Positions 1 to 64,000 of a DNA stretch of 64,000 nucleotides are shown piece by piece. Position 1 is the stretch's first letter. Each line of letters opens with the position of its first letter. The notes under the pieces are model-generated. The model worked only from the letters and a program-made list of their open reading frames with translations. It was not told the origin of the DNA and did not search any database. The DNA lies in NCBI RefSeq assembly GCF_022376445.1, contig NW_025954983.1, forward strand, positions 372,001 through 436,000, in the 5' to 3' direction. Made by a program: the position numbers and the translations under genes. The DNA comes from Fomitopsis serialis (Eukaryota; Basidiomycota; Agaricomycetes; Polyporales; Fomitopsidaceae).

Positions 1-619
1 AATTGTTGTCGTTCCGTAGGTCGTCCACGGCGTGCTGTATGTCGTCCAGGCGGCAGCGTATCTCGTGATGATCGGAACCAAGCTCCTCGGAGTGTCGAGT
101 CTCGGAGTCGAGCGCGCGCTGGACGTGCTCGGCGATCGACGAGTGATGCTGTGCCGTCTGGTCAGCAAGGGATTCTAGTTGCGAAAGAATGGCATGAGTG
201 TTCTTAAAAACATACGCGATATCGCGTTTAGTCGCAGTGGCTACCTCGTTAAAGACGTTTGTCGTCTCTAAAGCGAGACGCTGGCCGCCAACCAAGTGGT
301 GTAGCGTCTCACGCAGCGACGCGTCCTCGGGAAGACGGCGCAGGTCGTGCGCAAAGGTGGGCGAAGGTAACCGTGCGGCGCGGTCAGAGGACGAGATACT
401 CACCGAGGAGATGTTGGCATCCAGCGACGAGGGAGTGGCTGACTCGTCAGACGTCCTCGTGTCGGTTTGGGTGTATGCGTCAACCATCTCAGGGAGCTCG
501 TCGTCGGACCCGAGAGAGGACGCGTGTGGCGCGCCCGGGGGTGGTGCGGTGTGTGGGCCAGATCGGAGCGCAGGCATGATCTGGCCATGGGCAGTGGAGG
601 CAGAGTCTATGGAAGACAT
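1..619 (-). CDS. Gag-like coiled-coil protein of an LTR retrotransposon, N-terminal 206 residues
   Basis: The frame opens at the ATG at 619-617 and stays open to base 1, so the protein is cut by the window edge. Residues 1-90 are Ser/Thr/Pro/Asp-rich and low in complexity. Residues 100-206 look helical, with regularly spaced Leu, Ile and Val among charged residues, as in a coiled coil. No zinc knuckle or enzymatic motif is reached. Gag identity is inferred from position, the first frame after an LTR and primer site; the sequence alone does not name a family. An alternative is a host coiled-coil gene lying next to a solo LTR. Confidence 0.5.
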   Translation of the reverse strand, partial: MSSIDSASTAHGQIMPALRSGPHTAPPPGAPHASSLGSDDELPEMVDAYTQTDTRTSDESATPSSLDANISSVSISSSDRAARLPSPTFAHDLRRLPEDASLRETLHHLVGGQRLALETTNVFNEVATATKRDIAYVFKNTHAILSQLESLADQTAQHHSSIAEHVQRALDSETRHSEELGSDHHEIRCRLDDIQHAVDDLRNDNN

Positions 620-797
620 GCCGGTTGCGAAAGGGGTGAACAAAGGGTGTTCGTAGAGTGGGTAGCGTGAGGGGAGTGGCGGCCGCGAGGTGAGTGGGTA
701 CACCGAGTGGTACTTGAACAAGGAGTGTCAAGTGGAAGGTGCCGTCGGGGACAGCGGAGTCGACGTCGGAAGGGGGAAAGAGCGTGGTTTGAGGAGA

Positions 798-811
798 CTG
801 AATGTCCACCA
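798..811 (-). other. Putative primer-binding site of the left retrotransposon
   Basis: Three bases downstream of the LTR end the minus strand reads TGGTGGACATTCAG. It begins with TGG, the complement of a tRNA CCA end. The matching tRNA was not identified. The remaining leader (620-797) holds nothing else I can support. Confidence 0.4.
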
Positions 812-814
812 AAT

Positions 815-1232
815 TGTAACAAGACGAGTTACCGGACTTGCTACTGGGAGGGGTTCGGTCACTCAAGGTACGCTCACGTGACGGGTGATCAGTCCGTCTG
901 GTTAGGTTCGGTAGAACGGGTGTGTATTACCAACTACGTTAACGTAACGAGAGGTAGTACAAGGGAAGCGCGCGAGAGAGGTAGAGAGAGAGAGAGTAGA
1001 GAGAGGAGAGAGGGAGAGACGTTTGGCCAGCAAAGCGTGTCGAACCTCGAGAACTCTTCATCCTTATATACTCGTATAAGGATCGCCTTAACGCCCGGCA
1101 CAGCCCTTACGAGGCGATGCCTTTCAGCTACTAGACGAACGTCGTAAGTTCCAGCGGGTTCTCTACGGTTCGAGATGAATGTAGAATATACATTCATGTA
1201 CTATATTATAATACACATACTGAGTCGTTACA
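815..1232 (-). repeat. 5' LTR, 418 bp
   Basis: The repeat is bounded by the inverted hexamers TGTAAC (815-820) and GTTACA (1227-1232), the usual TG...CA form. On the minus strand it contains a TATA-like TATATAAGG at about 1060-1075, suitable as the LTR promoter, followed by a long pyrimidine-rich tract (GA-rich on plus, 980-1020). The boundaries rest on the terminal inverted repeat and the adjacent primer site, because the partner LTR is outside the window. Confidence 0.6.
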
Positions 1233-2367
1233 TCCACGGGCCAGCCTGAATGTGTAGCGAACACAATATATCGACGCGGGGGCTATCGAGGCACGCGGCG
1301 TGCATTAAGACGTATAGATACCTGCTGCTGCCGTTATATCTTGGCTATGTATGCCACTGGGCTTCCAGTCAGTGTGATCAGTTGGCTGATAATGACAATG
1401 GAGAACGTGCTCTCATGAGCCTGTCCTCATGACTGCAGTGCCGAACGTTCGAACGTGAGGCCGTGGGGAGTCATCTTCTGCGTTCGTAGTATGTCATCAA
1501 AAATCCGCTGAGAAAGGTGAGCTGTCGCATCCATCTCGAACACAGTCACGAAAGGGAGACGAACCATGCTGTGATCCTTTCACTGGAACCCGACACGATA
1601 CTTCGGATGGTCGCGCCTGATGTTGACTGCGCCTTCAATCCAACTCCAACCACGTCGTCGCCTTATCATCTTGACTGGAAGGTAGTACTGCTCCATCACG
1701 AACGACATTGTCGGACCGACGCTTCGATGCCACAGCAGACAAGACAGACATTGACATGCCTATTCTCCTAGCATTCCCTCCGAGTGTCACAAGTGCAGGC
1801 AAGACTGAGCAACTCAGTAATGGTCGACCAGTGGTGGCAAGGTGGCACGCGTCGTGCACTCCGAATCGTGACCGCGGCGCCGGTGGTGGCGTTCGTACCC
1901 AATAAGGCAAGTCAATACATTTCTCCGGCGGAGCGGCGGGCGCTAAATGTGCCCCACCTACTCCCATCTTCTGTGCGCAGGCCCGCTGTGCATGACAATT
2001 CGCGAATGTGCAGGCCATGATTGGACCAACGTCGACAAGAATACAGATTCACGCAACGAACAGAGGCTCACCTATAGCTACGTACTTGCAGTCATTGCGG
2101 CGCGCATCACAAGTCTTCCTTCATTCACGCTGTAAGTCGTTGAGAGACCCTCAGGCTAGGCTGGATCCTTCGTCCGACCGCTATAGTATCGGGACGCCAC
2201 TTCGTTTCACACAGCAAGCTTCAGGCGTCATAGCTGTAGGAGAACATGCATAGTGCCAAGGTCGGTGGACAACACAGCTAAAGTTATGATACAACGGGAC
2301 ACAGACGGCGGATCATGGATGCGATATAATTACAGGATGCATGCGGTCAACAACGTCTTCTCACAAT
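1233..2367. other. Intergenic, no supportable gene
   Basis: Short frames occur on both strands but none has intron-exon structure, domain content or a neighbour relation that supports it. The part next to 2368 would hold the 3' end of the mitochondrial-protein gene. Confidence 0.5.
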
Positions 2368-3003
2368 TCACTTTGCCGGTGTTGTTGTCGATGTGAACTT
2401 GGTGGTGACTTCATCCACTTCCACCGACTTCCCGTCCCCAGCCCCGCCCAACGGACCGCTAACCTCGTCGCGCTCATACACAGCGTGAACATTCTCGCCG
2501 TGCGCCATATGCGACGTGTCCGTACCTTTCTCGAGGGCTTGCTCTGGCGGGTTCGGGTCTGGGGACTCTTCCTCATGGTAGCGGCGCTTGATACGGGTGG
2601 CCGTCTTGTGCTGCATGGTTGCAACATCGCCGTCATCGGGCGACTGGTCGGCCTACAGGAACGTCAGCGACGAGATCATGCGGTTGTGTGCGCATATACT
2701 GACCTTGACGGCAGCCTCTGACGCACTACCGAGGTACTCATTCCACCCTGGCGCGCTCTCATCATGGGGCGCAGAGCTCCGGTGTTGCTTTCCGGTCAAG
2801 TTACGCTTCTTCTCTGTGTCAAGAGTCTACACGCCATCCGTCAGGTACAGCCATCAGCGGTGATAACCACGAGAACTCACGTCGGCGTTGTGATCGTGCA
2901 TGCTGCTCGAATAATAGCGCGGCGCGACGGCCATGCCAGGCTTGGGGACGGTGGGGACGCGCCTGGCGGCGGCGCGCACGGCGTTGAACATGATGGCGGA
3001 CAT
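2368..3003 (-). CDS. Small predicted mitochondrial protein, 171 aa, function unknown
   Basis: Three exons on the minus strand (2881-3003, 2704-2811, 2652-2368) join in phase 0 at GTGAGT...AG and GTCAGT...TAG introns, giving 171 residues. The N-terminus (residues 1-33) is rich in Arg and Ala, lacks acidic residues, and ends in an RYYSSS-type motif, a classic mitochondrial presequence and cleavage region. The mature part is hydrophilic, with a conserved-looking HDESAPGWNEYL segment near residue 60 and an acidic, Thr-rich tail. I see no enzymatic motif or membrane span. It resembles short hypothetical mitochondrial proteins of basidiomycetes. The start is the first ATG in frame with the presequence. 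It lies between two transposons and appears intact. Confidence 0.75.
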
Positions 3004-3537
3004 TATGGGAGTTGTACGAGTGGGAGAGAAACGAGTGCGAAATATGAGAGCGGTGATTCGTCTAAGTCGTCGTTGGAGGAGAAGGCTTGTGCTGCATCCG
3101 CTGGGCGGGCGGGCACTAAAAGGCAGGTGGGGAAGGTCATGACGTTTCGTGACGTCACCCCGCCCCGCCCGCTTCTCGCAGCCATCAGCCACCCTCGCTC
3201 CCGTCACCCGTGGCGGCGCCCGTGCTTGCTTCCCCCAGCACCACTTGCTATCTTTGGCGCGCGTTGCGTCGCTCGTGGTGGCTCGCATTTGTGACGGGGT
3301 GCCCGGTTCGCGTTCACCCGAGGCCAGGGCAGACTTGGTGCAGACGGCGGCATTCTGGACGATTAAACTTGGAACGAACACGGTCGGCCGAGGCGCAAAG
3401 GAGCCCCCAGGTGGCACTCTAGTACCTGCCCGTGCCAGTCCCATGATAACGGTCGGGGACCTTGACAGGGGTGTGGGCGGCCGAGTCCTGCAGTCTGAGG
3501 CTAAAGTCGGAAGATGACTGAGCCCAAACCCTCGGAC
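3004..3537. other. Intergenic, upstream region of the mitochondrial-protein gene
   Basis: This stretch is GC-rich and holds overlapping frames on both strands with no supporting domain. It must contain the promoter of the gene ending at 3003. The right boundary is the start of the CMC-like transposon. Confidence 0.45.
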
Positions 3538-3550
3538 TACACGCCCATTT
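3538..3550 (+). repeat. Left terminal inverted repeat of the CMC-like element
   Basis: TACACGCCCATTT, matched perfectly in inverse orientation at 10883-10895 and preceded by AC. Confidence 0.6.
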
Positions 3551-4156
3551 GTGGGAGAGGCCTCGGTCACCCGAGACCGGGGATGCTGCGGGGTCAGCGT
3601 TCGGACACCGGCGTGGCGCCCGTGAGACCTGAGGAGGCGCAGAATACGCCTATCCCGGGAGAGGCTCCTCAGTCACCTCTGAGGCGGACATGGCCGTCTC
3701 AGATCATGTAGGGGTGAGACCGAGTACCCTAGCCACCTGTCCATCGGGGCAACATGACACTACCGCTCCAGGTGATCTGCCTAACATCTCGACACCCAGA
3801 TGATATCTGCGGATAGCCTAGTCCGAGCTGAACAGAACATGGTGAATGGGTGAGTGAAGGCCCTACACCGGCTTGGGGTCATCGGTGTAGAGCATCCTGT
3901 AATACGATGCTTTGGTAGCTCGGGCTATTGATCGCACATTGTTGCGCGCAATAAAATCACGTATAATCAACTATTATTGTCGGTACCACGACAATGGTGT
4001 AAGCAAATTACAAACTCGAGCGATGTACTATGAACAGGTGATTAAACGAGTGTAGAGAGTATGACGGATTATGAAAGAGATAGCGGAGCCATAGCAATTG
4101 AGAGCAGCATTACGAAAGCGATAGCACGGACTTGCAATGGACAATGAATGAGCAGC

Positions 4157-5614
4157 CTATTCCTCACGAAGATCATGAGCAAAGTTGTCGGCTGCGTCGT
4201 CCGCCAAGGCTTGAAGCTGAGACGGCGCAGACGTTGCATCCTGTCCACGGGCATCCGGCAAGGATGGCGAACCAAACTCTTTCATGTCCGCATTCAGTAT
4301 AGCCATGAAGACTCTGAGATTAACAGTCAGACACGTAGAATGGGAGACAATTCGCTGAATGTACTTTGTTATCATGCGGGCGTCAGTAGCCTGAGGATAT
4401 TTGGTGCGGATGGTCTCAAGATGTGTATCCACACGATCCCAGTATTGATTGATGTTGAATGTAGGTATGGACAGAACCTCGATCAGCACCTGCCGCTGTC
4501 GAAACTGTCAGTACCTGACGCGCGGCGAACAAAGATGAGAGTGTAAGTCGCACCAACAGAGCTACACGAGCACACAGCTCTAAAGTCACTTGAACTCGAG
4601 TACCTGCAAGATGCGCAGCGATGCTCTCGCACAACGTCATGATGTCAACGCGCGCAGCAGCGGCCCGGCTCTTGGCAGTCGCACTAGCAGATAGCATCTC
4701 CGGTCCGAGGCTGAGCCACACCTGTATTCAACTAGTTCAGTATGTGGATAGTTGGCGCAATGATAGCCTTCGGAGTCGAATGATACAGTAAGTGGCTGGC
4801 TCGGCACTCACCATACTCTTCAACTCTGCACGCCGGTCGGTCAAGCGGTCTGTTATACGCTTCAGTACGATCAGATTCTTGTGTGTGTTGTTGCGAATTT
4901 CAGTCGTATAGCCCCAATGTGTATGACGGTCGAATAACGTCTGTATTTGCGTTCGTCACCAGCATGATATACGCAGGATGTATTATATCACACATACCTT
5001 GATGCACTTGTTCGGTGTTGAGTGCCTGACATACGCCGGTAACAGCGGTGAGACGATCACTAAATAGCTGTACACCTCAATCTTGTCCTGTTCAATGTCA
5101 ACGATCAGCTGCCTTGAGATTGAAGATAACGATTCGGACATGCCTTCACCCCCTCGGCAGAGTCCACTGAACCTCTGCAGGCTGTATAGTCTCCAGTTGT
5201 TCTTCGTGCTTGAGCAAGCGTGCCGAAATCCATAAAGTCCGCTCAGACAGAGAGAGCTGTTACCAGTGTCAATCAGATATATGGGCCCGCCGTCAAGCTT
5301 ACGTGAGCACGTACCACTGCATTAGCATCAAGTTCCTTCTGCGCCGCTGGCCTGAGGCGAACTCGGCGACCGACCTGCTTAGCAAATTCCACAAGGTCCT
5401 CCTCTGCCCGTCGCTTGTCGCCGAGGGATGGGTTGCTGACAGTGGTCAACGGAGACTCGGATGCGACACTGGTATCATCATTGTTGCTCGCTGTAGCATT
5501 GCCTGCTGAAATCGCTGCAGGGCCAGTGATAGGAGGAAGGTCCACCGTGTTGGATGATGGACTGACCGGTGGAGAGCTTCCGACAGCAAGCATCAGGTCC
5601 ACAAGCTGCGACAT
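4157..5614 (-). CDS. Transposon partner gene, hypothetical helical protein
   Basis: At least seven exons are visible on the minus strand. The first (5614-5315) encodes 100 residues, Ser/Thr/Pro-rich and then a charged helix with KRRAEEDLVEF. The second starts at 5256 (LSLSERTLWISARLLKHEE), and later exons continue as helical, charged sequence to a stop at 4157. Donors such as GTACGT, GTGAAG and GTATGT pair with CAG or AAG acceptors in consistent phase. There is no enzymatic or DNA-binding motif I can name. It is divergent from the transposase and lies inside the same inverted ends, so it is probably the element's second gene. I recognise the KKRxAED helical pattern from hypothetical proteins in Agaricomycete genomes but cannot assign a role. 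Confidence 0.6.
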
Positions 5615-5833
5615 GAGGAAAGAAAAAAGAGAGAAAAAGGAGAGAATATAGAGGGATGGAGGAAAGGCGACTGTCGTCCGAGTCAACACAGAGAAGACTT
5701 TTAACTGGATGAGCGACAATCACGTGCAGAACCAAGACCCCCGAATTTGGGCCATTGAGCTGCAGAAAACGTAGCAATTGCATCCCGCTGAACATATGCC
5801 AGCCCAAAGGACAGATCTGCATGCAGATGGTGA

Positions 5834-8800
5834 ATGTTGTTGCATCACAGATGTGCGAGGTGCTTACCAACGGTGCCAGGATATTTTCTTCCTGTCCAGG
5901 ATGATCCGAGTTCATGGGAATGTAAGCCCTGCACCGCACACACAGGTCAGTTCACGTCAGTAAAGAAGAACGGAGCAAAGCGACATATCGAATCCAAGAA
6001 ACACCATGAGTCTGTTGCAGCATTACTCGAGAAAGAACATACTGAAGCCCATCCGAATCGCCGCGATGACCTGGCGGCCTGCCAGCCACCAGCCAAGATG
6101 TTCCTATCAGACGTGTTTATGGGTCCCGAGGCTCAGCAGAATGAACAGAGCGACGAGAACATACCTCGGCACAATCCTCTCGATGACATCTATGTCGATG
6201 GTGATCAGATCATGGACCATGCGGGTAACGAGGTCACCTTCTCAGCAGGCTCAGCTCCATGGGAGACGGAGCCTATGCGGATTCGAGCCGCACTAGAGAA
6301 TCTGTTGGATAACCCGTACATTGAGCATGGACACTGGGGCGCAAGGGCAGCAGGGATGAATGACACGGACCTTGCCGATGAAGCTGAGGCAAATGACGAG
6401 GACCCTACAGTCGCAGATGCAGTGGCTGAATTGTACCGTGCAGGTAGATACCGCTTCTCACAGAGTCAACAACATGTAACTAACCTGCTGATGCATAGGC
6501 CTCTCTGACGATTTTGATGATGACAGTGGCTGGCACGGGGAAGACTTTGACGCGAGTCTAGGGCAAGAGTACGTGGCAAATGATCCACAATGGCAGCCAT
6601 ATGGTTCGAAAACAGTATGTTGCTATGGACAGAACATTGGAGATAATCACTGGCTCACACGTAGTCAGATGTTCATTCTCGACCTTCTGGACAACTTACC
6701 ACGATTACGGCTCTCCGATGATCATCTCAAAGTCGTCATCTGGGCATTGAAGGAGTGCGGAGCCACGGATGTTCCATCATTCCATTCACTACGAACGAAG
6801 CAAGCACAGCTCACCAAAGAAGTGAACATCAAGACCACGCACCATACATCAGCCCAGGAGAACCATTTCTACGCCACTTGTCCATCCGAGACAAGCCGTC
6901 TTGTAAGTACAGCGAGGACTTGGGGTGCTTCCGAGTCCCAAGTCAACGCACGACGCAACTGATCATGTTCTTGATCTTCTGTAGGACTTTGCCAACCCTC
7001 TTGTGCGGCCGCATATGAAGTTCCTGCCCCGCGTGGGCACGTCAGTCTCAGAGTTCAGAGATGGGGAGAAATGGCTCAATATGAATGAGGATGCACTTGA
7101 AAGAGGCCAGCTCATGTGGATGGACGAGAAGAAACCGCACCGACATTTCTATATCAAGGAACTCGCGCGGCTGCGTGACGGACGCTACGTGATGCCGCTC
7201 CGATTTGTGGAAGATAACGAAGTGGATTGTCTTGATGGCTTCCTCGTTGTCCATTATCCTGCGGTATGTCAAGTGGTCCGTGGATAGTACTTGAAAGCAC
7301 GAATTCACCAAATATTGAATAGACCGGGATATTCGTCGTCCGTAGTGAAGAGTTGATCCGTGTGGCGGCGGAGGAGCTGCAAGACAATGTGGTTGAACTG
7401 CAAAACCAACTGAATATACAATTTGACGGTGAGTCTTGCTCGCACACACCATAGATCATTCACCGCATGGCGGCGGCGGCGCTGACAAGCTTTCTAGCTC
7501 TAGCGCCACTGTGGGTCCGGGATGTACGACATCCAGTTCGCGCGAAAGCTGCCAACCGGCCAACGTTCACAGTGCGATTGATGGCATGGTGCGATGATGT
7601 ATCTGGAAATAAAACGAAGCAGTACAATGCCCACACGAACGTCTATGTTGCGAACATCAATCTCCCGCATGAAAAACTGAAACAAGAGTACTTCGTTCGC
7701 TTTTGTTCGACCTCACAGCATGCATCGTCCGCAGAACAACTAGAAGGGCTCGCTAAAGATACGTGAGTATTCTATCATTCTCCACAGCTTGAAAGGCAAC
7801 AATACGTGCATACTGAAAATACACAGGGGCCCTGACAAATGGCATGCAGCGTACGATTGCAAGCTTCAACAGGAAGTCTTGTTCCGGATCATCCCACATG
7901 TCTTCCCCGCAGATAATCCACAGCAATCTGAGCACTGTTCGCACATTGGTGGGAACGGCAACAAGCCCTGTCGATCTTGCAAGATTGGTGGTACCGCAGA
8001 GGAGCGGGAAACAGACGAGATCTATGAGTCATTTTTCTCAGTGAGTAGTCGTGATTCCGAAGATCATAGATATGATTCTCACCTATGGCCCTAAGTCAGG
8101 ACCTCATCGCACCACGGAATGGACAATCAGTCAAATCGAGTCACAGCTATGGATTGCAGGTCTTGGCGTGCAGAATACGGTCGATCTCATGCAGACGAAC
8201 ACGGGGGTGAAAGATAAGACCGCCCAATACTGGATCAACATCCTGATTAAGAAGGCGCGTGCACTGCAGCACGAGCGGATAACAGCAGCGGCGACAAGGG
8301 ACCCACGCTTGAACGATCGTACCTACAGCCGTGACGCCGAGGCCAAACAGGCTGTAAAAACGACAATCAACCGTGAAATACAACAGGAGTTGCACGATTG
8401 GCTTGTCCAACAGCCTTCACACAGCTACGACACGCTCCCAGCCGATTCCCGTACGTCTCTTTCAATGCACCACAGAGCCACCTGGCGCTCACCTCAAGTC
8501 CTGTGATCGCAGCACTTCGTGATAGGCTGCGACCAGGAGATCACTATAATGTCCTGCTTGGGCTCCCGGGCGTTGAGATTCATTTCGATACACCCGGTGA
8601 GATTTTGCACACTTACTTACTCGGACAGGAGAAGTACGTGTGGCACAAGACGACCTCACCCTGGGACAAGAAGAAGGACGAACTCTTTGCGGCACGGCTT
8701 CGGGGTTCCTCGGTCGATGGTTTGACCTTGCCACCTCTGCGAGCAGAATATTTGCTTCAATATAAGAACTCTCTCGTCGGGAAGCACTTCAAGGCGTTGC

Positions 8801-10566
8801 AACAGGTCGGGGTCTTTCATTTACATGATGACCTATGCTCCGATATCATTCGGGAACTGTGGAAGGCCACCGGTGAACTCGGTGCGATGCTGTGGTACAA
8901 TAAGATCCGCAAAATGGACGAATATTTGGTACGTCTCATGCGGCTGTTCGCGCACTGTCATGCGCAACTCATTGGAATTGACCCCGGGCTTCATATGCAT
9001 TGACAGGCAGATTTAGAGATCCTCATCGCGAATGTCCTCGACATTTGGGTGCTCATCGACCCGAATAGAATCCTCACCAAAAATAAGCTTCACGTTCTTG
9101 CCCATCTGATAGCGAATATCCCCCGGTTTGGTCCAGCGATCTTGTATTCCACTGAAGTCTTCGAGTGCTGGAACGCTATTTTCCGGTTCTGCAGTATCCT
9201 CTCAAATCATAGGGCACCAAGCCGTGACATTGCTGTGGCGTTGGCCGATATGGAACGTTTCAAGCATCAGGTGAGCGGCGGTTGGTGGCGCAACTCTGCG
9301 GGTGAGTACGTTCAGGCGGGGGAAAGAGTTTGCACATTCCTGCAGGAGAATCCCAGTCTACAGCGTCGTCTCGGCTGGGTAGAGAATCTATCGGCCATGC
9401 TCGTAGTTGGTGAGTACAATAAAGTTGTCATGACAATGACTCACGAGTTCGACTGATTTACCTATTCATGTGCCGGTTACCAGGCTCAGTGAAGCTAGAG
9501 GCACAGTTGAAGCGACATCCGGCTAGTTGGGCTCAATCTATCGCACCGTTATCACTTCCGCCACCAACGGACAATGTAGCATCAAACTCCGACTCTTTAC
9601 ACACAGCTACTATCTTCCAAGAGTGCAAGTCTTTGGTCTCGCAATCAAAAGACATCTGTAAGCCGGGTTCGTGGGTATTTTTTAAGACTTCGCGAGACGT
9701 GACGCCTGTCGTTCCCAGCGAAATGGTGAGCGCAATGATCCATCAACTCTACTTACAATCTCAAGTAAATCTTGCATCTCCCTTTCCGCAGATTCCGGAT
9801 GTGGGAGCAGGGCGTGTCTTCAAGATACTCTCCCCTGTTGGCGGCGGAGAAGCGGTTGCTGTTATCCAGCATTTCGATATCATGGGCAAACGGGATGGCT
9901 ATCTGAATATGCCAATCCTTACTCCCAGTAACAGACCCCATCAACTCGTTGCACCAAAGGTACGCTCAAATTTGCAGTCCGAGGGTGCACTTGTAGGCTC
10001 CGTGTTCTCACAACCTATTCTTAAAGGATGTCCTCTTCATCTTCAATGCGCAGCATGATTGCTATGCTTGCCATTGCACTACGGCCGGGCTGGAGCATGT
10101 CATTCAAGAGCGAGTAGTCACTGCCCGGACCCGACTCCATGTCACGCACGCAGAAACACCGCGTTACCTGCTTAACATGCATGCTCTCCACAACGCGGAC
10201 CTGATTCGCGAGACCTTACCGCGAAATCTTACAGAGCCTCAGTATTATCTCGCCGACCGCCAGGTGCAGCACTGCCGTATTGCCACCGCTCTCCGCGTCA
10301 CTGGTAGTGTCCGAAGGAAACAAATAGCAGCTAAAGCCGCCGAGACTCGCGCTCGTAACAAAGAGGCTCGCGCAACGACTGCCCCGAGTCGCAATGCTCA
10401 ACTGCGGGACGAAAACAGCGGCAATGACCCGCCTAATGCAGGTTCGCTATCCAAGTTTCATATGTACATGTTCGAACGACCTGATCAAATCGTAGAGCCA
10501 GGAATGGCCAACGAAGACGTCGGTACTGGGGCGGACGACGATGTGGAGATGGAAGACCTGTCCTAA
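5834..10566 (+). CDS. CMC-like transposase, multi-exon
   Basis: Roughly a dozen exons run from about 5834 to the stop at 10566. Well-supported exons include 6499-6902, 6985-7263 and 7323-7428. The N-terminus has a C2H2-like finger (C-x2-C with a HIESKKHH end), probably for DNA binding. The central part carries landmarks of a transposase family frequent in Agaricomycetes: HPVRAKA, CDDVSGNKTKQYN, the Cys/His cluster CSHIGGNGNKPCRSCKIGG, and LPGVEIHFDTPGEILH. A later exon has FGPAILYSTEVFECWN, and the C-terminus has a second Cys/His segment (NAQHDCYACHC) and an acidic tail. I know this family only as unnamed proteins. The N-terminal start is uncertain. The frame near 7512 needs a one-base correction, and the junction near 8041 uses an unusual donor or is shifted. 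Otherwise it looks complete. Confidence 0.7.
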
Positions 10567-10882
10567 CATATACATGCCGCTTTTCTTATGTACTCCATTC
10601 TCGGAGTCACACCCGCGACGGTTAGAGTCATGTTGTGGGGCTCTTGCAGCATCGGGTTGAAACAGTATGATCACAAGATTACTCGGCGGTCACGGAGATG
10701 GCTGAGCAATGTTTGTGTGGAGAGCCTGATCATCTTACCTCCCACCCGCTGCGGACCTTACGAGCCAGGTCATGGTCAGGTGAAGCCGGTGACCCTAGTG
10801 CAGGGTCTCACCACCATGAGCCGTACATCGTGGGTTACCTCCGTGACGCCCGAGGGTCTCAGCGCTTTCGGATGCCACAGCG

Positions 10883-10895
10883 AAATGGGCGTGTA
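10883..10895 (-). repeat. Right terminal inverted repeat of the CMC-like element
   Basis: Reverse complement of the 13-base left end, followed directly by AC. Confidence 0.6.
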
Positions 10896-12133
10896 ACGCC
10901 TTGCGTCGGGAGTATCGCCCTTGCGAAGCACCGTTCGTAAGCCGCGTCGCAGGATTCCAGCGTTTCTAGGTCGTCGGCTGCGCATTCGGCGAGGAGAGGG
11001 TTGAAGTCATATGGACCTAGAAACAGGATTCGCGCGCAATTGCTTGCCCGTGCTTCGTAAATGGGTGTCCACAAAATCGAAGCTTATTAGGCCTATAGTG
11101 GGCGATGGATCCCTGGTGGATTTCATCCAGTCATGCTGCGCTGGATGGTCTCGATTCAAGATCCTCTACGTTCACTTGTGGGATTTGTGTCGAATCTACT
11201 GCGCTGGACACCGTTTATATCCGCTCGGAGGAGTCTTTCATACTACGGCTGGCCAGAGACACAATACAAGATACAGACTGAAGATCGGCGTCGTATGTAC
11301 ATGTCCACCCAAGTGCGATCCGAGCATCCTCCTTTTTCAGCGCAAACCTAGTACTCGCCTTCCATTCTGGGATCACACCGTCTGGCCCGCTCCCTGGCAG
11401 AGACAGCATCTGTCAAGACGAAGCGCACGGCGATCGTCCACCGCTCCACAGGAGTCCACACCTATGTAAATGCGGCCTTGCCGCTCCAAGCCCCAGTGCT
11501 ACCTACTGCCAGTAGAGGACCGTGATTGACGACTTGAATAACGTCCATGGTATTCATATTCAATATTCAGCTTATGGACCAACGTTAACCGGAACCGCTG
11601 AACCTGGTGCGCGTTCCCTGGCATGCTCTCGGAAGTTCGTCGTCATGTATGACGAGTCTTCCTATGTTTCGTACATACTCACATGGAAGCCTTCCTTCAC
11701 AGTGGCCTTCTCAGCATCATTATCAAGCCAGGGGTCTTGCAGTGTATCATAGCTTGCACCTGGCAGCGGCCGGCTCAGTGCCAATGCGAAGAAGGTACTG
11801 TAGTACAGGGTATCCTTCAGCCTCTCCCTCACCAACAGGTTTCGAGATACTTTCGTCTGCACGAGCTATGGTGGCGCTGTAAGGTTGCGTAAGAAACCCG
11901 GCGAGGGTATCTTACTGCGGGGTAAGTGACTGCGCCGGATGTCAATTTTTTACGCACGTTTCTTACCGTAGGTAACACGTGTCACGTGATTGAAAAACGC
12001 GCCAGGTGCCTAGTACCTATTCAGATACACATGTACCATGGATCGCGGCTTTAATGCGCGGAGGAATAGACAAGGGCAATGCATCGATTGATTGCGATAG
12101 ACTGATAGAGACCCTACACCGTACACGGCCGCC
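10896..12133. other. Repeat-derived spacer between the CMC-like element and the hAT 3' end
   Basis: No coding region can be supported. The right part (about 11890-12133) is the 3' flank of the hAT transposase gene and should hold that element's end. It contains an imperfect inverted repeat (CGTAAGAAAC near 11890, GTTTCTTACCGTAGG near 11960). I could not find a convincing hAT terminal repeat with an 8-bp duplication. Confidence 0.4.
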
Positions 12134-12648
12134 CTAAACGTCGCTGTCAAACTCCCAATCGACCTCACCGCCTTCATCTGCACTATCACCCGGCTCAGCC
12201 CCAGCCCCCTTCTCCGCCCTGTCTTCACCCATCTTACTCTCCTGTACGTCTGATCGGTCGGGTCCGTCGCTAGAAAGCAAGTCGCGAAGAATGGAGGACT
12301 CGAGATTCACATACACCTCTACCACGAATGTCTCGGCACTGCCACAATGTTCGATCTTCTCCGAGTCATCGAGCCACGCTGGGTGACCATCCGGCTCTTC
12401 AATGTCTTCGTCTTCGTGGTCCCTTTCACTCCCTGGAACCCTTGCCTGTGATGCAGATTGTGTTTGGTTTTTGCTAATTGATGTATCCTCACGCAGAGTG
12501 CTCTCGATCTCGTAAAACTTCTTGGCTGCAAGAATGATCGATGGCGTCGTGCGCGGCTGAAGGCTAGGATGAATATCAAGCAGATGTATAATAAGACATA
12601 TATCACCTTTGTTGTAAGGTTGTGTTGTCGGATTTGCGACACTGACAC
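12134..12648 (-). pseudogene. Ulp1-hAT transposase, 3' part, displaced by Plavaka
   Basis: Bases 12648-12607 encode 14 codons (VSVSQIRQHNLTTK) that continue the hAT reading frame in phase from the ATG codon at 30487-30485. The joined sequence reads ...LQAM then VSVSQIRQ..., as in hAT C-termini, where an arginine- and histidine-containing helix follows the ERT-x-S dimerisation block. A 50-bp GTGATA...CAG intron (12606-12557) follows. The last exon (12556-12134, 141 codons with stop) ends in a highly acidic tail. Neither part can be expressed as one protein while the Plavaka element is present. Confidence 0.75.
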
Positions 12649-12650
12649 CA

Positions 12651-12661
12651 CATCAGGAAAA
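12651..12661 (+). repeat. Plavaka left terminal inverted repeat
   Basis: CATCAGGAAAA, perfect inverse of 30474-30484, preceded by the CA target duplication. Confidence 0.8.
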
Positions 12662-12947
12662 AAAACCCTTTCTCTCGAGTGCTTTAGAGGCTCGAGAGCA
12701 TTCGGAGCACGAGAGGAAGGTCCCCCCCTCCGAGAGCCCCGAGAGTGTCTGTGCGTGACTCCGGAGCACTACGGAGCCTTCGGGAACACAGTGGCAGTGC
12801 TCGCAAGATCTCTAATGTACTCAATATTCACGTCGCAAACACCGGTTTTTCACGCCTGCCTCGAAAATCAATCTAGCATTCAGATGTAGTACCCCCGTAT
12901 TCACATCCGAGCCATCAGTACATACATAGGGTAGTATATATAATTCG

Positions 12948-13164
12948 TCAATCATCCGCCTCGGCCTCGCTGTCAGTCAAACCTGTACGTCCCTCGAGTT
13001 CTCTCTTGGTTTCCTCGATCCTCGCTGCCGACACTTTCCCGCGTTTGGGTGCGTCGTCTTCGTCTGGAATCTTCGCATATTTCCTAGAGCAACATTGATG
13101 TATTAGCACTCAGTATGAAAACGGGATGTTACCCGTCTCGCACCTGCCACGCTTGTACAGAACC
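12948..13164 (-). pseudogene. DUF6532 protein, C-terminal part, cut off by the LTR retrotransposon
   Basis: Bases 13164-13144 complete the exon encoding NIRVVLYKRGR when joined to 24717. The donor GTGCGA at 13143 and an acceptor at 13084 define a 60-bp intron. The last exon (13083-12948) reads KYAKIPDEDDAPKRG and ends in an acidic tail with TGA at 12950-12948. The charged tail after KYAKIP is typical of the C-terminus of this Plavaka passenger. It is separated from its 5' part by the 11.5 kb insertion. Confidence 0.7.
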
Positions 13165-13168
13165 ACGC

Positions 13169-14154
13169 TGTGGGGAGTGCCCCCCACATAGGCCCGGACA
13201 GTATGTATATCCCTTATTTTGAGCTATCTGGTCAGTGCCATTCCCTCCGAGCATATTGACAACCTTCGCTATTCCTTCCGATACCCCATTTCTACTGTAC
13301 TTGATGGACTTCGTGCGATTTCGCATTACTTACCATATATAGCAAGTACCTACTATTAGTCAGCTTCGGCGGCATACAGTGCCACGAAGACTTGTACATA
13401 CCTTAGTTCTCCCCACCTCCGAATCTAGACATCTGCGAGCACAGCTTGTGGGTCCCTCATACATTTGTTGGAGCTGGGAGAGGCTCCCCGGGTTGGTCAA
13501 CAGTGACCTTCTTGGGCAATCAAGGATCTTCGGACGTGCACGGTGCCACGTAATTGAGAAAAGACAAGTCCTACGACTTGGAGGCCAGGACAGCTCGGAA
13601 GATACAGGACCCGGACAGGGACTCGCGGAACGAGTACAGGAGCTTGCGGAACGAGTACGGGAGCCTGCGGAACGAGTACAGAAGCTCGCGGAACGAGTAC
13701 AGGAGCTCTCGGAACGAGTACACTGGCAGGAGCTCGCGGAACGAGCATAGGCGGCTGCAGAACGAGCGTAGGAGCTCGCGGAACGAGCACAGGAACCCGC
13801 GGAACGAGGAAGGCGACCACGGAACGAGAACGAGACAACCGCGGAACGAGTTTAGCGACTTGAAGGGCAGCGACTGCAGAGCCAGAGTGGGGCACCTTCG
13901 GAACGAGAACAAGGACAAGAACGAGACAGAGCTTTAGAGTCCACGGAGCGAGTTGGGAACGGAGTCGTCAGCAAGGCTTGGAGAACCGAGGACAAGGTCA
14001 GTAACCCTGAGGCATCGTTGCGAGATCATTTCTCGGCACATCTCCCCTCCACTCTCAAAACCCCTTCCACCCATGTCACCTCCAATCAGGGAGCAGCGAA
14101 ATGACCCACCCCTCGAACATCGCGCCCGGGGGTACCACACTCCCGAGCTACACA
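13169..14154 (+). repeat. Left LTR, 986 bp
   Basis: It starts TGTGGGGAGTGCC and ends GAGCTACACA. It appears identical to 23728-24712 apart from one C. It includes a 21-bp minisatellite (13624-13850) and a poly-pyrimidine region near 14040-14070. Frames of 115-132 codons inside it are produced by the minisatellite and are not called as genes. Confidence 0.92.
13624..13850 (+). repeat. 21-bp minisatellite in the left LTR
   Basis: About ten degenerate units of the type GCGGAACGAGTACAGGAGCT in tandem. Because 21 is a multiple of three, every frame through the array repeats a heptapeptide, for example LAERVQE in one plus frame and SRNEYRS in another. Confidence 0.85.
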
Positions 14155-14156
14155 AC

Positions 14157-14174
14157 TGGAGCCCACCGCGAGGG
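14157..14174 (+). other. Primer-binding site of the giant-ORF LTR element
   Basis: TGGAGCCCACCGCGAGGG begins two bases after the LTR and starts with the TGG complementary to a tRNA CCA end. The priming tRNA was not identified. The following leader (14175-14426) is in frame with the giant ORF but precedes its first internal ATG. Confidence 0.65.
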
Positions 14175-14426
14175 GTGGTACCCTATTCGTGCTTCTTCCA
14201 CTCCGCCTACAGCTTCGCGTCATCGCATTCACAGCACAGGCAAGCACCCACAATCAAATACATTCACTTCCCACCCATTACGAGCACGTCACATACGGAA
14301 CGAGGGCCCGCGTCACGGTGCGATCGGGACACAGCCAGAGTCACTACTGGGACTGTGTACAGGCGAGCCGACGTTTATTCCCTCCATTACCAGTCCACCA
14401 TTACAGTGCATGCGAAATCAAAGCCA

Positions 14427-17400
14427 ATGCGCGAAGCGGACGTAGTCGCGAGATCGACCGGCACGACGGTACGGTTCAGGTCTATCATGGAGTCGGCGAC
14501 TGGCGGTCTCGGAGACGACAGCATGTACGCACTCGACGGCCTCTTCACGGCCTCAGAATCCGCAACTCAGACCTACGAGCAAGCCACGGGACGCGCGACT
14601 GGGACCTTCGAGCCAGGTATGGCACATGAAGGCGACGATCATCTCGCGATGCACACACTCCGAGTCGTCGCAAGCACCATTATCGCCCAATCCACGGAGA
14701 TGCGGAACCATGGCGTTCACGGGACTCGACCGGCCACGCGCACGAGCATTGCCGCAGACGGACAAGGACGGGAGACGACGACACGCATACAGGAGCGGGT
14801 TCTTGTGCGTACGGGCGGCGACTTACTAGTAGTCGAGGACACCTCTCGTGGTACTGGCAGGGCAGCCGACTTGGACGCCCACGTCACCGTACGCTCGCAT
14901 GTCCACCAAGGCAGCTCACTCACACTTCGCAACTTCTGGAGTGGAGTAGCAAGCCTTACGGCGAGGAAACACGACGGAGCTACCCAGCAGGAGAGCCTCA
15001 CCATGACGACGAGACCCGGGGCGAACGCGAGCAACCGCGGATTCAGCATTCGCGAGCAACCGCTTGGATTTGGAGGCACACGCAGAGGTGTAACTGCCTG
15101 TTGGCGAGGGCGACACGCGATGGATAGGGGAGGTAGGCAGCAGGCGTACATGGGTAATGCGAGCTCTATGACACGTATACCTACGGACACGTCGGGCAGC
15201 AGTCCACATCGACTCGACGAGTTCTTCCTTGAGATATCGGGGGTCACAGCAAGGATGTTCGAGCGAGACGATGAGCCTGTGGGAGATGGACTCGCTAGGA
15301 TCACGGCCACGCGGTTCAGTGACGCAATACCTTCGGACACGACTGTTAGTCCCGCGAACCCGGAGCAAGCGACGGCGCACCAGTACGGCAGGTCGGAAGG
15401 AGTTGCAGCAGTGAGCCGAGGACAGGACGAGCAATCACCTCCGCAAACGTTACCGCGAGCCGGAGTCTGTCAAGTGAACGTCAGCCTTAGGTCAGGACAC
15501 AAGAGCCAGGGCGAAGGTTCAACTGGCAGATCTTGGAGTCCAGCGAGTAACGAAGCACGCGGCCACGCGATTCAAGGAACAGGGCCAACGAGCGAGAGCA
15601 TCGAATACGAGGGTGCGCGCGAGCGAGAGGGGCGTCCGCGGGAGGCGAGCGAACAGATGCCATTGGCCAAGGTGCAGACCACGGGGGGGACGTACACGAC
15701 AGACCACCGTGAGTCCAAGGTGCACCGCCACGGCGCTGAGACGGAGGAGCTCGGGAAGCTGCCGGCGGCGCCGAGACGAGTCTTGATGGTCGAGGACGAT
15801 CACCCGTGGCTCAGGGAGCGAACTGGAACGGAGACACGAGCATCAGGACAGGCGCGAGATGTGATTACGAAGGTTAGACTCACCGGCGGAATCACTACGA
15901 GGAGCGACGCATGTCTTGCAGAGGTCGGTTACCGACACAGGGCCCCGTTCGGCGAGATACTGGCCTCGATACGAAGAGATCGAGAAGGAACGGGTATGGC
16001 GTACTTAGTCGACCAAGTGCGGACCTACAAGGATTCGAGTGTAAGCGATCTCGAACGAGAAATCGACGAGAGGATAGGGATTCCTGGATGCGGCACAGGC
16101 GGGGCGTCGAGCGAGCAGGATGAGCTCGGACGACGAGCGAGAGACTCACGGCGGGCGGGGGTTGCATGCAGGAACCTAGCGGCAACGGGTAGTGCGCACG
16201 GCCGGGATTTCGATGGCGAGCTAGGCCGTGACGAGAAGAGGATGGCGGCTGGTGAGGCTTCAGGCGCAGCCATTGGCGCGTGCAGCGAGGAACAGAAGGG
16301 GGTCGGCGGGTTCTTGGCAGTGGCAAGACGAGTTTTCAAACCCGGAAACGACTGGCTGCGGCTATACCAAGCTGCACAGGTGTCACAGGCGACCAGGCGG
16401 GTCGCAACAACAGCGTTAAAGGACAGACGTACCGGCAGAAGTTCAATGACAAGCTGCCCACCTTCCTCGCAAGCCGAAGACTCCATATCAATTCCAGGAG
16501 GCACACCATGCATGCAGACGAAGGCGACGCACGCATCACACATCTGGAAAGATACCGCAAGGCGGGATGGCGCGACGGCGGAAGAGCTTGATGCGTGCAT
16601 GCAGCAGGAGCGACAGGCGGAGGAAGCGCAGGGGTTCAGACAGGTTGTGACTCGAGCGACAGAGACAACGCTCACCTATGGGATTTCCTCCACCGACTAC
16701 GCGTGCCTGGGACGTTCACTTCCCTCGGCGAGATCTGGCATGCGTGTGCAGGAGCACGCGATGAAGGCGTTCGAGCTCGGAGCCGTTGACGACGCGCCGC
16801 TTTCGGGTACGCAGCGGAGCGTTGGACGCGAGGGAGGCTGGGAGTGTGCTGGTCAGGCGAGGATCCAACAAGGCACCATGGTCGCGATGGATGAGGGCTT
16901 GCGCGAGGATCGCAAGCGGCTGCAGGCAGAGTCGGTGGGGAGAGGACTCCGGCGAGAGAAGATCGCTCAAGCGCCCGAACTGTGGTCAGCACAGCCTACT
17001 GGCGCCTCGCTGGTCGCTCAGGTCGAAGATTCGGCGCGCGCATTCTCACGGCTTGTGTGTCTCCTCAATACTAGTAGCTTGTCAGCGCACGACTCTATCT
17101 GGCGAAACGCGAGAGGCCCTGCGGCAGTTCATGGCCGCGAGACCGTAAGATCGGAAGGAACCGCCTACGAGGCGTACAGGTGGGAGCACCACGACCAGAG
17201 GGTCCATACCTTAAGTAAAGCAGACACTCGAGACGAGCGATCCAGCGATGCGCAGGATGCTAGTGGTTCCAGGCCGGAACGTGCAAACGAGTGGGAACGG
17301 TTCGAGCGTAACAGAGCGGCGAGACGGACAGTTCTATGCGCAAGTGAGTCACCTGAACAGTTACGACTGAACGAATGCGACGGAGCAGGTCTGGGCATCG

Positions 17401-20400
17401 ATATGCGCGCACCAAGGGGCCAGCCGGCGGACTCGGAAACCGAAAACTCAACATCGGAAGGGACACTCGCTCACGTCGGGCCTGTTGCAACGCAAGAACC
17501 GGCGAGACAGACATGCGGGAATCGCGACTCACAGCTAAAGGAATACACGGACCCGAACTCAGCCCGCTCTCAAGTCTCGCTAAGCCAGTGCATTGCGTCG
17601 GAACGAACGGCATGCGGAAGCAGAAAGGATAACATCGAGAGCCTAGCGACGGACATGGAATGGACGAGGATCGAGCACGGCGCGTTACGGAAGAAACAAG
17701 ACGAGTTAAGGAAGACGGCGAGACGGAGCATTGCCGGGCGGGATGGTCCCTCGGAGGGAAGGAAGCTGGACGCGGAGGGAGCGCCAACGTTCGGACGAGT
17801 CTCAACGGAGGCTGGAATCACCGATAAAGCCCCCACGACCAGTCGCTTACTTGCGGTACCGTTGTTCTCGCAGACCTGGGCTATCGCATTGGCGCGGAAG
17901 GAGACGGTACACGTAGGCGAAGCTTCAGTGGGAAGAACGTCCATTCCGGAGCGATCTAAGGAGGAGGAGGAAGGCAGCTGCCGTCCACAAGCATCTGAAG
18001 CGGGAGAGGGTCAATATGATGTGGAGTTAGGGCCTGCTTTGGACACGATGGGACGTATCGAGGACGCGCATAGAGGAATTCAAGCTCGAGTTACGCGGAG
18101 GGCCGGAGGAAAGAGCATCTATTACGAGGCTACCTACGACAGACGGACGAGCCGAACCATCACGCCCACGGGAGAGTCAAGGCACGCCCGCTCGGAAGTC
18201 ACAGCGAGCCAGCATGTTCTGTCTCTCCAGGCGGGACGCGAGTACGGGAGCGAGAACATGGAGAGCCGAGCAGTTGCGGATACGGCACGGGCGAGCTCAG
18301 AGATGGAGGTGCGCCGGAGGAAAGAGCGAGAACGAGACGGACCTCTGGATGCATCAAGACGACAAGTTGCGGATTCAGACGGGCAAAGGGAGCTATGGGA
18401 GGAACGTATGGAGGAGATGCGGACGTCCGGATGCAGGTCGACACTCGAGATCGCCTGGCGATGCGCGAAACAACTAGCAGGTAGCGGAGACCACGTCACG
18501 GAAGGAACGGCAGGCGAACCTCGGTATCGAGAGCGTGCGGACGACGACAGCGGCGCGGGACGGAGGGAGCACGAGAAGGTTGGAGGGCTCGTGGTGGCCA
18601 TGAGACGAGTTTCCAGACGAGCCGGTAGGCGGGACGTCCAGCCACAGGACCCAGACGAGGCGCACACGCACGGGCAGCTGGCCAGAGCGAGGGAGGAGAA
18701 CAGACTCGCGAGCAGATTCCTTACGGTGAATGGTTCGATGCGCATGTACGAGCTGCAGGGGGCGAGGTACAAGACTGCCGACAGCAAGCGTGCCGAGGTC
18801 CGGGACGTCGACGACAGTCAGTCGGAGGAGGCGGAGCTAGGGAAGAGAGGACCCGGGGTGACGACCGTTCAAGTGCATGGGTCAAGGCCGCCGCAGTCCT
18901 CTAACACCGGCGTGCTAGTCTCTCGAGCCACGGAGGGGTTACGTGCTATCTCACACGTCCTGAGGTCAAACTGGACCACTCATCTACCGAGCTTGTTCGC
19001 GTACAACGCAGTCTGGCGACACGGGCTACAGGAAGCGACGGGCAGTAGTCCAGCGATTGGGGAAGGTGGATGTCACATGGGGGGACCAGTACAGCTCCGA
19101 GCCAACGAGGAGCGGAGGGAGAAGACTCAGTGGCGAATTAAGCGGAACGAAGCCTCGAGACTAGCGGACGGACGGACGGAGGCTGGCGAGGGTCAGAACC
19201 TACCGAAGGCGAAGGCCAATAGATCAGCAGACGATGAAGAGCGATCGAGGGCAAGCGAGGTACAGCGGAGCGATCGAGCAGCGATCGGTCGCAAGACGAG
19301 TGTAACGGTAGAGGCCCGCGCTGAGGGGGAGGGAAGCCTGCGTACGCAACGCACCGCGTCCAAGCATAGGAAGACGGGAAACTCCACCGGGACTCAAGTT
19401 CAAGGGCGATTCGAGAGATTCGAGACACTCTTGCGAAACGATGAGGCGAGGGCTGGGAAGGAGCAGCCAGTCGAAACGCAAGCCAGCCAGCGAGGGAGGC
19501 GTAGGTCCCAGATCACGACGCATGCGTGCGTCAGGAGCCGGCCGAGCAAGCACACGAGAAAGGACACGACGGGGGGAGAGGGTAGTCTGAGGAACGAGCC
19601 TGGCAACGGCGAGACTGACACGAGTACCCAAGAGATGCAAGGGGTGGAGCCGAGCAGCGAGCAAGCCGAGTCCGAAGAGGAAGGCCGTGCATCTCAGGAA
19701 GGGGAGCCAGCGACGAGTCCAGACCAGGGATGGGCGAGCACTGCGGTTGGACGATCCGAGGGTGGCGAGCAGCACTTACCGAGCGCGACGAAGATCAGGG
19801 GTCGAGTCAAGGAAGATATGGATGCGACAGGAAAGGACAAGCCGAGGAATGTACGGAGGTATGTCGTTCTGCAGCGAAGCGAGGTCGAGAGGTGCGGGGG
19901 AGACTGTCCGAGTCACAAGGAACGCGAGCAGGGAGTAGACGGAAACCTCGCCAGAGATATTTCCTATGGTGGAAATGTGGAGTGCTGGGGCGCGAGCTGG
20001 GAGTCACGTTTAGGCGAGATGACTCACGAGCGTATCGATATCTTACGGGCGAGGGGGCTAACTAGCTCAGGAACATCGCTGCGAAGGCGTGGCGAAGACG
20101 GACCGACTGGGGAAGCTGCAACTGACGAACCATTGGCGGCGGATGGCCCTGCACGGGCGAACGGCGAGACGGATCAGGGCGCGAGCCTGCTGCTGAGTGA
20201 AGGGGAGCCTAAGCCCGCGGGTGAAAGCGCCGAACCCAGCGAGATGCAGGAGGTGGCGAGACAACGGGTTCAAGTAAGGACTTCGATACGCACGGCAGGA
20301 GAGAACGGACGTACCGCGTGTAGGAAAGCAGGCGCGCGTACGAAGGATAGCGATGGCGAGGTGGTTCCGCAGGAGGACTTAGTCGAGCCTGGGGTCTGCC

Positions 20401-23400
20401 AGTCATATGGGCTGAAAGCGAACCTCGAGGACGTACGCGCATGCGAGACAGAGCAGGGCGAGAGCTTGGAGCCAAGTAGAGGAAAGCCGGGGCCCGAGAT
20501 GCGAGGCCCAGAGCCAAGTGACGAGCAACCCAAAAGTAAGCGGGAGGACCCCGTACGCCAGGGAGCAGGTGGTGGACTCGCATGCTGCAAGACGAGGCTG
20601 ATTGTGAGCCTGAAGCCGAGTAAGGAGGAGGTGACTGACGAGAGGAGTAGCGAGAAGGACACGAGGTACGCCCTACGGCTGGAAGCCGAGCCGGGAATGT
20701 TGTCGTGCGCAAAGACCAAGGATGGACAGGCCGACCGAGAGGAAACAGGCGACCAATCAAACGGGGCTCGCATGGACCGAACAGACGTACCTCCGGAATG
20801 CTCCGCGGCGGGCGAGTTGGCGCAGGTGCAGGACAATACGGACCAGGGCGCGAGCTTCAGAGCGGCAGAATCACAGGGTTTAGCCGAGGCGTCAGAACGC
20901 ATATCGGGAGAGAGCAGACGTGTCGAGTGCGAGAGAGAGGGCGAGTGCACGGAAGACGGGGATGGGGCGACAGTTCTACCGGGGAACTCGCTCGGGACCA
21001 GCAAGGTAGCCGAAGGACTGGTGGACTCACCGGACATACCAAGGCGACGACACGTATCAGTGGCGAGGGATGTCGCGCTGGCTATCGCAGAGTCGGACGG
21101 GCAAGAACCGGCACTGCAGGGAGGATTCGCCGAAGTTAGCCAGCCAGATGGACTCCCGGGAGATGGGACAGACCAATCGTTGCAACGAAGTGCAGGGGGG
21201 GAGCACGTACGAGCTCACGGCGGTGTGGACCAGCTCGCGAGCTTACAGCCGAGTAATGGGGAGCCCGAGTTGGCCGATGAACACGCAGGGCTTAGGGAGA
21301 CGCTGGAGACAGCGAGACCACAGGACCGAGTGGGGACGGTGACGGGAAAGCCAGGAGAGAACGGACGTGCAGAGTGGGAGGGAATGGGCGAGCGAGCGCA
21401 GGACGGCGATTTTGAGGCCGTGTCGCAGGTCAACCTGGTCGAGATAAGCCAGCCGAGCGGATTTGTAGCAAACTGCGAATACGCACCGTGCCAACAATGG
21501 ATCGGAGGAAGGCGTGGACGAGTGTGCAGCGAGGCGAACCGGGGCGCGAGCTTAAAGCCGGATAAGAGGAAGCCTGAGGACGGATGGGCTGGCGATGGCG
21601 AGACTCAGGGAGAGAGGAGGCGAGACTGGGAAGCATCAGGCGGAACATCGTCAGGGAGGCGGAGGCAACACGGACGCACCAGACGTGAGGAGACAGGCAA
21701 GTACACCGAGGAGAGTGGTAACGAAGAGGTCTGGGAAGTCGGGATCACCGAGGCCAGCCGGTCAACCGACAAGTCCATGGACGTACTGGACATATTGTGG
21801 CATCGAAGCCTGGCGGAGGAATCGCCACGGAAGCGGAGGGATGATGGACGCGGTGGATTCGGTGTTACTGGCGGATACGAGCAGGATGGCGGGTGTGAAG
21901 AGGTGCTACAAATGGAATTCGTCGAGATCAGTGAGGCCAGGGCGTTCACGGACCCAGCAAACATACCGGGCCAAGGACGCGAGATGGGTGCCACGGTGGA
22001 CCAGCACGCGAGTGTCAAGCCGAGTATGGGGGAGCGGGCTGATGAACGTACCGGCCGTGACGAGACATGGAGGGCGTCGAGATGGATGGCGGTCGTGGAA
22101 GGGTTGTCGAGCGCACAAAAGCACACCACGCGCCCCGAGCATGAATGGACAAGCGGTCAGGAAATCGGACGCTTCGCGGAATCAGTCAATGTACCGTGGC
22201 AAGGACGCACGACAAGTGGGCTCGGGCACGAGCAGGGCAGCGAGACGAAGCAGGACGGGAGCTTCGAGCTGAGTAAGGGGGACTGCGACAAGGTCATCCA
22301 CCAGCGTAGGGCACAGATGAACCGGGATCGTGGCCAGGAATCTGGTCAGTGGGACACGAAGCGAGGACGTGGCGAACGAGCGATATCTACGCACATGGAA
22401 CAGTGGGATGTGACGACCGAACAACCGAGCTGCACACGGGAGGCCGCGGATTGTACAGTGCAAGCCAGCAAGACCAGTGACTCGCCGGATGAACCGTGGC
22501 AGGGACCGCGAGCAGAATGTGGCGTAGATGATCCAAGCTACGAGCCGGAGTCTGCGAGTCAAAGCGTACCGGAGGAAGGCTGGCTGCTAGGAGACTTTGG
22601 CGAGTTCGACACCGATATGCCGGAGCAGACACCTGAGGACGACCTCGTTGCGTGTTGGCATATTGCGGAGGATGGCCGTCGATTATGGGGGCACGTTCCG
22701 CGGGCCCAGGCTGAGGAGGCTCTGCGTTGGGTCAATCAGACCGACGGATGGATAGCGGAAGACGACGCACGCCGGGTGATTGATGAGGAAACCCTCCGGA
22801 GCGAGTGGCTAGCTCGGTACCTTGCGTACGAGCGCGGACAACTTGGGCCTGACGCGGTGATCTCAAGCGATCAGAGGAGAGAATACTCGAGGCTGAACGA
22901 GATGGGCCAGCTCGAGAACCTACATACGCATGGCCAGACGGACCAGGAGCGACCACATAGTGCAGAACCCAGTAAGGAGGGACCTCAGCGAGGTACCCGA
23001 CCCGTTGGCGGGGCGCAGAGGACGATTGACTCGGACACAGAAGAACCAGGACTCGGAGGGTACCTACTTGTAGAGGTCGCGGAGCCCAAGATCCCGGAGG
23101 AGGCGCACGAGGACGAGTTGGTCAGCTGCTGTCACCTTGACGAGTGCGGGCAGTGGGTCGTCGAGTCTCTTCCGCGCGATGAGGCGAAGAAGGCGGTGGC
23201 GGAGGCAGATCGGCGGTTGCGCGCGGGGTTCTGGCGCAGGTTAGGTGCGACTCGAGGTGACAATACGCAAAACCCAGCGGAACGAGGGCAACCACAGAGC
23301 GTGGATCCGAGGATGGGGAAGCCTCGGAGAGGAGCTGGACCTGGTGGTCAGCCAGTCAGCGTGATCACGCGGAAGAACCTGGGCTGCGAGAGTGCCTACT

Positions 23401-23453
23401 TGTGGAGTCAGCCGAGGTCAAGATGTCGGAGAAGGCGGGCGATGATGAGCTGA
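14427..23453 (+). CDS. Giant repeat-rich protein of an LTR retrotransposon, about 3,008 aa, function unknown
   Basis: The frame is open without a stop for about 9 kb. The chosen start is the first in-frame ATG after the primer site; the frame itself extends upstream into the LTR to 13953. Composition is strongly biased to Arg, Gly, Glu, Ser, Thr and Ala, with few hydrophobic runs, so much of it should be disordered. Three segments share a GG-x-L/V-x-x-x-RRV or LPAAPRRV pattern (near 15750, 16300 and 18580). From about 20180 to 22280 at least eight degenerate units recur around GAS-L-x-PS-x-GEPE and EVV-x-Q-x-LVEISQP. The C-terminus has modules with EDELVSCCHLDECGQW. No zinc knuckle, aspartic protease DTG, RT DD, RNase H or integrase signature was seen. 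It may be a structural (gag-like) or cargo protein. Confidence 0.7.
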   Translation: MREADVVARSTGTTVRFRSIMESATGGLGDDSMYALDGLFTASESATQTYEQATGRATGTFEPGMAHEGDDHLAMHTLRVVASTIIAQSTEMRNHGVHGTRPATRTSIAADGQGRETTTRIQERVLVRTGGDLLVVEDTSRGTGRAADLDAHVTVRSHVHQGSSLTLRNFWSGVASLTARKHDGATQQESLTMTTRPGANASNRGFSIREQPLGFGGTRRGVTACWRGRHAMDRGGRQQAYMGNASSMTRIPTDTSGSSPHRLDEFFLEISGVTARMFERDDEPVGDGLARITATRFSDAIPSDTTVSPANPEQATAHQYGRSEGVAAVSRGQDEQSPPQTLPRAGVCQVNVSLRSGHKSQGEGSTGRSWSPASNEARGHAIQGTGPTSESIEYEGAREREGRPREASEQMPLAKVQTTGGTYTTDHRESKVHRHGAETEELGKLPAAPRRVLMVEDDHPWLRERTGTETRASGQARDVITKVRLTGGITTRSDACLAEVGYRHRAPFGEILASIRRDREGTGMAYLVDQVRTYKDSSVSDLEREIDERIGIPGCGTGGASSEQDELGRRARDSRRAGVACRNLAATGSAHGRDFDGELGRDEKRMAAGEASGAAIGACSEEQKGVGGFLAVARRVFKPGNDWLRLYQAAQVSQATRRVATTALKDRRTGRSSMTSCPPSSQAEDSISIPGGTPCMQTKATHASHIWKDTARRDGATAEELDACMQQERQAEEAQGFRQVVTRATETTLTYGISSTDYACLGRSLPSARSGMRVQEHAMKAFELGAVDDAPLSGTQRSVGREGGWECAGQARIQQGTMVAMDEGLREDRKRLQAESVGRGLRREKIAQAPELWSAQPTGASLVAQVEDSARAFSRLVCLLNTSSLSAHDSIWRNARGPAAVHGRETVRSEGTAYEAYRWEHHDQRVHTLSKADTRDERSSDAQDASGSRPERANEWERFERNRAARRTVLCASESPEQLRLNECDGAGLGIDMRAPRGQPADSETENSTSEGTLAHVGPVATQEPARQTCGNRDSQLKEYTDPNSARSQVSLSQCIASERTACGSRKDNIESLATDMEWTRIEHGALRKKQDELRKTARRSIAGRDGPSEGRKLDAEGAPTFGRVSTEAGITDKAPTTSRLLAVPLFSQTWAIALARKETVHVGEASVGRTSIPERSKEEEEGSCRPQASEAGEGQYDVELGPALDTMGRIEDAHRGIQARVTRRAGGKSIYYEATYDRRTSRTITPTGESRHARSEVTASQHVLSLQAGREYGSENMESRAVADTARASSEMEVRRRKERERDGPLDASRRQVADSDGQRELWEERMEEMRTSGCRSTLEIAWRCAKQLAGSGDHVTEGTAGEPRYRERADDDSGAGRREHEKVGGLVVAMRRVSRRAGRRDVQPQDPDEAHTHGQLARAREENRLASRFLTVNGSMRMYELQGARYKTADSKRAEVRDVDDSQSEEAELGKRGPGVTTVQVHGSRPPQSSNTGVLVSRATEGLRAISHVLRSNWTTHLPSLFAYNAVWRHGLQEATGSSPAIGEGGCHMGGPVQLRANEERREKTQWRIKRNEASRLADGRTEAGEGQNLPKAKANRSADDEERSRASEVQRSDRAAIGRKTSVTVEARAEGEGSLRTQRTASKHRKTGNSTGTQVQGRFERFETLLRNDEARAGKEQPVETQASQRGRRRSQITTHACVRSRPSKHTRKDTTGGEGSLRNEPGNGETDTSTQEMQGVEPSSEQAESEEEGRASQEGEPATSPDQGWASTAVGRSEGGEQHLPSATKIRGRVKEDMDATGKDKPRNVRRYVVLQRSEVERCGGDCPSHKEREQGVDGNLARDISYGGNVECWGASWESRLGEMTHERIDILRARGLTSSGTSLRRRGEDGPTGEAATDEPLAADGPARANGETDQGASLLLSEGEPKPAGESAEPSEMQEVARQRVQVRTSIRTAGENGRTACRKAGARTKDSDGEVVPQEDLVEPGVCQSYGLKANLEDVRACETEQGESLEPSRGKPGPEMRGPEPSDEQPKSKREDPVRQGAGGGLACCKTRLIVSLKPSKEEVTDERSSEKDTRYALRLEAEPGMLSCAKTKDGQADREETGDQSNGARMDRTDVPPECSAAGELAQVQDNTDQGASFRAAESQGLAEASERISGESRRVECEREGECTEDGDGATVLPGNSLGTSKVAEGLVDSPDIPRRRHVSVARDVALAIAESDGQEPALQGGFAEVSQPDGLPGDGTDQSLQRSAGGEHVRAHGGVDQLASLQPSNGEPELADEHAGLRETLETARPQDRVGTVTGKPGENGRAEWEGMGERAQDGDFEAVSQVNLVEISQPSGFVANCEYAPCQQWIGGRRGRVCSEANRGASLKPDKRKPEDGWAGDGETQGERRRDWEASGGTSSGRRRQHGRTRREETGKYTEESGNEEVWEVGITEASRSTDKSMDVLDILWHRSLAEESPRKRRDDGRGGFGVTGGYEQDGGCEEVLQMEFVEISEARAFTDPANIPGQGREMGATVDQHASVKPSMGERADERTGRDETWRASRWMAVVEGLSSAQKHTTRPEHEWTSGQEIGRFAESVNVPWQGRTTSGLGHEQGSETKQDGSFELSKGDCDKVIHQRRAQMNRDRGQESGQWDTKRGRGERAISTHMEQWDVTTEQPSCTREAADCTVQASKTSDSPDEPWQGPRAECGVDDPSYEPESASQSVPEEGWLLGDFGEFDTDMPEQTPEDDLVACWHIAEDGRRLWGHVPRAQAEEALRWVNQTDGWIAEDDARRVIDEETLRSEWLARYLAYERGQLGPDAVISSDQRREYSRLNEMGQLENLHTHGQTDQERPHSAEPSKEGPQRGTRPVGGAQRTIDSDTEEPGLGGYLLVEVAEPKIPEEAHEDELVSCCHLDECGQWVVESLPRDEAKKAVAEADRRLRAGFWRRLGATRGDNTQNPAERGQPQSVDPRMGKPRRGAGPGGQPVSVITRKNLGCESAYLWSQPRSRCRRRRAMMS

Positions 23454-23662
23454 TCAGCCGCTGCCATCTGGACGAGAACGGGCACTGGCCGTATGCGGAG
23501 GCGGAGAGGGCTCGGAGTGGCGAGGCGAATGGGGACTGCGGCTGGCTCAATGAGGACAAAGATCGCGTGCGAGGTCTTAGCGCAACTCGGGGATGCAGCA
23601 CAGAAGTTAATCGAGCGGATGGACTCGCGTCATTCATGTCGCAATGGATCGCTCTTGGTTAG
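23402..23662 (+). CDS. Probable true C-terminus of the giant protein, in a shifted frame
   Basis: This frame reads LLVESAEVKM, then DDELISRCHLDENGHW, plainly a third copy of the module in the preceding frame (LLVEVAEPKI ... EDELVSCCHLDECGQW). The switch falls at about 23391, where one additional base (for example AGG instead of AG) would keep the frame open to the TAG at 23660-23662. With that base the protein would be about 3,078 residues. Whether the missing base is real or a consensus error is open. Confidence 0.6.
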   Translation: MESAEVKMSEKAGDDELISRCHLDENGHWPYAEAERARSGEANGDCGWLNEDKDRVRGLSATRGCSTEVNRADGLASFMSQWIALG

Positions 23663-23717
23663 GCAGTGTTGCCGTCGCGGCGGGGAGTGGGTGACCGGGG
23701 ACGGTCACAATTTGAGT

Positions 23718-23727
23718 AAGGGGGAGA
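23718..23727 (+). other. Polypurine tract of the giant-ORF LTR element
   Basis: AAGGGGGAGA lies directly before the right LTR, where plus-strand synthesis would be primed. Confidence 0.75.
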
Positions 23728-24712
23728 TGTGGGGAGTGCCCCCACATAGGCCCGGACAGTATGTATATCCCTTATTTTGAGCTATCTGGTCAGTGCCATT
23801 CCCTCCGAGCATATTGACAACCTTCGCTATTCCTTCCGATACCCCATTTCTACTGTACTTGATGGACTTCGTGCGATTTCGCATTACTTACCATATATAG
23901 CAAGTACCTACTATTAGTCAGCTTCGGCGGCATACAGTGCCACGAAGACTTGTACATACCTTAGTTCTCCCCACCTCCGAATCTAGACATCTGCGAGCAC
24001 AGCTTGTGGGTCCCTCATACATTTGTTGGAGCTGGGAGAGGCTCCCCGGGTTGGTCAACAGTGACCTTCTTGGGCAATCAAGGATCTTCGGACGTGCACG
24101 GTGCCACGTAATTGAGAAAAGACAAGTCCTACGACTTGGAGGCCAGGACAGCTCGGAAGATACAGGACCCGGACAGGGACTCGCGGAACGAGTACAGGAG
24201 CTTGCGGAACGAGTACGGGAGCCTGCGGAACGAGTACAGAAGCTCGCGGAACGAGTACAGGAGCTCTCGGAACGAGTACACTGGCAGGAGCTCGCGGAAC
24301 GAGCATAGGCGGCTGCAGAACGAGCGTAGGAGCTCGCGGAACGAGCACAGGAACCCGCGGAACGAGGAAGGCGACCACGGAACGAGAACGAGACAACCGC
24401 GGAACGAGTTTAGCGACTTGAAGGGCAGCGACTGCAGAGCCAGAGTGGGGCACCTTCGGAACGAGAACAAGGACAAGAACGAGACAGAGCTTTAGAGTCC
24501 ACGGAGCGAGTTGGGAACGGAGTCGTCAGCAAGGCTTGGAGAACCGAGGACAAGGTCAGTAACCCTGAGGCATCGTTGCGAGATCATTTCTCGGCACATC
24601 TCCCCTCCACTCTCAAAACCCCTTCCACCCATGTCACCTCCAATCAGGGAGCAGCGAAATGACCCACCCCTCGAACATCGCGCCCGGGGGTACCACACTC
24701 CCGAGCTACACA
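23728..24712 (+). repeat. Right LTR, 985 bp
   Basis: Direct copy of the left LTR. It is preceded by the polypurine tract and followed by the duplicated ACGC. Confidence 0.92.
24182..24408 (+). repeat. 21-bp minisatellite in the right LTR
   Basis: Same array as at 13624-13850, with the same unit order and variants, consistent with recent LTR copying by reverse transcription. Confidence 0.85.
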
Positions 24713-24716
24713 ACGC

Positions 24717-26651
24717 GGATGTTCTGTGTCTGTTCGGGAGATGCGTTGACCCATTCTTCGACATCATCCAGGTGTGCTCTGAAGCGTGGTGCATTTGGTT
24801 CCTCACGGAAGTTACACTCTTCGTGTGTGCCAGACCGCCATTCTTCGATTGCAGCCTCGAGCTGAGAGAAGGCGATGTGAGATGGTCTTTGAGGGAGATA
24901 AAAGTGAGGAGACACTGTACCGCAGTGAAGATGAACGCGAGACTTGCCGCGCTGATAGGATTGAAATACCTGCTATGCTTGACACCGAGTGACTGAGACG
25001 GAATTCGTGCCTTGAAGAAACATTGCTCGACCATTCGGGAGACGATCTTGTGCTGTGCGAAACCTGAACGTTCACCAGTCTCGGTATCAACTGCCTAGAT
25101 GGCCCATAGTTTGGCAGTGAGCCACATGTACGACGAGGAAGAAGGGAACAGCACCTTATAATGAAATGCGGCTTCATGAAGGAGGGCTGCGGCGCGCTCG
25201 GCATTCTGTCGCCGTGCATTCCTGTCGGTATCGCTGCTAAAGCCATGCAGCCGGGTGATCCACTGCCGAGCCTGTATGAGAACGTCGAGTCGGGCGTTTG
25301 ACTTCCGGCCCTTCAGCTTGAGGTCATCAAGTCAGTGACACAATCTACGTGCGTATGGGAGAGGAATGCGCACGAAGGTCAGCATTCGGGTCGTCAGTTT
25401 GTACCGATGCTCAAGCTCCGACTCATCACACGCATCCGCCCACGATTCGATCGCCCAGCGTGCAAGTTGTTCGTCGTTAGGGTATGGATTGATGGTGTAC
25501 AGTCGGCATTCAAGGAACCGTACGGCGGCAAGGAGTAAGGTCTTCACTTCATCGATGTAGTCGCTTGCTTTCGGCCGGCCTTGGGGGATGGAATCACCCT
25601 GGAACGGAGGCTCTAGTAAGTCTTTGCGAGGCTCCGATGGCTGCGTAGCCGCCTCCTGAGTTGCCCGAGAAGCCCTTTGGGTGTCTGTGGTCGGAGTCTG
25701 ATGCACAGGAAGAGGAGATGAGCCTGGTCGGGGACTCGGGGTAATGGTGCTGACGAAGGCAGCTCAGTTCAACCCGATTACCACAGGGATATTTGACAAA
25801 GGCGTACCGTGCACCGCGAGGTGCGTTGACACCATGGGAACTTGAGAGTGGCTCAGACGGCCTGTGGCTTGTCTGTGGCGACCCGGGGTGAGCCTGACTC
25901 GGAGTGCGCTGTGCTCCACGAACAATTGGCATTGACGTGGTCGCAGTCCTGGCGGGGTTGTCATTACCACGAACGAGCGACCGAGACATACTTGAATCAA
26001 GCTCAGTCACAGTGACGTTGGGTGTGTGTGTCCGGGTTGGAGTTTCCGGCTCGGGGCTACTGTCGAGCATGCGGCGGCGTTGGGACTTCGATATTGCAGG
26101 TGTGGGCGTGGCGAAGTCAAAGGATGCCTTCTTCTGGAACTAGTAGCACCATTCAGTGTCAGTGGTCGCAATGGATATTCAAGCCACCTTGTTGATAATG
26201 AGACTCACCGATGACGATATGACAATCTCATTGCTGTCCTCGTCTTCATTTTCTGTCTGCCCCGTCTCACTCTCTGGCTCGACATCTGAACCGCTGTCAT
26301 CTCTAGCAGAGTCGGCCACACGACTTCTACTTCCTACTCCGGTTTTTCGCAAGGCAGCAGCCAGCTTCTTCTGATACTTGTCCTTCTGCTTCTTCATTCT
26401 TGCGAGTTCGTCTGCTTGTTTGGCGAGTTGCTCTTCCACTACAAGGCACATCAGTTCAGTTCCGACCGAGTTAGAACCACTTCTTTGGACGTACTTTGGT
26501 CAGACTTCTTCTTTGAGGGCTGGCGTGACCGTGGTGTTCGAACAACGGCAGGGCTGCCACTTCTCTCATGTTGTTGACGCTTGGCTCGAGGTGGATCATC
26601 ATCCGAATCATCGCCTTCGAAGTGATGCTGGGGCTCTTTGCGTTTCGGCAT
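24717..26651 (-). pseudogene. DUF6532-domain protein, N-terminal and central part, passenger gene of Plavaka
   Basis: Transcription starts divergently from the transposase, 224 bp away. The first exon (ATG at 26651) is Lys/Arg-rich and probably nuclear. The next has a Lys-rich helix (DELARMKKQKDKYQKK) and an acidic Ser stretch, then a long Pro/Ser-rich linker. The DUF6532 core lies in exons 25316-25155, 25094-24921 and 24861-24717, with FFKARIPSQSLGVKHSRYF, an IFTALEAAIEEW helix and FRAHLDDVEEWV. Family members are abundant in Agaricomycetes and of unknown function. The core exon 25316-25155 is preceded in the same frame by TGA (25334-25332), so either an intron junction or a true stop lies there. 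The linker junction near 25740 is also unresolved. The gene is broken by the LTR element. Confidence 0.65.
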
Positions 26652-26875
26652 GAGGGGTGAGGCGAAAGAAGAAGTGGTGAGCGGCGAGCGGACTTACTGT
26701 TCAAGTACGCGTGGTTGATGTGGCTCAGTGGCTTGTGGCCGAGTTCGTGGCCGCAGATAATTAGCGCCCATCCCTCGACATTCAACCGAGTTGTCTACTG
26801 TCTCGACACGTTCAAAGCTGCTTCTTATACCAAAATCTTCATCACTTACTCTTAATCCTACGAGCTATCATACAT

Positions 26876-29800
26876 ATGAAGGCTCCAAAAACTGTGTACA
26901 CCTGTGGAATCGCAGGCTGCAATGCAACGAAGCGAACTGTTCAAGCGCTCAACTCGCACAAGACGCAGGCTCACCGAGATATTCTGCGTGCGCGAGACAG
27001 GCGACTTGCCGCCGACATCGAAAAAGCCCATCAGCAAGCCGCATCATCAGTGTCTGCTCTCCCAGCGGATGCGGACACAAGACATACCCCATTATCATCT
27101 TCCGGTCAAGGCAACTCGGCGTCGAACCATGACCTGCCACACGTCGAGATAGAGGAGCCCATTGTCTTGGACCCTACCCCTGACGAGCTAGATGATCCTG
27201 CGGCAGGCCCGGGAGCGGCCACCGAGTCAGGAGCCATGTCAAGTGGCCCTAGTCCCTCGACACGGAAACCCAAGTCAGTGACAGTCGAGGATGTCCCCGA
27301 CGAAGATGACGGCCTACCTCAGCATCTCTGGGAACAGCACTTCCCTGGAGATGTTGCATCAATCATTAGCCAGGCAGATACCGAATTCGACAACCTGCTC
27401 GCGCAACAGAAGGCCGACAATGCTGTTCCGTGGCAACCCTTCGAGACGCAGGAAGAATGGCAGTTAGCGCGGTGGCTCCTGACATCCGGGCTGTCACAGG
27501 CTGCAATAGACGACTATCTTAACCTAGAGATCGTGAGTATTTGCTATTGACTCACCTCGGAATTCAAAGTGACAGAGTGAATACCTAGACAAAGCACCGA
27601 ACAAAGCCATCATTTGGCAGCAAGCGCGAATTCTTCAAGCGCATTGATGCTCTTCCAAAGGGCCCCGGGTGGATACTCGAAACATGGGAGGTCACTGGGA
27701 ATGTTCTTGATGAAGACGGGAAACCACTTACCGAGGAGGTCGAGCTTTGGCGACGCCGTCCTGTCGAGTGTATCAAGGAGTTAATTGGAAATCCAGCATT
27801 CGATGGTTTGATCCAAAACGCACCAAAGAGGCAGTTCAAAGACTCAGATGGACGCTCGCGTGTCATCGACGAATGCAATACGGCCGACTGGTGGTGGGAG
27901 ATCCAGAAGCACCTGCCTCCGGGTGCGACAGTTGCACCTCTCATTATCTCGTCAGATAAGACACAACTGTCGCAGTTCAGTGGTGACAAACAGGCTTACC
28001 CGGTGTATCTGAGCATCGGTAACATCGACAAATCGACAAGGCGACAACCATCTGCGGGCGCAACCGTGCTGCTCGGGTATCTGCCGACATCGAAGCTCGA
28101 GTGCTTCACCAAGAAGGACGATCGGCGCAAGATCGAAGGTTACCGACTCTTTCATGCCTGTATGCGCTCGATGCTACATCCGTTGATCTCGGCTGGCTTG
28201 ACGGGCGTCGAGATGGTCTGCGCGGACCGTTGCATTCGTCGAGTGTATCCGATTGTCGCCGCGTACGTTGCAGACCATCCGGAACAATGTCTCGTCGCAT
28301 GCTGTCAACAGAACCATTGTCCAAAATGTACAGTCAGTCCGAATACTCGGGGCGATCTCGTCAACTCACTGTTACGGGATCCGGACGAAACAATCCACGC
28401 TATGGCCGGTGAATCCCATGGCGAACAGCCGACGGAATTCAAGGAGTGGGGCCTGCACCTCATTGATCCGTTTTGGCGGGAGCTACCGCACTGCAACATC
28501 TTTCAGTGCATCACGCCCGACTTACTGCATCAGCTCCACAAAGGGGTCTTCAAGGATCATCTTGTTGATTGGGCAACCGCTGCAATGGTCGGTGGTGAAG
28601 ACGAGGGTGACCGTCGTTTCCGTGCCATGACCGGTCATCCAGACTTGAGATGGTTCAAGAAGGGCATCTCTACGATCACCCAGTGGACCGGGACAGAATA
28701 TAAGCACATGGAGAAGATTTTTCTGGGTGTACTCACGGGTGCTGTTACCGACACGGGTATCCTGCGATCTGTCCGTGCGGTCCTCGACTTCATATATCTC
28801 GCCCACTTCCAGGTTCACACGACCGAATCTCTGCTGCAGCTCGAATCTGCATTAGATGCTTTCCATGCAAACAAGGATGCATTCGTCAGGATGGGAATAC
28901 GTACGCACTTCAATATTCCAAAGCTCCACTCGATGATCCACTACGGCCTTTCGATTCGCCTCCTCGGAACTTGCGACGGCTTCAACACGGAGAATTCGGA
29001 GCGCTTGCATATCGATTACGCAAAACGGGCCTACAGAGCAAGCAGCAAGAAAGACTACGTACAGCAAATGACAAAGTGGCTCACTCGGCAAGAGTCAATC
29101 CGCAAATTCACGCGATACTTGCGTTGGCTCGGAAAAGATGCCCCGGAAGGAAGGCCGACAGGAGTAGGACGGGATGATGGGCTGGATGAAGACAAGGCGG
29201 CTGATGTCAGCATGTCGTCGAAGCACGGACACATCGATCACGAACTCCCTGTGGCGCCAGATTCCGCCGGACAGGATGTTGCGGACGACCCAAGTGCACG
29301 CCGCACGTCAAAGACTCCGGCGTACCCAAACACGAGGGTAGGGACGTTGATGTCAGATTTTGGCTGCACGGATTTTATTCCACGGCTGGAGGAGTATCTC
29401 CGGCGTACCACGAGAGATGGTACACTGCCTCTCGCCGCGAGGAATATCACGGAATTGACACGGTTCGATGCCTACAAGAACGTCAAATTCTCCTTACCGT
29501 CATTGCGTCAGGTGTCGAAGGAAGGTTTACGCACCAGAGACAAAGTACGTGCCACACGCGCAACACCTGCGTCTGGGCCCAAGAAAGCCAAGGCAGCGTG
29601 CTTTGATACAATCCTCGCGCGTGAAGTATCTCTGCACGAGGGGGGTGGTGATCCACAGAACCCCTTGAGGGTGAGTCAATACTAGTCGTCCGCTCCCGCC
29701 CTCGCATCCGAGTCGAAACTGACGAAATGCTGTGTTTATCATAAGGTCTTCGTGTTGCGCGTGTTCGGTCGATTTTCCGCGTCCCTGAAAGCTACGGCCA

Positions 29801-30104
29801 GCAGTTCCATGAGCCACTTGCCTTTGTGGAGTGGTACACACCGCTTCGCAGCTACGATCAGAACCTCGGCATGTACAAGGTGTCCAAATCCACTCACCGT
29901 GGTCGCCCCAGAAGCTCCGTGATCCCAGTCTCCCATATTGAGCGAAGTTGCCACCTCCTCCCTCAGTGGGGTCGCGCCATGACGAGGAGCTGGAAGAGCG
30001 AGACTGTCCTGGATCAGTGCTCGACGTTTTACCTCAACCCCTATCTTCGCCACGACGACTTCGTTCTACTCCGGGTCTTTGCTCGTGAACCAGTACCAGG
30101 CTGA
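26876..30104 (+). CDS. Plavaka-family transposase
   Basis: Exon 1 (26876-27532, 219 codons) carries an N-terminal C2H2 finger (YTCGIAGC with NSHKTQAH) and an acidic linker. Exon 2 (27589-29670, phase 0) holds the Plavaka catalytic region: [34 protein letters not shown] with a CPKC finger, [18 protein letters not shown], and [17 protein letters not shown]. These acidic blocks probably supply a DDE-type site. Exon 3 (29746-30104) encodes the typical C-terminus [14 protein letters not shown] and [10 protein letters not shown], but in a frame one base off exon 2; a single extra G at the AAGG acceptor restores it. The gene is divergent from the DUF6532 passenger. It mobilises the element by cut-and-paste. 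Intactness depends on the exon 3 junction. Confidence 0.85.
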
Positions 30105-30473
30105 ACTGTTAGTAGAACTACTTACTCTCGTGCAATGGGATACGCACTCTTCACGTTCATGGCCGAGCCATTCAATTGCTGTACTAGTGCGTGGTAGTAG
30201 TGGTGTTCAAGGAGAATGCATCGATTGCTATCGCACGCCAGATACCGCCGCCCGAAAAGCGTGACTGGTGGGCGCTAACGCAAAGTACGACTACAGTGCC
30301 GCAAAACGAGGTGTCTATTATATAATTCTATTGACTGGCGCAATCCGCTCCAGTGAGCGTCGTGGCAGTAGCTGTAGGTTCGAGAGTTGCTCAGAGGGCT
30401 CTGGAGCGAGGCGCAATGCTCTCGTGTCTCCGGGGGCTCCAGAGTGGTATGCGGCAGCTCCCGAGGGAAAGCG

Positions 30474-30484
30474 TTTTCCTGATG
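30474..30484 (-). repeat. Plavaka right terminal inverted repeat
   Basis: TTTTCCTGATG, followed by CA (30485-30486). The adjoining 30105-30473 is the gene-free 3' subterminal region of the element with short CTCGAGAG-like repeats. Confidence 0.8.
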
Positions 30485-30486
30485 CA

Positions 30487-33400
30487 TCGCTTGCAGGGTC
30501 ATCCGGTTTCGTACTGGGCTATTCAGCCGCGTGAAGAGTGATGCTGTACGTTCATCGGGCATCGAGTTGGGCATGACAGAGTACAGCTTGATCGCAAGAG
30601 CCTACGGTATGTCACATTAGATCAGCCGTCTCGATGAATATAGGGTGACGTACAGCAAGGACTTCAGTGTGAGGGATAGACTGCACGATCATCCACCAAT
30701 CCAAGGCAGTCTGGCCATCATTGCGCCGCGGAACAGTGGTAAATGGGTAGCTATTCTGTGCGTACGCAAGAAACTGGCTCTTGAATTGTTTTACGAGCTG
30801 ATTCCACTGTTTCTTCGGCACATTCAGGACAGGGTGTTCACCATGCACTGCTTCGGCTTGGAGCAGTGCCATCAAGTAGTGACCTACACGTTTGTAGACA
30901 TCAAGGGACTGAATTCGTGGTGGATCCGAGGCGAGATCTGTGGGCTGTACGTGTTTTGATGACGAGCTAGCTTTGGATTGGCTGACTCGGAAAAGGTCAG
31001 ACTTGAGGTAATCTGCCGTGCGATGTGAAGACTTTTAGCTAGACCGTCTTTGGCAGAGTGCAACACAAATCCACTCACTCGGGTCAAGATAGACTGCAGA
31101 CAGGTGTGCATCGGTAGGTCCGTCTTCGAACATCTCGCTCCAGCGTGCATTGTAGATCGCACGGATCTCTGCCATCACGCTCTCTGGAATACCCGATGCC
31201 TTCTGCGCAAACACTTGTTTCAATGACGCACCAATCCCGCACCAGTAAAGGAACAAATCCGCGAGGGACACCTGTAGCGACTCAAGGAGGACGATCGTCT
31301 TCGCAAATGGAAGACCGACACTGAGAACCTGATTCAGCTGTGTCTCGAAGACCAACGTTGATGGTGAGTCGCGTATGAAACACTCCTGCGTTTCCTGTAC
31401 GTGCTGCTGATCAGCACAGCAAAGCTTTTGTTCCTGAAATCTTCGTACCTCCACAGTGATCTTCCCACTTGAGCAGCCATCTCGGAGTGCAGGAAGGCAT
31501 CGCCGCATGGCCACCGAAGCTCGAATGATCATCGCGAACCGGGTCTTTCCTATCTTCTCAAGGCCACGCGGTATACCGAGGCGTTCACGGATTACCGCCA
31601 ACTCTTCAGCAGATTGGTCCGACTTAGAAAAGAATTGCAAGGTGCGTCGTACAGTTGCAATCACGTCCTTGAAAAACGGCAATTTGCACAGGTTCTTGAT
31701 CGGAAGGTTTGTATGATGGACCGGATCAGGTATGTTCATGATTGTAGGGACCGTCGCACACAGAAAGCGCCGACATGCTTTCGTGTTGCCAGTGCTGTCC
31801 GATGAAGCGGCGCTGAAGCGTCTTCGACCGATCGGATCAACAACTTGCTGAAAAGCAAAAGTGTGAGTGAGTTACGTCTTTGTATGTGTCAATAACCAAA
31901 CCTTCAGCATGCTTCGTGCCAACCAGTCCGCCGTATGTCGCACCCGGCAACCGTCAATGACATCAACAAAAAAGACCTGGCGATTCGGCGCGGCAGTCGT
32001 GACATGCACAGTATAGTACGACTGGTGGCGCTTATTCGCACCACCGTCGTACGTGATGGTGAGGTTGATTTGAGTGCGGAGATACTCAATTTGCAGATGT
32101 CGTACATGTTCTGCCTCCTGTGGGATTTGTGTCTCCTCGAGCGTACTCCGGGACACAGGTATGTACTTTGTGTTCCCTATCTCCCACATGTTCTTCCACG
32201 TCGCTGAATCGACAACTGATGGGGAATACCGTTACAGCAGATGAACTTCAAGATCGCGGGGTCAAGCTGTGCCTTCAGCCAAGTGCGCCCGGCCCGCCCA
32301 ACCATGACATCGAGCGTCGTCTGGCCAGACTTCGCTGCATGTGGGTTGGGCTGTCTGCTGTCGACAGCTACCAACCGGGAGTTCTCGGGTGCCAATGCCG
32401 CTTGGGCAGCAACTACAGTGGAGGGATCCGGCGCCAATGTCATGTTCGTGATGCCGCCATTCGGAGCGACCTTCTGGGCAAACACTAAGGCGAGTTGCTC
32501 CTGCCTTGCACTTGGGGTGTTCTCCCTACTCGCCTTCGAGGCTTTTGATCGCAACTCTGTTGACAGGTGCAGACACCGGCTCGCATGAGAAAGGACTCGG
32601 CCACTTGTCCGACCAGACCAAGCCCGATCGCAGCCACGACCAATGCAACCATAGCGTTTCTTGCCATCGGTCGCCTGATTCAGCTCGCGTGTGAGCTGGT
32701 CCAGGAGTGGCTTGCGAGGGCGTCCTATTGTTTGTGCATGAGGTACGTCCGAGTCCCCACTTGTATTGCTCCCATCTAACTCTGACTCGGAGTCGCCATC
32801 TGATGGTGTGTCGCCTAGGATATCCTTAGGGTTTGGCTTGAAGGATCGCTGCGTAGCATGTGAGTTTCAGTGGACATGCATTGGCACAGACATATACGCT
32901 CACAATTGCAGGTAGTGCCACAGATTTCTCCGCTTTCTTCTTCTGAGACTTCCCCCCACGACGACGCTTCTTCACGGGCTTCTTCAGGTGCGGTGCCGCC
33001 TTCCCCATCAGTATGACGTCCATCGGGTTGACCTCGGAACCCTCATCACTAAGGTTGCTCCCCACATCGAACCCCATTCCGATCGGACGCCGTTTTCGCT
33101 TCATCGGCTTTCCTGGCACCTTTGGGGTCTCGCATGCGATGGCTGCACTGTCACACTTGGGCTTGGACAGGATAGGTATGTCGATAGACGTATCAATGAT
33201 GGTGATGTCCTGATCAATCTGCAGGGCGCCACCGAGGTCACTATCAGTGAAGTCGGGTGTTGATGTCGCGGCTTCCACGGGCTAAGCAGTTAGTAACTCT
33301 CGTGAGTCTTGCATTCAATGAGATAGGGTACCAAGCACAAAGGCTTACTGAGGATTGCGAGATCTTCCATATACGTTCCAAATAGACCATCCGTGCACTG

Positions 33401-34590
33401 TCGACCATATCAGGCAATATGAGGGGATGGAGATCCGGCAGATAGTAGTGGGCAATAGCGTTCGGGGCACAGATTCCACACGAGAAGTAGTCGCCAGGCG
33501 CCTGTCGCATGCATGGAAGGTGCGATACAGAGAGCTGCTGTTTTGCGTACGGTGTGAGCCACCATTGAAGCAGATCATGCAGCTGAGGAGGGATGCTATG
33601 TCCCATCGAGTCCGCGAAGAGGATAGACCACACCCTGAAGTCCACGACGACCGCGATCCAGTGGGCACCATTCAAATTGAAAACGAGACTCAGTGATAGA
33701 AGGTCCCCACTTGCGAGGCGCTCTCCAAATTGGACCAACCAAGCAGGGAGCACGACCTTTGGAGGTGGGATAGGCTTTCCTGTGGCACTGCGTACCTGTG
33801 CCCTTTCTACATACCTGCTCCATAGCAGCCACGTCCAGTATGCATCCCAAATAGCATGTCTCCCTCGAAGGTGGTCGTCCATGTCGATATCGGTGCGTAG
33901 TATGTTACAGATCATTCCGATGTGTTCTGATGCGAGCCATTCTCGTGAAAGAAATGAGGCGAGAGCTATCGTGTCCGGCTTCCCTTCAAGAGCTCCAAGG
34001 CGTCCGGAATGGGGTATCCGTGTCAAGAGGAGTCGGGTTGAGTCGGTCAGTGGCCCTGGAGCACGCCCAGACGTCAACAACCATGTTTCGGCTGTTTTCC
34101 AGGTTGTGTAGGTGCTCCGCATGCGATGCACACGGCGCCAGAAACTGAGAATATACAAGGGCACCAGGGAGTTGGCACCAGTGCTGGTGGCATACGAGGT
34201 CGATATGAGGTGAGCATAATGGATAGAGACCTTTCCAGCAAGCCACTCTTCTCCTACAGCACGAAAGAGCTTATCTATCATCTCCACAGGCGGCACAGGC
34301 AGCGCGCACAGGTCCTTGAACGTAGGAAGGGTGGAAGGTTCTGCAGAGAAGAAGTCTTGTGTACTCGGGGTAGGACTTCCGGGCGAGAGTATTGGTACCT
34401 GGCCATTAGCAATGAATGCACGGACAGTTGTGGATGGTACACCGAAAAGAGCTATCTCCAAGCCAGATGGCATTGTGAGAAGGCTCGCAAGGACTTCGCG
34501 GACGTAGCTTGGTGTGTTTGCAAACTGCTGGCCAGCCAGTATCCATTCATGCGAGACGAAGACACCAGCATGCGACTTAGGTTTCGACAT
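30487..34590 (-). pseudogene. Ulp1-hAT fusion transposase, 5' part, interrupted by Plavaka
   Basis: Exons 34590-33349, 33281-32904, 32848-31902, 31847-31079, 31012-30654 and 30601-30487 join across 50-70 bp GT-AG introns. Residues 1-414 form an Ulp1/C48-type cysteine protease: GAHW (His310), FADS (Asp327), Gln363 and SCG (Cys371) give the His-Asp-Gln-Cys set. A Lys/Arg-rich linker follows. Next comes a BED-like finger (C-x4-C ending in VLSHASRC), then the hAT core with YLDPNYLKSDLF. The segment ends in the hAT dimerisation block PNSMPDERTASLFTRLNS. The exon 32848-31902 is one base short of keeping frame, at the G run 32221-32224 (CCCC on minus); an extra C restores GIPPSVVDS. Such proteases remove SUMO-like modifiers; activity here is inferred from motifs only. 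Confidence 0.75.
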
Positions 34591-34691
34591 GGGCAGAGGT
34601 CCGAGTCTTTTGGAGTCGTTTGAGTGACAAGGTTCAAGTCGTCGAGTACTAGTACTTCAGAGATGGCGGGCAGTGACTGCGACACTCGCAT

Positions 34692-35580
34692 GGCTTACTA
34701 ACCCAGCTCCATTGCCAATGTGTTACCATGTATCCGCATAATAGTACAATTGGCAACTTGAACTTGGAGTCACTGCTCCAGCGGTGTCACGGTAGGGCAC
34801 CAAGTTGGACGGAAGTTCCGAGACTAATATACTCAGGTCAAATAAAATAAAAGTTCACTATGTTTGGATATGAACAGAGTCTACGATATACGAGTATCTG
34901 TACTACTAGTCGGCCAGGTCAGACAGTACACGACACTGCAGCCAGGCGCCGGATTGTCGGGCGCGCGTCGCGCGACGACCCAATGCGGTCGCGCGGCGCC
35001 GCCGCGCGAAATCTCATCATGTGACCGTTGGTCTGAAAACTTTCTTACATGTACACCCGGGGACCCTGTAAGTTAGTCGTATTTAACCAGTATAATACAT
35101 GTAAAGTAATTACATGTTTAAAACAGGCCCCTTTCATACGCTACCCTATGGCGCTGCGCATTAGAGTCTGCCACAACTACGTCCATGGAACACATGATCA
35201 CCTAGTTTCACGATGTGGTCGGTTCAAGCACTTTTGGAAACGATCTACTTACCTGCCATTCTAGGAACACCACTGCGTCGGGCCCGCCGCACTTTCAAAT
35301 TAGGCATCGCCATCATTCGGCGTCGTCCCAACTGCGCGCCGCGGCGAACCTCAACGTTTCAACCGCCAGAGAGGTCCGCAGCGCTGACGCGGGCGCTATC
35401 ACACCATACCATACTAAGTAGCGATCAACATCTGCGTCGTCTTTTCCACGCGCCTCCGTTGCTGCGAGCGCAGGCAGGCATTCCTTGGTAGTACCTGCTG
35501 CGCCGCGGTGACTTGCATGTCAACGTGCCACATGATGATGCCAGATCATACATAAGTAGCGGTAGTCGTCGACCCAGGCG
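34692..35580. other. 5' flank of the hAT element and spacer; GC-rich palindrome
   Basis: No gene is supportable. Around 34955-35020 is a GC-rich patch with CGTCGCGCGACG (a 12-bp perfect palindrome) and a near-palindromic CGCGCGGCGCCGCCGCGCG. It could be a subterminal hairpin of the hAT element or an unrelated foldback. The right part holds the promoter side of the acetyltransferase gene. Confidence 0.4.
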
Positions 35581-36735
35581 ATGATACCCCCGGGCGCGTC
35601 ACCGACTCTCTGGATGTACTTCAAACTGGAGGACTCGGACGCTCAGCCTCAGGCCAGAGATGACCTGGCGGCGGATGTCAGGCCGATGAGATATGGTCAG
35701 TCAAGTATCCTTACCGTGATGGGACCCAGGTCGTCGTGCTGACACCGTTGCGCAGCCGACATTCCGAACGTTGTCGCAACACACAGGGCTGCGTTCGCGA
35801 ACGACCCCGTATGGAGTTACTTGTTCAGGACGCCAGTGTGTCACCGCATCATCTCAAGGTTGTACAGCTCTCGAAGTGATGTTTTTGCTTGCAGGATGAT
35901 GCAACGTGCTCGCGCTTGAGTCGCTGGCTCGATAGCCTGGTGTATTTCCTACAATGTCTCGGACGCGTGCATGCGCGGAAGATGTTGGTGATTAACGACG
36001 GGGATGCCTATCTATACTTGTGAGTCCGATCCGCACCCGTAAAGCGGCATTGCTTCTCACAGGCGGTCGTGAACTGCATTCGCAGCGGCCTTCCCGGTGG
36101 TAAGCCGACCGTCGTAGAGCGCATCATCGGGCGCAGTACCTCCTTCCTACGGAAGGTGAGGACGGCGGAACAGAAGAAGGTATGCATCCTACGGGTCCCT
36201 CTCCAATACACGCGTGCCCCTACTTGGTGACTATCTGACGCAACCATAATTAGCGTATGGAGGAGACGATGCAGAAACAGGACGCCGCCATAAAGGCGGC
36301 CATAGGCGAGAGGATCCACAGCATGTTCGCCGCGCACGATCTCGCAACACATCCAGGGAAGCAAGGCAGAGGGTACGGGGGCGCACTCGTGGCTGCTGCC
36401 AACGCCAAGGTACGTCTGTCCGTAACTGCCTACCGCCCGAGTCTGGGGCTGACTGCCAGATTCCCCGGGACGTGCAGGCAGACGCGCTCGGCGCAGCGTC
36501 CTGGCTCTCCTCGTCGAACGTTGCCAACACCGCGTTCTACGAGAGCTGCGGCTTCGTCGTCGTGCGGGAATTCGCGATCGGGGACGAGAACCCGACATGG
36601 ATGGAGCCGCCCATCGTCGTTAGGATTGTGCGTATTCTGCGGTGAGGGACGCGTGCCTCGAATCTAACCTTTTCATTGCAGATGGTGAGGGAACAGCAGG
36701 GCGCGGCCCATGACTTGAAGGAAGAGATGGTCTAG
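35581..36735 (+). CDS. GNAT-family N-acetyltransferase
   Basis: Seven exons: 35581-35695, 35756-35835, 35895-36019, 36063-36179, 36254-36409, 36478-36627 and 36682-36735. The N-terminus reads VRPMRYADIPNVVATHRAAF followed by NDPVWSYL, as in fungal GNAT proteins. The acetyl-CoA loop (motif A) is HPGKQGRGYGGALV, followed by the NTAFYESCGFVVV strand and ENPTWMEPP. Such enzymes transfer acetyl from acetyl-CoA to an amine; the substrate cannot be told. An ATG at 35614 is an alternative start, but 35581 has a purine at -3. The 36019/36063 junction is one base short of frame (TT before GTGAGT; TTT would fit), so a one-base error or altered splicing is likely. It is cytosolic or nuclear, with no signal seen. 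Confidence 0.75.
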
Positions 36736-37165
36736 GGTTTATTTTGTGACTATAGTGTTTGCGTTTATCTCAGGGTCTTGCTTGAGTCTCCGCTGTATAC
36801 GTAGGTCTCAGCCATTTCAAATTGGCGGTCACAGGGTCTCGCACCAAGCGGCACAGTTCGCATTAGTTACTGGTCGATCACCATTAGATTCTACTACGTA
36901 ACACAACAACCGCACAGACAACAGCGGCGACACTTTTGACCGACCGCACGCAAGGCCCCGCTACAATACACCCAGCTCAATAAGGATAACATCGAGGAGA
37001 GAGTCAGAGAGATCATCATAGCAGCACAGACGGAGGGTTCGTGACCCGCGACAAGGACGGAGGTATGAGGGCGATGATGGCGTGGTATGCGGGTACATGA
37101 GTGAGCAAGAAATGAGCGTGCCAGAGGGATGCGCCGGAAGGGCGACCAGGGGAGGATAGAGGCGT
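36736..37165. other. Spacer between convergent GNAT and PHO84-1 genes
   Basis: It holds the 3' flanks of two convergent genes. No coding or RNA feature was recognised. Confidence 0.5.
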
Positions 37166-39287
37166 TCATGGGTCTGCGGCGGCGACGCCCGTGACGAAGC
37201 CCTCCTGGTCCTCGTTCGAGATGTCCTCGAGCGTCTGCTGCTTCGTCTCCGTGATGAGCAGCGTCGAGAACACGCCCGTCAGCATGAACAGCGCCAAGAT
37301 CTCGATACTGTCATCACCCGTCAGCGCCCGCACGGAACCCCACAAAAGAAAGACGCGACTCACATGTGCTTCACGAACTTGTTCGTCCCGCCGATGTTCG
37401 CCATCTGCGCGAAGCCGACCTGGGAGATGACCGCGCCGAGCTTGCCGCTCGCGGCGGAGATGCCGTGCGCGGTCGAGCGGTAGCGCGTCGGGAACGCCTC
37501 GCCGGGCACGATGAACGTCGTCGTGTTCGGCCCGAAGTTCTCGAAGAAGTTCGCCAGACAGTAGAGGAACACGAACGCGTTCCTCCCCGACTTCGTCGCC
37601 GAGAGCGCGTCGTATCCGAAGCCTGCCCGCGAACAATCAGTACGCCGTGCGCTACGGGAGAGGAAGGAAAGGAGGCGCACCCATGATGATGAAGAGGATG
37701 GTGAGCATGATGAAGCCCATGAGCTGGATCGGCTTGCGGCCCCAAGTGTCGATGAAGCAGAAGGCCACCCAGTACCCGGGGATGAGACCCGCGACGGAGA
37801 GGATGATGTTACCGATGCATATGTTGCGCAGGTTCTGGTACACCAGCTCCGTGCCCTTCAGGCCGGTGGTGATCGTGCCGAAGCCGACCGCTTCAAGGAT
37901 GATCGAGCTGTTCAAGCCGAGGCCGTAGAACGCGATCTGCGCGCGGGCACCGTGTCAGAATCGGAGGCAAGAGTATGGGGAGCGGTAGAGATGCACGCAC
38001 GTCAAGGGCGAACCACGAGTACGCGCAGCCGAGGAGCTGGCGTCCGTTCTCCCACTTGCCGAAGTGGCGGAAGAAGTCGCGGCGCGAGGCCTTGGGCGCC
38101 TGGACGCGCTGCACGACCGCGTCGGGGTCGACGTGGTAGCTGCCAGTGGTGAGGAAGTTCTCGACGTCCTGCGCGGCCTGCTTGACGTTGCGCTCGACGT
38201 CCATGGTGAAACGGGGCGTCTCGGGGATCGTCAGACGGAAGTAGAGCGCGATGACTCCGGGAACGCAGCCGAGACCGATGAGGAGACGCCACATGTAGTC
38301 GACCGAGTTCATGCTGTCAACGTTGTCCCTGAGGAGGGAGTGCTTCTCAGCCGCGACGACGACGTATGCGACGATGCAACCGGCTGCGGAGGTGATTAGA
38401 TCGAATTGTGCAAATCTAGGTCAGACAGACGACATACCGAGCTGGCCCCATCCTTGGTTGGCAAAGACCGCCGTCATGAGACGACCACGGCTCTTTCTGG
38501 ACGCGAACTCGGAGGAGATGACGGCAGAAAGAGGGTAATCGCCTCCAATACCGATCCCCATCTGCGTGCAGCTATCAGCTAAACGATACATCCGGCACAC
38601 AGCGCAATACCCACAATGAATCTCCAGACAACGATGACGCCCAGGATGTTGATGGCCTTTGCCTGACCCGCGACAGCCTGACCGAATGTCGCGACGATGA
38701 TGATCATCAGTTCGATACCATCTGTTACATATACGAACATGAGTAATGCTTCACAGTGAAATGGTGAACTAGGACTTACACATCCGCTTACGGCCGACCA
38801 CGTCTGCCATCCAACCGAAGAAAAACTGGCCAAAAATGTTACCGATGGGAGTCGCGACCTTGACACCAAGCGATTGGTTTGAGGTGAGGGCGCGAGTTGC
38901 GCCCGACCCCTTTCCTCCGTAGAGGTAGCCCAGCATGATCGCGGCGATGTTAATTGCGAAAATATCATAGCTGAAGGTAATATTGGCATATCAGCACAAG
39001 AACGTAGCCGTGAAACGGCGTCGCACAAAACACTTACGCATCGGTGAAGAAACCGACACCAGCCACCATTGACACCTTCACATGGAACCAACTGCGTTTT
39101 AATCGTGAGCTGCCGTAAGCGAGGTGAAATGCGATCGAGCTCACCTGAACTTGGCATCGTCGACCTCGGCGAGCGCTGCACGGCGCTTCTCGTCGAGCGC
39201 GTATGCGACGGGGGGTGGGCCGCCCTTCTCGAGCTCTGGGCCTGCGCTGCTGGTGGAGGCCTTGTCTACCATGTGGAGTTCAGCCAT
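37166..39287 (-). CDS. PHO84: High-affinity phosphate:H+ symporter, PHO84 type (copy 1)
   Basis: Nine exons (39287-39145, 39091-39038, 38970-38780, 38721-38615, 38561-38438, 38383-38001, 37936-37681, 37622-37364, 37307-37166) sum to 1659 bases, exactly 552 residues plus stop. It is a major-facilitator transporter of the plasma membrane. Family landmarks include GFFTDAYDIFAIN in the first span, [41 protein letters not shown] before the central loop, and [23 protein letters not shown] near the C-terminus. The short N-terminus and C-terminus are cytoplasmic. Fungal PHO84 genes are induced by phosphate starvation; I did not locate a regulator site. It is head-to-head with a second copy 4.5 kb away. 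The reading frame is fully intact. Confidence 0.93.
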
Positions 39288-42200
39288 CTCGCTGGAAAGG
39301 AACGTCTAGCGAGGGAGTCGTCTGAGTCGGGCGGGGGTGCGGGAGAGAGCACGGGGCTGGAGGACTGGCTGTAGATAGCGCTGCATGTCTTTTAAGTTGC
39401 TTCTGCACGGACGGCATGCTGTGTTCCGGACTTGATGAAATTGGATGCAGCTTGGCCCGCGAGCCTCCCATTCTGCCCCCGGCGTCGTTCCTTGCACGTT
39501 CGTACCACCCAGCCAACCACCGCCGCGCGCCTGTGGTGTCCTGTTTGTGCACCTTTCCTCTTTGGGCCGCAAGAAGCACGGTGTCGAGCGTCGGGATGCA
39601 CGTTCTCACCCGTCCACAGGGCCCATCCTCGCCCGCTGTTCTCCCTCCCGCCAGCCAGGGCAGCGCTCGCGTGCCTAGGGGAGTATGTTTCTGGCTTCCA
39701 CCCGGCTCCTCACTCGCCGTCGACGTGTGTTGGCGCACCTTCCGCACTCGCTCGCTCGCTCGACCCGAATACTCGCGGTGCCTGGCTATGCCTGGGCTCG
39801 TAGGTGGCGTATTCAGCAATCTTCTCTCTACTTGTCAGACACTCGCGCAGCACATGCTGCCGGGGGGCAAAGCGCCGGGCTCTATGTGGCCACGAATGAG
39901 ACAGCGGCAGCCCGCTGCGGCGATTCCTTGCTCACATCTTTCGACACACGCTGTAGACCGCGGCAGCCCATGAGCACGCTGAGATGCTGTTCTCGCGGAG
40001 AAGCCGTGCGTAGACACAACTCTAATCTCATGAAGCATCTTCTCGCAGAGCTACCAGATCTAGGGACCTGCTATGTCCACCGATCGCTGCTCCGCGCTTC
40101 ACTGTACTCGATCTGCATTTCATTATGCACCCTCCGAACTGCCCTACGGTGATATCTTGACCGCTCGGTTATTGGCACATGACGAGTGTCAGTATCTCCG
40201 AGAGGCGCACGAACTGTTTTCAAATCATATCAGTGCTATTCTAATGCTCGATAGTCACGGCCGCGGCCTCCTTACGTACTGACCAGGGGCTGCTCTTCGG
40301 GTGCGAGCTGTCCGCCGCACGCCACCCCAGGTCATATCCAGCAATTCCACGTTGGACTGGATCTAGCACTGCCGAGTGCAGAGCGGAAACGCAACGACCC
40401 ACGGAGCAACCCCAGTAGCTTGCGGCAGAACCAAAGGTCCCTTGCAGATAGTACCGCCTCCAAATGGCGCCAAACAAGGTGACCGGCAAGTTCTGAACGT
40501 AGCGATGTGTACAATTATAACGCACAGCAGTGGTTTGTCCTATGCAGCATCAAGACACTTGGTATATACGGCCGAACGTCAGATGTCACTGATCACGCTA
40601 GCGGGTCAATGTCGTCGAATGCCGTAGTACGCCCAGCACATAAGGACTCCTTACCAGAATGCACCGCCGGCACTCGTATTGGTCTCAGCATCGCATCCGT
40701 TCGTCCGGAGCCGCGGCGGCCATGCCAACAAGGTTTGCCTCGTTAGTACTAGCAATTGATATGTTGTTGACTACCTGTACTCAGCAGGAATCGCGAGCCG
40801 GGTCATGATGCTGCTCCGGCACCGTCATCTTGACAATTGACCCACCTGCGTACCCACGTTCTACCCCTCCTGGGATGCTTACTCTCTGTCTCAACTGGAC
40901 TAGCCCACTCCGGACTCAGCCTCTCCTCGCATTTGAAGGCAGTGTCGCCTGCCACCGGCACTTCTTCCTTGTTACTACGCCTCCACGAATCCCATCCTCG
41001 AGGCCACACCCATCGCGAAGGCCAGCCACAAACCCGTCGTCCCGTGCGACATGGGCGCCAGCGCCCCACCCATATATCGCCGTCGCGGATCCTGGCCGAA
41101 CCGCCAGGCGATGCACAGCGACGCTTCCTCAGGCCGCTGTGCCAGGCGGCCGTGAATGCGGGCGGGGGCGAGCGGTGCGCGAGGCAACGCTGACTCGGAG
41201 TACAAGGTGAACCTTGTATGTATGCGTCTTCCTCCTCGCTGATCCCCGGAGTTGGGAAGGATTCTTGATCGCCGCCCCCTGGGTCATGCCCCCGTGGTTC
41301 GCGGTGGTACCTCCCGGCGATTGCATGTCTGAGGTAGCTTGACGTGACGGTGGGTCATTTGGGACTGGCGGCAGGGGCGGGGTGGTGCTCCTGATCCTAT
41401 TGTAGATGATCGGTGCGTGAGGGTGCTGGGCGCGGGGCGTCCCGCTGTGCTCTGTCACCTGTATCTAGGCACATCTGCGCGACGGCAGGCGACACGGGCA
41501 GATTGGTCGTTCGTGGTTGTACTCGGGATATCAGTCACTCTCGATCCTGTATGCCGTTGACGTACAAGGATGCGTCTTCCAGAGATGAGATGTCTTGGAC
41601 ATGATGAGGGCTCCTTACTTCGGTTTCTGTGGGAGATCGGATGACCTACTCGGACCCCGCTCTCGATCCTGCGAGCGCATCTGAATAACCGCACCCGTGA
41701 AGTCGGTATAACAGACAGGTCTATCAATTCCGCCGGAGATGGAACTGTCTGCGCAATGCAGGAGACTTACCGACCCTGAAGAAACGGTTTGTAGCGTTAC
41801 GTCCCCACCCGTCGATATCGCGCGAGTTCATTGTACATGCGGCATATCACGACGAGAGCCCAGTGAGTCTCCGGCCGTTGAATGGGAAGTTTAAATGACA
41901 CTAACGCGATGGAACGGCAATTTTGTAGGTCGTTGCGGTACTGACTGTACCTCGTTCTCTCAGCGCATCTACAATCAGGTTCTAGGGACGTGTATGTCGT
42001 GTCCCGGATAGATTGTCCTCCCGTCTCTGAACACTCGTCCGCCGTCGGTTGCTTCCTGCGCAGCGGCGTCCGGGACTAGGCGAGTCATAGCCTTGTTCAT
42101 CTGTCATACGAGCTTCGAGTCTTCATCTACACCTGTCGGCGGGCGCCGGTACTGAGTTTGCACGACACCCCTGGACCCGAGACCGACTGATGTAAGTAAC

Positions 42201-43764
42201 GCAGCCTATCCAGGGATGCTGTAGCAAGTGTAGTAGGCGTCCGCACTTCGTGTTTTGGTCGCATGCTCGACTGGGTAGCAATTATTGTCTCGCAGAACCA
42301 GATGGGTCGCGATCTCGGCATCTCGACTTCCTAAAACCTCGATGAAGCCATTGAAAAGTCGCGAGTGAGTGTTCTCACCATACCGTTGCGCACCTGTCTC
42401 TAATGTGTCCACTTTCAAAAAGGACGTCAACAGCCTGAGCTCGAACGGTCTGCTAATGGCGGGCGTGATGAGGCAATGAACAGATCCAATTACCGTGAGC
42501 CGCACATCTTGACCGACATGATGCTGCCCCAACCAAACAGATGACGTGCTAACTAGCTAGTATCAGGCAGCAACGCCGCCGCCGCCTGGCCGCCAGTTCC
42601 ATTCGTGGACACCTTCGGCTGCTTCCATTCCTACTGCGAGATGTCATCGCGCTGTCAGCATCGTAGAGCACGGATCCCTTGTCGGTGGAGGCTCAGTAAA
42701 ATCTAAGATCTCATGGTACTATGGGAGTTTGGTGAATTTTCGGCGGACTCTCTTGGATACGTGAGTGCAGTTGTGTGCACCATCGTCAAGAAGCTAATGC
42801 TTTCTACCACAGTGGCACACAGCGATGCTGAGACGAGTTGCGCGTGATCATGGACATCTGGTCTGGGTGACATGGTACCACCACGTAGTATCGCCTGGTC
42901 GCCTGAAGCGTTCGCCCGCCTTCTGCTATCGCCGCAGAGGCGGAATGCCAGATCTGCCAATCCACCGGTCAGCTCGAATTGAATGTGGCGGCACACGGAT
43001 CAAACTGATCGGGAGATCTCAGTGCATCCGGCGGGCATGCTTCTCGGGCGTCTAGGCTAAATTGGCAATATGGCAGGTACGGAGCGCACGTTCGTGAATA
43101 GCTCGACACTAGGTTCAGTCGCTCAGCCAAGGCACCGCTGCCGCTGTCCTCTTTCGCGATGGCGAATGTGCGAGACCGCCTCGGCATTCTGATGCTGTTC
43201 AGTCTGCGAGGCAAGCTGTGAACATGCATAGCACACCGAGCCTCAGACTCGGAGACGCTACGGTGCGCTATCGCGGTGGGAACGGTGAGTGGCAAAGCAT
43301 GGGTTCATTTTGGGCTCACTTCTCATGTGGCGTCCAATCCAAGGGTTCAGCTTGTCAGCGCGCCCACACCAGTCGAGGCTTCGGACGGTTCTGGTCTGGC
43401 GCTGTCCGATGAGATCGCGTGGTGCCTGCTGAGACGGGAGCTCTGGGCGACCCGCCATCCAGTTTCCAACCCTGATGTGCCACCCAACGCTCTCATCTTT
43501 CTTCCTGCCCCCTTGTCCCATTGCCATTGCGCCCGGCGCAAACTCACTTTAAGGTCGGGCAGGGGACAGAACCGGCGTGGTATTCCGCTCCCCGACCGGT
43601 ACCGGCAAGGCGCCCCCTCGAATGCACGCCGATCACACCTTTAGAGGTATAAAGCTGTACGGTACACGTTCCGTCATATCCGCGCAGCCCCTCCTGAATC
43701 TTCTGCGGCCTGTGCTCTCGACTCCACTCGTCAGTTGGGCACCAGGGCCTACGCCCCTGCGCAC
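39288..43764. other. 4.5 kb spacer between divergent PHO84 copies
   Basis: No complete gene can be supported. It must contain both PHO84 promoters. A plus-strand patch at about 41771-41869 reads like protein (TLKKRFVALRPHPSISREFI) and ends at a GTGAGT donor-like site, and a minus-strand frame at 42206-42532 has ordinary protein-like composition. These may be relics of a decayed gene or transposon. The remainder shows only short frames. Confidence 0.45.
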
Positions 43765-46290
43765 ATGGCGACATCACCAAAGGTCACAGTCTTCCATAGA
43801 CGGTCCGACCGCGACATACATAGCTATGTCGTTGGCGGAGCCGAAGATGGCGTAGTTCACCGCCTGAACGAGGAACGGCGGGCTATCCTCGCCGAGGTCG
43901 ACAATGCCAGGTTCTCGTGAGTGCGCTTCCACGGTCCCGTAATTCAGCTAAGCGATACGTCTTCCTGGTTGTCCTCAGATGGTTCCACATCAAGGTCGCG
44001 TTTGTATCTGGTGCAGGGTTCTTCACCGATGCGTATGTTTTTTCATGACTACCTTCAGCGCTTCAGCGCGTCAGTGCATCTCACTGAGGGCGATCCTACT
44101 AGTTATGACATTTTCGCCATCAATGTTGTCACTGTTATGCTAGGTTACGTGTACGGCGATGGTATGTAATTGAATAGTCGCCGTCACGGTGCAAATTGTT
44201 TATGTCACTGTCTCGCTCCACAGAACAGGACGCGTCGGTCCCTGGAGTCGCTGGTCGCTCACTCAGCGCCAAGCAGCAGCTCGGCGTGAAGGTCGCTACG
44301 CCCATAGGTATCATCGTCGGCCAGTTGCTCTTCGGATGGCTCGGGGACGTCATGGGCCGCAAGCGGATTTGTGAGTCCTTCTCTCAACTTCCCGACGAAG
44401 GCCAGTACCGACGATTCGTTGTTTGTATTGACGAACAGACGGGTTGGAGCTGATGATCATGATTATTGGCACGTTCGGTCAAACCATCGCGGCCCCAAGT
44501 ATGGCCGTCAGCTTCATTGCGTTATTGATCGTTTGGCGCACCTTCGTGAGTGCCCCTTCTCCAGGATCACGGTTGTCAAATCCCATACTAAGCAAATTCG
44601 GCACGAAGATGGGTATAGGGATAGGAGGCGATTACCCATTGAGCGCGGTCATCTCGTCCGAGTTCTCGTCAACGCACATCCGTGGACGTGTCATGACAGC
44701 GGTGTTTGCCAACCAAGGCTGGGGCCAACTCGGTACGTACTCTGTCACACAGTGCTCTATCACCCGAGGCTGAGGCAACCCCCAGCTGCAACGGCCGTCT
44801 CCTGCGTCGTCGTGCGCGCCTACAAGTCCAGCCTGATCTCCAACGGCGGCATGCTGCTCGAGGACATCGACCGCATCTGGCGGATCATCATCGGGCTCGG
44901 CTGCGTGCCCGCTGTCATCGCGCTCTACTTCCGGCTCACCATCCCGGAGACACCGCGCTTCACGCTCGACATCCAGCGCAACGTCGAGAGGGCCGCGCGC
45001 GACATCGACGAGTTCCTTACGCACGAGGGGTACACGGTCGATCTAGAGGCTGTCTCGAGGCGCCTGAGCGCGCAGAGGGCGACGAAGGAGGACTTCAGGC
45101 GGTACTTCGGGAGGTGGGAGAACTTGAAGGTGTTGATCGGGACGAGTTACTCGTGGTTCGCGCTCGACGTGGGTCTTCGTCCACAGTGTGCTCCCACTGT
45201 ATGGCGAAGGTGCTGACGCGCCGCACCAGTTTGCGTTCTATGGGCTCGGCCTGAATTCGTCCGTCATCATGCAGGCGATTGGTTTGGTTCGCCGGACAAG
45301 AGCATTACAGGTGGGCTGGCGATATATCAGAGCCTCTTCAACACCTCCCTCGGCAACCTCGTCCTCTCCCTCGCGGGCTTCGTCCCTGGATACTGGGTCG
45401 CCTTCCTCTTCATCGACCGCTGGGGCCGCAAGCCGATCCAGCTCATGGGCTTCTGCGCCCTCACGGTGCTCCTCGTCGTCATGGGTACGTCCGCTCCATG
45501 TCACTGTGCTCCGCCCATCCATGCTGATGACGCAACGCAGGCTTCGCGTACCACAAGCTCACCTCGACGACGCGCGGGACCGCGTATTTGTCTTCCTCTA
45601 CTGCCTCGCGAACTTCTTCCAGAACTTCGGGCCGAACACGACGACGTTCATCGTGCCCGGCGAGGCGTTCCCGACGCGCTACCGCTCGACCGCGCACGGT
45701 ATCTCGGCGGCGAGCGGCAAGTTCGGCGCGGTCCTCGCGCAGGTGGCGTTCCAGTGGCTCAAGGACATCGGGGGCGCGAGGGGCTCGAATGCGTTTCTGG
45801 ACCACATGTGCGTACGCGATGCACGATTGTGGAGAAATTGGCTGAGGGTCGGCGTCTCGTGTGGCTAGCCTGCAGATTTTCGGGTTCTTCATGTTGACGG
45901 GCGTCCTGTCGACGATGTTGATACCTGAGACGAACCAGAAGACGCTCGAGGCGCTCTCGAATGAGCGGCAGGACAAGTTCTTTCGGTTTCTTGGTGCGCC
46001 TCTCCCCGTCAGTCATCGGTATCTCGTATCTTATCGTTGTTCAACTCGCAGACCCGCGGCGGCGCTCTAGCGTCAAAACATTCGCCAGCGACTTCCCGCT
46101 GACCGCCATCAAGCTGAAGCCATTCCAGCAGACCCATGAACCCGAGCTCGACCTGGAGCCCCCAGACATATGCGTGGATCCCGCCGCATCGCCACGGAGA
46201 CCCATCTTTGCACATGTAAATCAGGAACATGAGCGATTCGTCAGCTCACCATATCCCACGAGCCCCTCCAGCTCCTCGTTCAAGTATTGA
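43765..46290 (+). CDS. PHO84-type phosphate transporter (copy 2), with two one-base frame slips
   Basis: Exons 43765-43916, 43979-44032, 44103-44161, 44224-44370, 44439-44545, 44609-44732, 44786-45168, 45230-45484, 45541-45811, 45876-45993 and 46052-46290. Lengths of four exons (54, 107, 124, 383) equal those of copy 1, so introns are conserved; copy 2 gained one intron (44162-44223) and a longer Pro/Ser-rich C-tail. Landmarks [27 protein letters not shown] and [20 protein letters not shown] are present. Exon 45230-45484 is one base short after QAIG (TTT at 45283-45285; TTTT restores GFGSPDK), and exon 45541-45811 is one base short near 45584 (GCGTATTT; GCGGTATTT restores VFVFLYC). Both could be consensus errors; if real, the gene is dead. 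Confidence 0.85.
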
Positions 46291-47176
46291 GAGGCGGCTT
46301 TGATACCTATCTAGTAAGCTATTCGCCTTTCGGCACAGATGTCATCGCGCACGCTCGTTCTATCTCTGTGTATCTGGGCTTGTTTAGCGTTGGCTACGTC
46401 TACATTCGTTAACCTTGATCAGGCTGTACAACAGTTCTGTATCCTTTCATACCAAAATGTCTGTGTTGCATCTCATTGGCCGATATGTAATGATAGAGCT
46501 CATGTAATGTAGAGCAAGCCGCCTGTGTAGAGTAGGCAATGCAAATTATTTCCAATCTTCCATCGGAGGCCGTTGAGACGAACGACTTGATGCTGCTGCG
46601 GTAGCAAAAGTACCAGCCCCCATTGTAGCGGAAATCCCACAGGTTCATGCCCGCGAACCCACGAACTAGACCGCTCATGCCCACGTCAACAAAGATCCAT
46701 TATCCAAGCTCGAACACCGAATGAGCATGCTAGGGATACCAATGATCTCCGGGTCGTGCCAGCCGACCTTTCAAAGGAATCTGTCGAGTGCCCGCGCGTT
46801 GCGATGCAGATCTGCATTTTGTGCCATGCCCTGTAGATCACGTGAAGTACAGAGCCAACGCGTCATTTTCGGACCTAACTTTTCCTCGTTCAAACGTTCA
46901 TGACTTGGCCATCTCATTATATGTACATAGACGCCAGCTCACTGTTCTGGCGTTCAGTAGCAACGTGTTGATGACTCCGTTGCCAAGTCTACTTGAATGA
47001 CGTCAACTACCAAATCGGGAGTAATATCGGTACATTGACTAGCGCCTGTAGCAGCAGGCAATGGGCTGCCCGCGAAGCTCCGCGAAGGCACTCTGCAAAT
47101 TTCAGCAACTCGACCCGTCGTCTCGCAAAGCTTCGTTCGGTAGCAACCACAGATATTAGCTCGGACATCGACAGTT
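46291..47176. other. Spacer between PHO84-2 and the WD40 gene
   Basis: It contains the 3' flank of PHO84-2 and the promoter region of the WD40 gene. No further gene recognised. Confidence 0.5.
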
Positions 47177-49223
47177 ATGGCGACTGCTCCGGCACCGCCT
47201 GGCTCAGCGCCTTCCGAGTGGAACTGGCAAGCGAAGAGCCTTGGACAGACTCCAGAGGCGCTTCGACGGTACAAGAACAAACCAGAGCCCGACCTAGATG
47301 ACTCGGACTACTACTCGGACAACGAAGAGATAATGAGCTTTGGGAGATATGCGAAGCGCATGCATGGCCGCGAACAAAGCCAACATCACCGACCACCCGG
47401 ACACCCGCAGATCCTCGAGCAGGTGCAGGCGCTGAACAACAAAGTCACAGAGCTTGCTGTCAAAAAACGGGTGGGTTATGCTGCGCTCAGGAGCTATGCA
47501 GACAGGCCGGGAACTCTCGTCAAGGATTCCATGCACTCGTTCATGGGACATCCCAGTGGTTAGTGGCTCGTCCGTTCTGTCGAGAATATGTTTGATCTGC
47601 GGCAACTCACGCAGGGGACGCCCTTGCAACTCAATGGCAAACTTCATTGGGAGCTTATGGGAAGGCCGGCATGTGAGTATATGTGTGTTCACTACTGGTT
47701 GTCGGCGTGCTCAGTCTCTCTTTCAGCTCCACCCTCTGGGCGTACTATCCTACCCTGGATGAGACAGCAGCAGCCACACCCGGCATCTACGCGACTCTCG
47801 CGCTTCCGCTCCGGGATAGAGTTCCCTCTTCTTCAGCCCATCCTCTCGCGACCGCGGTCCTCCAGGCGCGCTGTGAAGTCTACGACGAGGCCATCTCTGA
47901 ACCTTGCGAGCTGGCGCTTTCGGACAGCGGCGAATGCCTCGCAGTGGTCGCGCAAGGAGGGTATAAGAATCGCGACCCTGTGCTGCAGTACTGGCTCCCC
48001 AAGGCAGACGAAAAGCGAACAGAATGGCTTCACGCCGACACTCATCGAGCCGGGCTGGACATCGTGCTCGACGATGCGCGCAAGCTGATGTTCATCGCGG
48101 ACAGCGACCGTATCAAGTCCTTCACGTGGGCGGATAAATCGGACCGTCCGGTGCACACGCTGAACTGCATGAAGACGCATCGGGGACCACTCGTACTCTT
48201 GCCTGGCGGCCGTCTACTTCGCGCCGGCCGGGGGTCCGCGCTGAGTTGGACGCTCGACGCGCTCCAGACGCACGGACGCGGCCCTAAATTCGCGCGGATG
48301 GCGCAGGCAAGTATAGCTGGGAGAACTGCATGTGCGACCGCGAGGACGAGGAGGAAGAATACAGCACGGGGAGCCTGCCGACCACGACGGTGCCCTTGCG
48401 AACAGTTCCTTCACCCCCGCGGTGCACGTGCACAAGCCCAGCGGGCACTTGCTCGCGGGCGAGGATTCGGCTGCGTCGCCTCGACCTCGAACACGGCGGT
48501 GCCGGCGGCGCGTTACCTTGGCCATGCCGGAGTGATCACCGACTTCTCCACTAGTGAGGGTGACGCCAACATGTTCTTGACGGCTGCGGGAGATGGCTAC
48601 GCAAGGCTTTATGACCGCCGCAAGCCGCTGCCCGCCCTGACGTTTGACGTCGAGAAGTGTGAGGCGCCGCTCTGGCTGCGGCCCTTGCGCATGCCGACGG
48701 ACTCCCAAGTAAGCGCTCCTCTTCCGTTGTCCCGCTGCATTGCATTTTGACCGCCTGTAGTCATGTTCTCCGGCGGCAACAAAACGGAGGGCATCAAGTG
48801 CTGGGATGTCCGCGCCAAGAAATGCGTGTACGAGCTCAGCACGGGGAACACCACCGTTACGGGTATCGCCTGGTCACCCACGCAGTCAACGCTCTACGCC
48901 GCTACATCGTCCGCGTATCTCGACTGGATCGGATGCTTCTCGGACTACCGCGACTTCCACATGCCTCAGGGCACGGACATCATGCCGTCGAAGAGCATTC
49001 GGACCGTGTATTGGCCTGACCGCGCGATTCATGTTGAGAATGCTTTTGGGTATGCGTATGACGCGGGGACCCATGCTTTGCGTGAGTGTGCTCTGCGGTG
49101 TGCTGTGTGCATGGGCTGAACACTCTTGCAGTGAGGTACGCGTTCAAGGAGAAGCCCGAACTTGACGTGCTGCCAGAATACGGCGATGGCAGACCGACAG
49201 ACGAGGATGACTTTTTCTTCTGA
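47177..49223 (+). CDS. WD40-repeat protein of unknown role
   Basis: Exon 1 (47177-47558) encodes an acidic N-terminus with DDSDYYSDNEE and a helical segment. Exons 47615-47672 and 47727 onward carry the beta-propeller: SDSGECLAVVAQGG, DIVLDDARKLMFIADSDR, ARYLGHAGVITDFSTSEGD followed by LYDRRKPLP, and GNKTEGIKCWDVRAKKCVY. The last exon ends PELDVLPEYGDGRPTDEDD with TGA at 49221-49223. Propellers of this type are protein scaffolds; the pathway is not evident. Exon 3 contains at least three one-base frame slips (about 48300, 48394 and 48480-48510); joining the pieces gives a continuous WD40 protein. This matches the slip pattern of neighbouring genes. The junction near 48713 is likewise unresolved. 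Confidence 0.75.
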
Positions 49224-50164
49224 CGTGCTGATATCTACCTTTCTCGAATGTATCATCTGTCTGTGCTCGATCTTCGCGTCTTCGCGCATTGTAAGTCGTC
49301 AGCTGTATTGCTATCGCCGTACTGATAGCCCAGTGCTTGTATCTTGATATTATTGTACCTCGTCTTTCCCTGTACCATAGAAAACACAGTGTAGAATGAA
49401 TGGCATGGGAGCTGCTGTGGGGCACCCTCACTCCAATGTAATATGACACATAGGTTTCCCCTCAGCCTGGCCTAATTAGCTGTCAATGGCCCTCGCAATG
49501 GTCCGTTCGCATTTATAGCTATCGTCCGATGTATCATGGCTGTCTGCGCTACGAATTGCCACGTTGTCAGTTACACTTGCAGCTCCTTTCAGCCACGGCA
49601 CTTCACCATCAGGAGCATTGAGGCGACATAAGCACGTTCGTCTGTCTAGTACCCATCGTCTTCCGTTGCCCTATCCGACCACCTCATGCACATGTTGCAC
49701 GCGCGAGAATTTAAACGAGTAATTGACAGGCAAGTAGTGTCATGTCTTCCGACCGGGCCGCAAGCGACACAGGTCCGATTACTTATAGTCTGACGCACGG
49801 GGCTACCTCTACGCAATGCACGGAGGAAGAGTGACACCAGCCACGTTGGATGCCTTGAACACACCATGTATATGTCTGACTGCGGCGGGCAAGACGGAGA
49901 GCCATGCTATGGAATTACCCATGCGCCCGTGACAATCGTGGCACCTGCAAGGAAGCGAGGGCCAGTCAGAATTCCTACTCACTGGGCCACTGAGCTCGAC
50001 ACTGGCATTCATGCGCCGTACAGATCTCAGCAGTGAACACGGGAGAATATGTCCCAAGGCAGGTACGACAGCGGAGTCCAGACGAGACTGTTCTTAGAAG
50101 ACAAGCATTTCCAGTACAAGGCTACAACCATAGATGGAGATGTGCTGAATTGTCAAGCCGGGTC
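49224..50164. other. Spacer between convergent WD40 and NOP15 genes
   Basis: No gene or RNA recognised; short frames on both strands only. Confidence 0.5.
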
Positions 50165-51790
50165 CTACACCTCTACAGGCTTGGACTTTTTCTGGGAAGA
50201 CCAAAGAAGGTGCTTAGCGAATGATTCAAAGCCGAGAGACGAAGACATACATATGCGACGGCACCGAAGTCGTAGTTGATGCCCGCCTCCTCCAGCTTGC
50301 GTTTCCGCTGCGCTTGGCGCTTCAACAGCCGCTTTCTCAGCTCGCTCTTGCTCTTCTTCGGTGCGAGGCTGCATGCAAAGTTACAAATATTGCGAGACGT
50401 TGCAAGGCGATCGACGTACCTTGTTGTGCTGCACGCGTGCAATGCGATCCCTCGGGATGACACGCCACTTCTTGTTCGCACCGATCCAAAGCTCGGAGTG
50501 CACTTCATCCTTGGGGATAATCTTGCAAGTGAGGATGTGCCCATGAGCAAGTAGTTGTCCATCGTATCTGCGACGATCTCCGCGACAGAGGACGAGTCGA
50601 ATTCGATGAAGGCGTAATGTTTTGAGCGACCGGTCTGGAACGGGGCGACAGTTAGCCAAAGTATGCCACACAAAAGGTAGAACTTGCCTTCTTATTACGC
50701 GATAGACGCAATCGCGTACTGTGCCGAACTGGGACAAGTACTGGCGCATTTGGTCCTCGTAGAAGCCGTGAGGTATCCGGCCGAGGTAGATGACACCGCG
50801 GTCTACCGTCTGTCAAACTTCAGTTCTGTGTAAGTTGCAGAACGACGTATGAACATACCGGATGCTTTTTGGCCTGATCCAGCCTTTTCTTGACCACTGC
50901 GTCGTCCTTCGCAATGGTCGGCAGCTTCGTGACGTCGATGCCGTCCCACTCATCCCCATTTCCTCGTCCGACGAGTCATCATCATCGGTAGAGAACCCGT
51001 ATATGTGGTCAGCTTCGCCATCATCATCTACATCCTTCTTCCTGGTTCCTCGTCCTTGTCAGAAGCAGACGGCTCAGGCTCGGGGGAAGTGCTTTGCGCT
51101 TCTTCTTGTCTTTCGGTTTGGACGAGATGGTGGGGTGAGATATGCCTATGGGAGTGGCACTCGGCTCTTTGGGTGCCTTCTTCGACGGCTTCGGTTGGAC
51201 CTCTTTCGCAGGAGCCGCCTCTGAGACTTTCGCGCTCTTTTCCTGCTTGGAGCTCTTCGCTTCGGGGAGGTCGTCCTCCACAGGCTCCCCTCCTTCTTCG
51301 ACTTACGTCCCTTCTTCGACTTCGCTCTCTTCTCTACCTCCGTGTCGGCCTCTACCTCCAACCGCGCTTCCTTTCCCTTGCCTTTCTTCTCTCCGGCGAC
51401 AGAGCCCTTGTCTACAGCCCCGGCGCCCTTCTCCTTCCGCTTTCCCTTCAGTGACGCAGCACCGCTCGAAACCTGCTCATCAGCGAGCTCCTCCTGTTCG
51501 CCCTTGCCCTTCTTCGCCGGTGCCTTCTCCGCGACAGGAGGCACCTGGGCTGGCTCGATTGGCAACGCATCCGCCTTCTTGGACTTTTTGGGAGCGGCTT
51601 CAGTTGTCGTCGCAGGCTGCACGCTCGTAGATGTGCTCGGAGTATCGTCCGCTCCTGCTTGTGACTTTCTCTTTCGCCTCTTCGAGTCCGCCTTGGGCGA
51701 CTCCACGGCGGGAGCAGGCACTGCAGCTTTTGCGGAGATGACCTCCTTGGACTTCTTCGTCTTGAGTTTCTCTAGCAGGCCTGGTGCCAT
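50165..51790 (-). CDS. NOP15: Nucleolar RRM protein, NOP15/NIFK type
   Basis: The ATG at 51790 opens a long Lys/Ala/Glu-rich, low-complexity N-terminus, usual for nucleolar proteins. One RRM follows across several exons: RGVIYLGRIPHGFYEDQM (RNP2 strand), then SKHYAFIEFDSSSVAEIVAD (RNP1 strand), HILTCKIIPKDEVH, and a basic tail with RKRKLEEAGINYDF. The yeast counterpart acts in 60S ribosomal-subunit assembly. The intron inside the RRM begins GCAAGT, a GC-AG intron. Several one-base slips occur (50954-50957, 51035-51036, 51082-51086, 51287-51290 and within the RRM exons), each restored by one more base in a homopolymer. The 3' end is approximate. It is divergent from the next gene. Confidence 0.8.
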
Positions 51791-51889
51791 GATGTGACTA
51801 TGCAGGAGGAGGACGGTGAGGATGATTCCAAGGCCGGCGCGAGCAGTGGTGGAGATTATTTGTCCCGATGGGATCTACAGCAGCCACAT

Positions 51890-52777
51890 GGGATTATTTA
51901 CCAAGAGCTTCCGATCCAAACAACCGCTTCGCCTCTTTTGGCAACTCCGAGTTTACTCAACGCTTTCGCCATGTTCACTCGGTTTGTGAACCCTCATTCT
52001 CTTGATGCGAAGGTTGAGATTGTTTCACGGGCACAATCACTGCAGGCGATACAGAGTCGGGGAGCGGGGCTGTGCGTGATGATGCACTGTTGACCGATTT
52101 AGATCGTCTGGTGAAGCGTTCGTTGGGCGATCTTGGTACTTCCGAAGATGCCGACGAGAAGGCGCGGAGGAAACGCAGAAAGACGGAGAAGAAACACGCC
52201 AACGACGCTCAAGAGGAGAGCACAAACTCCTTGACCTCCATACGTACGTATGTCGCGAAAGACTGTCCGGCGGCACTGAGCAGAGTAACATTGTAGCGTT
52301 TCGCCTTGTGTCGCGGACTCTCCCTCCTAAAGAAATCGAGCTCAAGCCGAAGGAAGCCCCAGTTATTGTGTTAGTTTTTTGGGTGTCCAATCGTATCGCT
52401 CGTCACTGATTCTCCGACAGTGTGAGGGAGCCGCCGTGTGAGGACAACGAGGATGAGGCAGCACGTCGTGGAGCTCGAGCACAAGAGGTTGCAGTACATT
52501 TCGCCCAGATAATTCACGAGGCCCAGAGGTTGAGTACTGTTCGTGTCTTCTCCCCTTTTTTGTTGTAGGAAGGCACTCAACGTTCGTCCAGAGTCATAGA
52601 GTGGAGGCCAGAGGAGCAATCCATATGAAAGGCAAAGTCTCGTCGCCCCCGCCACCGGTCATGGTCGTGGAATGGGACAAACCTCCGCCTAAAACACCGA
52701 AACTTGCGAGTGCAAGACCCTTCGTAGAACTCCGGCCATCGCCGCATACACTAGGACCTAAATCAATGTTCCAGTAA
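51890..52777 (+). CDS. Hypothetical basic/charged protein, probably nuclear
   Basis: At least four exons are visible. One region reads DPNNRFASFGNSEFTQRF; another, from about 52047, reads DALLTDLDRLVKRSLGDLG then a Lys/Arg block (KARRKRRKTEKK) like a nuclear localisation signal. Following exons give TLPPKEIELKPKEAPVI and HFAQIIHEAQR, and the last contains PPPPVMVVEWDKPPPKTPK with TAA at 52775-52777. Introns near 52247 and 52371 have GT-AG ends. The start is not certain; an ATG lies near 51799 and another near 51894. I do not recognise the family. It shares a divergent promoter region with NOP15. Confidence 0.5.
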
Positions 52778-53129
52778 TCGCGGTAACCACAGCGTCGGCG
52801 GAAAGCAAGACAAAGACATCAAGAAACATCCGGCGAGCACGAGCAAAGGCGCGAACAGCCCAACCACGGCCCCCAGCGATGTTTTGGCGGCCACTACGGG
52901 AGTGGGGTGTTCAAGCCGCTGGTTACTCAGTGGGCTACGAAGGCAGCTGGCCTGTCTCGCAGAATGACCCTTCACGCTACCAATACCAACGTGATACGAT
53001 GCGGAAAGGTATATTTTCGACGGGGCAGTGATGACCAACGCGCTACAACGTAGACTTGTAGGGTACCGCTCTGCTATAAATACAATCCCCTGGGTATCTA
53101 TCGATACAGGCTGACAACTCGTCCGCGTC
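52778..53129. other. Spacer between convergent hypothetical gene and CDC16
   Basis: A 352-bp 3' flank region; nothing recognised. Confidence 0.5.
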
Positions 53130-56007
53130 TCATTCTATACTCATCTCGTCAGCGTCCTGCTGGTGTGGGTAGTCTCTCGTAGCGATCTGTTTTCCCTTGT
53201 CCCTGTCTCTATGCTCCCGCATCTTCTGCGCCCACTCTTCCTCGCCGCCAGGCATGCCCTTGCTACCGAACGGTCCCACCTCTGCGCTAGCCTCGAGGGC
53301 AATTTCGAGCAGCTCCAGCACTGGGCCATTGATGGGATCGATGCTCACGTCTGGGGGTATTGTGAGTGTGCGTCCAGGTGCCGAGGACAGAATTACAACG
53401 CGTACCTCATGATACTTGACGATGGCGCCGTCGATGTCGCCGAGCAAGTGACATGTCACGCCGAGGAAGGCCACTGCCGTCTGGTTGCGTGGGTCCATCT
53501 TCACCACTTCTTGGTACGCTGCTCTGGCTTCTTCCAGACGCCTGAAGATACCACCAATCAGCGCCACCCGCAATAAGTGAGGCGTCAACCTACCCGAGCT
53601 TGCGATACGCTGTACCCAGGTTTAGATACGTGTTCATCCATGCCCGCTGCGAAGTCTGCACAATCTTCGCTAGTTCCAGAGCACTCAAGAAAAGTGTCAC
53701 GGCAAACTCGAACCTAGACATCCATGTAAGACGCGAACGTCTGTGAACGTAGGACACAAACTTACTCTCCACGATGGAATGCCAGCACGCCGCGCTCATT
53801 GGCGAGAAGTGGGTCGGCGTCGCAGATCAGATTCGCAGCGGTGAACGATTCGTCAGCCATCTGAAGATTGGAGAGGCTGATGTGTTCCATCCCGACGAAC
53901 ATGAGTGGAAGGTGTGATCCGGTGAACAGACGGGTGCAGGTCGAATACGCGGTGATTGCATGGTCGTGCTCGCCTTCGTGTGCAAACGTGTGCGCGAAAG
54001 CAATCCACGCCGGCGCGAAACGTGGGTCCATGAGCGATGTCTTGCTTTGGTCCGGGTTACGCACGTCTTAGCTCACATATCGCTGTGCTGTGAATGGGAT
54101 CGGGCACACCTGAAGTACGTGCGGGCCTCGGACCACTTGCCCGATGACAAGTACCAGACACCGACTGCATACCAGCTGATTGGAGATTCCGGCTCTCGCT
54201 CAACTAGCTCGTGTGCAAGGATGAATAGCTTTGAGTTTAGATGGGAAAGATGATGCATGCAAGCGAGGTGCAAGGGTAGAGTAGGCGCATGGATTGTGAC
54301 AAGGCCCAATATCCTGACACAAGGCTTCGTCAGCACGACCAACACACCTGCCGGAAAGAGCGCATACCGCGAGGTGACAGTGAAGCAGTCAGCGAACCTG
54401 AACTGCATATATAATGCGTCCGCAAAGCTGTACAGAACATCAGGGTTGTCACCGAGGCCATAGTCGTTGACCAGCCGTGTCCTCGCCAGAGCATGCTCCT
54501 CGGCGTGTTTCAGCTTGCGTAACCGAGAAGTGTACATAAGACACATGAAATCAGCATCTTCTGGAGTTTGATCCTTGTAAGCGAGGCCTTGTACAAACTC
54601 CCACTCTTGATCTCTGTCAGTACTTATGCTCTATGCCGCGAGAAATGTGGGTACCTTCATCTGGAGACATCATCTGTCCATCTATGAGTTGTTGGAACGC
54701 TTCGAAACATTTCACGTCAAAAGGAGTGCCTCCATGAAGCATGCTTTTGCTTGGTCTCCCCGGTTCAGCTTGAGCATGAGCAGACCGCGCAGGTGGCACA
54801 TAGAGGCTTCGATCTGTGAGCGACGTCAACTTGACCCTTGGACCACGCATAGAATACATACTTTAATCCCACCGTCCATGTTCGGTACGTCGGGCCCACT
54901 CCTCCCCGACTCGCGGAATGGATTCGCCTCGCCCAGTATCTCAGTGGCCTCGTTCCACTTCCCTTGCCTCACCTGACACTGCGCACACAGATACCGACAT
55001 GCGACGCTCATGTCTACCAGCCTCGAGACGCCTTCCTGGTAACGAGCAGCGACGTCAATGAGCTCGCTGGGCCCAATAGGGAGGCGCTCCATGATGGGAG
55101 CGTTTGCAGGTGGTACAGGAAAGGGTACTTCTTTCTCTTTACCCTTCGAGCTGTTCATTCCAGACTGGGCATGCCCATTCATACCAGCGGGTTGGTACGT
55201 ACGCTGAGGAGGACCAGTGGGGAACGGACGCGTGAGGAGCCGTTCGGCCCGTGAGTACTGATGTGTGAGGAAGTACGTTTGAGCGAGCCAGAACGCGTCA
55301 TTCGGGTCATCTGCGCGGGTGAGTTATAGCACAGAACGTAGGAGACGCGTCAACGACTCACTTGTCCAGTTCACAATTTTGTCGCCCCAGAACGCCGCGG
55401 TCTCGTACAAATGCTGCATGAGCGCGTCGTGTCTCCACAGTCGCATGCGGTCCACAATCCCAGCTTCTGGCTCTCCCTCCGCATCTTCGGCTCTCATGTC
55501 CTCATCGTCTTCGAACACGTCCGTTGTATCATTCGCGAGCGGGTGCCTCGAGGTACTGAACCTCGCTCTCCGTGTGAGATGCGGCGAAGAGTAGAGGGGA
55601 GACGCCTGCAGGATAGAGCGGTTGGGGTCAAGCGCAAAGGAATGAGGGTGGGAAGCAATGCTGGTGTTTGCCTCCGCAAACGAGTTCACGAGCGACTGTG
55701 GCCCAAAGGAGAAAGACGAGTTGAGAGAGTGCCTTGGACGCGATCCCGAGGGCGAATGAACCTGGGCACAGAAGACGGAGTAAAGCTGCTCCCCGGAGGT
55801 GGCGGAGAGCCCATCATGCTGGCGTGTTACGAGAGGACGGATGGTGGTGGCGGACGAGTGGCGGGCGCGCGAAGGACGCGTGAAGGGCACGTTGAGTCTC
55901 ACGTGGCGGCGTTTGTTAGGATCCAAAGCTCTTGCCAAACAAATGGCCCGTTTGGCGAGCGCTCTGTGGCGATCGATTCCTCCACGTGGCGGAGCAAAAA
56001 TATGCAT
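53130..56007 (-). CDS. CDC16: Anaphase-promoting complex subunit CDC16/APC6 (TPR protein)
   Basis: The multi-exon gene begins in a Ser/Arg-rich N-terminus and enters the first tetratricopeptide region at RMRLWRHDALMQHLYETAAFW. The 55361 donor joins NWT to NDPNDAFWLAQTYFLTHQYS. Further TPR helices read SWYAVGVWYLSSGKWSEARTYF, APAWIAFAHTFAHEGEHDHA and HISLSNLQMADESF, then TYLNLGTAYRKLGRLEEARAAY and TAVAFLGVTCHLLGDIDGAI, to the TGA-type stop at 53130. CDC16 is a scaffold TPR subunit of the APC/C ubiquitin ligase, which drives cyclin and securin destruction in mitosis. No frame slips were found in the exons checked. The first ATG is assumed; an upstream short exon is possible. Confidence 0.88.
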
Positions 56008-56617
56008 AGCCGCCGCAGGTGGTTTTCATTTCTCCCCTTATCGATGTCGAGCAATCGTATAAGTACCGTCGACGGCCCAGGCACTCGCCCTCGTCCACCA
56101 TCTGGTCTGGCTGCTCGAGTCATATTCCGCGCGAGTCAATTGTGTGCTGAGTCGACACCATATGGCTGGTCGTACACCGCTCTATCTGCGCTGCTTCGAC
56201 CAGGCATGTTGAGTCGGTACGTATTTCGTTAACAGCCTATGTCTCAGACGGCTCGTGGGCACCACATGAAGACGGCATCATATATGCGGTAAAGTAGCTA
56301 TCACCACTAATATGGGAGCAACGAACAGACAGTAGAAATGGGGCTGACACATCGACACTCCACGGAAACGGAGCAGACCAGATGGCTATAGTACAACAGG
56401 GCAGGGATAGGCGAGCAGGTCGAGTCCAGAAGTGTCCATAGGGTAATCAAGAGTGGATATCGAAGCATCGGTGCGTTCTCTTGTTGTCCTGTACTCTATA
56501 GCATTGATTGGAGGAGGTGCAGGGGTAACTGGTCTCAGACACTCACCATGGCTCATATAGATATCGTAGCCCTGAGACCCATCGCCCGAGCCCCAGCACC
56601 CACAGCACCCTCCCAGC
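56008..56617. other. CDC16 upstream region and MAF1 3' flank
   Basis: Tandem minus-strand genes flank this spacer. It should contain the CDC16 promoter... the MAF1 stop lies at its right end, so MAF1 is upstream and CDC16 downstream. No other feature recognised. Confidence 0.4.
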
Positions 56618-57642
56618 CTAGGAAACGCTCGCCCCCGAGATATACTCAGCCTCCTCGTCCATCTCCTCGTTTGCGGATGACCACTGAGCATTCCGCGGCC
56701 GACGCGACCACACGGTAATGAACAGCACACGCTTGAGCTTCCTGTTGTAGAAGAAGTAGTGGCAGCTCCACAGCAGAGGACCGCGACGCCGCATGCGAAC
56801 GCGGGTCGGTGAGGGTATCCGGAAGACGAACTCCTCGCTGGAGGTCGTGCGCCACTGCTGGGCGACATTCGCCCATCCGCAGGTATCCGTGCGAGGGCTG
56901 GCCGCCCGCCTCATCGACGTCATAAGGGTCGGCGTCGAAGAGCAGCTCTTCCTCGGAGGATGCCGAGTCCTCCTCGCCACAGAGGCGACGTCATCATCGT
57001 CGTCGTCGTAGTCGTTGGCATGCGGGTCGAACTCGACCATGCTTGGTTCGTACGAGTAGACCTCGCACTCGGCGACGCCTATTGCGTCGTCGATTGTGCG
57101 GTAGAGGAAGGGGTGCGTGCCCGAGACGGCCTTGGAAGGTGCGTTCGGGCTCTGTCGCATGTAGTCCATGGGCGACGAGGACGTCGGCATCGAAGAGGGG
57201 AACATTCCAGGTGCAGAGCGTGGGTAGGAGGAGTAAGCCCGGGGTGCGTGGGTGCCGCGGTAGGTGAGGAGCGCCGTGCTGAGTGAGTTCAGCACGTCTG
57301 CGGGGTCCTCCCGGTGGAAGTCGCTAGGCTTCACGTCTGAGAACTCGTGGTCGGGGTAGGCGACATTGAGCATCGCGATCACGGTGTGGAACGTCTTGCG
57401 CGCGTTGGGGTCAGACATTGGCCCAAACGCGGTCGACTCGTCGAGCGCGATGAAAGACGGTACGGGTGGCGAGTTGGAGACCTCGTCGTTGTATGCGCTC
57501 TCGAGCTGGCGGAAGAGCTTCTTGTCGCGTTTGATGTTCTTGCAGCTGTATGCCTCTACGCGGGTGCGCACAGAACATTCGGCTCCATCGTGGTCGAGGC
57601 GTGCGCAAGGCGGGAGAGGTCAGGTATGTCAATGTACTTCAT
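56618..57642 (-). CDS. MAF1: MAF1, repressor of RNA polymerase III
   Basis: ATG at 57642-57640 starts MKYIDIPDLSRLAHA, the typical MAF1 N-terminus. Then comes EAYSCKNIKRDKKLFRQLES (MAF1 box A), SFIALDESTAFGPMSD, MLNVAYPDHEFSDVKP, an acidic Asp run, and the C-terminal box LLWSCHYFFYNRKLKRVLF. MAF1 represses Pol III transcription when nutrients are low. The frame slips after TTMEP: one extra G (GAGGCC at about 57583) gives MEAECSVRTRVEAYS. The acidic middle (about 56880-56990) shows a slip and its reversal. With these corrections the protein is complete; the box spacing fits the family. Confidence 0.85.
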
Positions 57643-58281
57643 CGGGCGGTCGTGTCGAGCGAGACGAGTGTGCCGTTGGATGCGTCGTGTCCGGATGCCG
57701 TCTTGGGGTGAAGTGTCTCTTGCAGTTGGAGTTGTTGCTTGCCAGCAAGGCAGTGGAATGGTATGCGTCTCGGATAAAGGAGTGGCGGAGCGCTGGGAGT
57801 TGGCGCGACGCGCTAAACGCGGATGGTGGCAGCCACGGTCCTACAGACTGCCTAATGCAGACCAAGCCGGTGTATGTTAGCCACGCACGTTCCAACAGAC
57901 AGCCTCTCCCACAGCTCGCAGCCCGCCGATCGCCAGAACTGGAGCTCGCTACAGTCTATCTATGCTCATAGACTTGCTAAAGAGAAGATGGCACTCGCAG
58001 GGTTCCGGGCTCACGTTTGTCAGATTGCTGTGCATGCGTCGTGACAGTGCATCTCCGATTTCGAACACGAAGTTGACTGCGCACAAGTGGTAGAATGCTG
58101 TAGTCAATCCGAAGCCTGACTTGTGTTCACATGCCTCAATACGAAGGCATGAAGTCAACTCCCATACAACGGACCCATGCTCGTACAACGCCCTTCTCAA
58201 AGCGATGATAATCAGGTGCTCATCGCACGTCCTGCAGCTCTATGTCCTCCGGTATTTGCTCCACAATGGGAACCTCAGAAC
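57643..58281. other. MAF1 upstream region and unexplained sequence
   Basis: It includes the MAF1 promoter. Minus-strand frames at 57949-58200 have no supporting domain. Confidence 0.4.
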
Positions 58282-58735
58282 TCAGAGCCTCGCTCCCTGA
58301 CATGCCGGATGACATATACGGACTGGTCGCCGCCCTGAAGGAACTCGAGGTTGCGTTGAGGGGTCAGAGTACCAGTGATGATCGAGTGGCTCGCCCATGT
58401 TGCCGATCACGCTCGTGCTCCATCCCATGGATTGCAGATAGAAGACATGTCGGAGGTTCAGCATGAACCGTGAGATTAGGATGGATGAGATGCTGTGGGT
58501 GGAGTCGGTCAAGGAAGTCCAGCGCAGATTTTAGCGTAGACTTACGGGGCGACGAATACAGAAATGATTTGTAGCAGCCTGTGAAGCGTGAGCTGAACAT
58601 TCCTCGTCGCACCAATATTCAACACATACGCCGTGTACCGATCTGAACGCCATTTGCAGAACATTGAGTAGCAGCAATGAGCTATGCACCAGCAAATCAG
58701 TCGTTATGCAGTGACTCGTCATTGTCAGGTCGAGA
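58282..58735 (-). pseudogene. C-terminal fragment of a DUF6533-like fungal membrane protein
   Basis: Two exons can be joined: one reading LLVHSSLLLLNVLQMAF (a membrane span), the other, after a GTAAGT intron and CACAG acceptor near 58490, reading ISSILISRFMLNLRHV and then SVIGNMGEPLDH. The SRFMLNLR ... GNMGEPLD ending is a signature of a very large family of multi-span basidiomycete membrane proteins. I found no convincing N-terminal half. A MITE begins 56 bases upstream of this fragment, so truncation by repeats is likely. Start and end are approximate. Confidence 0.5.
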
Positions 58736-59040
58736 CATACACGAAATATAGCGAACCTGAAGAATTAGATTCAGCAATCGACTTTCATGTCACCGGAGAC
58801 ATGCGTGGTTTTGGGACCACCGCAAATGCGGCCTGAATCAAGCCTGAATCCAACCGCAAATTGTGATCGATGAGACCCAATTTTGGGTGAGCAAACATGC
58901 CAGCCTAAATCGTAGATATGGTACGAGGTATGGGCATGCCTCATATCTGATAGCCCAAATGAAGCAAGTTAGCCCGTCGAAAATCAGTAAATCAATTCAA
59001 TTGAGGAGTTTGCGGCGGGCAATCACGCTTCATTCGGGCA

Positions 59041-61598
59041 TGGCATACCCCAAGGCTCCCCCATATCCCCCATCCTATCCATCCTCTACGCCGCCGAACT
59101 CCTGGAAATGTTCCAAGAGAAAGCCCGCACCCATGTCGAAGCAATGACCGCCAAGCTCAAGCTCCCCGACAACCCCTGCGAAACCAGCCTGATCATGTTC
59201 ATCGACGACGGGAAGATCTACGTCTCGTCAGAGTCCCTCGACACAAACATCCGGATACTCACCCTGGCATACAACGACGTAGAGGCCTGGCTGACGAGCG
59301 TCGGGCTGTCGCCCGACCTCGTTAAACGAGAACTCATGCATTACTCGATGAAACAACGCAAACCAAACGACTCACCGTCAATCACCCTACCAGGAGCAAA
59401 CGGCATACGCATAACCATCCAGGCAACACACACGACCAAGTGGCTCGGAGTCCACCTGGACCGCCGCCTAAACTTTGACCACCACGTTAAACAGATGGCT
59501 GGACGAGCGGAGAAGACCGTAAACGGCATGGGGATGCTCGCAAACACGGTACGAGGGCTCTCCCAAGAACACCTGAGGACGCTATACACCGCATGCGTAC
59601 GTCCAATACTGACATACGCGTGCCCGGCCTGGTGGAGAGGCAAGAAGGCACACGAACACGCACTGGAGAAGGTACAGAACCGAGCACTGAGACTCATCTG
59701 TGCCGCCTTCAAGACGACGAAAATCGTGGCGATGGAAATCGAGGCCGCTATCCTACCCATCCGACACCACTTAGAACTCACGAAAGACCGCGCCGCCATA
59801 AGATTCAACAAACTCAGCGCCCACAGCCCGATCATCCGACGCCTCCCAGAGGGATGGAACATACTACCAACCTCGACACCAGCTCCCCCGCGTCCCACTC
59901 ACCGCAAAGTGACAGCCCGCCGCAAGACACCCCCTGCCTCCACTCGACTCTGCAACCTTGCGAAGAGATCGGACCCCAGCGACGAGCGCATAGTGCCGCT
60001 CGCCGTACCGCCATGGAAGAAGACCCCGGCCGACTTTGGAGGCCGACTGGTGATCACGCCGGCAGTCAAAGGAGTGACGAAGAACGAGGCAATGAAGATG
60101 CACAACGGAAAGTTAAGCAAACTTAAACGGTCACGAGAAAATGCGATGATCTACTCTGATGGCTCCCTACTCACAGAGAACGGCCAACGCCGTGCCGGCG
60201 CAGGCTTTGTCGTTGCCCAGCAGAACAAGATTCTATTCAAGAGGATAATAGCCATGAGCAGGAAATCGGAGGTCTACGACGCGGAGATGCTAGGACTAGC
60301 AGAGGCGGCCGTCGACATGGAAGAATACCTCCAGTGCGACGACGCTCGAGACATCAGCCACCTACACTTCTTCGCCGACAACACCGCAGCGATCTCAGCC
60401 ATCTTCGAGGCGAAACCAGGCCCCTCGCAGATCCACTCGATAACCTTCAGGAATTTCGCCATACGATTCCTGGAAGCAAGCCCCAAACATCGAATCACAG
60501 TGGCGTGGACGCCAGGCCACAAGGGCATCGTCGGAAACGAAATCGCAGACGTACTAGCAAAGAAAGCTACGGAGGAAGAAGGCCCGAACCAGTACGCGAC
60601 ACGAGCCAACGCATTGCGCAGAGCGAAAGAACGTGCAACGAACGCGTGGATAGACGAGTGGAAAAAGACACACCCAACAGGCCACTTCGCAACAGCGAAC
60701 CGTCTACCACCACAAACCAAACCAAGAAAACCCTTCCTAACTCTTCCACGAGAGTTATTCGGACGTACGCTCCAATGCCGAACGGGACACTGCTTCATAG
60801 GCGAGTACTACAAGTCGTTTGTACCTACTGAACCGGTCGACTGCCCATGCGGCGACCCATACCAGTCACGCCGCCACATCCTCCAGGACTGCCCACGATA
60901 CGAGAAGCACCGACACATCCTACGCGCGGTGAGCACGACGATCGACTTGCCGACCATCCTCGGCACAGAGGAGGGGATAGACGCCCTTGCGAAGTTCATC
61001 GGAAAAAGCAACGCGTTTACGAAGACGGGAGACCCGCCAGGCGGATGGCGCGAAGAAGACCAGGACCAGGAAGCGAGAGAAGAAGATGCGGAAGACGAAG
61101 ACGACGAAGACCCGAGCGGAGAGGAAGACCAGGACCAGGACGGAGGAGAGGCGGAGAACGACGAGGGCGAAGAAGACTAAACGGTACTAGCTGCACGGCG
61201 AAGTACCGTCCCCACACCCTACCCAACACCACCATCGACACATCGTGCACTAGGGGGCAATCCCGGCTTGCGCCCCTAGGAGAAAGACACCGGAGTGCCG
61301 AGATATGGACCGTATGCTTTCCCCTCATTTCTCGCTTCTTCATTATTCTCTATCTTTATTACCATGCGTGTTACGTCCCGACCTCAGACCACACCATTAG
61401 ACCCCGTCTCACAACCCGATTAGATTGCCTGCCCATTACTATACACACATCACGTCTATAGACTACTATACCACCTCGAACGGGACGCAGGTCTGGGTGG
61501 CGCGTTTTAACGCCCACATTTGTACAGGCCGGCGTCCGCCGCGTCTTAGCACGTTGTTTGCTTGTTGCGGTTAATAAATGCTGAGTTCATCATCATCA
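59041..61598 (+). mobile_element. 5'-truncated LINE (Tad1/I-like non-LTR retrotransposon)
   Basis: A 16-bp target duplication, ACGCTTCATTCGGGCA, flanks the insert (59025-59040 and 61599-61614). The element begins inside the reverse transcriptase domain, so the 5' end was lost during target-primed reverse transcription. It ends not in poly(A) but in a short TCA repeat (61587-61598). The 3' untranslated part is 61181-61598. It is inserted in the MITE. Confidence 0.88.
59042..61180 (+). CDS. LINE ORF2 fragment: reverse transcriptase C-terminal part, RNase H, zinc knuckle
   Basis: The open frame starts at the truncation point with GIPQGSPISPILSILYAAEL (RT motif B) and soon reaches the catalytic FIDDG. 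WLGVHLDRRLNF and the thumb-like region follow. RNase H occupies the C-terminal half: YSDGSLL (Asp), YDAEMLGLAEAA (Glu), FADNTAA (Asp) and VAWTPGHKGIVGNEIADVLA (His and final Asp). After it is a knuckle, CPCGDPYQSRRHILQDC, and a very acidic Glu/Asp/Gln tail ending at 61180. The endonuclease and the N-terminal half of RT are missing, so it cannot transpose. The 713-codon frame has no interruption, which suggests a young copy. Confidence 0.88.
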   Translation, partial: GIPQGSPISPILSILYAAELLEMFQEKARTHVEAMTAKLKLPDNPCETSLIMFIDDGKIYVSSESLDTNIRILTLAYNDVEAWLTSVGLSPDLVKRELMHYSMKQRKPNDSPSITLPGANGIRITIQATHTTKWLGVHLDRRLNFDHHVKQMAGRAEKTVNGMGMLANTVRGLSQEHLRTLYTACVRPILTYACPAWWRGKKAHEHALEKVQNRALRLICAAFKTTKIVAMEIEAAILPIRHHLELTKDRAAIRFNKLSAHSPIIRRLPEGWNILPTSTPAPPRPTHRKVTARRKTPPASTRLCNLAKRSDPSDERIVPLAVPPWKKTPADFGGRLVITPAVKGVTKNEAMKMHNGKLSKLKRSRENAMIYSDGSLLTENGQRRAGAGFVVAQQNKILFKRIIAMSRKSEVYDAEMLGLAEAAVDMEEYLQCDDARDISHLHFFADNTAAISAIFEAKPGPSQIHSITFRNFAIRFLEASPKHRITVAWTPGHKGIVGNEIADVLAKKATEEEGPNQYATRANALRRAKERATNAWIDEWKKTHPTGHFATANRLPPQTKPRKPFLTLPRELFGRTLQCRTGHCFIGEYYKSFVPTEPVDCPCGDPYQSRRHILQDCPRYEKHRHILRAVSTTIDLPTILGTEEGIDALAKFIGKSNAFTKTGDPPGGWREEDQDQEAREEDAEDEDDEDPSGEEDQDQDGGEAENDEGEED

Positions 61599-61764
61599 AC
61601 GCTTCATTCGGGCAATTCAATATCAGATATGCCCAAATGCGAGCATAAACCTAGCATTTAGGCTAGCGTATGAGACCACCTAAAACCCCGTCTCATCGGT
61701 CACAATTTGCGGCTGGATTTGAGCCAGATTTGAGACGACCTCAATCTGACCTATGTCTCCGGTG

Positions 61765-62978
61765 TGTATACCAGACGACGTACCATCCAATTGCGCAGTA
61801 GAGGCGTCGTGGCATCAAGGCTCGTCGATATGATCCGCCGTGTTCTCAACGTACCGTATAGCGTAACGGTAGCAGAACAGACGTACTTGCGACGATGATG
61901 TACAACCTGATGCAGAAGCCGGCGTTCGCGTGGGGTCCTTGTTTGGAAGAAGATGGAGTTGCCGTGAACTCATCGCCAGTCGGTCGCCAGATGGCTGAAC
62001 GGGTGGTCGATGTGTAGACGACCCTCGCGTTCATGCTGTCTGCCCACTGTGTATGCTCTTTCGTAACGTTGCCAACCTTGTTGTTGTCACACTTTCATTC
62101 GATGGTATGAACTTGTCGGTGAAATTCGTCTTCAATGAAGTGCAGCTTTAGGCCATCCACTTCCCAGCGAACCCGTGCACGACCTGCACGCCCGACCTCC
62201 AATGACGCCATGTAGACTCGAGAGACTCCCAAATCTTTCTGCAGACGGTCTTCGCTCTATACCGCCACGTCGATATCCGTCGACATTTCATACACGACGT
62301 GCGCAAGCACACTGCCGAAAACGCAGATCTGCCATTAGCAACAGGCAACTGATGAATGGACAGAGATGGTCGGTCAGATAGTATGGAGAACTCATACTAC
62401 CCCTAGATGGGGTTTCAAATACCAGATCACTATCCGACCACATGCAGCAGATCGGAGGCGGGGTAGTTGGCCAGGCATGTGTCAGATATTGCGTACAACG
62501 TGCCACTCAGGTCCCGTGGTGGTCGTATTTATGGCCAGCGTCCTACTGACAATGCTACTGCGTCTCTCCGGAGGGGAAGCTATTACTTACTTAGTGTACT
62601 ACTTGTGACAGCAGCCGCATCACCATCATGATGCATGCGCCACGAACGCGCAGAGATGAGACGCCTGCTCCCGAGTTCCTCATCACATCGGAAGGCTCAA
62701 AGCAGAACAATTTGACAAAACAATGGCAAGCACGGGGTGTAAGAGGGTGTAAGGTCTCTAGATTTCAGGTACACTCCCGGCGGAAGCACGCACATGACAG
62801 TCGGCGCTGTGGGTTGATGATGGCCAGCACCTCATAGGTTTTCCTACTGCAGAATAAAGTGCAGCCCTCTGAGTGCCAGGACAACAATGCAGCTCACCAA
62901 AGCACGTGGGCCCATTTGCGACATAAGAGGGCGGAGACGATCCCCGGACCCCGGTGGACGATGGCCAGGTCCGATCTA
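61765..62978. other. Unassigned sequence between two MITEs
   Basis: A minus frame at 61846-62034 includes a possible membrane span (CIRLYIIVASTSVLLPL). It could be a piece of the DUF6533-like gene interrupted at 58791, but exon joins could not be shown. Nothing else is supportable. Confidence 0.35.
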
Positions 62979-63292
62979 CTGTACTATTTCGACCATAGGT
63001 TCGGTCACAGGTCGCACCCCCCTCGAATATAGCTAGGGTTTCAGTTCACATGTCACAGGTCACAGAGGGGTCCGAACCAAGGATTCCCATAGGCGGTCAC
63101 AGGTATACGCATGCATTTTCGGGCCTGCGGCGCAGTGCTAGCAAAGGCGGTCGCCCGCCGCTTGCCCCGGCCACCTGTGAACTATCCAAGTGCTGTGGTC
63201 ACAGGTCACCAGACACTGTGAACTAAGTAGAAATTTCGCTAGTTCGTTGGTCACAGGTCACACCCCGCGAACCTATGGTCGAAATAGTACAG
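62979..63292. mobile_element. Mariner-like MITE, 314 bp
   Basis: A perfect 25-bp terminal inverted repeat (62979-63003 and 63268-63292; it begins CTGTACTATTTCGACC) is flanked by TA on both sides, the Tc1/mariner target duplication. There is no coding frame. The motif GGTCACAGGT or its complement occurs at least six times inside. Confidence 0.85.
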
Positions 63293-63992
63293 TATAATAT
63301 CGTGATCCACAGCCACCGATCAGTGGCTGCGGCGATTAAATCGACCTCGCAAAATGAACAGGCCATATTTGGCAGGCGCAGTCAACTCCTCCCGCCGCGA
63401 GGCTCACATCGGCTCCTCGCACGCGGACTGCTCGGCGACACGCCAGAATACGTCTGGGCACTGTGTCTCGAAGGTCACAAAGATGGACCCCGCTGATATA
63501 TCCTATATCAAATGACAAAGTACGTGGGTGTTTTAACCGTGGAGTACGGGGATACAGGTGACTAACGCTCGCCGCACTCTGCAGTATCACGACAGCTGAG
63601 TTTCATTAAGGGCGAAGCATTACGCTGCGGGAACGACTGAACCTTCGCTGGAACAAAAGTGGCATTGCTTCGGGGCCTAGCATGACCGAGCCTGTGCATT
63701 TCTAATCAGGACGTGGACACTGGCATGCCAGTCCCGGCGCGCCTGCAATGCCATGCATAGCCTCATCATTCGCTGGAGCCTGTTGCTCACCGTGAGTCGC
63801 GTCAGGATGCATCACTTTGGCATCAGCAACCAAGTCAGGGTTTCCTCTTCTGCTTCTCTTCGAATTCTGGCGCGTCTCGAACCACCCACCTACACTTGGC
63901 TGTGAAGTAACCAACTTCGCTCCCGGCCAATTTTCTCATATCTATTTAATGGTCCCGTCTCCAACGTTCGGCGCACCCCTCCTTTTGCCACC
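63293..63992. other. Spacer and probable promoter region of a gene leaving on the right
   Basis: No gene is supportable. A TATCTATTTAATGG segment about 50 bases before 63993 could be a TATA-type promoter. Confidence 0.35.
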
Positions 63993-64000
63993 ATGACTGG
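63993..64000 (+). CDS. Possible start codon of a gene running off the right edge
   Basis: The last ten bases contain GCCACCATGACTGG-type context, a near-perfect fungal start context, preceded by an AT-rich TATA-like segment. Only three codons are visible, so no product can be named. Confidence 0.3.

Follow-up and report, generated by a model that had tools for sequence, protein, structure and literature searches.

A pol-less LTR retrotransposon of Fomitopsis serialis with a giant reading frame purged of stop codons

We have analyzed an LTR retrotransposon of the basidiomycete Fomitopsis serialis in which the purging of stop codons and the constraint on amino acids, usually coupled, separate over some 8 kb of a replicating element. 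It lies in a stretch of 64,000 nucleotides, referred to below as the window. Selection keeps a giant frame across its interior open; roughly the first 2,800 codons of this frame accept amino acid replacements at close to the neutral rate, and the last 300 or so are clearly constrained as protein. The frame appears to be selected mainly for being translatable, so that a C-terminal domain is made, or the RNA is spared decay, or both. Tentatively, we regard the element as a non-autonomous Ty3/gypsy-type retrotransposon.

Structure of the element and its giant frame

The features of the element are listed in Table 1. Its two LTRs differ by 0 mismatches and 1 gap over 988 alignment columns (13169-14156 against 23728-24714); the alignment has this length because two bases past the LTR ends agree as well. 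Near-identical LTRs with TG...CA ends, a short target site duplication, a tRNA primer site and a polypurine tract, the traits that define LTR retrotransposons, are all found. A first-pass annotation of the same DNA had deduced a recent retrotransposition from the LTRs, the ACGC duplication, the primer site and the polypurine tract, and this is confirmed: the window element is a recent LTR retrotransposon of F. serialis.

Table 1. Features of the window element (positions in the window)
Feature	Position	Strand	Remarks
Target site duplication, left copy	13165..13168	.	ACGC
5' LTR	13169..14154	+	986 nt; TG...CA ends
Tandem units within 5' LTR	13615-13808	+	nine units of ~21 nt
First in-frame ATG, within LTR	14073..14075	+	conserved
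Giant open frame	14073..23453	+	3126 codons from ATG; 3166 from TTG 13953
Stop-purged, weakly constrained part	14073..22472	+	about 2,800 codons; omega 0.83, neutral shuffle 0.98
Interior between LTRs	14155-23727		9.57 kb
Primer binding site, inside open frame	14157..14174	+	18 nt; complement of tRNA 3' end, read as tRNA-Lys(CTT)
Constrained C-terminal part	22473..23366	+	omega 0.38; predicted beta-hairpin plus helix
Repeat units	near 22572-22826; 23016-23258	+	in frame
Last repeat unit and conserved end FMSQWIALG-stop	23363..23662 (unit to 23602)	+	other frame in window copy
RNA hairpin just 5' of polypurine tract	23691..23708	+	7 bp, 4-nt loop; common to gypsy relatives
Polypurine tract region	23715..23727	+	adjoins 3' LTR
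3' LTR	23728..24712	+	985 nt
Target site duplication, right copy	24713..24716	.	ACGC

The interior has 1 stop in 3,190 codons in the open plus-strand frame and 57-98 stops in each of the five other frames, which bears out the earlier observation of a plus-strand frame open for more than 9 kb. That frame had been described as a single ORF of about 3,000 codons inside the element. The plus-strand frame is real, but its limits need revision: it is open from the ATG at 14073, inside the 5' LTR, and therefore passes through the primer site, and the stop at 23451-23453 is peculiar to the window copy, in which the last unit of the family (23363-23662) sits in another frame. Taken to the conserved end of the family, the frame extends from the LTR to about 65 nt short of the 3' LTR, and its first 50 residues show a mean identity of 84% across ten copies.

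The predicted product is charged, has few hydrophobic residues, and falls on the disordered side of a charge-hydropathy plot in 245 of 308 windows. Over codons 1-1000 the hydrophobic share is somewhat higher in the true frame (0.21) than in the wrong frames (0.17-0.18); from codon 1001 on, wrong-frame translations are about as poor in hydrophobic residues, so that the composition may reflect DNA bias. Of the protein, described earlier as low-complexity and built of repeats, only the C-terminal part showed clear internal repeats.

The family in the F. serialis genome

The LTR of the window element has matches at 41 genomic places, and part of the giant frame gave 40 matches (38 candidates). Exact copies of the primer-site word in the form proper to the family were located at 15 places, and C44 and C161 carry it with GGGTG; all but one of these 17 places (C789) adjoin an LTR match. 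The span from the primer site to the 3' motif ranges from 8.1 to 12.5 kb in 13 copies and lies within 8.1-9.6 kb in 9 of them. Other copies have open stretches of 3,003 (C9), 2,849 (C465) and 2,000 (C75) codons, with amino acid identities of 59-68%. Identity between copies changes abruptly along the frame (copies L009-L028), and we take these switches to mean that copies have recombined. Over residues 1,201-1,550, for instance, C334 has 90-98% identity to the window copy, and the other copies have 20-80%. The patchwork suggests that recombination may have occurred by template switching between co-packaged RNAs. Two fragments (C256:38412-38548 and C188:16235-16370) are 98-99% identical to window positions 13964-14100, the end part of the LTR; no further LTR match is listed alongside them, and they are possibly pieces captured in other elements.

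The 4-mer at the 5' flank is NCGN in all 16 elements read (the window element, ten copies and five more), a sample that may hold duplicates, as longer flank words are common to C368 and C161 and to C179, C307 and C465. The motif was confirmed on both sides in six elements, the window element and five copies with 4-nt repeats; elsewhere in the window, NCGN accounts for 7.9% of all 4-mers. Such CG-centred 4-nt targets suggest an integrase with a CpG-centred preference.

Purging of stop codons

Ten copies, at 19-24% divergence, were aligned to the window frame with blastn, blind to reading frames. All codon counts refer to these ten fetched copies, C307, C368, C161, C801, C706, C742 and more having been left out. 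The homologous frame contains 10 stops in 21,699 codons; the two other frames contain 526 in 21,687 and 684 in 21,686. When the same substitutions were redistributed over sites with the same base (20 shuffles per copy and window), the expectation for the homologous frame was about 338 stops. A comparison of all 55 pairs of the 11 sequences gave 58 stops against 1,254 (one shuffle per pair; the pairs are not independent). Of 713 indels in the frame, 328 are multiples of three; of 379 in the LTR, 98 are (Fisher p 6e-11). With 1-nt indels excluded the difference between frame and LTR has a p of 7e-5. The depletion of stops and the excess of in-frame indels lead us to conclude that the giant frame is maintained by selection, as the first-pass annotation had supposed from the window copy. 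The counter-evidence that it had named beforehand, other copies riddled with stops at neutral rates, was looked for in these ten copies, and the opposite was found. Decay after insertion would explain only about 3% of the divergence (10/338).

Constraint on amino acids

Omega was estimated with a codon model that takes transition bias into account (kappa-aware), using the frame-blind alignments and shuffle controls (six shuffles). NG86 dN/dS values from protein-guided alignments (0.58-0.66) were replaced by these estimates because transition bias lowers NG86 values. Codons 1-2800 have an omega of 0.83, against 0.98 in the shuffles. Blocks of 400 codons in this part range from 0.69 to 0.98 (shuffles 0.91-1.02); for codons 801-1200 omega is 0.98 against a shuffled 1.02, a ratio of 0.96. 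Of the 14 windows of 200 codons up to codon 2,800, 7 have an omega significantly different from 1; at the far end of the frame, in the last such window (codons 3001-3200), no copy was covered over more than half. Three well-populated pairs of copies gave 0.74-0.84 with nulls of 0.95-0.98, and the least diverged pair, C75 and C401 (120 substitutions), gave 0.59 against 1.00 (sd 0.21). Given these deviations, the long part is not wholly unconstrained. The window copy and C334 compared over codons 1201-1560, with 34 substitutions only, gave 0.92 against 1.13 (sd 0.57).

The kind of replacement accepted in codons 1-2800 is close to that in the shuffles: the mean change is 2.66 against 2.71 in hydropathy and 0.46 against 0.45 in charge, and 18% of changes in both are to hydrophobic residues. 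Within this part, changes in hydropathy are milder than shuffled in codons 401-800 (2.37 vs 2.65).

The last 300 or so codons are under clear constraint at the protein level, with an omega of 0.38 against a shuffled 1.01 for codons 2801-3100. Over the 55 pairs, which are not independent, the median omega is 0.81 (shuffled 0.97); in the C-terminal part it is 0.45 (shuffled 0.96). The individual C-terminal values rest on about 170-290 codons each and range from 0.00 to 0.80. One pair (C465 and C334) has a C-terminal omega of 0.70, which is not under its shuffle (0.59).

The gag and pol genes of relatives serve as internal yardsticks for this decoupling of stops and constraint. The gag part of relatives that share the primer site has an omega of 0.20-0.21 in four comparisons at 22-23% divergence, and the pol of C160 against that of C460 gave 0.03 and 0.04 (two comparisons). 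Of the 11 comparisons, 3 had no aligned codons and two fell outside the quoted range, one with 190 codons and an omega of 0.00, the other with 1.4% divergence and an omega of 0.40. The low values in gag and pol indicate that the method detects constraint where it is present; in two wrong frames the estimator gave 1.19 each.

The C-terminal repeat domain

Nine C-terminal repeat units share four invariant columns. Each of 10 copies out of 10 has the conserved end, FMSQWIALG, which in the window lies about 65 nt ahead of the 3' LTR. The last unit is in the same frame as a separate preceding unit in 8 of the 9 copies that have the latter. In C465 it is the first and last units that have a common frame; C401 and the window copy lack such agreement. 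In three further copies, C124, C256 and C334, there is a frame shift elsewhere among the C-terminal units. AlphaFold predicts a beta-hairpin followed by a helix for the repeat, with a mean pLDDT of 67.6 and core blocks at 75-89; a longer model, of 289 residues, is poor (mean pLDDT 41). Foldseek against the PDB returned 86 matches to the repeat at E <= 10 and none at E <= 0.001, and a profile search of PDB sequences returned none at E <= 1. A known fold was considered for the repeat and dropped, the core model being moderate and no PDB match worth naming.

Searches for pol, gag and homologues

The giant frame was compared in three pieces with Pfam, where no family matched at E <= 1, and with NCBIfam, where none matched at 0.1; no gag or CCHC/zinc-knuckle model matched in either. 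Ten other long ORFs of the interior likewise have no match to a pol model; the single sub-threshold match, to LEA_6 (E 0.079), is meaningless. In genome-wide searches, none of the 147 RVT_1 matches listed (150 of 159 candidates scored) or of the 104 RVT_2 matches listed (105 of 105 candidates scored) lies within the window element or any of the ten copies that were fetched. The absence of pol noted by eye in the first reading therefore stands for these models, and the profile search for a degenerate RT or integrase, run on the frame and the ten other ORFs, detected none. Protease, RT, RNase H and integrase, the complement of an autonomous Ty3/gypsy element, were not found in the window element with the models used.

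Protein searches of the giant frame against a database of 5.8 billion sequences gave 2, 4 and 1 matches, all uncharacterised and all from F. serialis. Only about 8,000 best candidates were scored in the first two of these searches, so distant relatives could be missed. In the open literature, as far as titles and the openings of abstracts go, we found no element of this kind described.

Cis ends, primer tRNA and candidate helpers

The primer site is exactly complementary to the 3' end, CCA added, of a tRNA that is present at ten exact genomic sites. With introns allowed, ARAGORN called Lys(CTT) at 2 of 6 loci and Cys, Cys, Ala and Glu at the others; without introns it called Leu, Val, Val and, at three loci, nothing. 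The sequences on either side of the presumed intron are the same at these loci, and for this reason all six are read as tRNA-Lys(CTT) with an intron, the introns having probably been misplaced by ARAGORN. Self-priming was rejected, the listed matches to the LTR being just 7 nt long. A conserved stem at the primer site was rejected as well: there is a perfect 9-nt inverted repeat here, of ordinary stability (z -0.79), and no pair is changed on both sides among 11 distinct sequences.

The primer site is common to unrelated LTR families and occurs at 75 places with up to 3 mismatches, against 2 for a reversed control; a 30-nt word covering the hairpin and polypurine tract occurs at 81 places, against 0 at the same tolerance. 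The Ty3/gypsy elements C163 (L047), C179 (L045) and C342 (L046) and the gag-only C2 and C101 have the primer site, hairpin and polypurine tract of the window element; among them, only C163 also shares its LTR tips. Unlike the window element, these relatives have a gag with a CCHC-like motif (by eye) and, except for C2 and C101, a pol; only stray short matches link them to the giant frame. In 5 of 6 sequences the hairpin has G-C, C-G or T-A as its outer pair; these bases do not pair in one internal copy of L034, and one copy of L045 has a broken second pair. The hairpin folds better than 200 of 200 shuffles in the window element and 185 of 200 in L047.

The first-pass annotation had proposed looking for a pol-bearing relative with matching ends, and C163 is such an element. 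At the 3' junction (hairpin, polypurine tract and LTR start) it matches the window element at 82% over 66 nt, and at the 5' junction (LTR end and primer site) at 92% over 37 nt. Between the two junctions there are only stray matches of at most 28 nt (E 0.028 or worse), and the body of its LTR has no similarity to the window LTR. Pfam matches in L047 include RNase H (3.5e-16) and the integrase zinc-binding domain (3.3e-18), with the integrase core below the cut-off; its RT and CCHC gag motif were read by eye. L047 is itself frameshifted and therefore marks a helper family rather than a working helper; all helper-family copies that were read are broken. From these comparisons, the window element and its gag-pol gypsy relatives appear to have only their cis ends in common, no other shared part having been found. 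Gag-pol Ty3/gypsy elements of the same genome are thus the probable helpers, and the common ends provide a concrete candidate for a parasite-helper system in a basidiomycete. C2 and C101, the two gypsy kin with both flanks read, have NCGN duplications too; the occurrence of NCGN in both the family and these kin would be compatible with one shared integrase.

C101 (L034:1358-4807) and C2 (L033) represent a second family, of shorter elements, whose primer site and 3' motif are those of the window element. C101 has a single gag-type ORF of 1,150 aa, in which a CCHC-like motif and a hydrophobic, membrane-like stretch are seen by eye; it has no Pfam match. The C101/C2 family has two polypurine motifs some 0.8 kb from each other; in C179 and C342 the distance between the two is about 3.6 kb.

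Interpretation

The reading that we place first, at a little short of an even chance, is that the window element is a non-autonomous Ty3/gypsy-type LTR retrotransposon which is moved in trans and whose C-terminal domain is the working part of its protein. The RT and integrase of a helper would copy and insert it. The full-length genomic RNA would double as mRNA, probably with translation starting at the ATG in U5 and ending about 65 nt short of the 3' LTR, and ribosomes would have to cross the entire RNA to reach the C-terminal repeat domain, the part acting as protein. This domain might tie the nascent chain, and hence its own RNA, to the helper particle. The leading 2,800 codons would then be a mostly disordered linker, in which sequence is nearly irrelevant and stops are forbidden. 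Some observations stand against such an arrangement, among them the residual constraint on the long part, the C465 and C334 pair, the domain model that is confident only in its core, and the broken state of the helper-family copies. If nothing but the C-terminal domain mattered, short in-frame deletions would be expected to take over, yet spans remain at 8.1-12.5 kb; and the young window copy moved recently despite having its last repeat unit out of frame, a frameshift that may postdate insertion or be an assembly error. The first-pass annotation had raised the possibility of an undescribed class of retroelement. Because the element shares its cis ends with gag-pol elements, a place among the non-autonomous elements of Ty3/gypsy type suits it better than an entirely new class.

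A second reading, which we consider distinctly less probable, holds that the protein is largely irrelevant and that selection acts on whether the frame can be translated and not on its content: passage of ribosomes would itself protect or license the genomic RNA, which, free of stops, would escape nonsense-mediated decay or a related check before packaging. This agrees with a depletion of stops by 95-97% (some twenty- to thirtyfold) alongside near-neutral replacement, with the ratio for codons 801-1200 and the shuffle-like hydropathy and charge changes in codons 1-2800, and with a frame that covers the interior from the LTR almost to the 3' LTR. It does not account for the C-terminal part being conserved as protein, and it is mainly for this constraint that we rank it below the C-terminal-domain reading. 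In addition, half of the windows before the C-terminal part have an omega a little, yet significantly, under 1, the changes in codons 401-800 are milder than shuffled, and other non-autonomous LTR elements (LARDs) cope with interiors described as not necessarily coding (PMC6431247).

It is more doubtful still that the chain of some 3,100 residues serves as bulk, as a giant disordered structural protein, for example a gag-like or condensate-forming scaffold, that does not tolerate truncation and tolerates changes in sequence. The frame does begin at the position of gag, the lengths of 9 of 13 copies fall within 8.1-9.6 kb, and the composition is charged, poor in hydrophobic residues and mostly on the disordered side; wrong frames are similarly poor in hydrophobic residues from codon 1001, and the composition may therefore be a matter of DNA bias. 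This reading is weaker because replacements in codons 1-2800 are no more conservative than in shuffles. Nor was the capsid- or cargo-like protein envisaged in the first-pass annotation borne out: no gag or zinc-knuckle match was found, and about 2,800 codons are near-neutral, unlike the far more constrained gag of the relatives.

That the element is a degenerate autonomous one, with a gag-pol too diverged for the models or a decayed frame without function, is very improbable: its ends do match those of gag-pol elements and several copies were frameshifted in the search of the tail, but no pol matched in the frames tested although Pfam detects pol domains in the relatives, and decay would add stops at the neutral rate where stops are purged instead, so that this reading is largely refuted.

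Relation to known elements

The coding frame of yeast Ty1 starts within the LTR and reads through the primer site, as does the frame of the window element; Ty1 carries gag and pol and belongs to the Copia group, in contrast to the window element with no detectable pol. A LARD is characterized by an interior without coding capacity under selection, which does not describe an element whose stops are purged. In large retrotransposon derivatives (LARDs) of plants, as described in PMC6431247, DNA trapped between the LTRs replaces much of the coding sequence, relocation is non-autonomous and in trans, and the interior is 'not necessarily coding'. The window element is similar in its long pol-less interior between LTRs and its presumed movement in trans, and differs in a frame of about 3,100 codons held open by selection. 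TR-GAG elements (terminal-repeat retrotransposons with a GAG domain), as outlined in PMC8704663, have one ORF between LTRs, no pol and a presumed helper of similar sequence; a copy from Arabidopsis encodes a GAG of 562 aa. The window element also has a single ORF, no pol and a presumed helper, but its frame is more than 5 times longer than this GAG and mostly near-neutral. A TR-GAG element is defined by a single ORF with a GAG domain; here there is one ORF, and no gag or CCHC match at E <= 1. The window element thus resembles both LARD and TR-GAG elements and departs from each in one defining point.

The case is a warning that conservation of a protein does not necessarily follow from conservation of a long open frame in a transposon. 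With this family, one can test directly whether selection acts on translation through a genomic RNA as such.

Surroundings of the element in the window

Just 3' of the element, window positions 27808-29685 hold the ORF of a Plavaka transposase (PF18759, E 1e-104); DNA similarity of about 66-75% is seen in stretches near C101:473-474 kb. A Maf1-like host gene (PF09174) lies on the minus strand at 56618-57571. At 59108-61180 there is a large ORF with an RNase H match, which, with an RVT_1 match at 59024-59353, looks like a fragment of a non-LTR retrotransposon.
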